Source of the DNA: Pseudotamlana agarivorans | GTDB lineage: Bacteria > Bacteroidota > Bacteroidia > Flavobacteriales > Flavobacteriaceae | Length of the DNA stretch: 64,000 bases | Direction: 5' to 3' | Assembly (NCBI RefSeq): GCF_018860245.1 | Contig: NZ_JAHKPD010000007.1 | Location: 1 to 64,000 of the forward strand | Part shown: piece after piece, positions 1 through 64,000 of the stretch | Position numbering within the stretch: position 1 is the first letter of the stretch | Layout: every line of letters starts with the position of its first letter | Position numbers and translations under genes: made by a program | The notes under the pieces: generated by a model | Told to the model about the DNA's origin: nothing | The model's input: only the letters and a program-made list of their open reading frames with translations | Database searches by the model: none

Positions 1-60
1 AAGTTTTATGGTTGAGCCGTTTCTAGCTAGTCACAGTATAAATAGTATTTTTTTCTCCAT

Positions 61-92
61 AAAAAAAGCGACCAGATGGTCGCTTTTTTTTT
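61..92. terminator. Bidirectional intrinsic terminator
   Basis: A 6-bp GC-rich stem (GCGACC / GGTCGC) with loop AGAT is flanked by seven A on the left and nine T on the right, so it can work on both strands. It closes the small leftward gene that starts at 285, whose stop codon overlaps the T-run, and probably a rightward gene that ends before the window. Confidence 0.85.
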
Positions 93-285
93 ATTTTAAA
101 TAAATTAAACATTGATTTAATTCTGGATTTTGAAGCACTAACGAATGAATGAATATTTTAAGCTCTTCTATTTCGTAAGGTAATAATCTTTGTAGTGCCT
201 TTTGCACTTCTTTGCAAAATAGATTAGTATCAAAACTAACTTTATCGAGTACAATTTTCGTGTACTCCATCATTGCTCTAGCCAT
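91..285 (-). CDS. Small conserved flavobacterial protein, function unknown
   Basis: This 64-residue protein is compact and probably helical, with the run CKEVQKALQRLLPYEIEELK in its middle. It has no signal peptide, membrane segment or catalytic motif. Small proteins of this look recur in Flavobacteriaceae genomes, and the strong terminator directly at its stop codon supports a real single-gene transcript. Its function is not known to me. The single Cys and the mixed-charge helices fit a small cytosolic adaptor or regulator, but that is only a guess. Confidence 0.6.
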   Translation of the reverse strand: MARAMMEYTKIVLDKVSFDTNLFCKEVQKALQRLLPYEIEELKIFIHSLVLQNPELNQCLIYLK

Positions 286-608
286 AATTGTTTTAAAAGT
301 TTAGGTTGTGTAATAGTAAATTTGTTATATAGGCTTTGTAATTGTATTATTAAAAATAACATCTAAATTTAATAAAAAATTTATTACACAGCCCCTTTTA
401 ATCTTTTTTTAACATTAAGATAAAATGTAGCTAAAATACCGCCTAAACACACGCTGAATTTAAAAAAATCTAACTTACAAAAAATCACAACCCATAAACA
501 ACTGAAAGTCTTAGGTTTGCAAAAACCTTACAGCTTATTAGCCCAGTTAATCTTCTTTAAGTTTAGATTTTCACTCCTTCAAATTCAATCTAGTCTTTTA
601 ATTAAATT
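286..608. other. Intergenic region with an imperfect inverted repeat
   Basis: This 323-bp AT-rich stretch has no credible gene. Its notable content is an imperfect inverted repeat: GGTTGTGTAATAGTAAATTT at 304-323 and AAATTTATTACACAGCCC at 376-393, matching except for a two-base insertion and one mismatch. The rest, up to the end of the gene at 609, shows nothing I recognise. Confidence 0.6.
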
Positions 609-1409
609 CTAAAAGCGATTATCACCATCAAGTAAATCGCCTAAACCACCTAAAACACTGCCTTCTCCCTTACTTTTCCCGCCAGTTTGTGGTGCAGAGG
701 CCAAAACCCGGCCAGCTAAACGGCTAAATGGTAATGACTGAATATAAACGGTTCCTGGACCTTGTAACTTAGCAAAAAACAAACCTTCGCCTCCAAACAC
801 CGTATTCTTAATACCTCCAACAAATTCGATATCATAATCTATGGTATGATCAAAACCAATAATACAACCTGTATCAACACGTAAAACTTCGCCGGCTTTC
901 AATTCTTTCATGGCCATGGTACCTCCCGCATGAACAAAGGCCATGCCGTCACCTTCCAGTTTTTGCATGATAAAACCTTCGCCTCCAAACAAACCACGCC
1001 CCAAACGCTTAGAAAACTCAATACCAATACTTACCCCTTTCGCAGCACATAAAAAAGCATCTTTTTGGCATATAAACTTCCCACCAAAGCGTGTTAAATC
1101 AAGGGGGATAATTTTACCTGGATATGGTGAAGCAAAAGATACTTTACGTTTTCCTACAAGATTATTATAAAAGGCGGTCATAAATAAACTTTCACCTGTT
1201 AGAATTCGTTTTCCTGCCCCTAATATTTGTCCTAAAAATCCAGAATCATTTTTAGACCCATCTCCAAAAATCGTTTCCATTTTAATCCCGTCTTCCATCA
1301 TCATAAAGCTGCCTGCTTCGGCAACAACGCCTTCTTGTGGATCTAACTCAATTTCTACGTATTGCATTTCCTCACCGTAGATTCTATAATCAATTTCGTG
1401 TGCTATCAT
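609..1409 (-). CDS. AIM24 / TIGR00266 family protein
   Basis: This 266-residue protein matches the bacterial TIGR00266 (AIM24-like) family in length and pattern. It is rich in glycine and beta strands, has stretches such as [13 protein letters not shown] near the N-terminus, and contains repeated GGEGF/GGEGL and LxGPG turns, which suggest a beta-sandwich built from repeats. There is no signal peptide, so it is probably cytosolic. Mitochondrial AIM24 is linked to inner-membrane organisation, but the role of the bacterial proteins is not established. The gene stands alone on the minus strand, about 250 bp after the next minus-strand gene. Confidence 0.8.
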
Positions 1410-1470
1410 TTTATTAGATTTTTTGATTTTACTATATGTTGCTTAGTTTTAGTTTTTGTTACACTGTTAT

Positions 1471-1660
1471 TACGCAGAGATTCGCCGAGGTTTCACTGAG
1501 ACACACAGAGAGTTTCATTTAGACACTAATTTTCACGAATATTTACGTTATACATCTTTGCGTCCTTGCGACTCTGCGAGAGATTAATTTTAGTTGTTGG
1601 TTACTTACTCTTGTTAGTATTACACAGCGCTACTCAGAGGGTTCACAGAGATTCTGTGTT
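1471..1660. repeat. Degenerate CGCAGAG-type repeat tract
   Basis: Between two leftward genes are several degenerate copies of a motif around ACGCAGAG / CTCTGCG: at about 1472-1480, 1499-1510, 1558-1582 (containing TTGCGTCCTTGCGACTCTGC) and 1623-1660 (ACACAG ... CTGTGT arms). Sequences of this type are scattered in intergenic DNA of many bacteria. Here they are diverged and form no clean array. Confidence 0.45.
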
Positions 1661-2114
1661 ATAACTTCAGCTTCACACTCCACTCAAAATTAAAGGTCGA
1701 AACCACATCTCCAGCTTCATCAACACCAACAGACTGCATGCTTAAAGTTTCACCAGCTTCCGATTTAATCGCCTTTTCTAATAATTCATCTACAAGTAGT
1801 CCATCGTGGCAAGTAAACGTAATTTTCCCCGTTGCCTTTTTTGTATAGGTCGCGCTATTGGCTGTAACAAGCATGGATATTTTTTTACCCGTACTTTGTA
1901 CTTTCGACATCATTAATGCCCCAGTTGTAAACTCTGCCGCCATGCCCTGCACTGCCCAAAACATAGACTTAAAAGGATTTTGATTAATCCAACTGTGTTT
2001 AACCGTAACAATACATTTTTCTGAATCAACATAACGTGTTCTCACACCACACAAATACGCCGACGGCAACTTAAAAATTATATAACTATTTAATTTACTA
2101 GGAGTTATAACCAT
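1659..2114 (-). CDS. DUF4442 hotdog-fold protein (thioesterase-like)
   Basis: This 151-residue protein fits the DUF4442 group of the hotdog-fold superfamily. Its pattern includes NQNPFKSMFWAVQGMAAEFT, where the central helix of the fold is expected, followed by beta strands around residues 70-150. Hotdog proteins of this size are often acyl-CoA thioesterases. No catalytic Asp/Glu-His set can be assigned by eye, so activity is uncertain. It is cytosolic and stands alone, with repeat-containing DNA downstream. Confidence 0.7.
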   Translation of the reverse strand: MVITPSKLNSYIIFKLPSAYLCGVRTRYVDSEKCIVTVKHSWINQNPFKSMFWAVQGMAAEFTTGALMMSKVQSTGKKISMLVTANSATYTKKATGKITFTCHDGLLVDELLEKAIKSEAGETLSMQSVGVDEAGDVVSTFNFEWSVKLKL

Positions 2115-2223
2115 GATATCCGATTTAAGGTTTCACTAAGTTAAAAAATAAATCGACAGTCTAAAATGTTAATATTATGTTAAACTTAGGTACTATGCGT
2201 AACATAATACCTTTCTAAAGACA

Positions 2224-2231
2224 TATATTTG
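2224..2231 (+). promoter_or_regulatory. -7 promoter box of the DUF4870 gene
   Basis: TATATTTG matches the Bacteroidota -7 consensus TAnnTTTG exactly and lies 30 bp before the ATG at 2262. It overlaps the TTG at 2229 that would be needed for a longer reading frame, so it also argues for the downstream start. Confidence 0.65.
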
Positions 2232-2261
2232 CATAAGAAACTATTATACGTTTGTAAAATC

Positions 2262-2699
2262 ATGATAAATAATCATCAAAAAAACATAGCAACCTTTATT
2301 CATTTATCTACGTTTAGTAGGTTTATTATTCCTTTCGGAAATTTTATTGGGCCGGTCATATTATGGCTCGCAAATAAAGAAAAATCGGAATTCATAGACA
2401 AGAACGGTAAGCAGGTTATTAACTTCCAGATTAGCATATTACTTTATGCTGTTATTATCGCATGCATCGCGATTCCTTTCTTTCTATTAAATATTATTAG
2501 TGGTCTGGCTGTTAATAATTTCGAAGATTTTAACTTTAGCCTTAACCAACCGGCGGTGATTATATTTTCAGCATTAGGTTTAGGTGCTATAGCCATTTTG
2601 GGCTTCATCTTAGAGCTCGTTTTAATAATCATTGCGAGTTTAAACGCCAGGGACGGCAAAATCTATAATTACCCATTAACCATTCAATTTTTAAAATAA
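2262..2699 (+). CDS. DUF4870 family membrane protein
   Basis: This protein of about 145 residues has the DUF4870 (Tic20-like) pattern: an N-terminal helix, a GPVILWL membrane segment, the polar turn FIDKNGKQVINFQIS, then two long hydrophobic segments at roughly residues 47-75 and 90-120. It should lie in the inner membrane with three or four helices. Its function is unknown. The frame is open from a TTG at 2229, but a -7 box covers that codon, so I use the ATG at 2262. It precedes the PadR gene by about 140 bp and probably has its own promoter. Confidence 0.8.
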   Translation: MINNHQKNIATFIHLSTFSRFIIPFGNFIGPVILWLANKEKSEFIDKNGKQVINFQISILLYAVIIACIAIPFFLLNIISGLAVNNFEDFNFSLNQPAVIIFSALGLGAIAILGFILELVLIIIASLNARDGKIYNYPLTIQFLK

Positions 2700-2840
2700 C
2701 GCTGAATTATTTTTCAGCCATCATCAATAAATAACCAATCAAATCAAAAAACGAATTGTTTCATCATATTAAAAAAGCTTTGAATTCCTATTGAAATTAA
2801 TCACCTCAGTTATTCTATTTAAAGCAAAAAAGTACAACAC

Positions 2841-3185
2841 ATGAAAATAGAAAACACAAAAGCCCAAATGCGTAAAGGCGTTTTAGAGTTTTGCATTCTA
2901 TCGGTATTAAAAGATGAAGACGCCTATGTGGCTGAAATTTTAAGCACCCTAAAAGACGCAAAACTACTGGTAGTAGAAGGGACTATTTACCCATTACTTA
3001 CCCGACTTAAAAATGCAGATCTATTAAGCTACCGTTGGGAAGAATCTACTTCCGGACCCCCAAGAAAATACTATAGTTTAACCGAAACGGGACACCTGTT
3101 TTTAACCGAACTAAGTAGCACCTGGAATGCACTACAAAACGCAGTAAACATCGTAACAAGCCAAAAAAACAACAAAAATGAATAA
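2841..3185 (+). CDS. PadR family transcriptional regulator
   Basis: This 114-residue winged-helix protein has the PadR pattern. MRKGVLEFCILSVL begins the DNA-binding domain at about residue 10, followed by VVEGTIYPLLTRLKNADLL (recognition helix) and SGPPRKYYSLTETG (the wing). PadR proteins are usually local repressors that respond to envelope or small-molecule stress. It overlaps the start of the PspC gene by 8 bp, so the two are co-translated, and it probably controls its own operon. Confidence 0.93.
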   Translation: MKIENTKAQMRKGVLEFCILSVLKDEDAYVAEILSTLKDAKLLVVEGTIYPLLTRLKNADLLSYRWEESTSGPPRKYYSLTETGHLFLTELSSTWNALQNAVNIVTSQKNNKNE

Positions 3186-4911
3186 AACAGTCAATATAAA
3201 TTTAGCAGGTATCTTTTTTCATATTGATGAAGACGCTTACTTAAAACTGCAAGGTTACTTAGAAGCCATAAAACGCTCCTTAGCAAACTCTCAGGGCAGC
3301 GATGAAATTATAGCTGACATTGAGGCCCGTATTGCCGAACTATTTAATGAACGTGTTCAAAACAACAAACAAGTTATTAGACTCAAGGAGGTTGATGAAG
3401 TGATTTCTATCATGGGACAACCTGAAGACTATGTCGTTGATGATGAAATTTTTGAAGATGAACCACATACCAATAGCAGTCAGAAAACCCATACTAAAAA
3501 GAAGTTATTCAGGGATGCTGATAATGCCTATATAAGTGGTGTTTCTTCTGGAGTCGCACATTATTTTGGTATTGATGCTATTTGGGTAAGATTGGCCTGG
3601 ATTCTTCTAGTTTTTGGATTAGGAACAGGCGTTTTACTATATATTCTGTTGTGGATTTTGGTGCCTGAAGCTAAAACTACGGCCGAGAAAATTATGATGA
3701 CTGGTGAGCCTGTGAACATTAGCAACATTGAAAAAAAAATAAAAGACGGCTTTGAAAACGTGTCTCAAGCAGCAAAGAATGTCAGTGATTCGGTTTCTCA
3801 AGCAGCAAAAAATGTAGATTTTAAAAAAAGCACTAATTCCATAAAATCAACGTCAAGAACATTTTTCGATAGTCTTGCCGATGCCGTGATGTTACTTTTT
3901 AAAATATTCTCCAAGTTTATTGGTATACTACTTATATTTATTGGAGCGGTAACATTAATTGCTCTTATTATTAGCCTATTTTCGGTTGGCGTAGCCGATA
4001 TTATCCATATCCCTGGATTTGAAAATATCGATATATTAAATATTGGAAACACCCCTATTTGGTTAGTGTCGCTGTCTATATTTTTTGCGGTTGGTATCCC
4101 ATTCTTTTTCTTATTCTATTTAGGGCTAAAAATATTAATCAATAACTTAAAATCTATAGGCAACATTGCAAAATTCACCCTTTTAGGTGTATGGATTATT
4201 TCCATAATTTGTTTAATTGTATTCGGAATTAGACAAGCTAGCGAGCATGCTTTTAATGAGAGTTATATTAAAAAGACGGCCTTACCCATTACGGCGAAGG
4301 ACACCCTAATTGTAAAAATGGTACATAGCCATAAATTCAATTCAAAACGAAGACATAATGATTTTAAATTAACCCATGATGACCATGGAAACAAAGTATT
4401 GTACTCCTCTGATATTCGAGTTATGGTAAAATCTACCACCGATACCATCGCCACTTTATCAGTAATAAAAAATGCCGATGGCCGAAGTTTTGACGCCGCC
4501 ATTGCACGCGCTAAAAACATCGATTATCATTATGCATTTACCAATGGTACTTTGCTTCTAGATTCCTACTTAACTACAAATGCTAAAAATAAATTTAGCG
4601 ATCAAGAAGTAGATCTTGTTCTATATCTACCAGAAAATACCGTAGTATATTTTAATAGTAACACTAAAGATTTTATTCATTACAGAACGCATGATGACCA
4701 TCTTGTTTCCAGCAAAAACACCAATCATTTTATAAAAATATTAGATAACAACTCGAAATGCTTAGACTGTCCAGATTGGGAAGAAGATGACATCAATATC
4801 GAGGTGAGCACCCCCGAAATTAAAATTGATAACAACGGCATAAAAGTAGATTCTGATGAGATAAAAATTAACATCAATAGCGAAGGCATCAACATCAAAT
4901 CAAACCATTAA
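3178..4911 (+). CDS. PspC domain membrane protein
   Basis: This 577-residue protein starts with an N-terminal cytosolic domain (about 1-90, helical, with IIADIEARIAELF) seen in Bacteroidota PspC proteins. A PspC domain follows at about 109-165 (AYISGVSSGVAHYFGID, then a hydrophobic segment ending LWILVPEA). Next come an amphipathic linker with two SQAAKNV copies and three or four membrane helices between about 238 and 350. A periplasmic beta-rich C-terminal domain ends in alternating short strands (EIKIDNNGIKVDSDEIKI). PspC proteins take part in envelope stress responses. The preceding PadR and the following toastrack lipoprotein support a three-gene stress module. Confidence 0.88.
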   Translation: MNKTVNINLAGIFFHIDEDAYLKLQGYLEAIKRSLANSQGSDEIIADIEARIAELFNERVQNNKQVIRLKEVDEVISIMGQPEDYVVDDEIFEDEPHTNSSQKTHTKKKLFRDADNAYISGVSSGVAHYFGIDAIWVRLAWILLVFGLGTGVLLYILLWILVPEAKTTAEKIMMTGEPVNISNIEKKIKDGFENVSQAAKNVSDSVSQAAKNVDFKKSTNSIKSTSRTFFDSLADAVMLLFKIFSKFIGILLIFIGAVTLIALIISLFSVGVADIIHIPGFENIDILNIGNTPIWLVSLSIFFAVGIPFFFLFYLGLKILINNLKSIGNIAKFTLLGVWIISIICLIVFGIRQASEHAFNESYIKKTALPITAKDTLIVKMVHSHKFNSKRRHNDFKLTHDDHGNKVLYSSDIRVMVKSTTDTIATLSVIKNADGRSFDAAIARAKNIDYHYAFTNGTLLLDSYLTTNAKNKFSDQEVDLVLYLPENTVVYFNSNTKDFIHYRTHDDHLVSSKNTNHFIKILDNNSKCLDCPDWEEDDINIEVSTPEIKIDNNGIKVDSDEIKININSEGINIKSNH

Positions 4912-5022
4912 CAATTCAGCATTAAAAATCAACAATTCAGATATTTAAGTTATTAATCAGCAAACATTTAAAGGATATTTGAATTATTAATTAATCCATT
5001 CATCATCAAAAAACGACCAATT

Positions 5023-5745
5023 ATGAGCACATTAATCAAAATCATTGTAAGCACGATATTAAGCTTTATGCTATTATCATGTAATTTCTCTATCCATTCA
5101 GGTATTGAAGGTAATGGCAATGTTACGACAGAAGACCGCCCAATTAACGCCCCTTTTTCGACCATAAAAGCTTCTCAAGGCTTAGATGTTTATTTAACCC
5201 AAAGTCATGAAGAAGGTATTCGTGTTGAAACAGACGAAAATTTACAAGAACTTATTTTAACCGAAATTAGCGATGGGGTTTTAAATATTCACTTGAAGGA
5301 AAACATTGGTGGTTCAAAATCTAAAAAAATAACGGTGCGTTTTAAATCCATCTCAGAAGTTATATCCTCAAGCGGTAGTGATGTATACAGCACCAATACC
5401 ATTTCTGTTGAAACATTACATTTAAAATCAAGCAGTGGTAGTGATATGGAATTGGACGTAAATACTCAGAAATTATCATGTAAATCTTCCAGCGGTAGTG
5501 ATATAAAAGTTTCTGGAAAAACTATAAACCTCAGCGCAGAATCCTCAAGTGGAAGCGCTATAAAAGCGGCAGATTTATTTGCAGAATCTACCGAAGCCAA
5601 AGCTTCAAGCGGTTCGGACATCATTGTGAATACCTCGAAATCATTAATTGCAAAAGCTTCAAGTGGCGGCGATGTGAAATATTATGGAAACCCTGAAAAA
5701 GTAGAAAAAAGTAATAACCCATCTGGAACTATTAAGCAGAAATAA
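5023..5745 (+). CDS. DUF2807 (GIN/toastrack) lipoprotein
   Basis: This 240-residue lipoprotein has a signal peptide ending in the lipobox MLLSC, with Cys20 as the lipidated residue. The mature part is a head GIN / DUF2807 domain, also called toastrack, which forms a stack of beta turns. The motif SSGSD or a close variant (SSGSA, SSGGD) occurs about every 20 residues, six times in all, marking the repeated turns. It follows the PspC gene by 111 bp in the same direction. These domains are often found with PspC and PadR in envelope-stress clusters. Its ligand is unknown. Confidence 0.88.
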   Translation: MSTLIKIIVSTILSFMLLSCNFSIHSGIEGNGNVTTEDRPINAPFSTIKASQGLDVYLTQSHEEGIRVETDENLQELILTEISDGVLNIHLKENIGGSKSKKITVRFKSISEVISSSGSDVYSTNTISVETLHLKSSSGSDMELDVNTQKLSCKSSSGSDIKVSGKTINLSAESSSGSAIKAADLFAESTEAKASSGSDIIVNTSKSLIAKASSGGDVKYYGNPEKVEKSNNPSGTIKQK

Positions 5746-5756
5746 CAACATGCGCG

Positions 5757-5843
5757 CTTGATTCGGCATCTCATTAAATCCAGTAATAGTCATGATGAGC
5801 CACTGAATCAAGTTCAGCTTGACGTAAAACTCACTTTAAAGTG
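5757..5843. repeat. Interspersed hairpin repeat with TTGATTCGG / CTGAATCAAG arms
   Basis: The arms CTTGATTCGG (5757-5766) and CTGAATCAAG (5802-5811) pair with one wobble, and inner CTCAT / ATGAG arms continue the stem. Next to it are TTCAGCTTGACG and a perfect 12-bp palindrome CACTTTAAAGTG (5832-5843). The element sits between two convergent genes and may also act as a terminator. The core resembles the hairpin-type repeats common in flavobacterial intergenic DNA and is related to copies near 31.08 and 31.77 kb. Confidence 0.6.
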
Positions 5844-5855
5844 AACACGATTTTT

Positions 5856-6665
5856 CTAACTTTCTTTAGAAACTAACAGTTTCTCTATAATGGTTTCTAC
5901 GCCCTCTTCGGAATTACTTTTTGTTTCAAACCTAGCTACTTTTTTCACATCGGGGTGTGCATTCGCCATAGCGTAACTAAAGTAAGCCAGTTCTAACATT
6001 TGCAAATCATTGTTGTAATCTCCAAAAATTAAAGTTTCATCTTCCTTTATACCTAATCTATTTTGAAGCTTTGTTAATGCATAACTTTTATTAGCTTCTT
6101 TAGGAGAAATATCTAACCAATTTTGAGCAGAAACAGTCACTTGTAAATCTTTGGTGATGTCTTCAATATGTGGAAGCACACCTGTTTCTGAAGATTCAAA
6201 ATGAAAAACGGCTATTTTCAAAAACGCATCATCAACCACTTTTGTAATATCTTCAACACGCTTATATGACGTATAATATTCACTAAATTTTGAAATAAAA
6301 TTTTCATCTTGAGTTTCAACGTACGCGGCTTTATTACCACATAAAACAATGTTAGCTCCTTCAATATCCCGTAATTTTTCAATACATCTATTTATAGCAT
6401 CTTGAGACAATTGTAATAACACCTCTAAAACATTATCGTGTCTCATAAAACCACCATTTTCGGCAATAACTGAAATCTCATTTTTAATAGGGTCTAGCTT
6501 ATCAATGATACTATGATACTGTCTTCCGCTAGCGGCAACAAAATGAATATCATTGGCTTTAAACTTTTTAAACTGATTGAAAAAACGGGCACTCACTTCG
6601 TGATTTGGGTTGAGCAAGGTACCGTCCATATCGGATACAACTAACTTGACTTTTGAAAAATCCAT
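5856..6665 (-). CDS. Cof-type HAD family phosphatase
   Basis: This 269-residue cytosolic protein has all the HAD motifs. Motif I is DMDGTLL with Asp12 and Asp14, motif II lies in FVAASGRQ, the motif III Lys is in KEANKSYAL, and motif IV is GDYNNDLQML. The large insert between motifs II and III is the type IIB cap of the Cof subfamily. These enzymes remove phosphate from sugar phosphates, nucleotides or flavin precursors, and the substrate cannot be read from the sequence. It is a single gene that converges on the toastrack lipoprotein. Confidence 0.9.
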   Translation of the reverse strand: MDFSKVKLVVSDMDGTLLNPNHEVSARFFNQFKKFKANDIHFVAASGRQYHSIIDKLDPIKNEISVIAENGGFMRHDNVLEVLLQLSQDAINRCIEKLRDIEGANIVLCGNKAAYVETQDENFISKFSEYYTSYKRVEDITKVVDDAFLKIAVFHFESSETGVLPHIEDITKDLQVTVSAQNWLDISPKEANKSYALTKLQNRLGIKEDETLIFGDYNNDLQMLELAYFSYAMANAHPDVKKVARFETKSNSEEGVETIIEKLLVSKES

Positions 6666-6877
6666 AACATCTTTTTAATGCTAAAAGTACAATTTTATTG
6701 TGCCTTGATAAGCTTCGTATATGATTTTTAAATAGTTATGAAAACGTTACTATATATTTTGAAATATTATTAACTAAACACCTATAAGCTTCTAAAAATG
6801 ACCATATACCCAAACAAGAAGTATGAATAAAGGCTATAAATAAGCTAGAAATTTTAACTTATAAATGAAATATAAGC

Positions 6878-6915
6878 AAAAAAAAGACAGGTGAAGAAAG
6901 CTCCACCTGTCTTAA
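6878..6915 (-). terminator. Terminator of the PL7 alginate lyase gene
   Basis: The arms AAGACAGGTG (6884-6893) and CACCTGTCTT (6904-6913) form a 10-bp stem. The A-run on the left (6878-6885) becomes the U-run of the leftward transcript. It lies 20 bp past the stop codon. Confidence 0.85.
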
Positions 6916-6934
6916 AAGTTATTGATTATTGAGA

Positions 6935-9403
6935 CTAATTTTTAATTATACGCTTTGTTACAGCATTATCTTTACCTGTAAGTCTGAATATATACATTCC
7001 AGACTTTAGGCTTGAAATATCAATTGAATCACCCTGTATCGCATGATTTAAAATAACCTTTCCAACTTGATCATAAACCGTTAACATATCATAACCATCG
7101 GCACCACTAATATTAACAGTATTAACCGCTGGGTTTGGCCATAATTTTACAGCAGCTGCGGCTTCGGCGCCATTTTTAGAGCTTCCTGATTTAGATGTTG
7201 CTGAACTTGCATATCCAAAAACTCTAAGTTCTTCAACACTTGTCCAGTCACCTGAATAACCATCGGCTCCAGTAATCGTAATTCTTACGTATCTGGCATC
7301 AATTTCACTAAATGAATCTGCAATTGGGTCTGAATTAGTTCCCGCTGTTGCGTTATTAGTACGATCTACGATTTCAGTATAGCTACTACCATCGGCTGAA
7401 GCTTCGATAGTATATTGGTAAGCACGGTCTTTAAAACAAATTACTTCAGTACTATTAATGGTATAAAGCCCTTCTAAATCGACAACTACCCATTCTGGAA
7501 ACCCTTCAGCAGACCATCTTGAATCTGCATCACCATCTACTAAATTAGACGCAGGATTACTAGATTGTTCTTCAGAAGAAGACACTGATTTCTCTAAAGC
7601 TACATTTGTAGATTCTACTGGTTCTGAAGACCCACTTACTGTTACAGATGTAGTATCTGTATAATCGCCATCTTCGGTTGTTACCGTAATTGTCGCAGAA
7701 CCTTCTGATATGGCTGTTACGACACCATTTGAATTTACGGTCGCTACAGAAGTATTACTACTGCTATAACTTACATCCTTATTTGAAGCATCACTTGGGC
7801 TTACAGATACAGAAAGTGCTTCTGTATTACCTGCATTTAAAGAAATGCTTGATGGTGATAATGATACTGAAGTTACATCAACCGTAGTTGGCGTTCCTGC
7901 TTCACCGAATACACGCAACTCTAATAAACTCACCCAGCTACCTGTGTATGAATCGGCGCCAGTAACTGTAATTTTCACATATCTCGCATTGACACTATCG
8001 AAGGCATCAATAATTGGACTTGAAGCCGTTCCAGGCGTTGAATTATTACTTCTATTTACAACCTCAGTATAGGACCCATTTTCCGAATTAGACACAGAAA
8101 TGGTATATTGATAAGCACGATCACTGTAGCATACTAATTCTGTGCTTTCTAATGAAAACGCAGATCCTAAATCGATTGTAGCCGATTGAGGATAACCTGA
8201 AACAGACCATCGTGATCCTGTATCACCATCCACTAAATTCGAAACAACATTATCGCCATCGGCAGAACCGGTACCTGAAATCGTTTTATTCAAGGCTAAA
8301 TTATCACCTGTAGAAGGCGCCACAACAGAAACTTCCATAGTATCCGTATAATTTCCATCTGCAGTGGTAACGGTAATGGTAGCCGTTCCTGCTGCGTTTC
8401 CTGATACTACACCTGTCGAACTTACAGATGCTACTGAAGCATTACTTGTACTGTAACTTACACTTTTATTTGATGCATCTGAAGGACTTACTGAAGCCGA
8501 CAATTCTTGAGTACTTCCTAATGAAATACTTGCCGAACTAGGTGATAATGAAACTCCTGAAACAGCCACTGGATCTGGGTCTGGATCTACTACTCCACCA
8601 CCATGCACCACAGCATAGTCATAAACGTAAACCTCACCATAATTATCTGGGTTATCAGTTTCGTCACCTTCTTTATCTGGATTACTTTGGGTATAGTTAC
8701 CAACTTTAAAGTACGTTTCATCGTAACTTAAATCCATAAGCACCTCATTACCGTCATCTTTCACTAAATACTGAGAAGCGTTTCCGCTATTGTAGGCATC
8801 TAATAAGTTGCCATCTTCAGAATAGTAACAGTAATGTTTACCATCTTCAACTAAGAAAATAACTTCGTGTTTATCGCCTAAGTTATAATCAGATTTAATC
8901 GTAACATCGTCTCTTAATTTCCCACCGTTAAAGGATAAAAATAAGTGTGAACCTTCTAAACGCATCACCATAGAGTCATCGATACCATCATCCTTATTAC
9001 CATGAATTTGTGTAGCCACTAAGTGTGACTTCACAATAGGTAAGTGTGTAATGGCCTGTTCTACATAAATCATGTGAGATCCATCGGTTGTCCAGTAAAT
9101 ATCTTTACTACCGTCTGCTTCTCTTTCACGTAGTTCAGAACGAATATAGCTTGAATTTGGAGTCGTACCATTGTCGCTACGAATAGGTGCAAAAAACACC
9201 AAGGCATCTCCGGCATCACTTACATGGAAGAATTCATTATTTGGTTCATCACAAAGTGTTTTGTCTTCTACACCATCTGGATACGTAATTTTCCATTGGT
9301 TACAGTTTGACATAAGATCTGAGGGGATTTGTGCCGAAGCGAACTGAAAAGCTCCTAAGAACACAGCGCTAAGCGCTAATCGGTTAAATAAAAAATGTTT
9401 CAT
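6935..9403 (-). CDS. Secreted PL7 alginate lyase with Ig-like, F5/8C and T9SS domains
   Basis: This 822-residue enzyme depolymerises alginate by beta-elimination outside the cell. A signal peptide ends at about A24/Q25. The PL7 domain (about 26-268) has the family motifs RSELRE (88-93), QIH (132-134) and YFKVGNYTQS (231-240), so the catalytic His, Tyr, Arg and Gln are in place. QIH, rather than QVH, is generally linked to cleavage of G-containing blocks. A BIG2 Ig-like domain (about 275-360), an F5/8 type C carbohydrate-binding-like domain (365-500), a second BIG2 (505-588), a second F5/8C (599-730) and a T9SS sorting tail (752-822, WPNPAVN to KRIIKN) follow. The whole mature protein is closely related to the last 800 residues of the next gene. 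Confidence 0.95.
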   Translation of the reverse strand: MKHFLFNRLALSAVFLGAFQFASAQIPSDLMSNCNQWKITYPDGVEDKTLCDEPNNEFFHVSDAGDALVFFAPIRSDNGTTPNSSYIRSELREREADGSKDIYWTTDGSHMIYVEQAITHLPIVKSHLVATQIHGNKDDGIDDSMVMRLEGSHLFLSFNGGKLRDDVTIKSDYNLGDKHEVIFLVEDGKHYCYYSEDGNLLDAYNSGNASQYLVKDDGNEVLMDLSYDETYFKVGNYTQSNPDKEGDETDNPDNYGEVYVYDYAVVHGGGVVDPDPDPVAVSGVSLSPSSASISLGSTQELSASVSPSDASNKSVSYSTSNASVASVSSTGVVSGNAAGTATITVTTADGNYTDTMEVSVVAPSTGDNLALNKTISGTGSADGDNVVSNLVDGDTGSRWSVSGYPQSATIDLGSAFSLESTELVCYSDRAYQYTISVSNSENGSYTEVVNRSNNSTPGTASSPIIDAFDSVNARYVKITVTGADSYTGSWVSLLELRVFGEAGTPTTVDVTSVSLSPSSISLNAGNTEALSVSVSPSDASNKDVSYSSSNTSVATVNSNGVVTAISEGSATITVTTEDGDYTDTTSVTVSGSSEPVESTNVALEKSVSSSEEQSSNPASNLVDGDADSRWSAEGFPEWVVVDLEGLYTINSTEVICFKDRAYQYTIEASADGSSYTEIVDRTNNATAGTNSDPIADSFSEIDARYVRITITGADGYSGDWTSVEELRVFGYASSATSKSGSSKNGAEAAAAVKLWPNPAVNTVNISGADGYDMLTVYDQVGKVILNHAIQGDSIDISSLKSGMYIFRLTGKDNAVTKRIIKN

Positions 9404-9464
9404 TTAGTTTAATTTGTTAATTAATAAAATGGTTTAATTGGTAGATCACTTTGGTGTGTCAATC

Positions 9465-9474
9465 TGGTTAACCA
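9465..9474. promoter_or_regulatory. TGGTTAACCA palindrome, probable operator (PL7 gene)
   Basis: This perfect 10-bp palindrome lies about 66 bp before the PL7 ATG and fits the TGGTnnACCA half-site pattern of FadR-type GntR regulators. It overlaps TTATTTTG on the minus strand, which is one base from the -7 consensus, so a bound repressor would block the promoter. Extra TTGGT half-sites lie between it and the gene. The same sequence at the same distance precedes the PL6-PL7 gene. No regulator gene is adjacent. Confidence 0.55.
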
Positions 9475-9669
9475 AAATAATCGTACAGCAATGTATAAGA
9501 AATCTCACCAATTAACAACTGTAAATCAATAATTTAGATTAACTACACATGTTAAAATCGACGAAATACATGCGATAAACCATCGTTTAATATGGTTTAA
9601 AAAATACCCGAAGCTACCGGAAAGCTTTGCTACATCAACAAAAGACTGCCATAAACCTAATTATCGCAT

Positions 9670-9704
9670 AAAAAAAGGCAGATGAATTTAATTCATCTGC
9701 CTTT
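9670..9704 (-). terminator. Terminator of the PL6-PL7 lyase gene
   Basis: The arms AAAGGCAGATGAAT (9674-9687) and ATTCATCTGCCTTT (9691-9704) form a perfect 14-bp stem with loop TTA. The A-run at 9670-9676 gives the U-run in the leftward direction. The stem differs in sequence from the terminator of the paralogous gene. Confidence 0.88.
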
Positions 9705-9724
9705 AAATTATTTATAGTTAGTGA

Positions 9725-12700
9725 CTACCTCTTGATAATACGCTTGGTCACTGCTTGTTCTTTTCCTGAAAGTCTGAAAATATACATTCCAGATTTAAAG
9801 TTAGAGATATCTACCGTTTCACCTTGAATAGGTTGATTTAAAATAACCTTACCTACTTGATCATATACGGTTAACATATCAAAACCACCAGCACCACTAA
9901 TATTCACAGTATTTACTGCTGGGTTTGGCCATAACGATACGGCTTCCGCGACAGCGCTATTAACTTTTGAAGCACCTTCTTTTGAAGTTGATGAACTCTC
10001 GTATCCAAAAACTCTAAGTTCTTCAATACTTGCCCAGTCTCCTGAGTAATCATTAGCTCCAGTAATTGTAATTCTTACGTATCTGGCGTCTATCTCGCTA
10101 AAAGAATCTGCTATTGGCTCGGAATTAGATCCGGCTGTTGAATTACTTGTACGGTCTACGATTTCAGTATAATTACTACCATCAGTTGAAGCCTCAATAG
10201 TGTACTGATAAGCACGATCCTTAAAACAAATTACTTCAGTACTATTTATAGTATAAAGTCCTTCTAAATCTACCACAACCCACTCCGGATATCCTTCAGC
10301 AGACCATCTTGAATCTGCATCACCATCTACTAAATTAGACGCTGGATTACTAGATTGTTCTTCAGAAGAAGATACTGATTTCTCTAAAGCTATGTTTGTC
10401 GATTCTTGAGGCTCTGAGGTTCCATTAACTGTAACAGATGTTAAGTCGGTATGATTTCCGTCTTCAGTGGTAACTGTAATCGTAGCAGAGCCTTCTGATA
10501 TTGCGCTTACTACGCCGTTAGAATTCACAGTCGCTACAGAAGTATTGCTACTGCTATAACTTACGTTTTGGTTGGTTGCATCACTAGGATTAATAGACAC
10601 TGTTAGAGCTTCCGTTTCACCTTCATCTAACGAAATACTAGAAGGTGATAAAGCTACTGAACTCACATCTACGGTAGAAGGTGCACCTTCTCCTGCAAAT
10701 ACACTAAGTTCCAATAAACTTACCCAACTTCCTGTATATGAATCGGCGCCGGTAACTGTAATTTTCACATACCTAGCATTAACACTATCAAATGTGTCGA
10801 TAATAGGGCTTGATGTAGAACCCGGTGTTGAATTATTACTTCTATCTACAACCTCGGTGTATGTTCCATTTTCAGAATCAGACACAGAAATAGTGTATTG
10901 GTAAGCGCGATCGCTGTAACATACTAATTCTGTACTTCCCAAGGTTAATTGTGCACCTAAATCAATAGTTGCCGACTGAGGAAAACCTGAAACAGACCAC
11001 CTTGTACCAGTATTGCCATCAACTAAGTTTGCAACGACATTGTCGCCATCTGCAGAACCCGTTCCAGACACTGATTTGTTTAACGCTAAATTATCACCAT
11101 CTGAAGGGTTTGACGCTTCTAAAACCGTAATTTCTACCGTATCGGTATAATTTCCATCTGAAGTAGAAACTGTAATTGTTGCAGTACCTTCAGAATTTGC
11201 TGTAACTACTCCGCTTGAGCTAACTGAAGCCACTGAAGCATTACTTGAACTATAATTTACACTTGTATTCGAAGCGTTTGAAGGACTAACTGTAGCCGAC
11301 AATTCTTGAGTACCTCCTATAGAAAGGCTTGCTGAACTAGGTGAAATAGAAACACCAGTAACGGCTACAGGGTCTGTTCCCCCACCATCATTATCGCCGT
11401 GCTGTACAGTAAAATCATAAACTAAAACTTCACCGTAGTTATCAGGATCGTCTGTTTCATCGCCTTCTTTTTCAGGATTACTTTGTGTATAGTTACCAAC
11501 TTTAAAGTAAGTTTCATCATAATTTAAATCCATCACATAATCATTCCCATCGGCTTGTACTAAATATGATGATGCATTACCACTGTTGTAAGCGTTTAAT
11601 AAATTGCCATCTTCAGCATAGTAGCAATAGTGTTTACCATCGACAACAAGGAAAATAACTTCATGAATATCTCCTAAATTATAATCTGTTTTAATAGTAA
11701 CATCATCTCTTAACTTACCACCATTAAATGATAAAAACAAGTGAGAATCTTCTAAACGCATCACCATAGAATCATCTATTCCATCATCTTTATTACCATG
11801 AATTTGTGTAGCAACTAGATGTGATTTCACAATGGGTAGGTGGGTAATGGCTTGCTTCACATATAACATATGAGATCCTTCTGTAGTCCAATAGATATCT
11901 GAATTACCATCTTCTGTTCTTTCTCTCAGTTCAGAACGAATATAATCCGAATTAGGCGTAGTTCCGTTATCACTTCTTACTGGCGCACGAAAAACAATGG
12001 CATCTTTGCTATCATTCACAAAGAAAAATTCGTTATCTTTTTCACATAACTGCTTTTCTTCTACACCATCTGGATAAGTAATTTTCCATTGGTCACAGTT
12101 TTCCATTAAATCTGAAGGATATTCTGCTGTACCACCACCGGTAGAACCACCTGTTACCGTTACCGAAATTGTATCGGTAAAAGAACCATCGTCGGTAGTT
12201 ACCGTTACCGTTGCGCTTCCTGCAGCTTGAGCAGAAACCTCTCCATCACTATTAACGCTCGCTATGGCGTTGTTACTACTATTATAACTTACATCTTTAT
12301 TAGTTGCATCTGAAGGACTTACCGTTGCATTCAATGATTCCGTTCCTCCAACAGTTAAGTTTATAGAACTAGTAGAGAATGAAACACCTGTTACGTCTAT
12401 GTTTGCAGATGCCATACCTTCCTGGCTCACGTTAATCGTTTGATTTGAAACACCAGAACCACTTACTGTAACAGTTCCTGTTCGCTCTGACTCACTCGTG
12501 TTTTCTGAAACTGTAATTGAAATACTTCCATTTCCAGAACCAGAAGCTGGTGAAATAGAAATCCAAGATTGGTTATCTGTTACCGACCAACTTACATTAG
12601 ACGTTACATTAACTGTTTTTGAAGATCCTTCTGAAGCGAAATCACTAACAGAAGATACCGTTAAATAATCTCCAGATGAATCATTTCCTGAGGCATCTAA

Positions 12701-14176
12701 AAAACTAGCTCCAACAGAAACGCCAACCATACCATTGGTATGTGGATAAAAAGTTGCTGAACCACTACCACCACTAACTTCATGAGCACCAGCATCCATG
12801 TTAGAATTTGGTCTTGTACGTCCTTCAACATCATTATTAACAGTAGTACTATAACCACTCCCTGCTGCATTTGCTGCTGGGCCCAAACCACTAGGTTTGA
12901 AGATTTCACCACTTGCAGAAAAATTGGCATTCGCCTCAGTAATTCCAGAATCCGAAATCCCTATTGAAGCACCTCCAAAAACATTCCCTTCATACGTCAT
13001 ACCTTGACCAGTACCAGAAATATCTCCACTAACAATATCAGAGCCTGTACTATATACCACGTTATGCGCTAAAACCCCTGTTGGGTCATAACTAGAACGA
13101 TCATTATAATAAATTGGTGACTCAACATTATATAATGTATTAAATGCAACTACAATACCATCAACTTTTTGGTAACCATTAGTAATACCACCAGAAGTAT
13201 CCGATCCACCAACTAAGGTAATTCCGTTGTTCCATTTATCACCCGAACTAATAACATCTTGAATGTAGTTATTCGTAATTACGTGGTAACTATCTGTGAT
13301 TCTAATACCACCAGTACCTTCAATATTTTCACCTAAAAAATAATTTCCATCTACGGTAGCACGAGCACCATGTCGCATAACTAAAGACCCTCTACAGGCT
13401 CTAAAAGTATTGTTACGGTAGGTGTTATCTGCACTTTTGTTAGTTATAATTTCATTCTCACCATCAGCCTTGTAGAAATAGTTCCCTTCTACAGTAACAC
13501 TAGCGCTTTTATCTTGAAATTCGCTAGTCCCCACACGAATGGTTTCACTATCACCAGAATGTGTTGTAGAGGGGTCACGTTTTATAAAATTGAAGAAATA
13601 ATTATTTCTAATAATATGCCCAACTGGATTAAAGTCGTTATACTCTAACTCTACTAGTACTAAGGCACCAGGGCTATTTTTATTTAGGAATGAACAATTT
13701 TCAACCACATTGTTTGTACCATAAAGCACGATCCAACGGTGCTTGTCAGTTCCGCTAGGTGTTAAGTTGTTAAAACCGCAGTTTCTTATGGTCGAATTGT
13801 TCGCATAAGCGCTACTCTTTCTAAATTGAATGTGATTATTACTTCCTGGCCCACCGTTCCAGTAAAAGCCATCAATAATCACGTAGTCTCCAGAAACATC
13901 CATATTGGTTAATCCTGTAAAAATAACGCCACCAGGTGTTTCCGCTCTCAGAGTTATTGGGTTGGAAGCGGTTCCATTTGCGGTAAAGTTGATTCGTTGT
14001 TCACTACTGTATGAACCGTTGGTCCATGTTACCACATCTCCAGGAGAAAGGCTTAAATCGTTAAACTCATCGGCTGAGCTTACCGTATAATCTGCGCCAA
14101 AGGTTTGGAGGGCGCACAAAAACGTCATTACGCACATGGCCATACGGCTCATGCGTTTAAATAAAACATGTTTCAT
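9725..14176 (-). CDS. Bifunctional PL6-PL7 alginate lyase, multidomain, T9SS-secreted
   Basis: This 1483-residue secreted protein joins two alginate lyase families. After a signal peptide (about 1-28) comes a PL6 (chondroitinase B-like) right-handed beta-helix at about 29-462. Its TNKSADNTYRNN and SLVMRHGARATVDGNYF segments contain the Lys and Arg expected to catalyse elimination. Next are a BACON domain (about 505-587), a BIG2 domain (590-680) and a full PL7 domain (686-925) with RSELRE, QIH and YFKVGNYTQS. The rest is BIG2, F5/8C, BIG2, F5/8C and a T9SS tail (1410-1483), in the same order as the neighbouring PL7 protein. PL6 enzymes often act on M or MG stretches and QIH-type PL7 on G-containing blocks, so the protein may attack mixed alginate. 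It was probably formed by fusion of a PL6-BACON-BIG2 unit to a copy of the PL7 gene. Confidence 0.93.
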   Translation of the reverse strand: MKHVLFKRMSRMAMCVMTFLCALQTFGADYTVSSADEFNDLSLSPGDVVTWTNGSYSSEQRINFTANGTASNPITLRAETPGGVIFTGLTNMDVSGDYVIIDGFYWNGGPGSNNHIQFRKSSAYANNSTIRNCGFNNLTPSGTDKHRWIVLYGTNNVVENCSFLNKNSPGALVLVELEYNDFNPVGHIIRNNYFFNFIKRDPSTTHSGDSETIRVGTSEFQDKSASVTVEGNYFYKADGENEIITNKSADNTYRNNTFRACRGSLVMRHGARATVDGNYFLGENIEGTGGIRITDSYHVITNNYIQDVISSGDKWNNGITLVGGSDTSGGITNGYQKVDGIVVAFNTLYNVESPIYYNDRSSYDPTGVLAHNVVYSTGSDIVSGDISGTGQGMTYEGNVFGGASIGISDSGITEANANFSASGEIFKPSGLGPAANAAGSGYSTTVNNDVEGRTRPNSNMDAGAHEVSGGSGSATFYPHTNGMVGVSVGASFLDASGNDSSGDYLTVSSVSDFASEGSSKTVNVTSNVSWSVTDNQSWISISPASGSGNGSISITVSENTSESERTGTVTVSGSGVSNQTINVSQEGMASANIDVTGVSFSTSSINLTVGGTESLNATVSPSDATNKDVSYNSSNNAIASVNSDGEVSAQAAGSATVTVTTDDGSFTDTISVTVTGGSTGGGTAEYPSDLMENCDQWKITYPDGVEEKQLCEKDNEFFFVNDSKDAIVFRAPVRSDNGTTPNSDYIRSELRERTEDGNSDIYWTTEGSHMLYVKQAITHLPIVKSHLVATQIHGNKDDGIDDSMVMRLEDSHLFLSFNGGKLRDDVTIKTDYNLGDIHEVIFLVVDGKHYCYYAEDGNLLNAYNSGNASSYLVQADGNDYVMDLNYDETYFKVGNYTQSNPEKEGDETDDPDNYGEVLVYDFTVQHGDNDGGGTDPVAVTGVSISPSSASLSIGGTQELSATVSPSNASNTSVNYSSSNASVASVSSSGVVTANSEGTATITVSTSDGNYTDTVEITVLEASNPSDGDNLALNKSVSGTGSADGDNVVANLVDGNTGTRWSVSGFPQSATIDLGAQLTLGSTELVCYSDRAYQYTISVSDSENGTYTEVVDRSNNSTPGSTSSPIIDTFDSVNARYVKITVTGADSYTGSWVSLLELSVFAGEGAPSTVDVSSVALSPSSISLDEGETEALTVSINPSDATNQNVSYSSSNTSVATVNSNGVVSAISEGSATITVTTEDGNHTDLTSVTVNGTSEPQESTNIALEKSVSSSEEQSSNPASNLVDGDADSRWSAEGYPEWVVVDLEGLYTINSTEVICFKDRAYQYTIEASTDGSNYTEIVDRTSNSTAGSNSEPIADSFSEIDARYVRITITGANDYSGDWASIEELRVFGYESSSTSKEGASKVNSAVAEAVSLWPNPAVNTVNISGAGGFDMLTVYDQVGKVILNQPIQGETVDISNFKSGMYIFRLSGKEQAVTKRIIKR

Positions 14177-14237
14177 TTAGTTTAGTTTGTTAGTTTATAA
14201 TATGGTTTAATTGGTAAATCACTTTGGTATATCAATC

Positions 14238-14247
14238 TGGTTAACCA
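14238..14247. promoter_or_regulatory. TGGTTAACCA palindrome, probable operator (PL6-PL7 gene)
   Basis: This is the second copy of the perfect palindrome, again centred about 66 bp before the ATG and again overlapping a TTATTTTG -7-like box on the minus strand. The flanks CAATC and AAATAATC are also conserved. The pair suggests one regulator controls both lyases. Confidence 0.55.
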
Positions 14248-14623
14248 AAATAATCTTAGGGCAATGTATAAGAAATACCACGAACTAACAACTGAAAATC
14301 AATATTTTAATAGAATCACTTGTGTTAAAATCGACGAAGTGCTGTCGATAAAACACCATTTTGTCAGGTTAAAATACGTGTGAAAACGCTGAAAACCGTT
14401 GCTATATCTGCAATTTTTATCCAATGAAAATGCTAAATACTCAAAAAACCAATCAAAAAATTAAACATATAAAATCAGTTAATTTTTAATTAAAATTGAA
14501 ATAATATTCACTAATACCATTAAATCGGTATACCTAATCCATATCAATAAAAATAAAAGGGGTCAACTTACATTGAAAAAGTTTTATAAATAGGCAGAAC
14601 AAACCAAATTAAAAAAAAGACAT

Positions 14624-14655
14624 AAAAAAACCCGAAGCCTAAGCTTCGGGTTTTG
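14624..14655 (-). terminator. Terminator of trxB
   Basis: CCCGAAGC (14631-14638) pairs with GCTTCGGG (14643-14650). The left A-run (14624-14630) serves the leftward trxB transcript, and a shorter T-run on the right may serve the other strand. Confidence 0.85.
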
Positions 14656-14676
14656 TATATATTAAAATATATGTTA

Positions 14677-15657
14677 TTAATTGTAAGTAGGAGTTGCCAC
14701 TTCAAAATTAGCATCTTTAGAAGCTAAATAACGTTCGGCATCTAAAGCCGCCATACAACCAGTACCTGCAGCGGTAATGGCTTGTCTATACACATGATCG
14801 GCAGCATCACCAGATACAAATACACCTTCTACATTGGTTTTGGCTGTTCCTGGTACATTGATGATGTAACCGGTCTCATCTAAATCTAAGAAGCCTTTAA
14901 AGATATCGGTATTTGGTTTATGACCAATCGCTACAAAAAATCCAGTTGCAGGAATATCTTGTTTTTCTTTAGTCACTTTATTGTAAACACGCACCCCGTG
15001 TACCACTTGCCCATCACCTAAAACTTCATCAGTTTCAGTATTGAAAAGGATTTCGATGTTTTCGGTATTTTTAACACGTTGTGCCATAATTTTAGAAGCT
15101 CTAAACTCGTCTCTACGCACAAGCATAGTTACTTTTTTACAAAGTTTAGATAAGTAATGTGCTTCTTCACATGCAGAATCACCAGCCCCTACGATAACCA
15201 CTTCTTGGTTTCTGTAGAAGAATCCATCACATACGGCACAAGCAGAAACACCACCTCCAAGTTTTAAATATTTTTGTTCAGAATCTAATCCTAAATATTT
15301 TGCAGAAGCCCCAGTTGAAATAATAACCGTATCGGCATGTATCTCCTTTTCTCCATTAACCCATACTTTATGCATATCTCCAGCAAAGTCAACTTTAGTA
15401 ACCCACCCATCACGAACATCTGCCTCAAAGCGTTCGGCTTGTTTTTGCAATTCCATCATCATTTCTGGACCAGTTACGCCTTCAGGATAACCAGGGAAAT
15501 TTTCAACTTCATTAGTTGTTGTTAATTGACCTCCAGGTTGTGTCCCTTGATATAAAACAGGACTCATATTGGCTCTTGCTGCATAAATCGCTGCCGTATA
15601 CCCAGCAGGTCCAGAACCTATAATTAGGCATTTTACTCTTTCTATTGTATCAGACAT
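14677..15657 (-). CDS. trxB: Thioredoxin-disulfide reductase
   Basis: This 326-residue cytosolic flavoenzyme passes electrons from NADPH through FAD and a redox disulfide to thioredoxin. The FAD-binding GSGPAG is at residues 14-19, the active-site CAVC at 140-143, and the NADPH-binding GAGDSA at 157-162. The C-terminal FAD motif ends in VFVSGDAADHVYRQAITAAGTGCMAALDA. Length and layout are standard for the low-molecular-weight type. It is a single gene with its own terminator and a -7-like box (minus-strand TACTTTTG) at 15679-15686. Confidence 0.97.
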   Translation of the reverse strand: MSDTIERVKCLIIGSGPAGYTAAIYAARANMSPVLYQGTQPGGQLTTTNEVENFPGYPEGVTGPEMMMELQKQAERFEADVRDGWVTKVDFAGDMHKVWVNGEKEIHADTVIISTGASAKYLGLDSEQKYLKLGGGVSACAVCDGFFYRNQEVVIVGAGDSACEEAHYLSKLCKKVTMLVRRDEFRASKIMAQRVKNTENIEILFNTETDEVLGDGQVVHGVRVYNKVTKEKQDIPATGFFVAIGHKPNTDIFKGFLDLDETGYIINVPGTAKTNVEGVFVSGDAADHVYRQAITAAGTGCMAALDAERYLASKDANFEVATPTYN

Positions 15658-15678
15658 AATCTTAACTTTTTAACATCA

Positions 15679-15686
15679 CAAAAGTA
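15679..15686 (-). promoter_or_regulatory. -7 promoter box of trxB
   Basis: On the minus strand this reads TACTTTTG, an exact match to TAnnTTTG, 21 bp before the trxB start. No good -33 TTG lies at the usual distance. Confidence 0.5.
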
Positions 15687-15753
15687 GGTTTTTTGTTAGA
15701 AAACTTACAGTTAAGTTATCAACAGTTTTTATAAAGTCATAAAATAAAACTAT

Positions 15754-15782
15754 AAAAAAAAGCCTCGACAACGAGGCTTTAA
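15754..15782 (-). terminator. Terminator of the periplasmic PPIase gene
   Basis: AAAGCCTCG (15759-15767) pairs with CGAGGCTTT (15772-15780), with a four-base loop. The A-run to the left gives a U-run for the leftward transcript. It lies 23 bp past the stop codon. Confidence 0.85.
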
Positions 15783-15804
15783 TTTTAATCTATGCTTTTT
15801 AGGC

Positions 15805-17934
15805 TTATTGAACTTGCGTTGCAGCTCTATTATCTTCTATTTCTGCAGCTTCTTTTAAAGCATTATATAACCTAGCATTTACAATACCAGTTTTTTGTTG
15901 CTCTACACGATTAGCCGCAGCTTGGTAGTTATCTAATTTAACTGCAGGAGTTACCTTAGTAACTTGCACCACATACACACCTTTTACACCTTCTAATAAA
16001 CCTGAAGTTTCACCCTCGTTTAAACCAAATGCAGCGCCCACAACATAAGGCTCTCTTCCTGCTCCTGAAATTGTTGGGTTTTTCATATTAACACCTGTAG
16101 CCGCTTTAACTGTAGTTTTTTCAGCCGCAGCAATATCATCTAAATTTTCAGAAGAAATTCTATCCTTAATCATTTCTGCTTTTTTCTCTCTTCTTAGAAT
16201 TGGAAGTACCGATGCTGTAGCATCATCAACAGACATTAATCCTGCCTCATTTTGTGCGACTACTTGAGCAATGACATAACCGCCAGGAATATTAAAACGT
16301 TTAATATCTCCAACTTCAACTTGTTCTTCAAAAGCCCAACGTACAATTGGTCTTTGATTTCCAACTCCAGGAATACTTTCGTCTAAAACTTTAATTCCGT
16401 TTACCGGTCTTACCTTGAATTTATTTTCTTGCGCTACGGCTTCAAAATCACCCTCACCAGCTTTAATTTCAAAGTTAGATGCATCTCTAAACACTTTATC
16501 AGTTGTTGATTCAGATGGCTCAATTTTTCTAGCAATCGTTCCAACTTGAACTGCTTTTTTAGGTTCTGTAAGACCTTCGATTTCTATAATATGAAAACCG
16601 AATACTGTTTTAACCACACCTAAATCACCAACTTGACCTTCAAACTCAAAATCATTAAATTCTGGAACCATACTGTTGTATGGGTGCCAATCGTAACGAC
16701 CTTCATTAGAAACGCTTCCTTGATCTGATGAGTATGCTGTAACAAAATCAGGAAATTTAGAACGATCTGATTTTAACACTGTCAATAAACTATCTGCAAG
16801 AACCTTAGCTTGTTCTTCTGTTTTACTTACTTCTGGCGTTGCACTTTGTGCTCCTAAATAAGGAATTAATATATGTCTTACTTTAGCAGAATCTGGAATT
16901 TGCTTTACCGCTATTACTTTAGAAATTTTAAAGAATCCAGCTTCTTTATAAGGCCCATAAACTTCACCTTCATTTAAGTTAAAAATATCATCTGCAAACT
17001 CAGTTGATAAACTACCTTTAAATAAGAAGTCATTATTGAATTTAATATCCGATGCGGCAACAGAGTTGATATAATCTTCATTATCTGTTGCTTGAGAAAA
17101 TGCAGCAATAACGTTTTTTCTACCGTCTGCATCAACTAATTGACCGTTTTTATATCTATTTAATTCAGCTTTAATCGTTTTTTCGTCTTCTATAGAAGCT
17201 TCTTCTTTAAACTCTACAAAACGAATATCTCTTGATGCCTCAACTTCAAATTGATTTTGGTGGGCATTAATATAATCTGAAATATCAGATTTAGATACTT
17301 TAACAAGGCTATCTGAAATTGTAGAATATGCAATTTGTACATATTTAAGGTCAATTTTATTACCTTCTAAATTATGATCCAACTCACCTTCGGCTAATGT
17401 TCCAACTAATCCAGCTTTAACCATATTATAGTAATTTTGGTTAAGCGCATTTGCTGCGATTTGCTTTTCGTAGTTTACCCAACTTTGAAAACCAGATGGT
17501 GACGTTTCTTTTAGGTTAGCGATGTACTCGTTCAATTTATTTTCATCGAATATCCCAGCTTCATTTAAAAATTCTGGACTTGTAGCTAGAGAGGTTCTTA
17601 AAAGATCTCTCATTTGATCTTTCTCTACAGTAATCCCAAGTTCTTCAAATTGAGTTTCCATAATGGCTTGTCTTACTTCTTGTTCCCAAACACGGTTCAT
17701 AACCTGAGTGTTAGTAGCAGAAGGTCCAGCTTGTCTTTGGGCTATTTCAACCTTTTGCAAAAAGGCATCACGCGTAATTTCTTTACCGTTAACCGTAGCT
17801 ATAACGTTTTGGGATTTTGCTGTAAGTGCATCAGAGTTCTTGAACAAATCTGCCAATACAAAAGCAAAAAGCGCTAACGCAATAATTAATATTAAGAATA
17901 GTGAACGTTGTCTAATCTTGTTTAAAACTGCCAT
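15805..17934 (-). CDS. Periplasmic peptidylprolyl isomerase, PpiD/SurA-like
   Basis: This 709-residue envelope chaperone has one N-terminal membrane anchor (about 12-30, LFLILIIALALFAFVLADLF), which tethers it in the inner membrane facing the periplasm. A SurA-N-like helical domain follows (VNGKEITRDAFLQKVEIAQ). A parvulin rotamase domain sits at about 345-451 (KVRHILIPYL, ending FGFHIIEIEG). A second, degenerate parvulin-like region fills the C-terminal part. PpiD-type proteins help newly exported proteins fold. It follows the CNNM/HlyC gene by 131 bp and has its own -7 box, so it may be transcribed separately from the upstream operon. Confidence 0.9.
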   Translation of the reverse strand: MAVLNKIRQRSLFLILIIALALFAFVLADLFKNSDALTAKSQNVIATVNGKEITRDAFLQKVEIAQRQAGPSATNTQVMNRVWEQEVRQAIMETQFEELGITVEKDQMRDLLRTSLATSPEFLNEAGIFDENKLNEYIANLKETSPSGFQSWVNYEKQIAANALNQNYYNMVKAGLVGTLAEGELDHNLEGNKIDLKYVQIAYSTISDSLVKVSKSDISDYINAHQNQFEVEASRDIRFVEFKEEASIEDEKTIKAELNRYKNGQLVDADGRKNVIAAFSQATDNEDYINSVAASDIKFNNDFLFKGSLSTEFADDIFNLNEGEVYGPYKEAGFFKISKVIAVKQIPDSAKVRHILIPYLGAQSATPEVSKTEEQAKVLADSLLTVLKSDRSKFPDFVTAYSSDQGSVSNEGRYDWHPYNSMVPEFNDFEFEGQVGDLGVVKTVFGFHIIEIEGLTEPKKAVQVGTIARKIEPSESTTDKVFRDASNFEIKAGEGDFEAVAQENKFKVRPVNGIKVLDESIPGVGNQRPIVRWAFEEQVEVGDIKRFNIPGGYVIAQVVAQNEAGLMSVDDATASVLPILRREKKAEMIKDRISSENLDDIAAAEKTTVKAATGVNMKNPTISGAGREPYVVGAAFGLNEGETSGLLEGVKGVYVVQVTKVTPAVKLDNYQAAANRVEQQKTGIVNARLYNALKEAAEIEDNRAATQVQ

Positions 17935-18004
17935 TTGTAAATTAAATTTTTAATATCCTTTTGGGGATTTCTAGTTAAGTTGCTGTCAATTACACACTAA
18001 CTGA

Positions 18005-18012
18005 CAAAAATA
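18005..18012 (-). promoter_or_regulatory. -7 promoter box of the PPIase gene
   Basis: The minus strand reads TATTTTTG, an exact TAnnTTTG match about 70 bp before the start codon, in the 131-bp gap after the CNNM/HlyC gene. This suggests the isomerase can be expressed on its own. Confidence 0.5.
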
Positions 18013-18065
18013 TCGTGCGCGAAAATACCATTTTCCTTTTAATAATAAAAATAGAACTACGTATT

Positions 18066-19355
18066 TTAATCGTCATCTAACACAATAAGTTCGACCAAAT
18101 CAATTTTAGTATTTGAGACCTCTAATATGGTGAATTGAAAGTTGTCTATTTTAACAATATCATTTTGAGCCGGAATTTCTTCGGTGCGATTTACTATTAA
18201 ACCTCCAAGGGTTTCATAATTCTCACTATCAGGAAGTTCTAGTTTATAGGTTTCATTAATGTAATCGACTTCTAAACGTGCTGAAAACTTATACGTTTCA
18301 TCGTCAAAAACATCTTCAATTAAATCTACCGAATCATGTTCATCTTCAATTTCTCCAAAAAGTTCTTCTACAATATCTTCTACAGTCATGATGCCTGAAG
18401 TTCCGCCATATTCATCTAAAACTACAGCAATACTACGTCGTTTTTTAGTGAGTACACTAAGTACATCTTTAACTAATACTGTTTCCGGCACAAATTCTAC
18501 CGGTGTGATCATGGCCTTGATACTATTCGCTTTTTTAAACAGTTCGAAAGAATGGACATAACCAATCACATCGTCGATTGTTTCCTTATAAACAAGAATT
18601 TTGGTACGCCCAGTTTCGGTAAATAGAGCGTTTAGCGATTTTATAGAATCGTTAATTTCAACAGCAATAATTTCAGTACGAGGAATCATCACCTCCCGTG
18701 CTTTAACCTCTGAAAATTCTAATGCATTTTGGAAGATTTGAATTTCACTATCGACATCATCATGTGCTTCTACAGACTGCATTTGCTCACTGATATAGTT
18801 TCCCAATTCCACCTTAGTAAACGCTAATTGAATTTGATCACCTTCAGTCTTAAAAAACACTTTTAATAGAAAGTCCGAAATCCAAATCACAAAATCTGAT
18901 ACAAATGAAAAAAGGATATAAAAAAAGTATGCTGGAATCGCCAAAGCTTTAATCAAGCTATTCGCATAAATTTGAAAAAATACTTTAGGCAGAAATTCTG
19001 CTGTAATTAATATGACTATTGTTGAAATAACCGTTTGTGAGAGCAAACTTAATTCGGTTAATAGATAGTCTAAAAAAGTATAAGATGTTGGCACTAACGA
19101 TTGAAACCAATCTACCAATAAATCGCCCATAAAAAACCCATAAATAACCAAGGCAATATTATTACCAATAAGCATGGTAGTAATAAATTTTGAGGGTTTT
19201 GCAGTAAGTTTACTTAGGGCTTTTGCGAGTAAACCATCTTGCTTTTTTTCAATTTCAATATGAATTTTATTGGAAGAGACATAAGCGATTTCCATTCCTG
19301 AAAAAAAAGCAGAAAGAATTAATGTAACTATTATAATAACAACAAAAACACTCAT
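18066..19355 (-). CDS. CNNM/HlyC family protein (DUF21, CBS pair, CorC), GldE-like
   Basis: This 429-residue inner-membrane protein has an N-terminal DUF21 transporter-like domain with about four membrane helices (1-190, starting LILSAFFSGMEIAYVSSNKI). A CBS pair follows (about 200-330, with VMIPRTEI and SIAVVLDEYGGTSGIMTVEDIVEELFG), then a CorC_HlyC domain (345-425). The family includes CorC/CNNM proteins linked to Mg2+ or Co2+ export and flavobacterial GldE of gliding motility. Which of these it is cannot be decided from sequence alone. Its start overlaps the stop of the preceding small gene by one base, so the two are translationally coupled. Confidence 0.88.
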   Translation of the reverse strand: MSVFVVIIIVTLILSAFFSGMEIAYVSSNKIHIEIEKKQDGLLAKALSKLTAKPSKFITTMLIGNNIALVIYGFFMGDLLVDWFQSLVPTSYTFLDYLLTELSLLSQTVISTIVILITAEFLPKVFFQIYANSLIKALAIPAYFFYILFSFVSDFVIWISDFLLKVFFKTEGDQIQLAFTKVELGNYISEQMQSVEAHDDVDSEIQIFQNALEFSEVKAREVMIPRTEIIAVEINDSIKSLNALFTETGRTKILVYKETIDDVIGYVHSFELFKKANSIKAMITPVEFVPETVLVKDVLSVLTKKRRSIAVVLDEYGGTSGIMTVEDIVEELFGEIEDEHDSVDLIEDVFDDETYKFSARLEVDYINETYKLELPDSENYETLGGLIVNRTEEIPAQNDIVKIDNFQFTILEVSNTKIDLVELIVLDDD

Positions 19356-19549
19356 TAGTTTGAATGGTCTTTGTCTTGATATTTCTTTCTAAATTTTGTT
19401 CTAAAGAAATACATAAAAATGGCTAAACCTGCAAATGCCAAAGACATATAAGCCTGCCCCTGATCTTTATTCCATTTTGAAACGCCATCATATATAAACA
19501 ATACTGCGAATACTAAATAAGCATAGTGAAAAATCTTAGAATATTTCAT
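19355..19549 (-). CDS. Small two-helix membrane protein, function unknown
   Basis: This 64-residue protein has two hydrophobic segments (about 8-22 and 34-49) separated by WNKDQGQAY, and a very basic C-terminal tail (RTKFRKKYQDK), so both ends probably face the cytosol. The stop codon overlaps the ATG of the CNNM/HlyC gene by one base. Its place between lptC and the CNNM gene and the tight coupling support a real gene. I do not recognise a family. Confidence 0.7.
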   Translation of the reverse strand: MKYSKIFHYAYLVFAVLFIYDGVSKWNKDQGQAYMSLAFAGLAIFMYFFRTKFRKKYQDKDHSN

Positions 19550-19613
19550 AGGAGTTGTTTAATTTATAAATGTAAAGGTAATTAAAATTGAGAAGTCGAA
19601 TTTAATAATGAAA

Positions 19614-20165
19614 TTATTCTTCAAGCGTAATAATTCCAGTAACTTCAAGAACTTCGGCGTTCGTAAATTTTGTGTTTGAATCAAAACCATGACCGTTGAT
19701 AAGGTCTTGCTCAGATTTGAATGAAACGGCTTCATTCGTAAATAACCAATCATTTTTTTGATCGTAAAACAACTGATCGGTTTTTAAAACTTGGTTGTCA
19801 TGCGTTGTGATCACGACATTACTTTGCATATCGATTAAGTCCGTTTCTGTATATATGATTGCGTAATCTGCAATTACAACACTTTTCTTATTGTCATCGA
19901 AGATATCCAATTCTACACCGTCTACAAATTCCCTGTAAGGAAAATCCCTGTTTGAATAATCTAACGCTTTGGTACTAATTAAATTAGCTGTTATTCGCCC
20001 AGAATCGGTATATTTTAAATTGAGGTTATAATCTACAGTGAAGGGTTCATTCTCAGAAATCCCGATCTTATGCACTTTATCAATATGATCACTACAAGAA
20101 AAAAACATAGCCACAGTAAAAACTGTGACTATGTTAAAAATTTTATATGCAATGTTCGTTTTCAT
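19614..20165 (-). CDS. lptC: LPS export protein LptC, lipoprotein
   Basis: This 183-residue protein fits the Bacteroidota LptC family. It has a short N-terminal hydrophobic segment ending in the lipobox-like FFSC (Cys24), then an OstA-like beta-jellyroll with repeated DGVELDIFDDNKK / IDMQSNVVITTHDNQVLKTDQLFYDQ strands. LptC passes lipopolysaccharide from the LptBFG transporter to the periplasmic bridge. The start overlaps the stop of the TPR gene by one base. No lptA, lptB, lptF or lptG is nearby, which is normal in these genomes. Confidence 0.87.
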   Translation of the reverse strand: MKTNIAYKIFNIVTVFTVAMFFSCSDHIDKVHKIGISENEPFTVDYNLNLKYTDSGRITANLISTKALDYSNRDFPYREFVDGVELDIFDDNKKSVVIADYAIIYTETDLIDMQSNVVITTHDNQVLKTDQLFYDQKNDWLFTNEAVSFKSEQDLINGHGFDSNTKFTNAEVLEVTGIITLEE

Positions 20166-21544
20166 TAGATACTTGGCACCTTAACAGAAGATCCAATCCA
20201 ACAACCAATAGTAATAGTTTGACCCGCTCTTCCTGAACTAAAAATTTCAGCTTTTTGAGGCGCTTTATGCTTATAACTTGCAGCTGATTTTGCTGCGGCC
20301 TTAGACATTGTAGGATCTACACGTGCTGCTTTTTCAGCTTCTTGAGCTGCTAACCAGTACACGGCTCTTTTATCAAAAGTTGTTGTTCCACAATTATTTG
20401 CACTAGCGGCATACATAGCTGCAATAGCGATATAAGGTCTACCGTTTGATGGGTTAAGGCTAAGTGCTTTTCTATAATAATCTCTAGCCTTAGAATAACT
20501 ATGTTTAGCTTTAAATTTGGTAGCTACTCTATAGTAAAGTTTAGACTTTTTAAATTTATCAGTTTCTAACCCAATAGCTTGCTCGTAAAACTTGATCGCT
20601 TCATTGGTTTTACCTTCCTTATCTTTTAAGATTCCTAAGTAATATGCCGAGTTCGCAGACGGACTAATGTCGTGATATGCATTTACTAATTTAAAGAATA
20701 ATGGATCTGAAGTACATTCTTTCTCAGACATTTTCCCAGCAGCTCTTTGTAACCAAATCGCATTTGTTTTGTTAGCTTCAAAATCTTTAGTATATAAAGG
20801 AATTAGGTTTTCACAATTTGCTCTATCTCCTAATTTCTGATCGATACCTGAAGAAATTTGATCGTAAGCTTTTAAATAGCTCTCATAATACTTCTTGTAT
20901 TTTTTTTCCTTTGAACTTAAAGCCGTTTTCGCTTCTTCTTTTTCGATAATTTTGTTTAAGTCTTCAGAGTAATTTTTAACTTCATCCTCAACTTTCTCAG
21001 CGATATCATCGTACTTATTAAATAAATCTGCAGATGGTTTTTTTCCAGCATCATATAAATCAACCATCAAAGAAAAATAAGTATATAAACTTTTTGGGTT
21101 TGTAAATGTTGCTTTATCTAAGTTATAAGCATCATCGAAACATTTGTATAAGTCATCATTCGTTTTCTTTAACACCACTTTATTATCATACATTAACTGA
21201 CAAGCTTTTGCTGCATATTCACCTTTTGGAGTTTTAGAAGCAAAATGCAAAGCTCTTTCATCCCAAAGTTTAACAAGATCGTTAATAAAAGCAATCTGCT
21301 CTGCTCCAGTACTGTTATCAATCTTATGATTTAAGATTTTTTCTCCATCAATATAAATGGCATTACTGTATTTTGGACATTTGCTTCTTACTGCCATCCA
21401 TGGCTCATAAGCCGCATCATAATTTTTAGCCTTTGTATACTCATGAAATATTGAAAGTTTTGAAATGCACTCTTCATCTTGCTGTGCAAAACCAAAATTC
21501 AATCCAATAAATAATAGTAATACTAATGTGATTTTTGTTTTCAT
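20165..21544 (-). CDS. Exported TPR-repeat protein
   Basis: This 459-residue protein has a signal peptide (about 1-20, LVLLLFIGLNFGFAQQ). A long helical body follows, with TPR motifs clearest at about 285-380 (SAYYLGILKDKEGKTNEAIKFYEQAI, KHSYSKARDYYRKALSLNPSNGRPYIAIA). A charged coiled-coil-like stretch lies at about 190-225. It is likely a periplasmic scaffold. It sits between an outer membrane protein gene (16-bp gap) and lptC (1-bp overlap), so a role in envelope assembly is plausible but unproven. Confidence 0.85.
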   Translation of the reverse strand: MKTKITLVLLLFIGLNFGFAQQDEECISKLSIFHEYTKAKNYDAAYEPWMAVRSKCPKYSNAIYIDGEKILNHKIDNSTGAEQIAFINDLVKLWDERALHFASKTPKGEYAAKACQLMYDNKVVLKKTNDDLYKCFDDAYNLDKATFTNPKSLYTYFSLMVDLYDAGKKPSADLFNKYDDIAEKVEDEVKNYSEDLNKIIEKEEAKTALSSKEKKYKKYYESYLKAYDQISSGIDQKLGDRANCENLIPLYTKDFEANKTNAIWLQRAAGKMSEKECTSDPLFFKLVNAYHDISPSANSAYYLGILKDKEGKTNEAIKFYEQAIGLETDKFKKSKLYYRVATKFKAKHSYSKARDYYRKALSLNPSNGRPYIAIAAMYAASANNCGTTTFDKRAVYWLAAQEAEKAARVDPTMSKAAAKSAASYKHKAPQKAEIFSSGRAGQTITIGCWIGSSVKVPSI

Positions 21545-21560
21545 AGTTAATTAATTCAGT

Positions 21561-22871
21561 TTAATCGTATTTTCTTTTCTGAAACCATCTATCGTTCAAA
21601 GATAGACTTATTTGGAAATTTATAAAATTCTCTTGTATCAAATTACTTTTTGTCGTGCCACGCTTACCAAACTCAAGGCCTAAATTCGCATTCGACAACA
21701 ACCTAGCCTCTCCTACAGGTAGTCCAGCTCCAAAAGATATGCCAAACTCTTTTATCGACTGATCATTAATATTTAACCCTGTTTCTTCAAACCTCAAACC
21801 TCCTCGATAAACAACACGTTTATAATAGTCTGAATACGAATTATATTGAGGTATAAAAAACCCTCCTAAGGATAGCCTTGAACCATCTTCATATACCGTA
21901 CCAGAACTTCTATATAAAGGATTTGAAAATTCGCTTGTATTTTGAGTCATGTATTCCGCTCCAAGAAACCAACTTCTAGGCTGACCAATACCTAGCCCAA
22001 AAGTAATTCTAGACGGAAGCGTTAATTCTGTTTCTTTTAATCCTGCCGCCTCTAAATCTGAGTCAACAGTATTAAATGCAGACTCCACATTTGTACTAGA
22101 ATTGATTGTTATCGTAGAATAGCTACGCTCATTAATAGATGCCAAATTACTTTGTGCCGTATAAGTTAAACCAGAAACGACCTCTAACCTTTCGGTGATC
22201 ATCTTTTTAAAAGAAGCCCCAACAGTCATACTAAAACCACTAAGATTAGACCGGTTATTTTCACGCGTTTGAAATTGTACAGGTGTATCACCGTCATATT
22301 GAAATTCAACAATACTACTTTGGATATTCCCGAAATTATATTGTAAATCTACGCCTATTGACAACGACTCTATAACCTGATAACCAGCACCAAGGAATAC
22401 CTTATTCACACCACCTTCGCCTCTAAACCTATTTCCAACTTTGCCTTCGGTATTTAAATTATCTAATTTATAACCTACCGCTGTATAAGGCATGATCCCA
22501 AAACCAACCCCAAGTTTACCAATAGGAAAGGACATCGCTAGGTAATTAAATGTTGTAGCCGAAGTATTAGCTTCACTTTTTTCACTTTTCATATTGGTGT
22601 TTTGATAACCACCACCAACAGTATACTTTACAGGTCTACTTTCACCACCCCATGACGCTAAATTATTGCCACCATAAGATGCGGGGTTACGTAAATTAAC
22701 ATGAATACTATCGTTATAGATACTCAAACCTCCCATGCTCCTATTTTCAACAGTCCCCTTGAAATTTAAACTTCCAATACCATAATAAGAATATGGAGAT
22801 GCTGTTGATTGCTGGCTATGACCTTCAATTGCAAAAATTACAATAAAAACTAATACAAGTTTTTTTATCAT
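21561..22871 (-). CDS. Outer membrane beta-barrel protein (putative)
   Basis: This 436-residue protein has a signal peptide (about 1-19), then TASPYSYYGIGSLNFKGTVENRSMGG, an opening common in Bacteroidota outer membrane proteins of FadL-like or PorV-like shape. The rest alternates short strands and Gly/Asn/Ser turns and ends in an aromatic strand (FINFQISLSLNDRWFQKRKYD). The substrate is unknown. It overlaps coaX by four bases and precedes the TPR gene, so it belongs to the same operon. Confidence 0.82.
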   Translation of the reverse strand: MIKKLVLVFIVIFAIEGHSQQSTASPYSYYGIGSLNFKGTVENRSMGGLSIYNDSIHVNLRNPASYGGNNLASWGGESRPVKYTVGGGYQNTNMKSEKSEANTSATTFNYLAMSFPIGKLGVGFGIMPYTAVGYKLDNLNTEGKVGNRFRGEGGVNKVFLGAGYQVIESLSIGVDLQYNFGNIQSSIVEFQYDGDTPVQFQTRENNRSNLSGFSMTVGASFKKMITERLEVVSGLTYTAQSNLASINERSYSTITINSSTNVESAFNTVDSDLEAAGLKETELTLPSRITFGLGIGQPRSWFLGAEYMTQNTSEFSNPLYRSSGTVYEDGSRLSLGGFFIPQYNSYSDYYKRVVYRGGLRFEETGLNINDQSIKEFGISFGAGLPVGEARLLSNANLGLEFGKRGTTKSNLIQENFINFQISLSLNDRWFQKRKYD

Positions 22872-23599
22872 TCGTCTGAGTTAAGTTGTAAAATATAGTT
22901 TAATCCTTCTAATAAAAAATTAGAATTGGCAAATATGCTACTTTTTAATTGTTTAGACAAGAATTTAGCATCGCCTCCTGTTAAAATAACTGTTAAATCT
23001 GAAAATTTAGTTTTATACTGTACTATTATTCCATCTACTTCATTTATAACCCCGTTAACAACCCCTGAGTGAATGGAATTCGCTGTAGAGTTTCCAATTA
23101 TGTTTTCTGGAACCGTCAATTCTAACAACGGTAATTTTGCTGTTAAATTATTTAATGACTTATAACGCATACTTAACCCGGGTGAAATCGCACCCCCTAA
23201 GTATTTGTTTTCTTTCGTAATAAAATCGTACGTAATACAGGTGCCTGCGTCAATAATTAAAACATTTTTGCTTGAAAATTGTTTAACCGAAGCACAAACC
23301 AAACCTATTCTATCGACACCCAAAGTTTGTGGTGTAGTATAACTGTTAATAAAAGGTAATTTAGTATTAGCGTCTAAAACTAATAGCTTGAACCCTTTTT
23401 TAATATTTTCAATTTGATTAATATTTAAATGCCCTACGGAAGAAATGATGGCATTTTTTAATAATGGAAATTCTGTTTTTAAAAGCGCTATGGCCTCTAA
23501 AAGTTTTTTTAGCTCTACAACTCTTCTTTCCTGAAGCTTATCTGCATTAAAAACAGCTAACTTTACAAAAGAATTTCCTACATCAACGACTAAATTCAT
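22868..23599 (-). CDS. coaX: Type III pantothenate kinase
   Basis: This 243-residue cytosolic enzyme makes 4'-phosphopantothenate, the first step of coenzyme A synthesis. It has the ASKHA-fold motifs of CoaX: the phosphate loop DVGNS (6-10), the pantothenate-site GVDRIG (94-99), the catalytic region DAGTC (117-121), and GGAISPG (135-141). It is the first gene of a leftward operon that continues with envelope genes and overlaps the next gene by four bases. The link between CoA and envelope genes is common in flavobacteria and probably reflects shared growth control. Confidence 0.95.
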   Translation of the reverse strand: MNLVVDVGNSFVKLAVFNADKLQERRVVELKKLLEAIALLKTEFPLLKNAIISSVGHLNINQIENIKKGFKLLVLDANTKLPFINSYTTPQTLGVDRIGLVCASVKQFSSKNVLIIDAGTCITYDFITKENKYLGGAISPGLSMRYKSLNNLTAKLPLLELTVPENIIGNSTANSIHSGVVNGVINEVDGIIVQYKTKFSDLTVILTGGDAKFLSKQLKSSIFANSNFLLEGLNYILQLNSDE

Positions 23600-23726
23600 C
23601 TATTTTTAAAAAAAGGATAAATTTACAAAAGAAGATGCAATAATAAAGCATTACCCTATTTAATTAACATTAAATTAGTTAGCTTTATATTTGAAAAAAA
23701 ATTAAAAATATTTTATTTTTTTAGCC

Positions 23727-23764
23727 TTTAGATTTGGCAGAATCTAAAATAGGATATATATTTG
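23727..23764 (+). promoter_or_regulatory. Promoter of tRNA-Phe
   Basis: The -7 box TATATTTG (23757-23764) matches TAnnTTTG exactly, and TTG at 23734-23736 lies 20 bp before it as the -33 element. An 8-bp inverted repeat (TTTAGATT ... AATCTAAA, 23727-23748) spans the -33 element, and its role is unknown. Confidence 0.75.
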
Positions 23765-23779
23765 CAACCGCTTTAGCGA

Positions 23780-23852
23780 GGTACCTTAGCTCAGTTGGTA
23801 GAGCAAAGGACTGAAAATCCTTGTGTCCCTGGTTCGATTCCTGGAGGTACCA
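23780..23852 (+). tRNA. tRNA-Phe (GAA)
   Basis: A complete 73-nt cloverleaf. The acceptor arms are GGTACCT and AGGTACC with discriminator A, followed by a D-arm GCTC...GAGC and an anticodon stem AAGGA/TCCTT with loop CTGAAAA. The anticodon GAA reads Phe, and the T-arm contains GGTTCGATTCC. CCA is not encoded. An A-flanked hairpin terminator follows at once. Confidence 0.97.
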
Positions 23853-23860
23853 CACAAGTA

Positions 23861-23894
23861 AAAACCCTGAAAATTAATTTTCAGGGTTTTTTTT
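23861..23894 (+). terminator. Terminator of tRNA-Phe, also usable by the GH25 gene
   Basis: AAACCCTGAAAATT pairs with AATTTTCAGGGTTT in a perfect 14-bp stem, followed by a T-run to 23894. The left A-run lets it also stop the leftward GH25 gene that ends at 23913. Confidence 0.88.
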
Positions 23895-23912
23895 ATGTAT
23901 ATAATTAGTGTT

Positions 23913-24884
23913 CTAGTGCTTATAATTTTTCCAATACTTTTTAGAATGATGGGTCTCACCAATACACATGCTTTGTAATTCTTTCATCGTCATATGAAAA
24001 CTATTACCATCTACAGCCGTATCGATACCAGCAATTTCAACTTCTTCAGAGAATTGATGAAATGTCCACTCCACATCACTTACTCTACTTTTCCCTGAGT
24101 AAGCAGCAATCCATAATGGATAACCTTTTAAATACCCTTTTAAACGTGTATCATAAAAATGTTTCCCAGTATAAACTACGGGCTTCACCCCATATTTAGC
24201 TTCTGCTAATTTCAACCAGTTTAAAACACCTTCTCTTAACTTTTTATCACCAAATCTACTTGGCTCTTCAATATCAAGGATAGGAGGAAAATCGCCAGTT
24301 ACTAAAGTTACCGTTGATGCGAAATTCTCGAATTGCTTGGTAGAATTCTCATTCGGACGATAATAATGGTAAGCACCTCTAATATAATCATGTTTTTTTG
24401 CATCGACCCAATTTGCATGATAGTGCGTATCTTTACCATCTACGCCCATAGTCGATCTAATAAAAACGAATTCAATCGGGTGGTCTGAAGCTTTTACTTC
24501 ATCCCATTTTATTTCACCTTGATAATGGGAAATATCAATACCAAACAGGTAATGTTCATTTGTATGCGCTATATGCTCTAAGCTTTCAATCGCTTCAATC
24601 TCTTCAATACTTTTTATTCCTGCAGTATCCTCTAAACCATTCCCTTCATTAGAACCATTCAACTCTAAAGCAAAAACACCAGAAATTAGAGCTACTGCAA
24701 TAATTAAGGTTGAATAAATTACGGTATTTGTCTTCCTAACGGCTACATGTCGATTGCTTAATTTCTTCCTTGTTTTTAATGTGAACAAAAACATTAAAAA
24801 TACAAACATCAACACTATAAAAAACCACATTAAAAATTTAACAGGGTCTTCGACACCTATTAAACTACTCATTAAAACTTCCAT
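23913..24884 (-). CDS. Membrane-anchored GH25 lysozyme
   Basis: This 323-residue protein has two N-terminal hydrophobic segments (about 15-36 and 55-73), then a linker rich in Glu and Ile, and a GH25 (Chalaropsis-type) muramidase domain from about 112 to 310. The domain opens with FGIDISHYQG, whose Asp117 is expected to take part in catalysis, and contains PPILDIEEP with Asp204 and Glu206. GH25 enzymes cut the MurNAc-GlcNAc bond of peptidoglycan. The membrane anchor suggests a role in cell-wall remodelling at the inner membrane rather than a secreted weapon. A -7 box lies 22 bp before the start. Confidence 0.9.
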   Translation of the reverse strand: MEVLMSSLIGVEDPVKFLMWFFIVLMFVFLMFLFTLKTRKKLSNRHVAVRKTNTVIYSTLIIAVALISGVFALELNGSNEGNGLEDTAGIKSIEEIEAIESLEHIAHTNEHYLFGIDISHYQGEIKWDEVKASDHPIEFVFIRSTMGVDGKDTHYHANWVDAKKHDYIRGAYHYYRPNENSTKQFENFASTVTLVTGDFPPILDIEEPSRFGDKKLREGVLNWLKLAEAKYGVKPVVYTGKHFYDTRLKGYLKGYPLWIAAYSGKSRVSDVEWTFHQFSEEVEIAGIDTAVDGNSFHMTMKELQSMCIGETHHSKKYWKNYKH

Positions 24885-24905
24885 GTCTTTATCATTTTAC
24901 TTGAA

Positions 24906-24913
24906 CAAAATTA
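24906..24913 (-). promoter_or_regulatory. -7 promoter box of the GH25 gene
   Basis: The minus strand reads TAATTTTG, matching TAnnTTTG exactly, about 22 bp before the start codon. Confidence 0.5.
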
Positions 24914-25087
24914 GATCAAATAACATGTTTATATTATGACATATCATGTCTTGACTTTGCTAACAACCACCAAGACACTAATAAATAAGAACTTAAAAGT
25001 AGATCTCCCAAACAAAAGACAATTGCTTTAATACTTACGAACACCGTTTAAAAATCATAAATCAAAGAAAAACCCCGACTAAAACTA

Positions 25088-25128
25088 AAAAAAAGACCCC
25101 AGCTATAAGAAATATAGCCAAGGTCTTT
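25088..25128 (-). terminator. Terminator of the hemerythrin gene
   Basis: AAAGACC (25092-25098) pairs with GGTCTTT (25122-25128), and inner GCTATA / TATAGC arms extend the stem. The A-run on the left gives the U-run for the leftward transcript. It lies about 95 bp after the stop codon. Confidence 0.75.
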
Positions 25129-25222
25129 AATACTAACCAACTAAGTCGAAGGTACCATATGTATATACATATTATGTTCTCAATACATTAAAAACTTAAC
25201 TGTATTCATTTACTGTGAAAAA

Positions 25223-25660
25223 TTAAATATTTTCAGCCATATAAGCTTGATATTCCTTTGCTAAATCTATTTTTTGTTTTTCTGTAAACACCTTCCCTGC
25301 TAATTGAAAAAAGGCATGTTCCTCATCTTCTAAATGATGCTCTACTTTATGCTGTAAATCTTTTGCCGTTTTTAACCAGGCAGAAGATGTATAATCTGTT
25401 TTTTCGAGAATTTCTATTAATTCATCAATCTCATGATGCTCTGCGATACCATGTCTCGCTTTCTCTTGCATCATATCACTAGTAATTAATGGTTTATAAA
25501 AGTGACGTTCTTCTGCGTTGGCATGCATATCAAGCTCGTGTTTTAATTGCTTAAAAATAACATCCCTCGATTCAGTATCGCCTGATGTCGCGACTAGGCG
25601 CTCTAATAAGTTACGCTGAGTATCATGATCTTTTCTTAAAGCTTCAAATATTGTGGTCAT
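25223..25660 (-). CDS. Hemerythrin HHE domain protein
   Basis: This 145-residue four-helix protein carries the spaced ligands of a hemerythrin-like di-iron site: His12, His41/His46 with Glu50 (HELDMHANAEE), His75-His76 (AEHHEIDE), and His108-His109 with Asp112 (VEHHLEDEE). Such proteins bind O2 or NO or help manage iron and oxidative stress. It is cytosolic and has its own terminator. The YtxH-type stress operon lies upstream on the same strand, so it belongs to a stress neighbourhood. Confidence 0.92.
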   Translation of the reverse strand: MTTIFEALRKDHDTQRNLLERLVATSGDTESRDVIFKQLKHELDMHANAEERHFYKPLITSDMMQEKARHGIAEHHEIDELIEILEKTDYTSSAWLKTAKDLQHKVEHHLEDEEHAFFQLAGKVFTEKQKIDLAKEYQAYMAENI

Positions 25661-25690
25661 TTTTTGTTTTTTTAGTTAATAAATAAGATA

Positions 25691-25719
25691 AAAAAGGCTC
25701 CATAATTTGAAGCCTTTTG
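25691..25719 (-). terminator. Terminator of the YtxH operon
   Basis: AAAAGGCT (25692-25699) pairs with AGCCTTTT (25111 bases further along at 25711-25718). The A-run on the left continues as the U-run of the leftward transcript. It separates the three-gene YtxH operon from the hemerythrin gene. Confidence 0.75.
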
Positions 25720-25729
25720 GAGTTAGTCA

Positions 25730-25930
25730 CTACTTTATAATTTTCTTTAACAGCATCAAAACGCCATACTTACCAGCAAAATTTAATCCTGTTTGAATCC
25801 AGTGGGCAGGCTTAAGATCTTCCATGTATTCTTCTTTCAATCCTTTTATCTCTTCCCATGCAATTTGGCGTTCTAAATTAAATATTTTTAAATCACGCTC
25901 CACATCCTTCATATTCTTGTAAATCTTCAT
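25730..25930 (-). CDS. Small basic protein of the YtxH operon, function unknown
   Basis: This 66-residue protein has an acidic-basic helical N-terminal half (YKNMKDVERDLKIFNLERQIAWEEIKGLK, split here by no obvious domain) and a hydrophobic C-terminal end (FAGKYGVLMLLKKIIK), which suggests a peripheral or tail-anchored membrane protein. It is the last gene of a leftward set with the holin-like and YtxH proteins, a layout that resembles yqjD-yqjE-yqjK of enterobacteria. I do not recognise a family with certainty. Confidence 0.68.
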   Translation of the reverse strand: MKIYKNMKDVERDLKIFNLERQIAWEEIKGLKEEYMEDLKPAHWIQTGLNFAGKYGVLMLLKKIIK

Positions 25931-25931
25931 A

Positions 25932-26279
25932 TTAATTGAAAAAAAGCTTAGACAATTTCTTAATTACCATATTGTTTATAACACCCCTAAAAAGGTAAGC
26001 TATAATTGATAACACCATAAAACCAACACCTACTAATAAAAAGCCTAAAGGATAATTCCCTGTGGATTCACCAATATAAAAGGCCAGCGCCACAGCACTA
26101 AGCATCGCACACATAAACCCTAAACCCCCAACAATTATTGTTTTAAAGAGTAAGCTAACAGATATTGAAAAATGCTTAAAAAACTTTAATCGGTAGAATT
26201 TATAAGACGAATCAAGGTAGCGCTCACTAACCTTCACCGCCTTTGTATTTGTTTTATTTACAGCGTCTAACAACCCCAT
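25932..26279 (-). CDS. Holin-superfamily / YqjE-like membrane protein
   Basis: This 115-residue protein has a polar N-terminal helix and two membrane helices (about 45-67 and 75-97) joined by a short GESTGNYPLG turn, followed by a basic tail. This is the layout of the Phage_holin_3_6 / YqjE proteins, which in most bacteria are not phage holins but accessory stress proteins. It lies one base before the 66-residue gene and three bases after the YtxH gene, so the three form one operon. Confidence 0.78.
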   Translation of the reverse strand: MGLLDAVNKTNTKAVKVSERYLDSSYKFYRLKFFKHFSISVSLLFKTIIVGGLGFMCAMLSAVALAFYIGESTGNYPLGFLLVGVGFMVLSIIAYLFRGVINNMVIKKLSKLFFN

Positions 26280-26282
26280 ATA

Positions 26283-26654
26283 TTATGATGTTTTTTGCAA
26301 CTTCTTATTCTTAACCCTTAATTCTGTTAGTTTCTTTTCTAAAGTACTAATCACATCATCAGCCTTATGACTTACATCCATCACAATGTCATCCAACTGC
26401 TCCTCAATAGTTTGTTTTTTTGAGACTGTATTCGACATCACTCGATCTTTCAAATCGATAGTTGTTTGGGTAATAATATCTTTTGCTGTGGCCATTTCAG
26501 ACTCTAATTTGTTTTTAGCTAAAGTTGCTTCGTCTGCAATAATCTGCCTTGTTTTACTTCCTTTATAGGGAGCAAACAATAAGCCTACAGCAGCTCCTAC
26601 TAATGTCCCTGCTATAATTCCTAATGCTGTACTTTCATTATTATTCATACTCAT
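26283..26654 (-). CDS. YtxH domain protein
   Basis: This 123-residue protein has an N-terminal glycine-rich hydrophobic helix (about 8-28, LGIIAGTLVGAAVGLLFAPYKG). The rest is a long charged helix likely to form a coiled coil (residues 30-120). YtxH proteins are general-stress proteins of the inner membrane. It begins a leftward operon of three small envelope genes and has a -7 box (minus-strand TAACTTTG) at 26700-26707. Confidence 0.85.
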   Translation of the reverse strand: MSMNNNESTALGIIAGTLVGAAVGLLFAPYKGSKTRQIIADEATLAKNKLESEMATAKDIITQTTIDLKDRVMSNTVSKKQTIEEQLDDIVMDVSHKADDVISTLEKKLTELRVKNKKLQKTS

Positions 26655-26699
26655 AATGTTATATTAATTTAAAATTAAACTTATTTTTTTTTGTTATCA

Positions 26700-26707
26700 C
26701 AAAGTTA
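26700..26707 (-). promoter_or_regulatory. -7 promoter box of the YtxH operon
   Basis: The minus strand reads TAACTTTG, an exact TAnnTTTG match about 45 bp before the YtxH start. The 204-bp region here is shared with the divergent aldehyde dehydrogenase gene. Confidence 0.5.
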
Positions 26708-26858
26708 ATCGCACACTACACCCTGCGTTGACTCAATACAACAGATTATTAGCTGTTATGAGAAAACTTGAAAACGCTCATGTTTTTAGTAATAGCATCA
26801 AACAGTGCTATTTCAAATAGTTATCTTTATAAATAATTTTCTGAATTAGAATTTTGCT

Positions 26859-28220
26859 ATGAAAAAAGATATCACCACTACAAACCCATATTCCAATGAA
26901 GATTTAGAGTCTTATAATTATTTCACATCCAATGAAATTTCAGAAATATTATTACACGCTGATAAGACATTTCAAACTTGGAAAACTAAAGGCCTCTCCA
27001 AAAAGACGGGATTGGTAAAAAAAGTTGCCGACAACCTTTGGGATAACAGAGATAAATACGCGAAATTGATTTCTTCTGAAATGGGAAAACCTATCAAAGA
27101 AAGTTTAGCTGAAATTGATAAATGCATGTATTTATGTGATTTCTATGCTAAAACTTCATCAGACTTACTAGCTGATGCCCTTATTGAAACTGATGCTCAA
27201 GAAAGTTTTATTTCTTACGATCCATTAGGTGTTATTCTAGGTGTTATGCCATGGAACTACCCGTTTTGGCAGGTTTTAAGATTTGCCATCCCTACATTAA
27301 CAGCAGGAAATTGCGTGGTTTTAAAACACGCATCAAATGTAACAGGTTGTGCTTTGGCTATTCAAGATGTCTTTGAAGATGCTGGCTACCCTATGGGCTG
27401 CTTTACGACGATAGTAGCCGATCATAGCGCAATTGAAAGCATAATAAAAAACGACATCGTTAAGGCTATATCCCTTACCGGTAGTGAAAAAGCTGGTCGG
27501 AAAATTGCAGAAATTGCAGGTTCACAATTAAAAAAACTTGTTCTCGAACTCGGTGGTAACAATGCCTGTATCGTGCTTAATGATGCCGATTTGGACTCCC
27601 ATTTATCAACCATGGTAAACGCTCGCATGTTAAATACCGGACAAAGTTGTATAGCGGCCAAACGTTTTATTGTTGAAGCCGAAATATACGATACCTTCTT
27701 AGAACAGTTTACAAAAAAAGTGGCTGCCTTAAAATCGGGTGATCCACTTCTGGAAGACACCGAAATAGGTACACTAGCTAGACCAGATTTAGCAGATATA
27801 TTAGAAGACCAAGTAAATCGCTCGGTCGAACAAGGTGCTCACATCCATTATGGAAACGCCCGCGATCATGCCTATTACCAACCCACAATCATAACTGAAG
27901 TTACTACAAACATGCCTGTATTTACAGAAGAAACTTTTGGACCAGTGGCCGCTATTATAAAAGTATCTAACAAAGAGGAAGCCTACAAACTTGCTAGTGA
28001 CACGTCTTTCGGCTTAGGCACCATGATTTTTACAGAAAATATTGAAGACGCCAAACAAAACATTATTCATATTGAAGATGGCGCATTTTTCATCAACGAG
28101 ATGGTGAAATCTGACCCCAGATTGCCTTTTGGAGGCACAAAAAACTCTGGCTATGGCCGAGAACTTTCCAAGGAAGGCTTATTAGCCTTTACAAACAAAA
28201 AAACAGTTTACATTAAATAA
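26859..28220 (+). CDS. NAD(P)-dependent aldehyde dehydrogenase, succinate-semialdehyde type
   Basis: This 453-residue cytosolic enzyme oxidises an aldehyde to a carboxylic acid. It has the catalytic Cys264 in GQSC, the general base Glu230 in ELGGNNA, and the cofactor region LTGSEKAGRKIAE. The family that fits best is the succinate-semialdehyde / GabD-like group. Its length is a little short because the N-terminal arm begins directly at the cofactor domain. It precedes the GH3 gene by 39 bp on the same strand, which suggests joint expression. The natural aldehyde is unknown. Confidence 0.9.
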   Translation: MKKDITTTNPYSNEDLESYNYFTSNEISEILLHADKTFQTWKTKGLSKKTGLVKKVADNLWDNRDKYAKLISSEMGKPIKESLAEIDKCMYLCDFYAKTSSDLLADALIETDAQESFISYDPLGVILGVMPWNYPFWQVLRFAIPTLTAGNCVVLKHASNVTGCALAIQDVFEDAGYPMGCFTTIVADHSAIESIIKNDIVKAISLTGSEKAGRKIAEIAGSQLKKLVLELGGNNACIVLNDADLDSHLSTMVNARMLNTGQSCIAAKRFIVEAEIYDTFLEQFTKKVAALKSGDPLLEDTEIGTLARPDLADILEDQVNRSVEQGAHIHYGNARDHAYYQPTIITEVTTNMPVFTEETFGPVAAIIKVSNKEEAYKLASDTSFGLGTMIFTENIEDAKQNIIHIEDGAFFINEMVKSDPRLPFGGTKNSGYGRELSKEGLLAFTNKKTVYIK

Positions 28221-28259
28221 CAATTGATACGCAACTTACATTAACAAAAATAACAATCC

Positions 28260-29783
28260 ATGGCTATAATTGGTAATATTATAAAAGGCGTAATTAACAT
28301 AAAAGACGCCATTACTTTTGAAACAAACCCTGTTGAGGAACAACAAAAAGTTTTAAAGAAACTACTCGAAAAAGCTAAAGATACCGCATTTGGTAAACAC
28401 TATAATTTTCAAAACATTCTCGACAGTGAAAATCCAGATGAAGCTTTTGCCCAAAACATTCCATATCATGATTATGACAAGATGAGTGGCGAATGGTGGC
28501 ACAAACTGTTAGACGGCGAAACAGATATCACGTGGCCAGGAAAACCAGATTATTTTGCTCTAAGCTCTGGAACTACTGGAAAAACAAGCAAACGCATTCC
28601 TGTAACGAACGCCATGGTAGAAGCCATTCAACAAGCAGGTATAAAACAAGTTTTCGCATTGAGCAACTTTGATTTACCTGCCGATTTTTTTGAAAAGGAA
28701 ATTATGATGCTAGGAAGCTCTACCGATTTAGACCAAAATAAAGACCATTTAGAAGGTGAAATTAGCGGTATAAGCGCGAGTCAGATTCCACATTGGTTTA
28801 GAGGTTACTACAAACCAGGAGAAAAAATTGCAAAAATTGACGATTGGGATGAACGTGTAAAGCACATTGCTAAAAATGCTAAAAGTTGGGACATTGGAGC
28901 TTTAAGCGGAATCCCTTCTTGGCTAGAATTGATGCTTGCTGAAGTTATAAAATACCATGACGCAAAAACCATACATGACATATGGCCAAACCTACAAGTG
29001 TACACGTCTGGAGGTGTAGCTTTCGGTCCATATGAAAAGAGTTTTAATGCGTTACTGGAAAAACCAATTACTATTATTGACACCTATTTAGCTTCTGAAG
29101 GTTTTATAGCCTATCAAGAGCGCCCGGAAACGAAATCTATGAAACTTATTGTAGATAATGGCATCTATTTTGAATTTGTACCCTTCAATCCAGATTACAT
29201 CAATCAAGATGGATCCATTAAAGAAAGTGCCCCCTGTCTAACTTTAGCAGATGTTGAGCTGGATCAAGATTACGTACTTATCATGTCTACCGTAAGCGGT
29301 GCTTGGCGCTATTTAATTGGCGACACCATTGTATTTACGGATCTCGAACGTGCCGAAATCAAAATTACAGGACGTACAAAGTTTTTCTTAAACACTGTAG
29401 GGTCGCAGCTTTCTGTAAATAAAATGGATGATGCCGTTCAATATTTAGAAGAAAAATTAGATGTGAAAATTCCAGAATACACCCTGGCAGCAAAACGATT
29501 TGACGACGAGTTTTACCACAGTTGGTACTTAGGATCTGATATAAAAAACGCGGATGCCGAGAAAATCGCAGACTTGCTAGACAACTTTCTAGCTGATGCC
29601 AATAAAAACTACAAAGTAGCCCGATCGAAAGCCTTAAAAGGCGTTAAAGTTGCCGTAATCGATCCATCAATTTTTCATGAATGGAGTGGGGCAAATAAAA
29701 AGAAAGGTGGCCAAGTTAAAATGGAACGTGTTATGAGCGAAGCGAAGTTTGAAGCATGGGAAACTTTTGTAAAGGAAAACTAA
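28260..29783 (+). CDS. GH3 (auxin-responsive promoter) family protein
   Basis: This 507-residue protein belongs to the GH3 family, which in plants adenylates carboxylic acid hormones and joins them to amino acids. The ATP-binding signature SSGTTGKTSKRIPVT lies at about 98-112, and later conserved parts include YLASEGFIAYQ and WRYLIGDTIVFTDLERAEIKITGRTKFF. Bacterial GH3 proteins have unknown substrates. The tandem aldehyde dehydrogenase could supply a carboxylic acid to be activated here. Its stop codon overlaps that of the convergent metalloprotease-like gene. Confidence 0.9.
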   Translation: MAIIGNIIKGVINIKDAITFETNPVEEQQKVLKKLLEKAKDTAFGKHYNFQNILDSENPDEAFAQNIPYHDYDKMSGEWWHKLLDGETDITWPGKPDYFALSSGTTGKTSKRIPVTNAMVEAIQQAGIKQVFALSNFDLPADFFEKEIMMLGSSTDLDQNKDHLEGEISGISASQIPHWFRGYYKPGEKIAKIDDWDERVKHIAKNAKSWDIGALSGIPSWLELMLAEVIKYHDAKTIHDIWPNLQVYTSGGVAFGPYEKSFNALLEKPITIIDTYLASEGFIAYQERPETKSMKLIVDNGIYFEFVPFNPDYINQDGSIKESAPCLTLADVELDQDYVLIMSTVSGAWRYLIGDTIVFTDLERAEIKITGRTKFFLNTVGSQLSVNKMDDAVQYLEEKLDVKIPEYTLAAKRFDDEFYHSWYLGSDIKNADAEKIADLLDNFLADANKNYKVARSKALKGVKVAVIDPSIFHEWSGANKKKGGQVKMERVMSEAKFEAWETFVKEN

Positions 29784-30475
29784 CTGGCTTTATCTTGAGA
29801 ATCCTTTTCATCTGCTTTTTCAACCATTTCCATGATTTCTTCTGGAGATAGGTAGTATTTTTTTATTCTTAATTTATATTTATTTTCAATATCGGCATGA
29901 TTTAATATAAAGTTTTTAGTCGCTAAAATATATTCAGCCATGCCGTGAGAAACCGCAAAAGTATCTGCAGCTCTTTCAGCTTCTATAATATGATTATCAG
30001 ACAATAGATAATTCACACCAAACCACATAAGTTCAGAATTACTCATTCGCTGGTAATCCATAACATGACCTAGCTCATGACCTATCCAACCAACCATAAC
30101 ATCTTCAGGCACATCTTCAGTTTTAAAGACACGATCGGCAATTTTTATTTTTTCACTAATGCGTATCACATAAGAACGGTTTCTTCTACTCTTAAAAAAA
30201 CTACCAAATAACGGTTGGGCCTGCATGGTCGATTTTTTAATATTTGACTTAAATCGAAATTCTATAGATACATCACTAAGCTCAGGATAATATGATAAAG
30301 CCTTACTAACCTCTTTAGCGATACTGTTTGGTATAACGTGTTTAATATTTTGTGACATAGATTGGTTTGGAAGTAAACCTATAAAAATGATTGAGAGTTT
30401 TAAAATTATACTCTGAAAACTCCTCGGCGAACCGAAAAATAGCGCTTTCGAAAAAAACTTAAAAGTGTTCAACAT
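29780..30475 (-). CDS. Exported zinc metalloprotease-like protein
   Basis: This 231-residue protein has a hydrophobic stretch at about 22-42 that looks like a signal peptide with a long n-region, ending near MSQNIKH. The HExxH zinc motif is HELGH (133-137, in WIGHELGHVMDYQ), and a later ERAADTFAVSHGM could supply a third, Glu ligand. The family is unknown to me, but the motifs fit a periplasmic zincin. It is convergent with the GH3 gene, and the two stop codons share bases, leaving no room for a terminator between them. Confidence 0.72.
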   Translation of the reverse strand: MLNTFKFFSKALFFGSPRSFQSIILKLSIIFIGLLPNQSMSQNIKHVIPNSIAKEVSKALSYYPELSDVSIEFRFKSNIKKSTMQAQPLFGSFFKSRRNRSYVIRISEKIKIADRVFKTEDVPEDVMVGWIGHELGHVMDYQRMSNSELMWFGVNYLLSDNHIIEAERAADTFAVSHGMAEYILATKNFILNHADIENKYKLRIKKYYLSPEEIMEMVEKADEKDSQDKAS

Positions 30476-30835
30476 TTTTACAATTTACATTTTAAAAGAA
30501 ATAGATGCAATAAAGCTAATCATAATAAATACAATTAAACCATATGCACACGACATTCTTGAGCACATTTCACACAAGATTCAATACAACTTTCATAGCT
30601 ACTTACAATAATTTTTAAGTTTTAATTCATACTCAATACATTCGTTTAATTTTTTATTCAAACGTATCTCAATATAGGCGCCAAACTTAACTTACTTTAA
30701 CTCTAAAACCAAATTATTTAACACTTACAACATTAATTTACAACACATTAAGCCTATAACAAATGAGTCAACATTGTTTTTATAAGCGTTAATCCTAAGG
30801 CGTACCATTTTATACCTTGTACTCACATCAAAGCG
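30476..30835. other. Intergenic region with a possible decayed Cys-rich reading frame
   Basis: This 360-bp AT-rich region has no intact gene. On the minus strand, 30535-30621 encodes a start-less frame containing CIESCVKCAQEC, with Cys spaced C-x3-C-x2-C-x3-C as in DUF326 four-helix copper-binding proteins. An upstream frame in another phase suggests a frameshift at a run of A. The rest shows nothing I recognise. Confidence 0.45.
30535..30621 (-). pseudogene. Possible remnant of a DUF326-like Cys-rich gene
   Basis: The frame reads into CIESCVKCAQEC and VHMV before a stop, and has no start codon. The Cys spacing fits the copper-binding DUF326 proteins. Just upstream another frame (VKFGAYIEIRLNKKLNECIEYELK would be its product, split here at a run of A) stops at a point consistent with a frameshift. 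It is too short to be certain. Confidence 0.3.
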
Positions 30836-31018
30836 ATGTCTGAGAAACCTATTAACACTGTAAAACATAAAAAAATGGGAGATATTAATGATAAAAAGAA
30901 ATTTAAATCAAAAATTGAACAAAAACATCCAATAAATCCTAATGGCAATACAGATGTTAAAAACAACACTTTTGACATTTATAAGAAAACCATTAAGGAT
31001 CAGCAAAACAAAAAATAG
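30836..31018 (+). CDS. Possible small Lys-rich disordered protein
   Basis: An open frame of 60 codons starts with ATG and gives a very hydrophilic product rich in Lys, Asn and Asp with no hydrophobic core (for example KKMGDINDKKKFKSKIEQK). In a stress-gene area such a protein could be a disordered general-stress protein, but AT-rich DNA also produces such frames by chance. I found no ribosome-binding or promoter evidence that settles it. Confidence 0.35.
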   Translation: MSEKPINTVKHKKMGDINDKKKFKSKIEQKHPINPNGNTDVKNNTFDIYKKTIKDQQNKK

Positions 31019-31069
31019 AAATAGTTTATTTCACTAATAACTCGAGACGATCTACTAAAGTAAAACTTC

Positions 31070-31157
31070 CGTCAACATGAACTTGTTTCTGGTGATCATC
31101 CTACTCAATTATCATTAGAATGAAGTTCTAAAAACAAGTTTAGAGTGACCCAATTTC
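31070..31157. repeat. Interspersed imperfect inverted repeat (TGAACTTGTTT core)
   Basis: The arms GTCAACATGAACTTGTTT (about 31072-31089) and AAACAAGTTTAGAGTGAC (about 31133-31150) pair in 13 of 18 positions. The core AACTTGTTT / AAACAAGTT is the same motif found in hairpins at 5.80 and 31.77 kb. Such elements are common in flavobacterial intergenic DNA. Confidence 0.5.
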
Positions 31158-31211
31158 ATGTTTTGTTTTAGAAAGTCTCTTCATTTATACAACATTTAAA
31201 GAAACAGAAAA

Positions 31212-31721
31212 ATGATATTACCAAATACAGAAGTACCCGCATTAAGTTTACCTTTAACCGATGGATCTACTTGGGATCTTAAATCTCAAAAAAGTGAAGC
31301 CTTTACTATTTTAGTATTCTACAGAGGCTTACATTGCCCTGTATGTAAAAAACAATTACAAGAAATAGAGGAAATTCTCCCTAAGTTTAAGGATCGTGGC
31401 GTTGATATCATATCTATTAGTTGTGATACCGAAAAACGCGCAAATCTTTCAGCTGAAAAATGGGAGATTTCTAAATTACCTATAGCTTATAATTTGTCGA
31501 TAGAAGAAGCTAGAAAATGGGGGTTATATGTTTCTGAAGCGATTTCAGACAAAGAACCAGAACAATTCTCTGAGCCTGGAATATTCATAATTCGACCTGA
31601 TTTTTCACTTTATGCGAGCTCTATTCAAACCATGCCGTTTGCAAGACCTCAAATGGAAGACATTTTAAAAGCCCTCGATTTTGTTACTGAAAATGACTAC
31701 CCAGCACGTGGTAGCAAATAA
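31212..31721 (+). CDS. Peroxiredoxin-like (AhpC/TSA superfamily) protein
   Basis: This 169-residue protein has the thioredoxin-fold peroxiredoxin layout. LTDGSTWDLKS lies near the N-terminus and the peroxidatic region YRGLHCPVCKKQL contains Cys42 and Cys45, a CxxC arrangement instead of the usual lone peroxidatic Cys. Members are likely thiol-dependent peroxidases or reductases of the cytosol. A multi-stem element begins 15 bp after the stop. The ArsC-like gene downstream may be partly co-expressed. Confidence 0.82.
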   Translation: MILPNTEVPALSLPLTDGSTWDLKSQKSEAFTILVFYRGLHCPVCKKQLQEIEEILPKFKDRGVDIISISCDTEKRANLSAEKWEISKLPIAYNLSIEEARKWGLYVSEAISDKEPEQFSEPGIFIIRPDFSLYASSIQTMPFARPQMEDILKALDFVTENDYPARGSK

Positions 31722-31735
31722 CAATACCCCTTAAG

Positions 31736-31859
31736 AAGCTGTTTAAAAGCACCTCATTTTCGCTCCTGAACGTGTTTCAGGTTTTCACAACGATAAGTTA
31801 TCCATGTGATGAAACTCTGAAATGAATTTTTTACTTTTTAAACAGCTTTTTTTTTAACC
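31736..31859 (+). repeat. Multi-stem palindromic element ending in a T-run
   Basis: Outer arms AAGCTGTTTAAAAG (31736-31749) and CTTTTTAAACAGCTT (31834-31848) pair over 14 bp with one bulge. Inside are TCATTTT / GAAATGA, a hairpin CCTGAACGTGTTTCAGG and a second hairpin around GTTTTCAC ... GTGATGAAAC, giving a cloverleaf-like fold. Nine T follow the outer arm. It may be a terminator of the peroxiredoxin gene or an interspersed element inserted there. Confidence 0.5.
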
Positions 31860-31894
31860 TGAAACATACACTCAAAAAATTAAAGTTTTAAACC

Positions 31895-32347
31895 ATGAAA
31901 AATATGTCAATTTTAGCAAGAGATAAAAAACAACTCACCTATATATACAGTTCTAAATCACACCTTGGAAAACAAGTGCTTGGATACATTCAAGGCATTG
32001 ATAAAAAAGTAGAAACCATAGACATAGACAAGGAAAAACTTGGCGATACCATTTGGGTGGAGATTTCAGACCAATTAAATGTAGCAATAAACAAGTTGTT
32101 TTCTATTGAAGGCGCCGATTATGGTAATACCGAAGACTTTGACACCGAAGACTGGCTTAAAATTCTAAACAAAAACACAGAACTATTACAAAAACCAATT
32201 GCCATCGTAGGCAAAGACGTAAAACAAATAGTAAACCGGTCGGAAATCCTTGAATTCTTTGGAGTAGATTCTGCAGGGTTTGAAAAAAAACCTAGCGGCG
32301 AATCACCAACGACTTCATCTACAACTGAGGATGAAAAATTTGTTTAA
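31895..32347 (+). CDS. ArsC/Spx-like thioredoxin-fold protein lacking Cys
   Basis: This 150-residue protein keeps the ArsC/Spx-like fold pattern. The N-terminal strand and helix are YIYSSKSHLGKQVLGYIQ, and the C-terminal pattern WLKILNKNTELLQKPIAIVG with a helix NRSEILEFFG is typical of ArsC family members. The catalytic Cys that should follow the first strand is absent, and there is no Cys in the whole protein. It cannot act as a thiol reductase and may be a regulatory or binding member. A long, perfect terminator follows. Confidence 0.7.
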   Translation: MKNMSILARDKKQLTYIYSSKSHLGKQVLGYIQGIDKKVETIDIDKEKLGDTIWVEISDQLNVAINKLFSIEGADYGNTEDFDTEDWLKILNKNTELLQKPIAIVGKDVKQIVNRSEILEFFGVDSAGFEKKPSGESPTTSSTTEDEKFV

Positions 32348-32364
32348 TTAAGGTTTAAAACTTC

Positions 32365-32410
32365 AAAAAAGCCTCCTAAAATCATTACGGTTTTAGGAGG
32401 CTTTTTTATT
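32365..32410 (+). terminator. Terminator of the ArsC-like gene
   Basis: AAAAAAGCCTCCTAAAA (32365-32381) pairs perfectly with TTTTAGGAGGCTTTTTT (32391-32407), a 17-bp stem with a nine-base loop and flanking A and T runs. It lies 18 bp past the stop codon. Confidence 0.9.
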
Positions 32411-32463
32411 CTAATAAACAAAATGACCTCAATAATAAGCGATCACCCTCTCGAGGCTAGTCA

Positions 32464-32501
32464 TTATGTTAACATAACCTTAGACGTCTAAAACGCGTTT
32501 T
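32464..32501. promoter_or_regulatory. Cluster of three perfect palindromes, possible operator
   Basis: TTATGTTAACATAA (32464-32477), TTAGACGTCTAA (32480-32491) and AAAACGCGTTTT (32490-32501) are all perfect palindromes and lie end to end, the last two overlapping by two bases. They are about 200 bp upstream of the -7 box of the DUF547-TonB operon. Their role is unknown. Confidence 0.45.
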
Positions 32502-32701
32502 ACTCGATGAAACGCAAATTAAAGAAAGAGTAAACCTACATTACCAGCCAGCTCAAATCTTTTTTATCATATAAAAACAGGCTTATTTTGACTTACTGCT
32601 ATATTTATCGGTTGATTACTTTCAACATGATAATTTTTTCCACTCAAAATTGAATCTTCTGTATAAATAATTATTGAATAGCTATGCATACATAGAATAT
32701 A

Positions 32702-32709
32702 TATTTTTG
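32702..32709 (+). promoter_or_regulatory. -7 promoter box of the DUF547-TonB receptor operon
   Basis: TATTTTTG matches TAnnTTTG exactly. It lies 90 bp before the start codon, leaving an untranslated leader of about 80 nt. A TTG 25 bp upstream is too distant for the usual -33 spacing. Confidence 0.5.
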
Positions 32710-32798
32710 CGCCTTCTTTTTTTTAGAAGCCAAATAAAACACTAAAGAACCTACATGTTTATTAAAAAATTAACACAGAAAAAACCAAATTATTAACT

Positions 32799-33515
32799 AT
32801 GAACTTAAGACGAAAATTAACAAGCCTCCTAATCATACTTATCTGCTGCTTGGGACATTCACAATCCATTGATAATTCTGAACTAAAGGTTTTCTTAAAG
32901 AAACATGTTTCGAATGAAGGGTTTATTAATTATGAAAAATTAGTAAGAAATAAGGAATCTCTAAGCGAAATTGTTCTAGGGTTATCCAAGTTAACACCTA
33001 ACACGACTTGGTCTAAACCAGAAACTAAAGCTTATTGGATTAACGTGTATAATTTTAACATGCTCAAATTAGTATCGGACTACTATCCGTTTAAATCTAT
33101 AAAATACATTCAAGCGCCTTTCAACATTGAATTCATTAATATTAATGGGCAAAAAGTTTCTTTAGACGATGTTGAAAATATCATAATAGAAGAAATTGGT
33201 GACCCACGAATGTATTTTGCACTAAACAACACAAGTATATCTGCTCCAGCATTAAGTAGAGAGCCTTACACTGCCGAAACACTAGACACTCAATTAGAAT
33301 TTGCAGTTAAGAACTTTATAAATGACTCGAGCAAAAACTATTTTTCAAAAACTACTAATGAAGCCATCCTTTCTCCTTTATTCAAATGGCACGCTTCGCA
33401 TTTTGAAGACTTAAGCGCATTCATTAACAAATATTTAGAAGGTAAACAAATAACAAACCAAACAAAAATCACTTATTCTAGCTTTGATTGGACCTTAAGC
33501 AAAGAATCATATTAA
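32799..33515 (+). CDS. Exported DUF547 domain protein
   Basis: This 238-residue protein has a signal peptide (about 1-22, LLIILICCLGHSQ) and a DUF547 domain with the family pattern KAYWINVYNFNMLKLVSDYYP and NGQKVSLDDVENIIIEE. The domain is found in many exported bacterial proteins and is of unknown function. It lies 16 bp before the TonB receptor gene, so the two form an operon and the protein may serve that receptor in the periplasm. Confidence 0.85.
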   Translation: MNLRRKLTSLLIILICCLGHSQSIDNSELKVFLKKHVSNEGFINYEKLVRNKESLSEIVLGLSKLTPNTTWSKPETKAYWINVYNFNMLKLVSDYYPFKSIKYIQAPFNIEFININGQKVSLDDVENIIIEEIGDPRMYFALNNTSISAPALSREPYTAETLDTQLEFAVKNFINDSSKNYFSKTTNEAILSPLFKWHASHFEDLSAFINKYLEGKQITNQTKITYSSFDWTLSKESY

Positions 33516-33531
33516 CAACAACCTAGTCACT

Positions 33532-36348
33532 ATGAAAATTAAAATCACCACCCTACTATTATTAGTGGGACTCTCAGCATTATCTCAAAATTTTATAAAA
33601 GGAAAAATAATAGGAACAGATGGAACTCCATTAATTGGAGTAGATGTATTTATTAACAATACACTCATGGCTTCATCCGACTTTACTGGTGAGTTTAGCA
33701 TCGACTACATAGGGAGTTACCCTTTGGAAGTAACCTTTAATTATATTGAATATAATGAATTAACTAAGACTCTATTTGAACCAAAAAACGGACGTAATTT
33801 ACTCGTTCAAATGTCTAAAGAAAAAATAACCGATTTAACACAAGTTGTAGTTTCGGCTTCTAGAACGACGGAAAAAAAAATTGAAACCCCTGTTACTATT
33901 GAAACACTTTCGAAAAAAGATATTTTAAATGGTACAAGTCAAAATTTTTATGATGAGCTTACCAATGTAAAAGAAGTTCAGTTTAATGCTACAAACTTGA
34001 TTAGCAAGTCCATTAATACGCGTGGCTTCGGTCAAGCAACAAACACCAGGTTCCTTCAATTAACCGATGGCGCTGAAATGACAATTCCAGTATTCAACGC
34101 ATCTATTGGGAATTCTTTAGGTATTAACCAATTAGATGTTGAAAACATTGAAATTCTTCCAGGGGCCTCATCTGCACTTTATGGAGCGAATGCTTTTAAC
34201 GGCATCATGTTCATCAATAGTAAAAGCCCATTTGAAGACACTGGCATTTCTGTATACTACAACCATGGTTATACCGATCAAGAGGCTGCTGGTGTAAATG
34301 CTTTTAATGATTTAGGTATGAGATGGGCTCTAAAAATGAGCAACTCTACAGCATTAAAACTTAACCTAAGTTATTTCAATGGAACTGATTGGACAGCTAA
34401 TAACACAAACAGTAAAACTACTGTAGATAGAGGGCTACCTCCTATCCAATACTTTGATGCCGTTAATATTTATGGTGATGAAATTGTTGGTAACAGTATG
34501 GCTGCTGGCGGCCCTGTAAGTAGAACAGGTTATAACGACAGTGACTTAAATGAAGGAAAAGTTGAAAACTTTAATGGTGATATCTCATTTCATATCAAGC
34601 CTAATGAAGATTCTGAAATTAAACTACAACAAAAAGTATCTTTCGGAACCACAAATTTTAGTGGTACGAACACACGAGTAACATTAAAGAACTTTTTAAT
34701 TTTACAATCGAACCTTTCTTATACGACTAAAAATTTAACGTTCAGAACTTATTTTACCATGGATGACGCTGGTGATTCTTACGACATGGTAAGAACAGCC
34801 ATCAACATCAATAACCAAGCTAAGAACAATGGACAGTGGTATACGGATTATGACAATTCATTAAGCATGTTCAGGTCTGACAATCCTAGTTTAGACAATA
34901 ATACTTTATTAGCAATGGCTCGTGAGTTTGCAGATTACAGTACTGTTGATGGATATAACGGAAACTTACCTAATTCTGTAGGCGGCGTGCCTCACTTTGA
35001 CCCAGAGACTAATGGATTTAAGCAAGCTTTTGATGCAGTTACAACTAGTACAGACCTAACAACAGGTTCTAGAATCCAGGATAATTCACACACCATACAA
35101 AGTGATATCAATTATAACTTTCAAGACATTGTAAAATTTGCAGAACTTCAATTAGGAGGGACTTTTAAAAGGTATGTACTTAATTCAAGTGGTACCGTGT
35201 TTAACGATGCAAATGAAAAAATTGATTATGATGTTTATGGTTTTTACGGACAACTTCAAAAAAAGCTGCTCAATGACCGTTTAAAATTGTCAGGATCTGT
35301 TCGCTATGATAAACTATCTGATCTAGAAGGTAACTTTTCTCCAAGATTATCTGTTAACTACGCTTTGGGAAGAAACAAAACACGTAATATTAGAGCTTCT
35401 TTTCAAACAGGTTTTAGAAACCCAACCTCAAGCGATTTATACAATGGTGCCAATTACGGATTTATAAGTTTAGTTGGTTCTGCTCAGGATAACTTAGACA
35501 ACTATAGCAACCTTGTAACTTTTTCAACACCTTTGTTAGGCCCTGATGATCAAACAGTAGATCTTACAGGAAATTACATCTATGACAACTCGTTTTCTGT
35601 GGAGTCTGTACAATATTTTGTAAATAGCTTTGACCCTGGAAATAACCCACAAGCAGCTATAGATTTACTTAAGATTAAAAAAGTAGAGGCTGTAAGAGCT
35701 GAAAAAGTAGAATCTTTCGAGCTAGGTTATAGAGCTGATATCGCAAAATTCACTTTCGACATCAATGGATATTACAACAAGTACACTGATTTTATTTACA
35801 CAAAAAAGGTAATCACTCCTTATTTTGTAAACCCTAACATCGCTCCAGAATACGGAGGGATTGGTGCTGCTATTTTAACGCAGAACTACTTAACACATCA
35901 AGTTTATACTAATGCCGAAGTGCCTATTGAAACTGTTGGTTTCGGTTTTGGAGTTGAGAGACGTTTTAAAAAGTTTTTTATAAATGGTGCTTATAATCAC
36001 ACCAAACTATTAGGCTATAACGAAGCTATAGATCCTGATTTCGTTCCTGAGTTCAACACACCAGAACACGCAGTGAAATTTGCGCTTGGAGCTAATGAAT
36101 TGTTCAAAAATTTCGGATTTACAACTAAGGTAAGATATAATTCTGAATATGAATGGATTTCTCCTTTTGCCAACGGTACCATTGCTGAAGGTACAGTTTT
36201 AGATGCTCAAATTAGCTATGGAATTCCTTCAATTAAATCGACCATAAAAGCTTCTGCGAACAATTTATTTGGAGAAGAGTATATACAAGTTATCGGTTCA
36301 GGAAGCATAGGACAAACCTATTTCCTATCGTTAATCTTCAATCCATAA
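33532..36348 (+). CDS. TonB-dependent outer membrane receptor
   Basis: This 938-residue receptor has a signal peptide (about 1-18) and a carboxypeptidase-like regulatory domain (KGKIIGTDGTPLIGVDVFINN). A plug domain follows with VVVSASRTTEKKIETPVTIETLS and VENIEILPGASSALYGANAFNG, and the rest is a beta-barrel ending in QTYFLSLIFNP. These receptors import iron complexes, vitamins or oligosaccharides using TonB energy. No SusD-like partner is adjacent, so it is not a standard glycan-uptake pair, and its cargo is unknown. The neighbour with DUF547 is probably functionally linked. A strong terminator follows. Confidence 0.93.
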   Translation: MKIKITTLLLLVGLSALSQNFIKGKIIGTDGTPLIGVDVFINNTLMASSDFTGEFSIDYIGSYPLEVTFNYIEYNELTKTLFEPKNGRNLLVQMSKEKITDLTQVVVSASRTTEKKIETPVTIETLSKKDILNGTSQNFYDELTNVKEVQFNATNLISKSINTRGFGQATNTRFLQLTDGAEMTIPVFNASIGNSLGINQLDVENIEILPGASSALYGANAFNGIMFINSKSPFEDTGISVYYNHGYTDQEAAGVNAFNDLGMRWALKMSNSTALKLNLSYFNGTDWTANNTNSKTTVDRGLPPIQYFDAVNIYGDEIVGNSMAAGGPVSRTGYNDSDLNEGKVENFNGDISFHIKPNEDSEIKLQQKVSFGTTNFSGTNTRVTLKNFLILQSNLSYTTKNLTFRTYFTMDDAGDSYDMVRTAININNQAKNNGQWYTDYDNSLSMFRSDNPSLDNNTLLAMAREFADYSTVDGYNGNLPNSVGGVPHFDPETNGFKQAFDAVTTSTDLTTGSRIQDNSHTIQSDINYNFQDIVKFAELQLGGTFKRYVLNSSGTVFNDANEKIDYDVYGFYGQLQKKLLNDRLKLSGSVRYDKLSDLEGNFSPRLSVNYALGRNKTRNIRASFQTGFRNPTSSDLYNGANYGFISLVGSAQDNLDNYSNLVTFSTPLLGPDDQTVDLTGNYIYDNSFSVESVQYFVNSFDPGNNPQAAIDLLKIKKVEAVRAEKVESFELGYRADIAKFTFDINGYYNKYTDFIYTKKVITPYFVNPNIAPEYGGIGAAILTQNYLTHQVYTNAEVPIETVGFGFGVERRFKKFFINGAYNHTKLLGYNEAIDPDFVPEFNTPEHAVKFALGANELFKNFGFTTKVRYNSEYEWISPFANGTIAEGTVLDAQISYGIPSIKSTIKASANNLFGEEYIQVIGSGSIGQTYFLSLIFNP

Positions 36349-36383
36349 GCCGCTATTTACTTTTTAAGATAACGAAAAACCAC

Positions 36384-36424
36384 AAAAAAGGTCGTCTCAA
36401 TCCATTGAGACGACCTTTTTTTTG
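36384..36424 (+). terminator. Terminator of the TonB receptor gene
   Basis: AAAAAAGGTCGTCTCAA (36384-36400) pairs perfectly with TTGAGACGACCTTTTTT (36405-36421) with a four-base loop. It can act on both strands, also serving the convergent AraC gene. Confidence 0.9.
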
Positions 36425-36492
36425 TCATTACGACCTAAAAATACAATCTTAAAATACTTATAATACCAATTTAACTGTATATGCTATAAACC

Positions 36493-37521
36493 TTATGCAG
36501 ATATAGACAACTCACGTTGTGCCATTTTATATTCGCTTGGGCTACAGTTATAACTTTCTTTAAAAATCTTAGAAAAATAACTTCTGCTAGAAAAGCCAAT
36601 ACTGTACACCACTTCAGAAATATTCATATCGGTGTTTTTTAAGTAATTCTCTGCCTTTCGTACACGTACCGTTCTTAAATGATCGGTTACCGTTCTACCA
36701 TGCATTAATTTAAATCCTTCCTGTAATTTCGATGGTGAAATTCCAAACTCTGAACATAATTGCGAGATCGAAATCTGAGTATCAAAATTATCATTTACAT
36801 AAGTTGAAGCTTCTTTAATAGCTTTCATTTCTCTTATTGTCAAGCTTCCTAATTGGAATTCATTATTTTTTGAATCCTTTGAATGTTGCTCGATCTCCAA
36901 AGCTAAAATAACATGCACTAATCCTTGTAATAAAAGAGTTTTAACTAAACCTTCTTGCTTTATTGCATTGATTTGCTGCACTTTTTCAGCAATTTGTAAA
37001 TTTTGAGACCCTACATATACAAAATTATTCAATGAATCATCTTTGAAGAACGTTTTGTATAGCTTTCCTTTTAAACCTTCTTTTTTAGAATTCTGAGCTT
37101 GCTTTGTGGTTTGCACTGTGATTATGGCCACTTTTAAACGTTCATCCTTCTTAAAATAAAGTACATTTTCATCTCCCGATGGACTGGCTATAATCCCAGT
37201 TTGAAAACGCTCTAATTCACTTTTAGCACCATCAACCCCAAAACTATGTCCCATGCTTCCCGCAGAACAGTAAGCAAAATAGATTGGACTTTTGTTTGGT
37301 ATATTTATCGATAACGCAATATCTTCAGAGAATGTCATATCAAAATCAATATAAGAAATTCCTCCCGCAAGCGCGGTTCCCTGAATACGCCCTTCCCCTA
37401 TTTCATTATTCATCTCTAAAATATATTCTTTAGAGTCTTTCACGACAGATCCTCCAAAATTACATTTTAACTGGTTAAACATCGCGCCGATTGTGTTTGT
37501 TTTTAGGTGTTTGGTTTTCAT
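36493..37521 (-). CDS. AraC family transcriptional regulator
   Basis: This 342-residue protein has an N-terminal ligand-binding-like region without a clear named domain (about 1-200) and a C-terminal AraC-type double HTH (about 235-335): VNDNFDTQISISQLCSEFGISPSKLQEGFKLMHG and NMNISEVVYSIGFSSRSYFSKIFKESYNCSPSEYK. It probably controls a gene set nearby or its own expression in response to an effector. It is convergent with the TonB receptor operon, but no target is shown by the sequence. Two small genes lie upstream on the same strand. Confidence 0.9.
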   Translation of the reverse strand: MKTKHLKTNTIGAMFNQLKCNFGGSVVKDSKEYILEMNNEIGEGRIQGTALAGGISYIDFDMTFSEDIALSINIPNKSPIYFAYCSAGSMGHSFGVDGAKSELERFQTGIIASPSGDENVLYFKKDERLKVAIITVQTTKQAQNSKKEGLKGKLYKTFFKDDSLNNFVYVGSQNLQIAEKVQQINAIKQEGLVKTLLLQGLVHVILALEIEQHSKDSKNNEFQLGSLTIREMKAIKEASTYVNDNFDTQISISQLCSEFGISPSKLQEGFKLMHGRTVTDHLRTVRVRKAENYLKNTDMNISEVVYSIGFSSRSYFSKIFKESYNCSPSEYKMAQRELSISA

Positions 37522-37554
37522 GAGATTATACTTTAAGTTTGATTTTTTTTGTTT

Positions 37555-37698
37555 TTAATTTTCAAGTACTTTTTTAGAAGCTACAATTACAGCTACAAGC
37601 AATAACAAATGAATGACCAGCCCTACACTAAAGACAAAAAATCCGATAGCCCAAGCGATTAAACATAAAATGATTATTAAACCTGTTGTTCTTAACAT
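37555..37698 (-). CDS. lmo0937-family small membrane protein
   Basis: This 47-residue protein was found by reading the minus strand. It has two hydrophobic helices (GLIIILCLIAWAIGFFVFSV and LVIHLLLLVAVIVA) and ends in KKVLEN. The layout (MLRTxGLIIILCLIAWAIGFF...IHxLL) fits the lmo0937 family of small membrane proteins found in many Bacteroidota next to general-stress genes. It lies 18 bp downstream of another 47-residue gene on the same strand. Confidence 0.72.
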   Translation of the reverse strand: MLRTTGLIIILCLIAWAIGFFVFSVGLVIHLLLLVAVIVASKKVLEN

Positions 37699-37716
37699 GG
37701 TAATTGTTTTAAATTC

Positions 37717-37860
37717 CTACTTCTCTTCTGAGGCAACTTGATTCCCTGTAACTTTCATTAAAAGATTCTTTAGAAAGTTAGTTTTTATAAATCCTGTACT
37801 AGGCCAGGATTTGCCTACTCGAGCAAATTGTTTTGTTGATGCTTTTATCGTCCTTTCCAT
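37717..37860 (-). CDS. Small basic protein of 47 residues
   Basis: The minus strand gives ATG to TAG, 47 residues, beginning MERTIKASTKQFARVGKSW, with an internal KTNFLKNLLMKVTGNQ. It is strongly basic and has no hydrophobic segment. Its spacing of 18 bp before the lmo0937-like gene on the same strand suggests one transcript. I do not recognise the family, but a small conserved partner of the membrane protein is plausible. Confidence 0.55.
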   Translation of the reverse strand: MERTIKASTKQFARVGKSWPSTGFIKTNFLKNLLMKVTGNQVASEEK

Positions 37861-38138
37861 AATCTTTTAGTTTTATCATTTATAGACTTGTATTAAATCT
37901 ACAGGGCAAAGATCTATAGCAACACCACTTTTTATGTTATGCAACTTTGGGATTGTGTTATATAACTATTGGTTTTTGAGGATTTAGCTCTTAGAAGGCG
38001 TTAAAAATATCCTGCCTAGAGGTCGTTTTAATATAGGTATTGCAAAAAAACTAAAGTATAAGTAAGTTCTTCTCTTGCTAGCTCAATGTTGGCAGAATAA
38101 TATCGGCAATTAAAACTTTAATATTTTTAAGGAGAAAA

Positions 38139-40733
38139 TTAAGCAGGAAGGTAAATTATAAACTCAGCCCCCTTACCAGGATTTCCTTTAGCGCAGATAT
38201 AACCATTATGGTTTTCAACTATTTTCTTGCAAATTGCCAAACCAATACCATTACCTGAATACTCGTTTTTTTGATGTAGACGCTGAAAAACTTCGAATAT
38301 CTTTTCGGCATGTTGGGAATCAAAACCGATACCATTATCTTTAAAAGTAATTTTATGGTAGCGCATTTTTAGTGTAACAAATTTATCTGGCAGTTTAGTG
38401 GCATTTACTCTTTTGTAGCGAATTTCTACTTGTGGTTGCTTGTTAAGACTTTTATATTTAAGAGCATTCGATATTAAGTTAGCAAACAACTGCTCCATTT
38501 GAAAAACAACTCCTTTTATTTTTGGCAGCTTATCAGCGAGCACCTCAGCGTCTGAATCGTTTATACGCGTCGCCAAATCATCTTCAGTTTTAAAAAGTAT
38601 ATCGTTTAAATCGATTTTTTCAAAATCTGTTTTGCTGCTATCTATCCTGGAATATGCTAACAGGTTCTTTATCAACGACTGCATACGTTTTACGCCATTG
38701 GTCACTTTTTCAAAATACAATTTACCTTTTTCTGAAAACTGCTCGCCTTCCCGATCTTCAATTCTGGAAATAAACAATTGTATTTTTCGAAGTGGCTCTT
38801 GTAAATCGTGACTCGCTACGCGGTTAAACGATTCTAACTCGGCATTACTTTGTTTTAATCGCAAGTTGCTTTTTACCAGACGTTCTTCAGCTTCGATACT
38901 TTCGGTAACATCTTGCACCACGCCAATCATAACTTTTCTTGCGTTTTTAGTTACAAACTGGCCATTAGATTTAAAATGTTTCACCTTCCCTTGTTTTGTA
39001 ATAATACGATAGGTGTGCTCGGCAGTTTCAGAATCGTCGAGAATACTAGCGCCTCTTTTCTCATAAAGTTCCAAATCATCAGGATGAACAAAATCTTTAT
39101 ATCGCTGCAAGGAGGATTTAAATTCGTTAGGTTTGCAACCTAACATGGCATAAAAATTATCGGAAAGCTCGGAAGTATCCGATTCCATATCCCAAACAAA
39201 GCTTCCAATTTTAGCTAAACTTTCAGCATCAGATAATATGGAGTTTTGAATGGTAAGATCTTCATTGAGCTTAATGAGTTCATCAGATTTTTTCTTTTCT
39301 TCGGTAACATCTCTAGCGGTCAATGTGACACCATCTCCTAATTTTATCGCGGTAGCCCTAAACCAATGCTGATTATTATTACTAAGGAAAGGCACTTCAT
39401 ATTGAACAGGCGTATTGTTTTCCACAGCATCTACCCATTTGTCAAAAACACCAATTTCAATCATTTCAGGGTAAGCTTCAGATATTTTTTTATGCTTTAA
39501 ATCCTGCGGAAGATCACCTGTAACTGGGCTAATTCTTTCATTCGCAAAAAGAATTTCAAAATCTATAATTTTACCGTTGTCGTCTCTAATACTTTTAAAA
39601 TGCATCACAATATGAGAAATACTTTTAAAAATATTCCCTAAAAATGCACGGCTATCTAACAACTCTAAGTTCTGATTCTCTAAACGCTTTTTAAAAACTT
39701 GTTGCGCCGCGTTCGATTCTTTCTCTAAAGTTGTGTTTCGAGCTGTTAATAATACGCCTTCAGTTAATGGTGTGGCTAGGCAATTGAACCACATTTTTTT
39801 ACCATCAATAACGACTTCTTTTTCAAAATCTACTTTAGTTTGATCGTTATATGCGTTTGCAAGCTCTTTAAACTCACCATCAACCATCAAAAAGGGAAAA
39901 GTTTCAGACACTAATTGCCCTGTAATAACGTCTGGATCTAACCCTAAATAATCACGATTACAATCGTTAGCATAAACAATTTTAAAATCTACAATGGCTT
40001 CATTAGCATCAAAAATTGGCTCAAAATAATTTATAATGTTATCTGTAGTTGCTAATATATTCCTTAAAAATGCCTCAGACTGCTTTAGTCTTAATTTGTT
40101 TTTATAAACCCGCAAAAAAGACAACACACAAATAAACAGCGCTAAAAAGGCTAAAAACAATGAGGTAATTGGTGCAAGGAATTTATAAGACGCATAATTT
40201 GCTTGCCTTTCTTGCATGAGGTATTTCTCGTTAGCAAGCATTTGATTTTTAAGGACACGTATATTTTCAATAGTTTTATCTATTTTATTTTTCTGAACTT
40301 CCTCCGTTTCAAAAAACTCTTGATCGTTTTCAAAATTAAGTGTGTCTAATACATGAAGCTGATTGTTCATTTTATTCAACAAGGACTCAAGTGGTTCTAA
40401 ACGGGCTTGTTGCAAGTGATTATCTAAGGTGAGTACTTTTAAACTATCTAATACTATTTTCCCTTCTATTTTGTAATTTTTAAGGGCGTGACTTAAATAA
40501 GAATCCTCTAGGAGCTCGGACCTAAATTCTTCCGAATCTGCTCGGGTATAGTGTTCCGTTAAGCTGCCTATAACATTATAAACATGCAGGGTTTGGGCAA
40601 CCGTTTCGGCCGATTCTTGCATGCGTATAATCTGCTTATACGCCATACTTGCTATAAATAAAAGCAGAGCAAGTGCTGCTATCAATAAAATGATATAAGT
40701 TTTTGTGGAAGTGTATACTTTTTTAAAATCCAT
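38139..40733 (-). CDS. PAS-domain sensor histidine kinase
   Basis: This 864-residue sensor has two membrane helices (about 12-30 and 188-210) enclosing a periplasmic helical domain, then two or three PAS domains (about 220-620). The kinase core follows: H-box SHDLQEPLRK with His642 as the phosphorylated residue, then N-box FANLISNALKYK, G1 DNGIGFD and G2 GNGIGLAICKKIVENH. The C-terminus ends in the ATPase domain without a receiver domain. It lies 5 bp from the response regulator gene and after an HTH gene, all on one strand. Confidence 0.93.
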   Translation of the reverse strand: MDFKKVYTSTKTYIILLIAALALLLFIASMAYKQIIRMQESAETVAQTLHVYNVIGSLTEHYTRADSEEFRSELLEDSYLSHALKNYKIEGKIVLDSLKVLTLDNHLQQARLEPLESLLNKMNNQLHVLDTLNFENDQEFFETEEVQKNKIDKTIENIRVLKNQMLANEKYLMQERQANYASYKFLAPITSLFLAFLALFICVLSFLRVYKNKLRLKQSEAFLRNILATTDNIINYFEPIFDANEAIVDFKIVYANDCNRDYLGLDPDVITGQLVSETFPFLMVDGEFKELANAYNDQTKVDFEKEVVIDGKKMWFNCLATPLTEGVLLTARNTTLEKESNAAQQVFKKRLENQNLELLDSRAFLGNIFKSISHIVMHFKSIRDDNGKIIDFEILFANERISPVTGDLPQDLKHKKISEAYPEMIEIGVFDKWVDAVENNTPVQYEVPFLSNNNQHWFRATAIKLGDGVTLTARDVTEEKKKSDELIKLNEDLTIQNSILSDAESLAKIGSFVWDMESDTSELSDNFYAMLGCKPNEFKSSLQRYKDFVHPDDLELYEKRGASILDDSETAEHTYRIITKQGKVKHFKSNGQFVTKNARKVMIGVVQDVTESIEAEERLVKSNLRLKQSNAELESFNRVASHDLQEPLRKIQLFISRIEDREGEQFSEKGKLYFEKVTNGVKRMQSLIKNLLAYSRIDSSKTDFEKIDLNDILFKTEDDLATRINDSDAEVLADKLPKIKGVVFQMEQLFANLISNALKYKSLNKQPQVEIRYKRVNATKLPDKFVTLKMRYHKITFKDNGIGFDSQHAEKIFEVFQRLHQKNEYSGNGIGLAICKKIVENHNGYICAKGNPGKGAEFIIYLPA

Positions 40734-40738
40734 AAAAA

Positions 40739-41185
40739 TTAAATACGAAACAGAAAGGTGTCTTTATTTAAATTAGAGGTGTGATATTGCCAATTAAGTT
40801 GTAGCACCTTCTCTACCGACTCTCGCAATTTACTATAGTTATTGGGCTTATTCACATAAATGTTTGCCCCATTTAAAAATGTTTCTTCAATATCAACCTC
40901 TGATGAGGATGTAGAATAAATTGCCACGCACAAATCCTTCAACACCGGATTACTGCGTATTTCTTTTAAACATTGGAGCCCATTTTTTATAGGCATATTA
41001 AGGTCTAAAAAAATTAAATTAGGAAGTATGACCTCTGCAGAGGTAAGATAATCCATAAGCTCTTGACCATGATTAAATAACATTAATTTTGTTTGAATAG
41101 CAATCTCGTCTATTGCCTCGCTGAATAACATTCTGTCGTCATCATCATCATCAGCCAGAACAATATTTAAAGGAAATTTACTCAT
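40739..41185 (-). CDS. Stand-alone response regulator (receiver only)
   Basis: This 148-residue protein is a single receiver domain. The acidic pocket is ADDDDDD (11-17), the phosphate acceptor Asp61 is in FLDLNMP, and Lys113 is in VNKP. There is no output domain, as in Rcp1/CheY-like regulators, so it probably acts through protein contacts. The adjacent kinase is its likely partner, and the upstream HTH protein may be the output. Confidence 0.93.
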   Translation of the reverse strand: MSKFPLNIVLADDDDDDRMLFSEAIDEIAIQTKLMLFNHGQELMDYLTSAEVILPNLIFLDLNMPIKNGLQCLKEIRSNPVLKDLCVAIYSTSSSEVDIEETFLNGANIYVNKPNNYSKLRESVEKVLQLNWQYHTSNLNKDTFLFRI

Positions 41186-41200
41186 TTACTCTTGTCGTAT

Positions 41201-41758
41201 TTAATTCGTTTGGGAATGGATTATTTTCTTTTTCATGATACGTTGAAACGCACTAGGTGTTAGCCCGGTGGTTTTTTTAAACTGTCCAGATAAATGTGCG
41301 ACGCTACTATAATTTAACTTAAACGCTATTTCTGTTAAGGTTAAATTGGTATTACACAAATACTCCTTTACAATATCTACGCGCCTAAGGATGGCGTAAT
41401 TCTCTATGGAAGTATATGTGTTTTCGGAAAAAACAGCCGATAAATGCGCATAAGAATAATGCAAGGTGTCTGCTAAATAAGCTGAAAGTTTCACAGAAGT
41501 ATTGGCTTGATCACGCAACATACTATCTACAGCATTTTTAATACGGTCTACTATAGTTGATGTCTGGTTGACCTCAAATTCAATACCATATTTCCTTAAA
41601 GCCTTAGTTAAAGTGCTTTGCTTTTCTGAAGATAATTCATCGGTAATTGTAATTGCGTTGGCACTATTTAATGTGTATGAAATATCTAAAGCATTAAGCT
41701 GCTCTTCTAATAAAGTCTTAGACATGATATTGAAATCATATTTCACAAAAAACGTCAT
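41201..41758 (-). CDS. AraC-type HTH regulator of the kinase operon
   Basis: This protein has a C-terminal AraC double HTH (about 85-175: AYLADTLHYSYAHLSAVFSENTYTSIENY and TLTEIAFKLNYSSVAHLSGQFKKTTGLTPSAFQ) and a short N-terminal beta-alpha domain. The frame is open from ATG at 41758, but ATG at 41725 (MSKTLLEEQL) is the more likely start, because the first 11 residues are poorly conserved-looking. It is the first gene of the HTH-receiver-kinase set and may be the DNA-binding output of that phosphorelay. Confidence 0.85.
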   Translation of the reverse strand: MTFFVKYDFNIMSKTLLEEQLNALDISYTLNSANAITITDELSSEKQSTLTKALRKYGIEFEVNQTSTIVDRIKNAVDSMLRDQANTSVKLSAYLADTLHYSYAHLSAVFSENTYTSIENYAILRRVDIVKEYLCNTNLTLTEIAFKLNYSSVAHLSGQFKKTTGLTPSAFQRIMKKKIIHSQTN

Positions 41759-42018
41759 TTAAACCAAGCCCTTTTCACGTTACACTTAAGCCCACGAAAG
41801 ATATACCAAAATATTTTAAAAATTAATATTTTTAGCCAGAATAAGTTTTCTGCCATTCGCATTTAGTGGTTTTAAAATTGTTAGTAAAAAAACATTTATG
41901 CGCTCTTTGGGTAAAAACCAAAAAACTCACCTTATTTCTCTTTAAAAGAAACAAGATGAGCATACTGTTAGACCTGCTATTAATCTAGAACTCATGAAAA
42001 CTCTAAAATATATCTAAC

Positions 42019-42348
42019 TTAGTTATTAATATTCTTGCTATTTGTAATGTTTGATTTAGGCACTTTATTAAAGAATTCTGCGACTTCTGTCTCTGCATTT
42101 GGACCATAAGCCATTAAAAAAGTTCCTTTTTCTTCTTTATTTGCTTCAATAATATAAAGCATAGACATATCTGAGGGATTACTCATCCCCTCATACCGAT
42201 GCATGGCAACAATTTGAATTTCTTCGGGGCTAAACACGTTTTTAGTATCGCTGCTTATCAGTTTTTCATTTTGAATACGAAAGTTAGACTTATAGCCCTT
42301 TTCTTCATAAATTCTTATATAATCCTTTTCATTCTTTGCTAATCCCAT
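42019..42348 (-). CDS. Conserved hypothetical protein
   Basis: This 109-residue cytosolic protein has the pattern KDYIRIYEEKGYKSNFRIQNEKL, then beta strands with HRYEGMSNPSDMSMLYIIEA and GTFLMAYGP. Proteins like it occur widely in Bacteroidota and are sometimes labelled phosphoribosylpyrophosphate synthetase without support. There is no PRPP-binding motif. Its function is unknown. Confidence 0.68.
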   Translation of the reverse strand: MGLAKNEKDYIRIYEEKGYKSNFRIQNEKLISSDTKNVFSPEEIQIVAMHRYEGMSNPSDMSMLYIIEANKEEKGTFLMAYGPNAETEVAEFFNKVPKSNITNSKNINN

Positions 42349-42460
42349 TTCTATATATTATCTAATATATACCCAACTCTATACTAAGCAAGCTACATTA
42401 AAGGACTTATATAGATTAACTTAACCCATTTTTTGATTAACGCTATCGCTAAAAATAGTA

Positions 42461-43354
42461 TTATTCATCATTTAGGGTTCTGCTAACTTGAAGATTATTT
42501 TTACCAAAATCCAAAGTACGTATTGGGAAAGGAATATTAATTCCATGATCGTTAAACTTAGATTTAATCAATTTGATGGCTTTATGTTTGCCTTCATACG
42601 CTTCTTTAACCTTTACCATATCAATCCAAAAACGGGTTATAAAATTTATGGAACTGTCTCCAAATTCCGTAAAGAAAAACTCAACAGACTCTCCTGGTTT
42701 TTGATCAAAATTTTCAGAAACAACTTGGACAACTAGATCTTCAACCTCCTGAAGATCACTTTCATAGCCAACACCACAACTTACACTAATTCGACTACGC
42801 TTACTTAAAGAATAATTGGTAAAGGCATTATCAACAAATTTAGAATTGGGAACCACTGTATAGTTATTATCCGGTCTTCGTAAGACGATGCTTCTTAAGC
42901 TTATTTCTGAAACAAAACCTTTAGCTTCATTGGTTTCTATATAATCATTAATACGGATTTTATGCATAAACGAAAGCACTAAACCACCAACGGTATTACT
43001 TAAAGTACCTTGAAGTGCCAAACCTACAGCAAGACCTACCACACCAGCACCAGCAAGAATACTAGTCAAAACTTTATTGAGTTCTAAAACCCCTAATGCG
43101 ATAAAAAAACCAATTAAAATAACGGTTACAAAAACCATTTTTGCAATGATATCCTGAATGGATTTTTGACTTATTCTACGGAGTAGAAACTTTCGCAATA
43201 AATTTCTAATGCCACGCGCTATAAAATAAAATGCGAACATTATTAAAATAGCTAATATAAAATTTGGCAATCTTAAAATGATAGCATCCATCCAACCATC
43301 AAGCTTATCCCATAATTTATTGATCGCTTCGCTTATTTTGAATTTTTGTTCCAT
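42461..43354 (-). CDS. MscS family mechanosensitive channel
   Basis: This 297-residue inner-membrane protein has three membrane helices at about 22-46, 64-86 and 92-122. The pore-lining third helix is glycine- and alanine-rich (AGAGVVGLAVGLALQGTLSN). The cytosolic MscS beta-domain follows (RINDYIETNEAKGFVSEISLRSIVLRRPDNNYTVVPNSKF). Such channels release solutes in osmotic downshock. It is leftward and single, in an area rich in membrane stress genes. Confidence 0.92.
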   Translation of the reverse strand: MEQKFKISEAINKLWDKLDGWMDAIILRLPNFILAILIMFAFYFIARGIRNLLRKFLLRRISQKSIQDIIAKMVFVTVILIGFFIALGVLELNKVLTSILAGAGVVGLAVGLALQGTLSNTVGGLVLSFMHKIRINDYIETNEAKGFVSEISLRSIVLRRPDNNYTVVPNSKFVDNAFTNYSLSKRSRISVSCGVGYESDLQEVEDLVVQVVSENFDQKPGESVEFFFTEFGDSSINFITRFWIDMVKVKEAYEGKHKAIKLIKSKFNDHGINIPFPIRTLDFGKNNLQVSRTLNDE

Positions 43355-43601
43355 AATTAAAATTTAAAACATGTTTGTAAGTAAAAAGGTTGTGAATTCC
43401 ATATTTTTACCCATTAATTATACCATTTTCCCACCATCGCAATAACCAAAATCATGAGGGCCCAAACTGCGATAATCTCTTCATTTGATACTCCATTAAC
43501 ACATTCTTATGTCGTGATTTACACCAATAGAAGCAGGAATTAATAATGCTATTTATCAACAGAAAAAAAACTTTTTTATAAGGCCATATATTTTTGATGG
43601 T

Positions 43602-44243
43602 TTAAAAGGATCGAGTAGAATCGATTAAGCTTTTTAAGGCATCATGCTCTAACGACTTTCTATAAATAGCTTGATTTGGGTCCATAATATTTGAATCGCT
43701 TAAATCGCCTACATACAAAGCTTCAAAACCTATATCTATAATCAGTTTCTTGACAATTTTTTTGCTTTCTAAATCTTGTGACGCATAAGGAATTGCTAAT
43801 TTATGTTGACTTTTGAAGGCTTTATTTTCCAAGTGTTCGGGCGCTATGGTATTAAAGGCTTTGACAGTTTTTGCTGTAGAAAATTTTATTGCGGTATATT
43901 CTGAAGCATTGTAATTCGCTTTTAAAACATCCTTTGCAATCTCACCGTCTCTTTCAGGAACCGGATTTGTAGCATCAATCACAACTTTATTATCATACGC
44001 ACCGGCATATAATTCGGCTAATTCATCAATTCTTTTAAAAGGCATCGCTAACAAATAAACATCTGCATTTACCTCAAAAACACGATTTAAATTTAATGCA
44101 ACTGCATCTCCCCCTACTTCTAACGATACGGCCATAAAACCCCCAGGTTCTTTAGCCCCAAACAGAACTTTATGGCCAGCTATAGTCCAAAGTTTACCTA
44201 AGCTTTCTGCAATTTTACCGCTTCCAATAATTCCTATTATCAT
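43602..44243 (-). CDS. NADPH-dependent F420 reductase-like / NAD(P)-binding protein
   Basis: This 213-residue cytosolic protein has a Rossmann fold beginning MIIGIIGSGKIAESLGKLW, with GxGxxA for NAD(P), and a DATNPVPERDGE region typical of the F420-dependent NADP reductase superfamily. In bacteria that lack F420 such proteins are oxidoreductases of unknown substrate. It is a single gene. Confidence 0.78.
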   Translation of the reverse strand: MIIGIIGSGKIAESLGKLWTIAGHKVLFGAKEPGGFMAVSLEVGGDAVALNLNRVFEVNADVYLLAMPFKRIDELAELYAGAYDNKVVIDATNPVPERDGEIAKDVLKANYNASEYTAIKFSTAKTVKAFNTIAPEHLENKAFKSQHKLAIPYASQDLESKKIVKKLIIDIGFEALYVGDLSDSNIMDPNQAIYRKSLEHDALKSLIDSTRSF

Positions 44244-44431
44244 GATTATTTGTCCTTAATTTCAATAGCACAGAAGTCACTTGATTTAATTTTATAATTT
44301 CTTGTAGTTACTAAACCAGTTAAAACCCCGAACCCCTATTCCTTCTTGATTAAAGTACCCTATTAAAACCTCAGGCGTTAACTTGATTCATTAAAATTTT
44401 AATTCAAAAAATTATGCATTGAAAAAAACAC

Positions 44432-45457
44432 CTATAAAGCTTGATCTTCACCTCTACTGTATTCCTTTTTATAAATACGCACGATGATTAAAAACAAACT
44501 AATAAGTAGTGGTCCAAATATTAAGCCAACAAACCCGAATAAAGGTAAGCCCACAATAACACCCAAAAGCGTGATTAACGGGTGCACATCATCCAATTTT
44601 CGAAGTACAAATAATCGAATAATATTATCGGTAGATCCCACAATTACAAGACCGTAAACTAAAACCCCCCACGCTTGAAATGTGTTTCCTTGAGATAACA
44701 TTAAAATAAAAACAGGAATGGTACCCAACATACTACCAACAAATGGAATCATGGAACCAAAAGTTACTATAGCAGACCAAAAAAAAGGATCTTCAACACC
44801 AAAAATTAAAAATCCAATTAATGCAACAATCCCCTGAGCTATAGCCACCAAAGGAATTCCTAAAGCATTTGCACGAACCATTTGTCGTGTTTCTGTACCT
44901 ATAATTTTCAAACTTGGTTCACTTATGGGAATGTAATCAAATAAAGATTCTTTCAATTGCTTGCGGTTGGTAAGCATATAATAGAGTAAAAAATACATGA
45001 TAGAAATTGTTATAAAGGTGGTAAAAGTACCTCCTACCAAACCTTGTAAATTCTCAGAAACCCAACCAGAAAAAGCTTCTGTGTCTAATTGCGAGGTTAA
45101 ATCATACCCAAACCGTTTTTCAAAATAATCAAGTTTAGACTGTACAGCACTCATCACCTTTTCAGAATTATCAACGGCGATTCCTATTTTATTCCCTAAC
45201 ATCATCACGATCCCTGCAATTGGTAATAAAATAACTATAAAGGACATAAACATTAATAGTCCAGCCGCCCAATTTGGAGACCAGCCGTTCTCTTTCACTA
45301 ATTTGGACATGAGTTTTCTTAAAAGCACATGCATAATTATGGCGCCAAGTACTCCGGACAAATAAGGTGCCATTTCTTTAAAAATTAGACCACCAATAAG
45401 CCCTATTAAAAGCAAAATAAAGATTTGACGTATAATTTTTGGATCGATTGTTTTCAT
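44432..45457 (-). CDS. AI-2E family transporter
   Basis: This 341-residue integral membrane protein has about seven membrane helices, with a soluble region at about 88-150 and the conserved PxxGxMLGTIPVFIL and GPLLISLFLIIVRIY segments of the AI-2E (TqsA/PerM) family. These proteins are exporters or Na+/H+ antiporters, and the substrate differs between members. It ends the leftward part of the 42-46 kb envelope block. Confidence 0.9.
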   Translation of the reverse strand: MKTIDPKIIRQIFILLLIGLIGGLIFKEMAPYLSGVLGAIIMHVLLRKLMSKLVKENGWSPNWAAGLLMFMSFIVILLPIAGIVMMLGNKIGIAVDNSEKVMSAVQSKLDYFEKRFGYDLTSQLDTEAFSGWVSENLQGLVGGTFTTFITISIMYFLLYYMLTNRKQLKESLFDYIPISEPSLKIIGTETRQMVRANALGIPLVAIAQGIVALIGFLIFGVEDPFFWSAIVTFGSMIPFVGSMLGTIPVFILMLSQGNTFQAWGVLVYGLVIVGSTDNIIRLFVLRKLDDVHPLITLLGVIVGLPLFGFVGLIFGPLLISLFLIIVRIYKKEYSRGEDQAL

Positions 45458-45757
45458 AGGGGTTTTGTTATGTATTTCTTTAAGTTATTTCTTAATACGG
45501 CTATAAGTTCGGATTTATTCATTTTAGACAGCCTCATATTGTGCTTCACTTTTTATAACAGCTGCCATTATTTTAATATTTAATTACAAATATTAAAATA
45601 ATGGCCTAAGAAGCTTAACCTAATAACACAAATTATTAACTAAGGTCAACAATTTGTTAATTAATTGATTACATCAATATATTGTTTTTTTGAGCTAACA
45701 CATCGCTCACATCTTATGTAACTTAGTAACAGAAATAAATATTAAACTTTAAAAACT
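45458..45757. other. Divergent intergenic region with an 18-bp perfect inverted repeat
   Basis: This 300-bp region separates the leftward AI-2E gene from the rightward csbD-like gene. Its main feature is a perfect inverted repeat, GCCATTATTTTAATATTT (45564-45581) and its complement (45588-45605), with a 6-base loop. No U-run follows, so it is not a classic terminator. The rest is AT-rich. Confidence 0.65.
45564..45605. repeat. Perfect 18-bp inverted repeat
   Basis: Arms of 18 bp match perfectly around the loop AATTAC. The sequence is nearly all A and T. It lies between two divergent genes, at a place where an operator or a structured leader would be expected, but no function is known. Confidence 0.5.
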
Positions 45758-45943
45758 ATGAACAAAGATCAATTAGAAGGTAAATGGAAACAAGTAAAAG
45801 GTAGTTTCAAACAGAAATATGGCGAACTTACCGATAATGATATCACGTATGCTGAAGGTAAATTTGATGAAATGTTAGGTAAACTTCAAGAGAAAACAGG
45901 AAAAAAAAGAGAAGAATTGGAGCAGGAAATCTCTGATTGGTAG
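45758..45943 (+). CDS. CsbD family stress protein
   Basis: This 61-residue protein fits the CsbD family closely: MNKDQLEGKWKQVKGSFKQKYGELT, then DNDITYAEGKFDEMLGKLQEKTGKKREELEQEI. It is soluble and helical. CsbD proteins are induced by general stress in many bacteria, but their activity is unknown. It has its own terminator and sits among other stress-type genes. Confidence 0.93.
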   Translation: MNKDQLEGKWKQVKGSFKQKYGELTDNDITYAEGKFDEMLGKLQEKTGKKREELEQEISDW

Positions 45944-45979
45944 TCCTCTCAAAACATAGTGCAAATTAATTAATCCATG

Positions 45980-46008
45980 CCCTCAATGTCATATTGGGGG
46001 TATTTTTG
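45980..46008 (+). terminator. Terminator of the CsbD gene
   Basis: CCCTCAAT (45980-45987) pairs with ATTGGGGG (45993-46000) with one T-G wobble, followed by TATTTTTG. It is modest but well placed, 37 bp past the stop. Confidence 0.6.
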
Positions 46009-46054
46009 TTGAAATTAATTAGAACACGCACTAAAGAAGGGTTCAACTAACAAC

Positions 46055-46942
46055 CTATTTACTCTCAGGGATTCCTAACCCATACCTCTTTGCATAAACA
46101 TAGGTAAACTCTGCACCAAAGAACAATATTAAACAGGAATATGATACCCAAAGTAAAATCAACACAATAGTTCCAGCGGCACCATATGTAGAACCAGGAT
46201 TGGTTTTACCCAAATAAACACCTAATAGAAATTCGCCAAAAACAAACAATATAGAAGTTATTAAACCTCCTACCCATACTGTTTTCCATCTAATTCTTAC
46301 ATCGGGCAAGTATCTATATATTAGTGCAAATAACACCGTAATAATCGAAATAGAAAGTATCACATCAAACACAAAAGCGATATATACTACAAAATCGGGC
46401 ACTATGCTTTTTATAGAAGTATTTAAAGTTGCTATAGCTGTTGTTACTAAAAAACTAACGAGTAAAAGAAAACCGATAACCAAAATAAAAGCAAAGCTTC
46501 GGGTACGATCTAACAACATTTTTGAAAAACCAGAGTTGGTTTTAGGGGTAATATTCCAAATTTGATTTAGTGATAATTGCAAATGATAAAATACTCCAGT
46601 AGCACCGAAAAGCAAAGTAGCTACCCCCATTATAGTGGCGAAAGTGCTTTTTTCTTTATTTTGTGTTTCCATCATCATGGATCTAATAGAATCTGCTGCA
46701 TCATTACCCAAGGCATTTGAAATTTCATTGGTTAATTGACCTTGCACAATATCGGCACCCCATACGGAACCTACCGAATTTACAATAATCACTAAAAGTC
46801 CGGGCATTGAAAGCACTGCATAGTAAGCCACTACGGCACTTAATCTAAAAGGGTCATCGGCACTCCAGTTCTTATACGTCTCTACAATAAGCGAAGGTAA
46901 ATCCTTAATTTTAAAAGTTTTGGTTTGATTAGTATTTGACAT
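46055..46942 (-). CDS. YihY / BrkB family inner-membrane protein
   Basis: This 295-residue protein has about six membrane helices and the YihY family pattern YAVLSMPGLLVIIVNS near residue 42, FATIMGVATLLFGATGVFYHLQLSLNQIW at about 98-126, and AAGTIVLILLWVSYSCLILFFGAEFT near the end. The family was once called tRNA-processing ribonuclease BN in error, and its function is not settled. It is adjacent to the oxidoreductase gene, with the start next to its stop, so the two may be co-transcribed. Confidence 0.9.
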   Translation of the reverse strand: MSNTNQTKTFKIKDLPSLIVETYKNWSADDPFRLSAVVAYYAVLSMPGLLVIIVNSVGSVWGADIVQGQLTNEISNALGNDAADSIRSMMMETQNKEKSTFATIMGVATLLFGATGVFYHLQLSLNQIWNITPKTNSGFSKMLLDRTRSFAFILVIGFLLLVSFLVTTAIATLNTSIKSIVPDFVVYIAFVFDVILSISIITVLFALIYRYLPDVRIRWKTVWVGGLITSILFVFGEFLLGVYLGKTNPGSTYGAAGTIVLILLWVSYSCLILFFGAEFTYVYAKRYGLGIPESK

Positions 46943-48286
46943 TTAATACAACATACGTTTTACATCATTAGACCATGAAGGATAGATAAAAATCATTTTT
47001 TTCACAGCCTCGGTGGTTAATTTTAAATTAATAGCCAGGGTAAATAAATTAATGGTTTCAGACGCATGAGGCCCTAGAATATGCGCTCCAATAATTTCAT
47101 TAGTACGCTTATTAATAATAATCTTATATCCATAAGCCTTTTCGTTACTGCGTTTCACATTATACCATTTTGAAGGAAATTCATGTTTCACAATAACGTT
47201 TTTATATCTTTTTTTAGCTTCCGCTTCAGATAAACCAACCATGGCTAGATTAGGAATTGTGAAAACTGCTGAAGGCACAAGTGGTACATCTATTTCTTCC
47301 TTATTACCAGAAATAATATTTTCTGAAACCACTTTTGCTTCGATACCTGATAAAGGCGTTAATGGCACACTATGACTAGAAACATCGCCACAAGCATAAA
47401 CATCTTCATTTGAAGTATTTTGAAGGTATTTATTAACGGTCACACCTTTTTCTGAAAATGTCACCTCTCCTTTATCTAGGTTTAATGCATCAATTGCCGG
47501 TACTCTTCCGGCGGTATTAAAAATTAAGCGCGCCTTTATTTTCTCATTATTGTTTCCTTGTTTATAATTGACACGGTAATTTTCACTAAGCTTCTCAATA
47601 TTTTTTATTTCTGAATTGAAAATAAATTTGATTCCCATTTCTTCTGAAACTCTAACAAGTTCTGAAGCTAAATCGGCATCAAAAGCATCTAAAGCTCGCT
47701 CCCCGCGATCTACAACGGTAACTTTACAACCATATCTGGTAGCCATATGTGCAAATTCCAGACCTACATAGCCTGCTCCAATAAAAATCATGCTTTTAGG
47801 CATTTTTTTCAGCTTTAGGAAATCATCACTAGTTCGAAGAAACTTAGCGCCATCCAAATCCAACGACCTCGGAATTTGTCCCGTAGCAATCACTATTTTT
47901 TTCGCTTTAATCGTTTTCCCTTCTACCAAAAGCGTGTTTTTATCAAGAAACTTGGGCGATTGATGATATAATGTAACCCCTAGATCCTTTAATTTGTTCT
48001 CGATTCCAGGTGGCACTTTATCGGTAAATCTCTTCTTAAATTTCTGATTTTTTTTCCAACTTAATTTGGGTAACTTGGCTACACCTTTGCCCTCTAGATT
48101 ATCGGCAAGATCGTAAACCTCAGTAGGCCCCATCACTATTTTTTTAGGATCACAACCCCTGTTGGCACAGGTGCCTCCATATTCGCGATTATCGGCAATA
48201 GCTACTGTTAATCCAGCTTGCGCACAAGTTTTAGCAACATAGCGTCCAGCTACCCCACTACCAATTATAAAAACATCATATTCCAT
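46943..48286 (-). CDS. NAD(P)/FAD disulfide oxidoreductase, Tyr variant
   Basis: This 447-residue flavoprotein has the glutathione-reductase layout: N-terminal FAD motif GSGVAG, redox-active GGTCANRGCDPKK with both Cys, NAD(P) motif FIGAGYVGLEFAH, and a second FAD motif ending in DVYACGDVSSH. The C-terminal catalytic His of the HPTxxE dyad is replaced: the motif reads YPSWSND. Members with Tyr here are known, but activity differs from the standard disulfide reductases. The substrate is unknown. It is directly followed by the YihY gene. Confidence 0.88.
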   Translation of the reverse strand: MEYDVFIIGSGVAGRYVAKTCAQAGLTVAIADNREYGGTCANRGCDPKKIVMGPTEVYDLADNLEGKGVAKLPKLSWKKNQKFKKRFTDKVPPGIENKLKDLGVTLYHQSPKFLDKNTLLVEGKTIKAKKIVIATGQIPRSLDLDGAKFLRTSDDFLKLKKMPKSMIFIGAGYVGLEFAHMATRYGCKVTVVDRGERALDAFDADLASELVRVSEEMGIKFIFNSEIKNIEKLSENYRVNYKQGNNNEKIKARLIFNTAGRVPAIDALNLDKGEVTFSEKGVTVNKYLQNTSNEDVYACGDVSSHSVPLTPLSGIEAKVVSENIISGNKEEIDVPLVPSAVFTIPNLAMVGLSEAEAKKRYKNVIVKHEFPSKWYNVKRSNEKAYGYKIIINKRTNEIIGAHILGPHASETINLFTLAINLKLTTEAVKKMIFIYPSWSNDVKRMLY

Positions 48287-48372
48287 AATTTAAAGGTAAT
48301 ACGTGCTGCCATTAGCGCTTAACGCATACACATTTAAATCTAACTTGATAAGTTGTTGCGCGAAAATTTAAA

Positions 48373-49374
48373 TCAATCGAATGGAAACTTCAGCTTTTTA
48401 TTTGTATTTATGCGATACCCTAAAGCAATCTTAGCCTTAGTATTACCAAAAAGATAATTAAGCCCATCATTTAAACGGGTTGTGTAGAGTCCATTGCCGT
48501 AAGCAAGAGTGATATAAAATCGCTTATAAGAATAACCAATACCGGCATTATAATCTAATTTGTAAAGCATAGGGTTAGTAACTTTCTGTTTACCTGAACT
48601 GTTATATGCCGACTTAACCATCAAGCCTATACCTGGAGTCACATCTACATTTATAAAAAAGTTAGCCGGAAGCACAAAAACGGAAATAATACCTCCAGAA
48701 ACACCAACCCCCAAGCCTTTAAATTTATTAAGATTGGTGTTTTCTTTAAAATCACTATGAACAGGCACCACAGTGTCGTCGCCCGAAAACTTATCATAAA
48801 CCAGAAAACCACCTACACCAAAAGTTATAAAATGCTTTTTTTCAGATTTCATAAGGCCGGCTCTTAAAGTAGCTGTAGAAAAAGAAAGTTCTTCAAAGGC
48901 GTATAAGTAATTAACTCCCGTAGAAAATGACTCAATATCCTCTCTAAAAAATTCTGGCTTATCAAAATTATTTTCAATATTAAATCCTGAATAATACTGA
49001 ATATAGAGTCCAACTAAATTATGATTTCCAAGTATAAAAGCACTCTGTACATCAAAACGTTCGGTAGGGTTTTCTTCTTCCTTAGTTAGATTAATAGCGA
49101 GATCTAAAATAACCTTACTAGTGCCTAAACCTACCCCTATTCCCGCACTATTATTAGGTCTAAATGACAATCTATAGTCATTATCAACTAAATTAAAACT
49201 TTGTCCCTTATAGTTAGTAATTAACCTAAGAGACCAGTTATTGATATCCCTATCAATTAGTAAGGTATCAATCATCTGGGTGGGACTTAAAGAATCTAAA
49301 AGCCTAGTTCTTTGCGCATAGACCGTAGCACCAAAAAATAATAAACATACAAGAAAACAGTTTTTTTTAATCAT
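48373..49374 (-). CDS. DUF4421 outer membrane protein
   Basis: This 333-residue protein has a signal peptide (about 1-20, LVCLLFFGATVYAQR) and a beta-barrel body of alternating strands with NWSLRLITNYKGQSF at the front, as in DUF4421 proteins. It ends in AKIALGYRINTNKKLKFPFD. No enzymatic motif is seen. Its function is unknown and the gene is alone. Confidence 0.75.
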   Translation of the reverse strand: MIKKNCFLVCLLFFGATVYAQRTRLLDSLSPTQMIDTLLIDRDINNWSLRLITNYKGQSFNLVDNDYRLSFRPNNSAGIGVGLGTSKVILDLAINLTKEEENPTERFDVQSAFILGNHNLVGLYIQYYSGFNIENNFDKPEFFREDIESFSTGVNYLYAFEELSFSTATLRAGLMKSEKKHFITFGVGGFLVYDKFSGDDTVVPVHSDFKENTNLNKFKGLGVGVSGGIISVFVLPANFFINVDVTPGIGLMVKSAYNSSGKQKVTNPMLYKLDYNAGIGYSYKRFYITLAYGNGLYTTRLNDGLNYLFGNTKAKIALGYRINTNKKLKFPFD

Positions 49375-49732
49375 GTAATTTTAAATTACAATTTGGTTTT
49401 GGACTAAAATAAACCCAAATTTATGATAATTCCATTTTAATCTACAAAATTAAAGGTAACGCATTCTAAACCCTTCCTCTATCGATTTTTTTTATAACAA
49501 ATTAACTGGCATCTTGATTAAAGAGCTTCAACAAATAAATATCGTATTATGTATCTTGTGCCTAAATTAATAGTACTAGAATAATGGTTTGCTTAATATG
49601 TTGTATTTTTATTATTAATTGAGATTCATCGTTTTTGACTTGAAAATTAAGACAGCAATACAAACAGGCTCTAAAAAAAAGCATATAAATATTATAGCAT
49701 AACACTAAATACAATAAAAATAAATTAAAAAC
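49375..49732. other. Divergent intergenic region, no clear element
   Basis: This 358-bp region separates the leftward DUF4421 gene from the rightward kdgK. A near-palindrome (GTAATTT T AAATTAC) lies directly before the DUF4421 start. No TGGTTAACCA operator, clean -7 box or terminator was found. Confidence 0.6.
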
Positions 49733-50737
49733 ATGGCTAAAAAACTGGTAACATTTGGAGAAGTAATGATGCGTTTATCACCTCCTGGATATTTAAAGTT
49801 TTCACAAGCTAATTCTTTTGAATTAGTTTATGGTGGTGGCGAGGCTAACGTTGCCATTTCATGTGCATACTTAGGAATGAAAGCGGCGCATATGACACGT
49901 TTTCCAGACAATGCGCTAGGTAAAGCGGCTACCCAATTTTTACGTAAAAATTGGCTAAGTAGCGATCAAATTATTTATGGCGACAACAAACTAGGCATTT
50001 ATTTTCTTGAAAAAGGAGCTGTGCATAGACCAAGTGTCGTGGTTTATGAAAGAGAAGGCTCTGCATTTTCCAAAATACAACCAGAAATGATAGATTGGGA
50101 AGATGTCCTAAAAGATGCCGATTGGTTTCACTGGACCGGAATTACCCCAGCCGTTTCAGAAGGAGCTGCGTTATCTTGCTTAGAAGCTATTAAAACAGCC
50201 AACAAAATGGGCATTATGGTTTCTGGGGATATCAATTCACGAAAAAACATGTGGAAATATGGACAAACCATGCAAGAAGTGATGCCTAAATTAGTAGCGC
50301 ACTGCGATATCGTTATTACGAGTCCGCGTGGTATAAATGAAATGTTCGGACTGGGAGAAGTTGGAGGAAAACTTAAAGACTCTGCCCAAGAACTAATGAA
50401 AGCATACCCACGAATTAAAAAGGTTGTTGGTAAGAAAAGAAAATCTGTAAGTGCTTCAGAACAGGAAATTCAAGGAAGAATTTGGACAGGAACCCAATAC
50501 ATTAAAACAGAAACGCTTAATATTTCTCATGTCATAGACCGTGTAGGAACTGGTGATGCCTTTGCTGCTGGTTTAATTTATGGTTTATTACATTATGATA
50601 ATGACATTCAAGCCCTAGATTTTGCTACTGCTGCTTGCGCCTTAAAACATACCGTTATGGGCGATGTAAATATGGTATCTTTAGAAAACATTATCAGTTT
50701 GATGGAAGGAAACACTTCGGGTGCTTTGAAGCGTTAG
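49733..50737 (+). CDS. kdgK: 2-keto-3-deoxygluconate kinase (PfkB family)
   Basis: This 334-residue cytosolic kinase phosphorylates 2-keto-3-deoxygluconate (KDG) to KDPG. It has the PfkB signatures: GEVMMRLSPPG and GGGEANVAISCAYLG near the N-terminus and DRVGTGDAFAAGLIYG near the C-terminus, with the catalytic Asp in GTGD. KDG is an intermediate in alginate and uronate breakdown. The alginate lyases in this window make that the likely source, but the gene is 35 kb away and shares no obvious operator with them. No eda aldolase follows. Confidence 0.88.
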   Translation: MAKKLVTFGEVMMRLSPPGYLKFSQANSFELVYGGGEANVAISCAYLGMKAAHMTRFPDNALGKAATQFLRKNWLSSDQIIYGDNKLGIYFLEKGAVHRPSVVVYEREGSAFSKIQPEMIDWEDVLKDADWFHWTGITPAVSEGAALSCLEAIKTANKMGIMVSGDINSRKNMWKYGQTMQEVMPKLVAHCDIVITSPRGINEMFGLGEVGGKLKDSAQELMKAYPRIKKVVGKKRKSVSASEQEIQGRIWTGTQYIKTETLNISHVIDRVGTGDAFAAGLIYGLLHYDNDIQALDFATAACALKHTVMGDVNMVSLENIISLMEGNTSGALKR

Positions 50738-50841
50738 GAGTAAATTTACTCCCTTGTGAAACAAAACCCAAGAACACTAAATAATTGTATAAACTAATCG
50801 AGTCTATTTTTTTTGAAATCGGGCTCAAATAATTAAAAATC

Positions 50842-51489
50842 ATGAAAAAATCACAAACAATCTTACTCGCACTTTTTGGAACATTAACCATAATTGCATG
50901 TAAAAACGAACAAAGAAAAACTAGCGATACACAAATAGAAAATAGCGATGCCTCTCAAAAAGAAATACCCGTTGAAACTGAAATTAAAACGATATTTCAA
51001 AAAACTTTAACGCTACAAAATATATCTTTTAACGTAAAAAATACGGGGGAAGGTTCAATTTCTGAACTGTCAATTCAGCCAAAAGGATTGGAAATAGATA
51101 ATCAAGAAATAATAACAGAATTAGACGGGCAAGTTGTAAATGCAGAAATAGAGGATTTAAATTCTGATGGCTTTCCAGAAATCTTAATTTATACCGTTTC
51201 AGCTGGAAGTGGGGCCTACGGGAATGTAATAGCCTATTCTGTGAATAACGGTAAATCTATTAGTCAAATTTCATTTCCAGCATTTTCAGAAGGCGATGAA
51301 GCTAGTGTTGGATACATGGGCCATGATGAATTTGCCATTGTAGAGACAAGTTTAGTGAGACGATTTCCAATTTACAAAGCTGGCGACTCGAATAACGCCC
51401 CAACAGGAGGCACACGTCAAATTCAATATAAACTAATAGATGGTGAAGCCTCTAGAGTGTTTGTAATAGACAAAACCAGCACATACTAA
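50842..51489 (+). CDS. PliI-like lysozyme inhibitor, lipoprotein
   Basis: This 215-residue lipoprotein has a signal peptide ending in the lipobox IIAC (Cys20) and a polar spacer to about residue 55. The rest matches the PliI pattern: DLNSDGFPEILIYTVSAGSGAYGNV, then GHDEFAIVETSLVRRFPIY and NAPTGGTRQIQYKL. PliI proteins block invertebrate (i-type) lysozymes. In a marine bacterium that meets invertebrates this is useful protection. Terminators and tRNA-Pro follow. Confidence 0.85.
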   Translation: MKKSQTILLALFGTLTIIACKNEQRKTSDTQIENSDASQKEIPVETEIKTIFQKTLTLQNISFNVKNTGEGSISELSIQPKGLEIDNQEIITELDGQVVNAEIEDLNSDGFPEILIYTVSAGSGAYGNVIAYSVNNGKSISQISFPAFSEGDEASVGYMGHDEFAIVETSLVRRFPIYKAGDSNNAPTGGTRQIQYKLIDGEASRVFVIDKTSTY

Positions 51490-51516
51490 ACAACTTTTAT
51501 AAAAAACACACTAAGC

Positions 51517-51557
51517 AAAAAGCCTTGTAAATCTTACGATTTACAAGGCTTTTTTTT
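51517..51557 (+). terminator. Terminator of the PliI-like gene
   Basis: AAAAAGCCTTGTAAATC (51517-51533) pairs perfectly with GATTTACAAGGCTTTTT (51538-51554), then more T. The loop is TTAC. Confidence 0.9.
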
Positions 51558-51566
51558 ATCAAAACA

Positions 51567-51605
51567 AATAAAAAAGCCTAAAAAATCTATGATTTTTTAG
51601 GCTTT
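51567..51605 (-). terminator. Terminator of tRNA-Pro
   Basis: AAAGCCTAAAAAATC (51573-51587) pairs with GATTTTTTAGGCTTT (51591-51605), with a three-base loop. The A-run on the left gives the U-run of the leftward tRNA transcript, which ends 7 bp after the tRNA. Confidence 0.85.
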
Positions 51606-51611
51606 AAAAAG

Positions 51612-51686
51612 TCGGGGTGGCAGGATTCGAACCTGCGACCTCCGCGTCCCAAACGCGGCGCGATAACCGGGCTACGCTACACCCCG
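51612..51686 (-). tRNA. tRNA-Pro (TGG)
   Basis: A 75-nt cloverleaf on the minus strand: acceptor arms CGGGGTG and CACCCCG with discriminator A, an anticodon stem CCGCG/CGCGG with loop TTTGGGA, and T-arm GGTTCGAATCC. The anticodon TGG reads Pro. CCA is not encoded. Confidence 0.97.
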
Positions 51687-51712
51687 AATAATAGGTTATC
51701 TGTAACGGGATG

Positions 51713-51742
51713 CAAATATACCCTTTTTATTCATTATGCAAA
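51713..51742 (-). promoter_or_regulatory. Promoter of tRNA-Pro
   Basis: On the minus strand the -7 box reads TATATTTG (51713-51720), identical to the tRNA-Phe box, and TTG at 51739-51741 lies 18 bp before it as the -33 element. The leader before the tRNA is about 26 nt. Confidence 0.75.
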
Positions 51743-51876
51743 TGTTTTTTTATAAATATTTCACGTTTAATCATTTTATAATGCAACTATTATTTCATGA
51801 GCTGTTCTATGCCCAAAATTTCTCAGAATTATTTTAGTAAATTGCTTCTTATTCCATTCATAAAATTCAAATAGAA

Positions 51877-52998
51877 ATGAAAAATCTATACATCTCCCTT
51901 GCTATAATTTTCGTAACCCTTGCGACTTTCTCCCAACAAAAAGAATCTATTCCCGCAACACCATCAAACTATAATTATAAAACCGAATTAATTGTTCCCG
52001 GTTTAAACATCCCTTGGGGTATGGCTTTTCTCCCCGATGGAAGCATCTTAATTACAGAAAAATCTGGAGAACTTATACTTTTTAAGAACGGTAAAAAACA
52101 CTCGATTTCGAACCTTCCCGAGGTTTATGTCCGTGGCCAAGGCGGCTTGTTAGACATCGCCTTGCATCCCAACTATGAAGAAACAGAATGGATTTATTTC
52201 ACATACGCTTCCGCGGAAGGCGAAGAAAAAGGAGGAAACACAGCCATCATGCGCGCGCAATTAGACAACCAGAAACTTATAAATAAGGAGCGCCTCTACA
52301 AAGCAGAACCAAACACCAGAAGCGGAAACCATTGGGGGTCACGCATTACTTTTGATAATGAAGGTTTTTTATATTTCTCTATTGGCGATCGTTATAGCAG
52401 AGATGTCAATCCGCAAGATATCACTAGAGACTGTGGAAAAATCTACAGATTACATGACGACGGTCGCATCCCGAAAGACAACCCTTTTGTTGATACAAAA
52501 AACGCAAAAAAAGCGATTTTCAGTTACGGCCATCGCAATCCGCAAGGCCTTATTAAAAACCCAAAAACCGGACAAATTTGGGCGCATGAACATGGACCAC
52601 AGGGCGGCGATGAAATTAATATCATTAAAAAAGGCAAGAATTACGGCTGGCCAATAATATCTTATGGTGTTAATTATGGAGGCAGTACATTAACCGCCTT
52701 AACCCATAAATCGGGTATGGAACAACCTTTCTTTTACTGGACACCTTCTATTGCGCCAAGCGGCATGACTTATGTGACTTCTAATAAATACCCAGAATGG
52801 CAAAATAATTTACTTGTAGGCGCTTTAAAATTTCAATATTTAGAACATCTAGTCCTAAAAAACAACAAGGTGGTAAAACGCGAAAAATTATTTGAAGGTA
52901 TCGGCCGTTTAAGAAATGTCGTTCAAGCGCCAGATGGCTACATTTATATTGCTGTAGAAGGCAAAGGTATTTACAAAATCGTTTCTAAAACCAAATAA
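51877..52998 (+). CDS. PQQ-dependent sugar dehydrogenase (soluble, YliI-like)
   Basis: This 373-residue exported protein has a signal peptide (about 1-19) and the six-bladed beta-propeller of the GSDH/YliI family: LNIPWGMAFLPDGSILITEKSGEL, GGLLDIALHPNY, GNHWGSRITFDNEGFLYFSIGDRY and GHRNPQGL, with WAHEHGPQGGDEIN. It is expected to oxidise aldose sugars in the periplasm using PQQ and Ca2+. It is followed after 8 bp by a cytochrome c gene, its probable electron acceptor. The genes for PQQ synthesis are not here. Confidence 0.9.
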   Translation: MKNLYISLAIIFVTLATFSQQKESIPATPSNYNYKTELIVPGLNIPWGMAFLPDGSILITEKSGELILFKNGKKHSISNLPEVYVRGQGGLLDIALHPNYEETEWIYFTYASAEGEEKGGNTAIMRAQLDNQKLINKERLYKAEPNTRSGNHWGSRITFDNEGFLYFSIGDRYSRDVNPQDITRDCGKIYRLHDDGRIPKDNPFVDTKNAKKAIFSYGHRNPQGLIKNPKTGQIWAHEHGPQGGDEINIIKKGKNYGWPIISYGVNYGGSTLTALTHKSGMEQPFFYWTPSIAPSGMTYVTSNKYPEWQNNLLVGALKFQYLEHLVLKNNKVVKREKLFEGIGRLRNVVQAPDGYIYIAVEGKGIYKIVSKTK

Positions 52999-53006
52999 TT
53001 CAGCCT

Positions 53007-53408
53007 ATGAAACTACTTCTATTAAGCATTATATGCGTCACATCTTGCATAATTTTCAATACAAAACCGCAAGATCCTTTAGTTGAAAGTATAGATCGTG
53101 GCGAGGCTATTTATAACGATTTTTGTGTGACTTGTCACCTACCAAACGGTGCGGGTGTAAAAAACGTTTATCCGCCATTAGCAAAATCCGATTACCTTAT
53201 TAAAAAAAGAAACGCCAGCATACATTTGTTAAAATACGGCATCAATAAACCTATAGTCGTGAATGGTATAACCTATAATGGAAACATGCCAGCCATGGGC
53301 TTAGATGATGATGAAATTGCCGATGTTATGAACTACATTACAAACCAATGGGGCAATACCAATAAAAACATAATTACAGAAAAAGAAGTGGCGTCTATTA
53401 AAAAATAA
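53007..53408 (+). CDS. Exported cytochrome c
   Basis: This 133-residue cytochrome has a hydrophobic export segment (about 1-18, with a SC pair that could also be a lipobox, Cys14), the heme motif CVTCH at 40-44, and a possible axial Met at 94 or 97 in NGNMPAMG. It follows the PQQ dehydrogenase by 8 bp and probably accepts its electrons on the way to the respiratory chain. A -7 box for the next operon lies downstream. Confidence 0.9.
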   Translation: MKLLLLSIICVTSCIIFNTKPQDPLVESIDRGEAIYNDFCVTCHLPNGAGVKNVYPPLAKSDYLIKKRNASIHLLKYGINKPIVVNGITYNGNMPAMGLDDDEIADVMNYITNQWGNTNKNIITEKEVASIKK

Positions 53409-53439
53409 ACATTTACTCGAAATCACTTTTACATTTAAC

Positions 53440-53447
53440 TAACTTTG
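53440..53447 (+). promoter_or_regulatory. -7 promoter box of the udk operon
   Basis: TAACTTTG matches TAnnTTTG exactly and lies 28 bp before the udk ATG, a typical leader length. No good -33 TTG is present. Confidence 0.55.
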
Positions 53448-53475
53448 CAGAAGCGTTCAATAAAACAATAAAACC

Positions 53476-54081
53476 ATGCTTATTATAGGAATTGCCGGCG
53501 GCACAGGTTGTGGAAAAACAACCGTTGTCAATAAAATACTTAACGAACTTCCGGAAGGCGAAGTTGGCGTTATTTCGCAAGACTCTTATTATATGGATAC
53601 CACGCATTTAAGTTATGATGAACGTATAAAAATAAATTTCGACCACCCCAGATCCATTGATTTTGAATTACTAACAGCACATTTAAAGGATTTAAAAAAT
53701 AACAAAATTATAGAACAGCCTGTGTATTCCTTTGTAAAACACAACAGAACAGGTGATATTATATTAACGCATCCGCGGAAAGTGATGATTGTTGAAGGTA
53801 TTCTAATTCTAACAAACCCCGAACTTCGAGATTTATGTGATATTAAAATTTATGTTCACGCCGATAGTGATGAGCGCTTAATAAGACGATTAAAACGTGA
53901 CATTGCAGAACGTGGTCGAGATTTAGATGAAGTTTTAACCCGTTACCAAAACACATTAAAACCAATGCACACCCAATTTATTGAACCTACCAAAGAGTAT
54001 GCTGATATTATAATCCCTAATAACAAACACAATGTTGTGGCCGTGGATATTATAAAAAATATTATTGCTCAAAAATTATAA
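53476..54081 (+). CDS. udk: Uridine kinase
   Basis: This 201-residue cytosolic kinase phosphorylates uridine and cytidine. The Walker A motif GGTGCGKTT is at 8-16. The motif YSFVKHNRTGDIILTHPRKVMIVEGI and the lid region RRLKRDIAERGRDLDEVL are typical of the family. It starts a five-gene rightward operon that runs through the divIC-like gene and both methylmalonyl-CoA mutase subunits. Confidence 0.95.
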   Translation: MLIIGIAGGTGCGKTTVVNKILNELPEGEVGVISQDSYYMDTTHLSYDERIKINFDHPRSIDFELLTAHLKDLKNNKIIEQPVYSFVKHNRTGDIILTHPRKVMIVEGILILTNPELRDLCDIKIYVHADSDERLIRRLKRDIAERGRDLDEVLTRYQNTLKPMHTQFIEPTKEYADIIIPNNKHNVVAVDIIKNIIAQKL

Positions 54082-54082
54082 C

Positions 54083-54406
54083 ATGAAATTCAAAAAGAAT
54101 AAATATTTAAAACCTTTTAAGAACATATTTCTGCCCATTGGCGCTGGATTTATCGTTTGGATGCTTTTTTTTGATGCCAACTCATGGATTATTCACAGCG
54201 AATTAAACGGTGAAATTGACGCTCTTGAAAATGAAAAAGAATACTATAGAAAGGAAATTCTTAAAGATAAAAAAGACCTTAAAAAACTAGAAACTAATGA
54301 CGGTTTAGAAAAATTTGCTCGTGAAAAGTATTACATGAAATACCCCGATGAGGAAATTTATATTATTGAATACGAAGACAGCCTAAAAACGGATGTAAAT
54401 GACTAA
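54083..54406 (+). CDS. Septum formation initiator (FtsB/DivIC) protein
   Basis: This 107-residue protein has one membrane helix (about 14-34, IFLPIGAGFIVWMLFFD) and a coiled coil (about 45-80, LNGEIDALENEKEYYRKEILKDKK), then the conserved LEKFAREKYYMKYPDEEIYIIE. It belongs to the FtsB/DivIC group of cell-division proteins. The frame is open from 54065, but those bases overlap the end of udk, and the ATG at 54083 begins the family's N-terminus MKFKKNKY. It overlaps mutA by 8 bp. Confidence 0.88.
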   Translation: MKFKKNKYLKPFKNIFLPIGAGFIVWMLFFDANSWIIHSELNGEIDALENEKEYYRKEILKDKKDLKKLETNDGLEKFAREKYYMKYPDEEIYIIEYEDSLKTDVND

Positions 54407-55760
54407 AGGTCTATTTAGCGAATTCAACCCCGTTTCCTCAAAACAGTGGAAACAAAAAATACAGTACGATTTACAAGGTGCTAACTATAACCATGCGCTT
54501 ATTTGGAATTCCAATGAAGCTATTGCCGTTAAACCATTTTATCACGCCGACGATTTTAATGCAAACCCCAAAACTTCAAACACCGAAGCAACACAATGGA
54601 AAATTTGTCAAACTATTTTTGTTGCCGATGTTGAAAAATCCAATCAACACGCCATTAATGTTTTAAATCGTGGTGCAGAAAGCATTAAATTTGTTTTACC
54701 TTCTGAAGCCATTTCAATTGAAAAATTAGTCGAAAACATTGCCCTTGAAAACCACCAATTCATTTTCGAACTTCAGTGTCTTTCAGAAATACTAATTCAA
54801 AATATATTACAACATATCCCGAAGGCTATTATTGATATTGATATTATTCACCAGCTTGCAAAAACAGGAAATTGGTTTAACAACATCCATACAGACTTTA
54901 AAAGCTACGAAAGCATAACCTCTGAAACGTCCACAATTACAGTTCATGTGTCGTTATATCAAAATGCCGGAGCGACCATGGTACAGCAATTAGCCTATGC
55001 GCTTGCCCACCTCAATGAATACGTAAATGCTTTAAATAATCGTTCGGTAAAACTAGCAGAATACCAAGTTGTATTTAATGTAACTGTGGGGTCAAATTAT
55101 TTTTTTGAAATTGCTAAACTAAAAGCCTTACGCCTACTTTGGGAAACTTTAGCTGCTGAATATGGCATGAACACCAACTGCCAAATTACAGCAACACCAA
55201 CAAAACGCAATAAAACCATTTTCGATGCGCATACCAACATGCTTAGAAGTACAACGGAATGCATGAGCGCAATTCTTGGTGGTGCCAATACGATTTGTAA
55301 TCGGGCGTACGACAGCATTTTTAAGAAAACCAATGCCTTTAGCGAACGTATTGCTAGGAATCAATTGCTTATTCTAAAACATGAAAGTTATTTTGATAAG
55401 GTGAATAATCCTTCAGACGGGTCATATTACGTTGAGAGTTTGACCCAGCAACTTTCGGAAAAAGCGCTAGAATTATTTAAAGATATCGAACGAAATGGTG
55501 GTTTCTTAAAACAACTGAAAGCGGGCATTATTCAAAGAAAAATTAAGGAAAGTGCTCAGAAAGAATCACAACAGTTTGAAAACGGTGATACTATCCTAAT
55601 AGGCACCAACAAGCATCAAAACCCAGATGATCTCATGAAAGATCAATTGGACCTCTATCCATTTGTAAAAACAAATCCGCGTAAAACATTAATAGAACCT
55701 ATAATAGAAAAACGATTAGCTGAATCTCAAGAACAAAAACGATTAAAAAATGAACACTAA
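54399..55760 (+). CDS. mutA: Methylmalonyl-CoA mutase small subunit
   Basis: This 453-residue protein is the beta (small) subunit of the B12-dependent mutase that interconverts methylmalonyl-CoA and succinyl-CoA. It has the TIM-barrel pattern (for example HTNMLRSTTECMSAILGGANTICNRAYD) but lacks the B12-binding domain, as is normal for the small subunit, which has no active site of its own. It is shorter than many beta subunits because it has no degenerate C-terminal domain. It overlaps the divIC-like gene and the following lipoprotein gene. Confidence 0.92.
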   Translation: MTKGLFSEFNPVSSKQWKQKIQYDLQGANYNHALIWNSNEAIAVKPFYHADDFNANPKTSNTEATQWKICQTIFVADVEKSNQHAINVLNRGAESIKFVLPSEAISIEKLVENIALENHQFIFELQCLSEILIQNILQHIPKAIIDIDIIHQLAKTGNWFNNIHTDFKSYESITSETSTITVHVSLYQNAGATMVQQLAYALAHLNEYVNALNNRSVKLAEYQVVFNVTVGSNYFFEIAKLKALRLLWETLAAEYGMNTNCQITATPTKRNKTIFDAHTNMLRSTTECMSAILGGANTICNRAYDSIFKKTNAFSERIARNQLLILKHESYFDKVNNPSDGSYYVESLTQQLSEKALELFKDIERNGGFLKQLKAGIIQRKIKESAQKESQQFENGDTILIGTNKHQNPDDLMKDQLDLYPFVKTNPRKTLIEPIIEKRLAESQEQKRLKNEH

Positions 55761-56394
55761 AAAACTCTTAAAATTCACCTTTATAGCCCTCTTATTAACG
55801 GTAACTTTGAGTTGTAAAAAAGAAAGCACTTTTACCAATTTTAAGTATAGCGACAAACCCGATGCCTTAATTTGCGAAGGTCTCAACAATCAATTACTAA
55901 AAGAGGCTGTTTATAGTTTTGAAGCCGATATATTTATTTATTATAAAAAAAACAGACCACAAAATAGACTAAACCAAGCTTATAATTTATTCATTAGAAA
56001 TGCAGCCTACGACCGGGTAAAATTCGAAGAAATTGTTTCACCTCATACTATTGAAGTTTTTGAAGCCTTAAAAAACGAAAACGACCTATGGGATGCTAAT
56101 AACCCCAATAGTCATTTAAATTACAATGGTGCTTTTATAAAATGCATTTCAAATAGTATAAAGGATCAAGCATTAAAAACAACATTTAATGCCCTATTAT
56201 CTACCAACAGTTTAAGTCCGAAACTATTTAGCGCGGCCTTATCAAACAAATACATGAGTTTATTAAAAGATAAAAACCTCGCTACATACGTGGCATTAGA
56301 CCTATTTTACTCAAAATTATTCGACGTCGACTTAACAAAAGCTAAGCAAGAAACACCTGAGCAAAAAGTCGATTTCAACAAAATACCAAAATAA
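55750..56394 (+). CDS. Lipoprotein of unknown function between mutase subunits
   Basis: This 214-residue protein has a signal peptide and a lipobox LSC (Cys22, TVTLSCKKES), then a helical body with no recognised domain. It overlaps the end of mutA by 11 bp and ends 36 bp before mutB, so it is co-transcribed with both. Its role in a mutase operon is unclear, and the envelope location argues against a direct part in catalysis. Confidence 0.8.
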   Translation: MNTKKLLKFTFIALLLTVTLSCKKESTFTNFKYSDKPDALICEGLNNQLLKEAVYSFEADIFIYYKKNRPQNRLNQAYNLFIRNAAYDRVKFEEIVSPHTIEVFEALKNENDLWDANNPNSHLNYNGAFIKCISNSIKDQALKTTFNALLSTNSLSPKLFSAALSNKYMSLLKDKNLATYVALDLFYSKLFDVDLTKAKQETPEQKVDFNKIPK

Positions 56395-56430
56395 ACAAAG
56401 CACTAATTTTATTATTGAAAGTAAACCGAT

Positions 56431-58599
56431 TTGAGAAAAAACCTTCAACATATCACCGTTAAGAAAAATGCACCGAGCAAAAGCTTAGGCACAGGAGATT
56501 CTTTTTTAACCCCTGAAGGTCTTGATATTAAATCAAATTACTCAAAGGCAGATACAGATCATTTAGAGCATTTAAATTTCGCTGCTGGTATTTCACCATA
56601 CCTTCGTGGTCCATACAGCACAATGTATGTACATAAGCCTTGGACCATAAGACAATATGCTGGTTTTTCAACTGCTGAAGAAAGCAATGCCTTTTACAGA
56701 CGAAATTTAAAATCTGGTCAAAAAGGACTTTCGGTGGCTTTCGATTTAGCAACACATAGAGGTTACGATTCCGATCATGAACGTGTTGTTGGCGACGTTG
56801 GCAAGGCAGGGGTAGCTATCGATTCTGTTGAAGACATGAAATTACTTTTCAACAAAATACCATTAGATAAAATGTCGGTTTCCATGACTATGAATGGCGC
56901 CGTACTTCCAATTATGGCCTTTTTTATTGTTGCCGCACAAGAACAAGGCGTTAAGCTAGAACAACTTGAAGGCACCATTCAAAACGACATATTAAAGGAG
57001 TTTATGGTTAGGAACACCTATATCTATCCGCCAGAACCTTCCATGAAAATTATTTCAGATATTTTTGAATTTACGAGTAAACACATGCCTAAATTCAACA
57101 GTATCAGCATTTCTGGTTATCACATTCAAGAAGCAGGAGCCACTTGCGACATTGAATTGGCCTACACCCTTGCTGATGGTTTAGAGTACGTTCGAACAGG
57201 TTTAGCCACGGGCATGGATATTGATACTTTTGCCCCACGCCTATCTTTTTTCTGGGGTATCGGTTTAAATCATTTTATGGAAATTGCAAAAATGCGCGCT
57301 GCAAGAATGTTATGGGCGAAATTGATGAAACCATTCAACCCTAAAAACCCAAAATCATCCATGCTGCGTACGCATTGTCAAACTTCTGGTTGGAGTTTAA
57401 CCGAGCAAGATCCTTTTAATAATGTCACCAGAACAACTATTGAAGCGACTTCTGCGATTTTTGGAGGCACCCAAAGTTTACACACTAACGCCTTGGATGA
57501 AGCTATAGCCTTACCAACCGATTTTTCGGCTAGAATAGCAAGAAATACACAATTGTACTTACAAGACGAAACACAAATTACAAAAACCGTCGATCCCTGG
57601 GCTGGCAGTTATTTTATAGAAAAACTAACCCACGACATCGCCAATAAAGCTTGGAAACACATACAGGAAATTGAAGCCTTGGGAGGCATGACTAAAGCTA
57701 TCGAAGCTGGAATTCCTAAAATTAGAATTCAGGAAGCTGCAGCTAAAAAACAAGCGCGTATAGATTCTGGTCAAGACATTATTGTTGGCGTTAACAATTT
57801 TCAACCATTAAAAGACACGCACATTTCAACTTTAGAAGTCGACAATCACGCCGTTCGGGATGCCCAAATAGAAAGATTAAACAACATAAAACTACAGCGA
57901 GATTCTAAGAAAGTAAAAGTCGCTTTAAACAATTTAACCAAAGCTGCTCGAATTTCCTTAAATTCGGAAAATGTAACTTCTAAAAAAGACGTTCACTGGC
58001 GAGAGGATTCGAACCTTCTCGCATTAGCTATTTTAGCAGCTAGAGCACGTGCCACGTTAGGTGAAATTAGCGATGCTTTAGAAGCTGTTTACGGAAGACA
58101 TAAAGCAGAAACAAATTCTTTTTCGGGCGTGTATAGTAAAGAAATAAAAGATGATAAAGCTTTTAAGAAGGCTCAAAACCTAGCTGATAAATTTGCAATT
58201 CAAGACGGCAGAAGGCCTCGTATTATGATTGCTAAAATTGGTCAGGATGGTCATGATCGTGGTGCTCGAGTGGTTGCTACAGCTTATGCCGATGTTGGTT
58301 TCGATGTCGATATTGGCCCTTTATTTCAAACACCAGAAGAAGCTGCTAAACAGGCCGTTGAAAATGATGTGCACATCTTGGGCATTTCATCATTGGCGGC
58401 AGGACATAAAACTTTAGTCCCTCAAGTTATTGAAGCCTTAAAAGAATATGGCCGCGATGATATTATGGTTATCGTTGGCGGCGTAGTCCCTAAGCAAGAT
58501 TATCAGTTTTTATTTGACGCTGGTACAGTAGCGGTATTTGGTCCAGGCACTAAAATAAGTGAGGCCGCGATTAAAATTTTAGAAATTTTAATCGATTAG
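56431..58599 (+). CDS. scpA: Methylmalonyl-CoA mutase large subunit
   Basis: This 722-residue protein is the catalytic (alpha) subunit. The TIM-barrel domain contains [23 protein letters not shown] and the C-terminal B12-binding domain contains DGHDRG, with His608 as the Co ligand, then [10 protein letters not shown] and [10 protein letters not shown]. It starts with TTG, and the N-terminus [13 protein letters not shown] fits its relatives. Together with mutA and the B12 cofactor it would feed propionyl-CoA or branched-chain carbon into the TCA cycle. It closes the udk operon. Confidence 0.95.
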
Positions 58600-58680
58600 C
58601 TTATAATTAATTAAATTACAAGCCATTTTTTTTAAGTATTTTGTTAACAAGTTCAATTTTTATTCCTAATTAATTAATCG

Positions 58681-58688
58681 TATTTTTG
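58681..58688 (+). promoter_or_regulatory. -7 promoter box of parA
   Basis: TATTTTTG matches TAnnTTTG exactly and lies 24 bp before the ATG at 58713. A perfect palindrome TTGTTAACAA lies at 58641-58650 upstream. The box covers the TTG at 58686 of the longer reading frame, so the ATG at 58713 is preferred. Confidence 0.6.
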
Positions 58689-58712
58689 GCACGAATAAAA
58701 CCAAATCATTTT

Positions 58713-59477
58713 ATGGGTAAAATCATAGCAATCGCTAATCAAAAAGGAGGCGTAGGTAAAACCACGACTTCTATAAATTTAGCAGCTTCTTTAGGCGTGC
58801 TTGAAAAAAAAGTATTACTGATAGACGCAGACCCTCAGGCTAACGCGACGTCTGGAATTGGTATTGATGTAGAAACGGTTGAAATTGGCACTTACCAGCT
58901 TCTTGAGCATTCAAACATAGCTAAAGATGCCGTTGTAAAAACCGAAACACCAAACCTGGATATCATTCCTGCACACATTGATTTGGTCGCTATCGAAATC
59001 GAATTGGTTGACAAAGACCAACGCGAGTATATGCTAAAAAAAGCATTACAAGAAATTAAAGAAGATTACGATTATATTTTAATTGATTGTGCGCCTTCTT
59101 TAGGATTATTAACATTAAACGCACTTACTGCTGCAGACTCTGTTATTATTCCTATTCAATGCGAATATTTCGCTTTAGAAGGTTTAGGAAAACTTTTAAA
59201 CACGATTAAAAGTGTTCAAAAAATACACAATTCAGATCTGGATATTGAAGGTCTTTTATTAACGATGTACGATTCACGTTTACGTTTATCAAATCAAGTG
59301 GTAGAAGAGGTTCAAAAACATTTTAACGATATGGTATTTCAAACCATCATTCAGAGAAATGTACGTTTAAGTGAAGCACCAAGTTACGGCGAAAGCATTA
59401 TTAACTATGATGCCGCAAGTAAAGGTGCAAGCAATTACTTAAGTTTGGCAAAAGAAATTATCAATAAAAACGCATAA
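58713..59477 (+). CDS. parA: ParA chromosome-partitioning ATPase
   Basis: This 254-residue ATPase begins MGKIIAIANQKGGVGKTTTS, with the deviant Walker A KGGVGKTT, followed by DADPQANATSGIG and DYILIDCAPSLGLLTLNA. ParA uses ATP and non-specific DNA to move ParB-bound origins. The frame is open from a TTG at 58686, but a -7 box covers it, so I start at 58713. It is 5 bp before parB. No parS site is visible in the window. Confidence 0.95.
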   Translation: MGKIIAIANQKGGVGKTTTSINLAASLGVLEKKVLLIDADPQANATSGIGIDVETVEIGTYQLLEHSNIAKDAVVKTETPNLDIIPAHIDLVAIEIELVDKDQREYMLKKALQEIKEDYDYILIDCAPSLGLLTLNALTAADSVIIPIQCEYFALEGLGKLLNTIKSVQKIHNSDLDIEGLLLTMYDSRLRLSNQVVEEVQKHFNDMVFQTIIQRNVRLSEAPSYGESIINYDAASKGASNYLSLAKEIINKNA

Positions 59478-59482
59478 CTATT

Positions 59483-60397
59483 ATGGCTAAGGCAATAAAA
59501 AAACAGGCTTTAGGTAGAGGTTTATCTGCACTATTAAAAGACCCAAGTAACGACATTCAATCGGTACAAGATGAAAACGCAGATAAAGTTATTGGTAATA
59601 TTGTGGAATTGGATATCGATTTCATCGAGGTTAACCCATTCCAACCGCGAACTAATTTTAGCGAAGAATCCCTTCGTGAACTCGCAACTTCCATTAAAGA
59701 ACTAGGCATTATTCAACCTATAACGGTTAGAAAACTAGGTTTAAATCAATACCAATTGGTTTCTGGTGAGCGTCGTTATAGAGCTTCTAAATTATTAAGT
59801 TTAGAAACCATTCCTGCATACGTAAGAATTGCGAACGATCAGGAATCACTAGAAATGGCCCTTGTTGAAAATATTCAGCGTCAAGATTTAGACCCAATTG
59901 AAATAGCACTATCCTACCAGCGTTTAATAGACGAAATTAATTTAACGCAGGAACAAATGAGCGAGCGTGTTGGAAAAAAACGTTCAACAATCGCTAACTA
60001 TTTGCGTTTACTAAAGTTAGACCCCATTATTCAAACAGGAATGCGCGACGGCTTTCTTTCTATGGGACATGGTCGTGCTTTAATAACCATTGAAGATCAA
60101 AATATTCAACTTGATATTTACGAAAAAATACTTTCTGATAAACTTTCTGTAAGAGAAACTGAACAGTTAGTACGTAATTATAACGATTCCGATCAAACTG
60201 AAACACCAGAAGCAAAAACAAAAACCCCAGGAGTTCCTGATTTTGTAAAAACAGGTGTTACAGCGTTTTCAGAATACTTTGGACATAAAATTGACGTTAA
60301 AGTCTCAAAAAATGGCAAAGGTAAAATTACCATACCTTTTCATTCTGAAGAAGATTTTAACCGTATTAAAAAACTAGTTCAAGGTGATTCCAAATAA
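59483..60397 (+). CDS. parB: ParB/Spo0J chromosome-partitioning protein
   Basis: This 304-residue protein has the ParB CTPase domain (IEVNPFQPRTNFSEESLRELATSIKELG and GERRYRASKLL). The HTH region follows (ENIQRQDLDPIEIALSYQRLIDE and EQMSERVGKKRSTIANYLRLLKL), and then a dimerisation tail. It binds parS and slides on DNA after CTP binding. It overlaps the next gene by 14 bp, so parA, parB and the DUF5683 gene form an operon. Confidence 0.95.
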   Translation: MAKAIKKQALGRGLSALLKDPSNDIQSVQDENADKVIGNIVELDIDFIEVNPFQPRTNFSEESLRELATSIKELGIIQPITVRKLGLNQYQLVSGERRYRASKLLSLETIPAYVRIANDQESLEMALVENIQRQDLDPIEIALSYQRLIDEINLTQEQMSERVGKKRSTIANYLRLLKLDPIIQTGMRDGFLSMGHGRALITIEDQNIQLDIYEKILSDKLSVRETEQLVRNYNDSDQTETPEAKTKTPGVPDFVKTGVTAFSEYFGHKIDVKVSKNGKGKITIPFHSEEDFNRIKKLVQGDSK

Positions 60398-61016
60398 ATC
60401 TCTATTAGCTTGTATTTTCTTTTTTCTATGTTGCTTTTCAATAACAGCTCAAGAAGAAGAAACCGCGACTAAAACAGAATCGAAAACGGAAGTTGCCAAC
60501 GTAATTGCCGTAGATTCTATTATGGAAATTAGAGAACCCATTAATGCGCTAGCACCTGCAAAAGCGGCCTTCTATTCCGCTATTCTACCGGGTTTAGGGC
60601 AAGCCTACAATAAAAAATATTGGAAAATCCCTGTGGTTTGGGCAGCATTGGGAACAGGTATTTATTTCTACTCAAAAAACAATAAAGAATATAACAGGTA
60701 CCGTGATGCTTACAAAAGCAGACTCGCAGGATTTACAAACGATGAGTTTTACCTAGATAGCAACGGCAACCAACTAACAACTCCATCGGTAACTACTGAT
60801 GGCCTGCAACGCGGACAAGAATTTTATCGTCGTAACAAAGAAATATCACTTTTAATTACGATTGGTTTATACGCTCTAAATATAATTGACGCCAATGTAG
60901 ATGCGCATTTAATGCAGTATAACATTGATGAAAACTTATCACTAGCACCACATTATAAAATAAATGATTTTGATGCGTCTAGTGATCTAGGATTAACACT
61001 TAATTTTAAATTTTAA
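60384..61016 (+). CDS. DUF5683 exported protein
   Basis: This 210-residue protein has a signal peptide (about 1-22) and the DUF5683 domain, starting APAKAAFYSAILPGLGQAYNKKYWKIPVVWAALGTG, which includes one or two membrane-like segments. It is found in the same place in many flavobacteria, but its role is unknown. It overlaps parB and precedes dapB. Confidence 0.85.
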   Translation: MIPNKSLLACIFFFLCCFSITAQEEETATKTESKTEVANVIAVDSIMEIREPINALAPAKAAFYSAILPGLGQAYNKKYWKIPVVWAALGTGIYFYSKNNKEYNRYRDAYKSRLAGFTNDEFYLDSNGNQLTTPSVTTDGLQRGQEFYRRNKEISLLITIGLYALNIIDANVDAHLMQYNIDENLSLAPHYKINDFDASSDLGLTLNFKF

Positions 61017-61106
61017 TATAAAAATTGCCAAAATTAAGTGTGTACGAACAAAGTTTTAAATTGAAAAATAACATCTTACTAGATGTAAAACAATAAAAAA
61101 ATACAG

Positions 61107-61811
61107 ATGAAAATAGCATTACTTGGATACGGAAAAATGGGAAAAACTATTGAACAAATCGCGATAAAACGCGGGCATGAAGTAGTTTTAACTATCGATA
61201 AAAACGATACAGATTACGACATCACCAAAGCAGATGTTGCTATCGATTTTAGCATCCCTAATGTAGCCTTTAATAACATATCAAACTGCTTAAATAACAA
61301 TGTACCTGTTATTTCTGGTACCACAGGTTGGTTAGATCGTTATGATGAAGCAGTAGCATTATGTAAAGAAAAAAATGGTGCTTTTATTTATGCATCTAAT
61401 TACAGTCTAGGCGTTAATATTTTTTTCGAACTCAATAAAACACTTGCCAAAATGATGAGCACCTTGAAACAATATAATGTTTCCATGGAAGAAATTCATC
61501 ATACACAAAAACTAGATGCGCCAAGCGGAACAGCTATTTCTTTAGCTAACGATGTTATAGCTAATAATTCAAACTATAAAAATTGGAAATTAGATGAAGG
61601 TGATAGCACTACCATTCCAATTGTAGCTAAACGTATTGAAGATGTTCCTGGCACACACACCGTAGCATACGAAAGTGAAGTAGATACTATAAACATTGAA
61701 CATATCGCACACACCAGACAAGGTTTTGCTTTTGGCGCAGTCGTTGCAGCAGAATGGATTGTTGGTAAATCTGGCATATTCACGATGAACGATGTGTTAA
61801 ATATTGGTTAA
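61107..61811 (+). CDS. dapB: 4-hydroxy-tetrahydrodipicolinate reductase
   Basis: This 234-residue enzyme of lysine and meso-DAP synthesis has the Rossmann start MKIALLGYGKMGKTIEQIA, the strand VISGTTGWLD, the catalytic region EEIHHTQKLDAPSGTAISLA with the His and Lys of the family, and the ending HTVAYES and HTRQGFAFGAV. It works with NAD(P)H in the cytosol. It lies in a cluster with lepB. Confidence 0.95.
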   Translation: MKIALLGYGKMGKTIEQIAIKRGHEVVLTIDKNDTDYDITKADVAIDFSIPNVAFNNISNCLNNNVPVISGTTGWLDRYDEAVALCKEKNGAFIYASNYSLGVNIFFELNKTLAKMMSTLKQYNVSMEEIHHTQKLDAPSGTAISLANDVIANNSNYKNWKLDEGDSTTIPIVAKRIEDVPGTHTVAYESEVDTINIEHIAHTRQGFAFGAVVAAEWIVGKSGIFTMNDVLNIG

Positions 61812-61878
61812 TAGTAAACCGTTTCGGTAACACATGAAGTCGTCCTTACTACTAACAAAAAACTAAAAATATTAGATT

Positions 61879-63459
61879 ATGACATTACCACAATGGTTTA
61901 TATTCATTTTGATTATTCAGGTTATTCATGGCTTAGGCACCTGGAAATTATACATTAAAGCAGGCAGACAAGCATGGGAAGCTTTCGTTCCAGTATACAA
62001 TGCTGTTGTTTTAATGAAAATAATAAACCGACCTCTTTGGTGGGTCATCCTCTTATTTTTACCCATTGTTAATCTCATCATGTTTCCAGTTATTTGGGTT
62101 GAGACCGCAAGAAGTTTTGGTAAAAACCAAACCGTAGATACCGTTTTGGCGGTAGTTACCTTAGGTTTTTATAACTACTACCTTAACTATGCTGCTGATG
62201 TTACTTATATGGACAAACGCAGTTTAACACCAAGAACAGCTGCTGGAGATTGGATAAGTTCGATACTATTTGCTATAGTTGCAGCCACGATTGTACATAC
62301 TTATTTTATTCAACCGTTTACAATTCCATCGTCATCTTTAGAGAAATCATTACTGGTTGGCGACTTTCTATTTGTTAGTAAGTTTCATTACGGCGCTAGA
62401 GTTCCTATGACTACCGTAGCAGCACCAATGGTGCACGATACCATTCCAGGGCTTGGTAGTAAATCATATTTGTTTGACGATCATTTCGAGGAAAGAAACA
62501 CGTCATGGAAAAATAAATTACAATTACCATACCTAAGGTTTCCAGGTTTTGAAAACATAGAACGTAACGACATTGTGGTATTCAATCAGCCAGCCGATAC
62601 GCTGCTTGATATGAATAACTTTAAACCCAATAGAAATTACTACAAACCTATAGACAAAAAGACAAACCTAGTTAAGCGCTGTGTAGGTGTGGCTGGTGAT
62701 ACACTAGAAGTTAGAGATGGCTTTGTATATATTAACGGTAAGAAAAACGAGTTGCCAGATCGCGCACATTTACAATTTAGTTATTATGTACAGCCAAAAA
62801 CCAACCAATTTAATCCTCAATACCTCAAATCTCGTTATGATATTACCGATGGATTTGGCATCATAAATAAAAATAACACCTATTACTTTTCGGCAATTTC
62901 AGATAAAGCTTTAGCTAGCTTTAAAAACAATCCGAATGTAACGAGTATCAAACCTAATATTCAAGAAAAAGGTTTAAGAGATCCTAACATTTTCCCACAC
63001 GATCCAGCCTACAATTGGAACGTAGATTTTTTCGGACCGTTATACATTCCTGAAGCAGGTAAAACCATTGCTATTAACCTAGAAAATTTACCGATATACA
63101 AACGTGTTATTTCGGAATATGAAGGCAACGACTTGAAAGTTCAAGGCAACCAAATCTTAATTAATGGCGAAGTGGCCACTAACTACACCTTCAAGCAAAA
63201 TTACTACTGGATGATGGGTGATAACCGCCATAATTCTATAGATGCGCGTGCCTGGGGCTTTGTCCCTTTCGATCACGTGGTTGGTAAACCTGTATTTATT
63301 TGGATGAGTTGGGATGGTGCAAAAGCCAGATGGGACCGTTTCTTTACGACCGTTAGTGGGGAAGGGAAAGCCACATCATTTTTAATACCGTTCCTTATTT
63401 TACTTGCAGGATATTTCGGATTTAGTAAATGGAGAAGCCATAAAAAAGCAAATAATTAA
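61879..63459 (+). CDS. lepB: Signal peptidase I, long Bacteroidota form
   Basis: This 526-residue enzyme cuts signal peptides at the periplasmic face of the inner membrane. It is long because of an N-terminal membrane domain (residues 1-115, DUF5684-like, with three or four helices). A second membrane anchor precedes the catalytic domain. The nucleophile is Ser153 in IPSSSLEKSLL, where Leu replaces the common Met, and the general base is Lys266 in VKRCVGVAGD. The box MGDNRHNSIDARAWG is present. A C-terminal membrane helix ends the protein. Confidence 0.93.
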   Translation: MTLPQWFIFILIIQVIHGLGTWKLYIKAGRQAWEAFVPVYNAVVLMKIINRPLWWVILLFLPIVNLIMFPVIWVETARSFGKNQTVDTVLAVVTLGFYNYYLNYAADVTYMDKRSLTPRTAAGDWISSILFAIVAATIVHTYFIQPFTIPSSSLEKSLLVGDFLFVSKFHYGARVPMTTVAAPMVHDTIPGLGSKSYLFDDHFEERNTSWKNKLQLPYLRFPGFENIERNDIVVFNQPADTLLDMNNFKPNRNYYKPIDKKTNLVKRCVGVAGDTLEVRDGFVYINGKKNELPDRAHLQFSYYVQPKTNQFNPQYLKSRYDITDGFGIINKNNTYYFSAISDKALASFKNNPNVTSIKPNIQEKGLRDPNIFPHDPAYNWNVDFFGPLYIPEAGKTIAINLENLPIYKRVISEYEGNDLKVQGNQILINGEVATNYTFKQNYYWMMGDNRHNSIDARAWGFVPFDHVVGKPVFIWMSWDGAKARWDRFFTTVSGEGKATSFLIPFLILLAGYFGFSKWRSHKKANN

Positions 63460-63471
63460 AAACCTATTATA

Positions 63472-63509
63472 AACGGTACTGAAGACTTTTCGGTACCGTT
63501 ATCTTTTTT
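63472..63509 (+). terminator. Hairpin between lepB and wbqC, terminator or attenuator
   Basis: AACGGTAC (63472-63479) pairs with GTACCGTT (63493-63500), extended by a wobble and GAA/TTC, followed by CTTTTTT. It lies between two genes that read the same way, only 5 bp before the wbqC start, so it may also attenuate that gene. Confidence 0.6.
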
Positions 63510-63513
63510 ATTT

Positions 63514-64000
63514 ATGTCTGTTTTAATTCACCCTACATATTTCCCGAGTATTGCCCAATGTGTTGCCATGGCGAAAGCCGAATCTGTTGTTTTTGAAACC
63601 GACGATAATTTTATAAAGCAAACTTATAGAAACCGCTGTTATATCTACGGTGCTAATGGCAAGTTAACGCTGAATATACCAGTAGTACATTCTCAAAAAA
63701 ACCGTCAGAAATATAAAGATGTAAAAATTTTTAATGCTGAAAACTGGCAAAGCCTACATTGGAAATCACTATTATCAGCATACCGCACCTCCCCTTTTTT
63801 TGAATATTATGAAGATGAACTTCAGCCTTTGTTTACTGAGAAATCCGAGTTCATTTTAGATCATAATTTAAAATGTACGGAGGTTATTTTAGATTGCTTG
63901 CAACTAGAATTAAATACTTCAAAAACAGAAACCTATAAAACGGTTGAAGAAACGCATTCGGACTGCCGGTTTTTAGTGCATGCAAAAAAGGAAATTAATC
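63514..64000 (+). CDS. WbqC family protein, truncated by the window end
   Basis: The first 162 codons are present. The N-terminus MSVLIHPTYFPSIAQCVAMAKAE and the motif QTYRNRCYIYGANGKLTLNIPVVHSQKN match the WbqC family, whose members occur in or near surface-polysaccharide genes and are thought to act on sugar nucleotides or modified sugars. The end is outside the window. It follows lepB closely in an order typical of the family's neighbours. Confidence 0.9.
   Translation, partial: MSVLIHPTYFPSIAQCVAMAKAESVVFETDDNFIKQTYRNRCYIYGANGKLTLNIPVVHSQKNRQKYKDVKIFNAENWQSLHWKSLLSAYRTSPFFEYYEDELQPLFTEKSEFILDHNLKCTEVILDCLQLELNTSKTETYKTVEETHSDCRFLVHAKKEIN

Follow-up and report, generated by a model that had tools for sequence, protein, structure and literature searches.

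A predicted two-lyase chain joining PL6 and PL7 domains at a variable locus of Tamlana

Domain architecture of the fused gene

The window, i.e., the whole stretch of 64,000 nucleotides that was analysed (Pseudotamlana agarivorans, contig NZ_JAHKPD010000007.1), contains on its minus strand a 1483-aa reading frame that runs without interruption in the ORF listing and is followed downstream by a shorter paralogue. The features of the two genes, including those immediately outside the reading frames, are as follows.

14212..14247, minus strand: operator-like repeat of three TGRTNNACCA units with a 13-bp period, 36 bp ahead of the ATG of the fused gene
9725..14176, minus strand: fused lyase gene, PL6-BACON-Big_2-PL7-(Big_2-F5/8C)x2-T9SS, 1483 aa, stop codon included in the coordinates
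14093..14176, minus strand: predicted signal peptide, aa 1-28, MKHVLFKRMSRMAMCVMTFLCALQTFGA, recognised by eye
12647..14092, minus strand: PL6 β-helix, aa 29-510, with R214, E240, E242, K247, R268, H269 and R292 present
12407..12646, minus strand: BACON domain, aa 511-590 (Pfam)
12149..12400, minus strand: first Big_2 domain (a), aa 593-676 (Pfam)
12125..12148, minus strand: PL6/PL7 junction linker, GSTGGGTA and neighbours, common to T. haliotis and Tamlana sp. I1
11387..12124, minus strand: PL7 domain of AlyQ type, aa 685-930, with R747, R751, Q791, H793, Y890 and Y896 present
11111..11371, minus strand: second Big_2 domain (b), aa 936-1022 (Pfam)
10688..11095, minus strand: first F5/8C (CBM32-like) module (a), aa 1028-1163, resembling the CBM32 of AlyQ (7d29)
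10442..10681, minus strand: third Big_2 domain (c), aa 1166-1245 (Pfam)
10001..10399, minus strand: second F5/8C (CBM32-like) module (b), aa 1260-1392 (Pfam, PDB relatives)
9728..9934, minus strand: T9SS type A sorting tail, aa 1415-1483 (Por_Secre_tail, TIGR04183)
9674..9704 (limits approximate), minus strand: terminator-like inverted repeat with T run, AAAGGCAGATGAATTAAATTCATCTGCCTTT, just past the stop of the fused gene, recognised by eye
9439..9474, minus strand: operator-like repeat of the same TGRTNNACCA type, 36 bp ahead of the ATG of the tandem gene
6935..9403, minus strand: tandem paralogue, PL7-(Big_2-F5/8C)x2-T9SS without PL6, 822 aa (Pfam)

The sequence-only reading of this stretch had proposed a single chain with a PL6 domain, a BACON domain, an Ig-like (Big_2) domain, a PL7 domain, two BIG2-F5/8C pairs and a T9SS tail, and both the order and the counts are reproduced by Pfam and NCBIfam. 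The PL7-only paralogue downstream did not figure in that reading. The PL6 profile PF14592 matches aa 43-363 with an E-value of 1.9e-59 and the PL7 profile PF08787 matches aa 694-926 with an E-value of 3.1e-28, values that exclude chance matches; the remaining Pfam matches are to BACON (529-586), Big_2 (three copies), F5/8C (two copies of PF00754) and Por_Secre_tail (1415-1481). TIGR04183 and Por_Secre_tail both match at the C-terminus, which thus carries the signature of a T9SS type A cargo. In the PDB search, the F5/8C modules find the CBM32 of AlyQ (7d29, E 1e-10) and YeCBM32 (2jd9, E 2e-10) and, as judged from these matches, are related to characterised CBM32 modules.

The neighbours of the locus are housekeeping genes (thioredoxin reductase-like, PPIase, CNNM/CorC, LptC, and pantothenate kinase), and T. 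haliotis and Tamlana sp. 2_MG-2023 have the same flanking genes.

Catalytic residues and predicted folds

The best PDB relative of the PL6 part is 7o84 (E 4.5e-50), and its matches to alginate lyases (E 1e-40 to 1e-50) are stronger than that to chondroitinase B (E 6e-19). Residues R214, K247, R268, H269, and R292 of the PL6 part have exactly the spacing of Arg-216, Lys-249, Arg-270, His-271, and Arg-294 of BcelPL6; among 18 aligned PL6 domains, R214 is nearly invariant and the other four are invariant. A point against the two-lyase reading is that His-219 of BcelPL6 is without a counterpart, the position being occupied, by spacing, by Thr. E240 and E242 stand at positions that we take to be the calcium-ligand sites of chondroitinase B. 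The predicted fold of PL6, which has middling confidence in the joint multi-domain AlphaFold model, is a parallel β-helix that aligns with 7o7a over 399 residues (Z 49.1, rmsd 2.2). The joint model is poor throughout after about residue 390 and outside PL6 (mean pLDDT 61). The nearest solved fold, 7o7a, is that of Pedsa0632 from Pseudopedobacter saltans (31% identity), which, unlike the fused chain, is a single-domain enzyme and acts endolytically on poly-MG and poly-G (PMC4954714).

The PL7 part has AlyQ (5xnr) as its best PDB relative, with an E-value of 1.4e-130. The conserved PL7 residues of A1-II' are Arg146, Arg150, Gln189, Tyr278, and Tyr284 (PMC8286568), and the titles of PDB entries add His191 to this set; R747, R751, Q791, H793, Y890, and Y896 of the fused protein follow the same spacing. 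R747, Q791, H793, Y890, and Y896 are invariant among 15 PL7 domains, and the motifs R-S-E-L-R, Q-I-H, and Y-F-K-x-G-x-Y are present, those named previously being located at aa 747 (RSELRE), 791 (QIH), and 890 (YFKVGNYTQ). The PL7 portion is poor in the joint model and was folded separately; the resulting β-jelly roll has a mean pLDDT of 86.7 and aligns with AlyQ 5xnr over 246 residues (Z 36.0, rmsd 2.1).

The loss of catalytic residues in either domain had been named beforehand as evidence that would speak against a two-lyase enzyme, and at the sequence level no such loss is seen in PL6 or PL7. This bears on the possibility that one domain is active and the other is mainly an alginate-binding module, as suggested by AlyA of Vibrio splendidus, whose two lyase domains include only one with activity (PMC9781882). 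In the fused protein, however, both domains retain catalytic residues, and their conservation between species (84-94% for PL6, 82-89% for PL7) matches that of active stand-alone relatives; we therefore regard this possibility as quite improbable.

Architectures across Tamlana

A scan of genome contigs with the PL6 part led to Tamlana species and a Fulvivirga, which places the window in Tamlana (Flavobacteriaceae). The search then covered six genomes of this genus, two of which are identical at the fused gene to named loci. PL6 and at least one PL7-type domain lie within one ORF in all six. The AlyQ-type PL7 is fused to PL6 in three (the window genome, T. haliotis, and Tamlana sp. I1), and the other three have only a different domain, PL7'. 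The proteins are arranged as follows.

Window, 1483 aa: PL6-BACON-Big-PL7-Big-CBM-Big-CBM-T9
T. haliotis (L016), 1694 aa: the window order with a second, different PL7 ahead of the last CBM
Tamlana sp. I1, 1358 aa: the window order without BACON
T. agarivorans and genome G774, 1352 aa: PL6-BACON-Big-CBM-Big-PL7'-CBM-T9
Tamlana sp. 2_MG-2023, 1263 aa: PL6-BACON-Big-CBM-PL7'-CBM-T9

PL7' is counted as PL7-type because it matches PyAly (7w13, E 1.2e-19) and has the motifs RSELR, QIH, and YWKNGVYLQ; Pfam calls it above threshold solely in T. haliotis, as the second stretch. The T. haliotis orthologue has the same locus and the same PL6-PL7 junction as the window gene but differs in its extra PL7, for which PyAly 7w13 is the nearest solved structure, and in that no separate tandem PL7 gene accompanies it. 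By sequence, its chain has three catalytic domains. The Big_2 domain of T. agarivorans mixes a-like and b-like positions. A protein of Fulvivirga has the order PL6-BACON-Big-CBM-Big-CBM-T9, from which PL7 is absent, and in another genome (G096) a DUF1349 module occupies that slot. On these comparisons of sequence, the PL6-PL7 chain in the window is a natural, conserved, and well-formed two-lyase architecture.

Origin of the fusion

The linker before PL7 (GSTGGG, with PSDLM two or three residues later) is common to the window, T. haliotis, and I1 and is missing from the separate PL7 genes. In the PL6 tree, I1 lies outside all other Tamlana (support 92/98). Since the linker is shared by the three and I1 branches outermost, a single early join followed by losses is the simplest account; most likely the two domains were joined once, before the divergence of I1 from other Tamlana, and some species of the genus would later have dropped PL7 from the PL6 gene. 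The trees of the PL7 and CBM modules have too low a resolution for counting fusion events; grouping of the three fused PL7 domains as one clade is not favoured in the PL7 tree but is not rejected either (p-AU 0.35).

A different origin, in which this strain alone recently gained a copy of the tandem PL7 within its PL6 gene, or in which the fusion is an assembly chimera, draws on the similarity of the two genes: they adjoin, the tandem protein is 80.5% identical to aa 682-1482 of the fused one (about 800 aa), and about 200 bp of upstream sequence is common to both. Moreover, the last F5/8C module of the fused protein has its closest match in the tandem gene (91.5%), a hint that the two copies have exchanged some sequence. 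Against such an accident, the independent assemblies of T. haliotis and Tamlana sp. I1 contain the same PL6-PL7 junction, and this sharing by two other species led us to reject a chimera or a strain-specific event. The fused PL7 is also nearer to the copies of T. haliotis and T. agarivorans (87-89%) than to its tandem neighbour (82%), and the latter pairs in the PL7 tree with PL7 of 2_MG-2023 (95% identity, support 100/100). We consider a recent local accident extremely improbable. The PL7 tree likewise gives no support to the fusion as a plain copy of the tandem gene.

The modules do not all share one nearest relative. The T9 tail of the window protein has its closest relative in the 2_MG-2023 PL6 gene (87%), its PL7 in the separate PL7 gene of T. 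agarivorans (89%), and its last CBM in the tandem gene. This mosaic points to an exchange of modules between the paired fused and tandem genes. The mixed Big_2 positions of T. agarivorans are no more than suggestive of a crossover between Big_2 repeats by which PL7 may have been lost there. Taken further, the locus may be a lyase-swapping one, in which the PL6 head and the T9SS tail stay constant and enclose PL7, PL7', or both, with exchange with the tandem gene through recombination of Big_2/CBM32 repeats; in our opinion, the chances of this are about even. If true, one alginate-degrading machine would be tuned naturally, by combination of modules, from species to species.

A candidate regulon

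The alginate utilisation locus of the genome lies elsewhere (on C22) and comprises PL6 genes, heparinase II/III-type PL17-like genes, SusC/D, and PL7, together with GntR-FCD and LacI regulators and MFS and SDR genes. A genome scan for the TGRTNNACCA repeat with up to two mismatches gave 41 matches compared with 20 for a reversed control, and all matches with at most one mismatch precede alginate genes: both genes of the window, PL7 genes (on C22 and C6), a gene for a 306-aa T9SS protein, and the PL17-like and SusC genes of C22. It should be noted that the pattern was derived from the copies in the window, so the two matches there are not independent. The repeat, being common to the lyase genes of the window and to other alginate genes, suggests that they form one regulon. 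The TGRTNNACCA unit has what we take to be the general shape of GntR-family operators, and the GntR gene of C22 may be the regulator that acts on this candidate operator. The alginate repressor of Zobellia, AusR, is likewise of the GntR type (PMC8286568).

Discussion

Alginate is a main cell-wall polymer of brown algae. Taking the above lines of evidence together, we think it likely that the fused gene encodes a secreted two-lyase alginate enzyme, which is probably co-induced with the alginate locus and descends from an early PL6-PL7 join followed by losses. In the proposed mechanism, the PL6 β-helix would cut alginate by β-elimination through Lys/Arg chemistry and the PL7 jelly roll of AlyQ type would do so through His/Tyr chemistry, and the two CBM32-like modules would hold the chain on alginate or the algal wall. 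The oligosaccharide products would then pass to the alginate utilisation locus elsewhere in the genome, with which the fused gene would be induced through the common GntR-type operator.

The sequence-only reading had further held that the two domains differ in fold and in preferred bonds. The difference in fold is borne out by the families, the residues, and the predicted folds. The difference in bonds is not deducible from family names, because PL6_1 (PMC4954714) and PL7 (PMC8286568) each contain enzymes of several specificities. AlyQ itself cuts poly-G, poly-M, and alginate (PMC5651945).

The chain could instead be a precursor that is secreted and then cleaved to give a PL6 and a PL7 enzyme, with joining serving co-expression and not attack at one place. 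The PL6/PL7 junction is indeed a glycine/serine-rich linker, the PL7 half also exists alone as a secreted-type gene next door, and A1-I of Sphingomonas is processed into A1-II and A1-III (PMC9781882). However, the T9SS tail and the binding modules lie at the C-terminus only, so that a freed PL6 part would lose both anchoring and binding, and AlyC8, a PL7+PL7 chain, remains unprocessed (PMC9781882). We accordingly view processing as unlikely and retain the intact two-lyase chain as the preferred reading.

The finding leaves basic understanding unchanged; its interest is raised by the variety of combinations at one locus. PL6+PL7, PL6+PL7', and PL6+PL7+PL7' in sister species provide a ready set for testing linked lyases of different fold on mixed alginate, and the same set bears on the evolutionary assembly of multi-domain enzymes.

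Comparison with known systems

PL6 relatives occur in at least 93 of 397 Flavobacteriaceae genomes and the AlyQ-type PL7 in 11. Judged by coordinates, the window genome and T. haliotis are the only ones, among the matches listed, in which PL6 and AlyQ-type PL7 share one ORF, a count that covers this type of PL7 and is a lower bound. Among 395 genomes sampled across the phylum, none of the larger PL6 ORFs examined has a PL7. Those of other Bacteroidota carry DUF5123, DUF4957, or InlB-like repeats and, PL7 being absent from them, were discarded as further fusions.

In the papers covered by a text search, no PL6-PL7 chain has the order of the fused protein. One close precedent is the PL7+GH16+PL6 enzymes (CBM32-PL7-GH16-CBM32-PL6), a representative of which is active on alginate; in the same study, strains with non-GH5+PL31 types are chiefly Actinomycetes (PMC13235733). 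Like the window protein, these enzymes hold PL6, PL7, and CBM32 in one chain, but the order is reversed, a GH16 glucanase is added, and BACON, Big_2, and a T9SS tail are unmentioned (PMC13235733). The fused protein lies outside this class: GH16 is absent from its Pfam scan, and its PL6 is N-terminal to PL7. The published chains nevertheless make the novelty implied earlier for a PL6-PL7 joining smaller (PMC13235733).

AlyQ of Persicobacter sp. CCB-QB2 (5xnr) has the same type of PL7 (70% identity over 246 aligned residues), also joined to a CBM32 that resembles the F5/8C modules of the window, but has one catalytic domain, the order CBM16-CBM32-PL7, and no PL6. Two alginate lyases per chain, of other family pairs, are found in A1-I of Sphingomonas sp. 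A1 (PL5+PL7, processed into two) and in AlyC8 of Vibrio sp. C42 (PL7+PL7), the domains of which have opposite specificity and act synergistically (PMC9781882). What is new here is another combination within the known multi-catalytic alginate lyases, a modest novelty.

Repeats preceding alginate genes

Alginate genes scattered over the genome are preceded by TGGTNNACCA repeats with a period of 13 bp, which may serve as the operator through which a regulator of GntR type controls them. The list below also gives the position of a GntR-FCD gene (L numbers denote extracted loci).

TGGTNNACCA repeats, each before an alginate gene, and the regulator gene
Window 14212-14247 (-), repeat
Window 9439-9474 (-), repeat
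L051:8158-8193, repeat
L051:13926-13961, repeat
L090:2013-2035, repeat
L090:4772-4794, repeat
L092:7571-7606, repeat
L093:5054-5076, repeat
L090:13591-14307, GntR-FCD gene

Near the alginate locus, L051:2949-6962 encodes a protein of 1337 aa that contains PA14 and an Ig-like domain.

Relatives of the fused lyase

The Tamlana haliotis orthologue (L016:5926-11007) carries three predicted catalytic domains, PL6, PL7 and PL7′ (a second, different PL7-type domain), within 1694 aa. In genome G096 (L048:1829-5695), the slot that holds PL7 or PL7′ in Tamlana is occupied by a DUF1349 module.

A PhoD-like phosphatase gene (565-588 aa) lies upstream of the PL6 gene in L016 and in a further locus, L013; in L014 a 565-aa ORF of similar length, a candidate counterpart, occupies this position. 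The window lacks the phosphatase gene.

The PL6 of Fulvivirga sp. M361 (L015:5857-9369), a member of a different family, is ~81% identical to that of the window. For a genus this far removed the identity is high, and it is suggestive of gene transfer.
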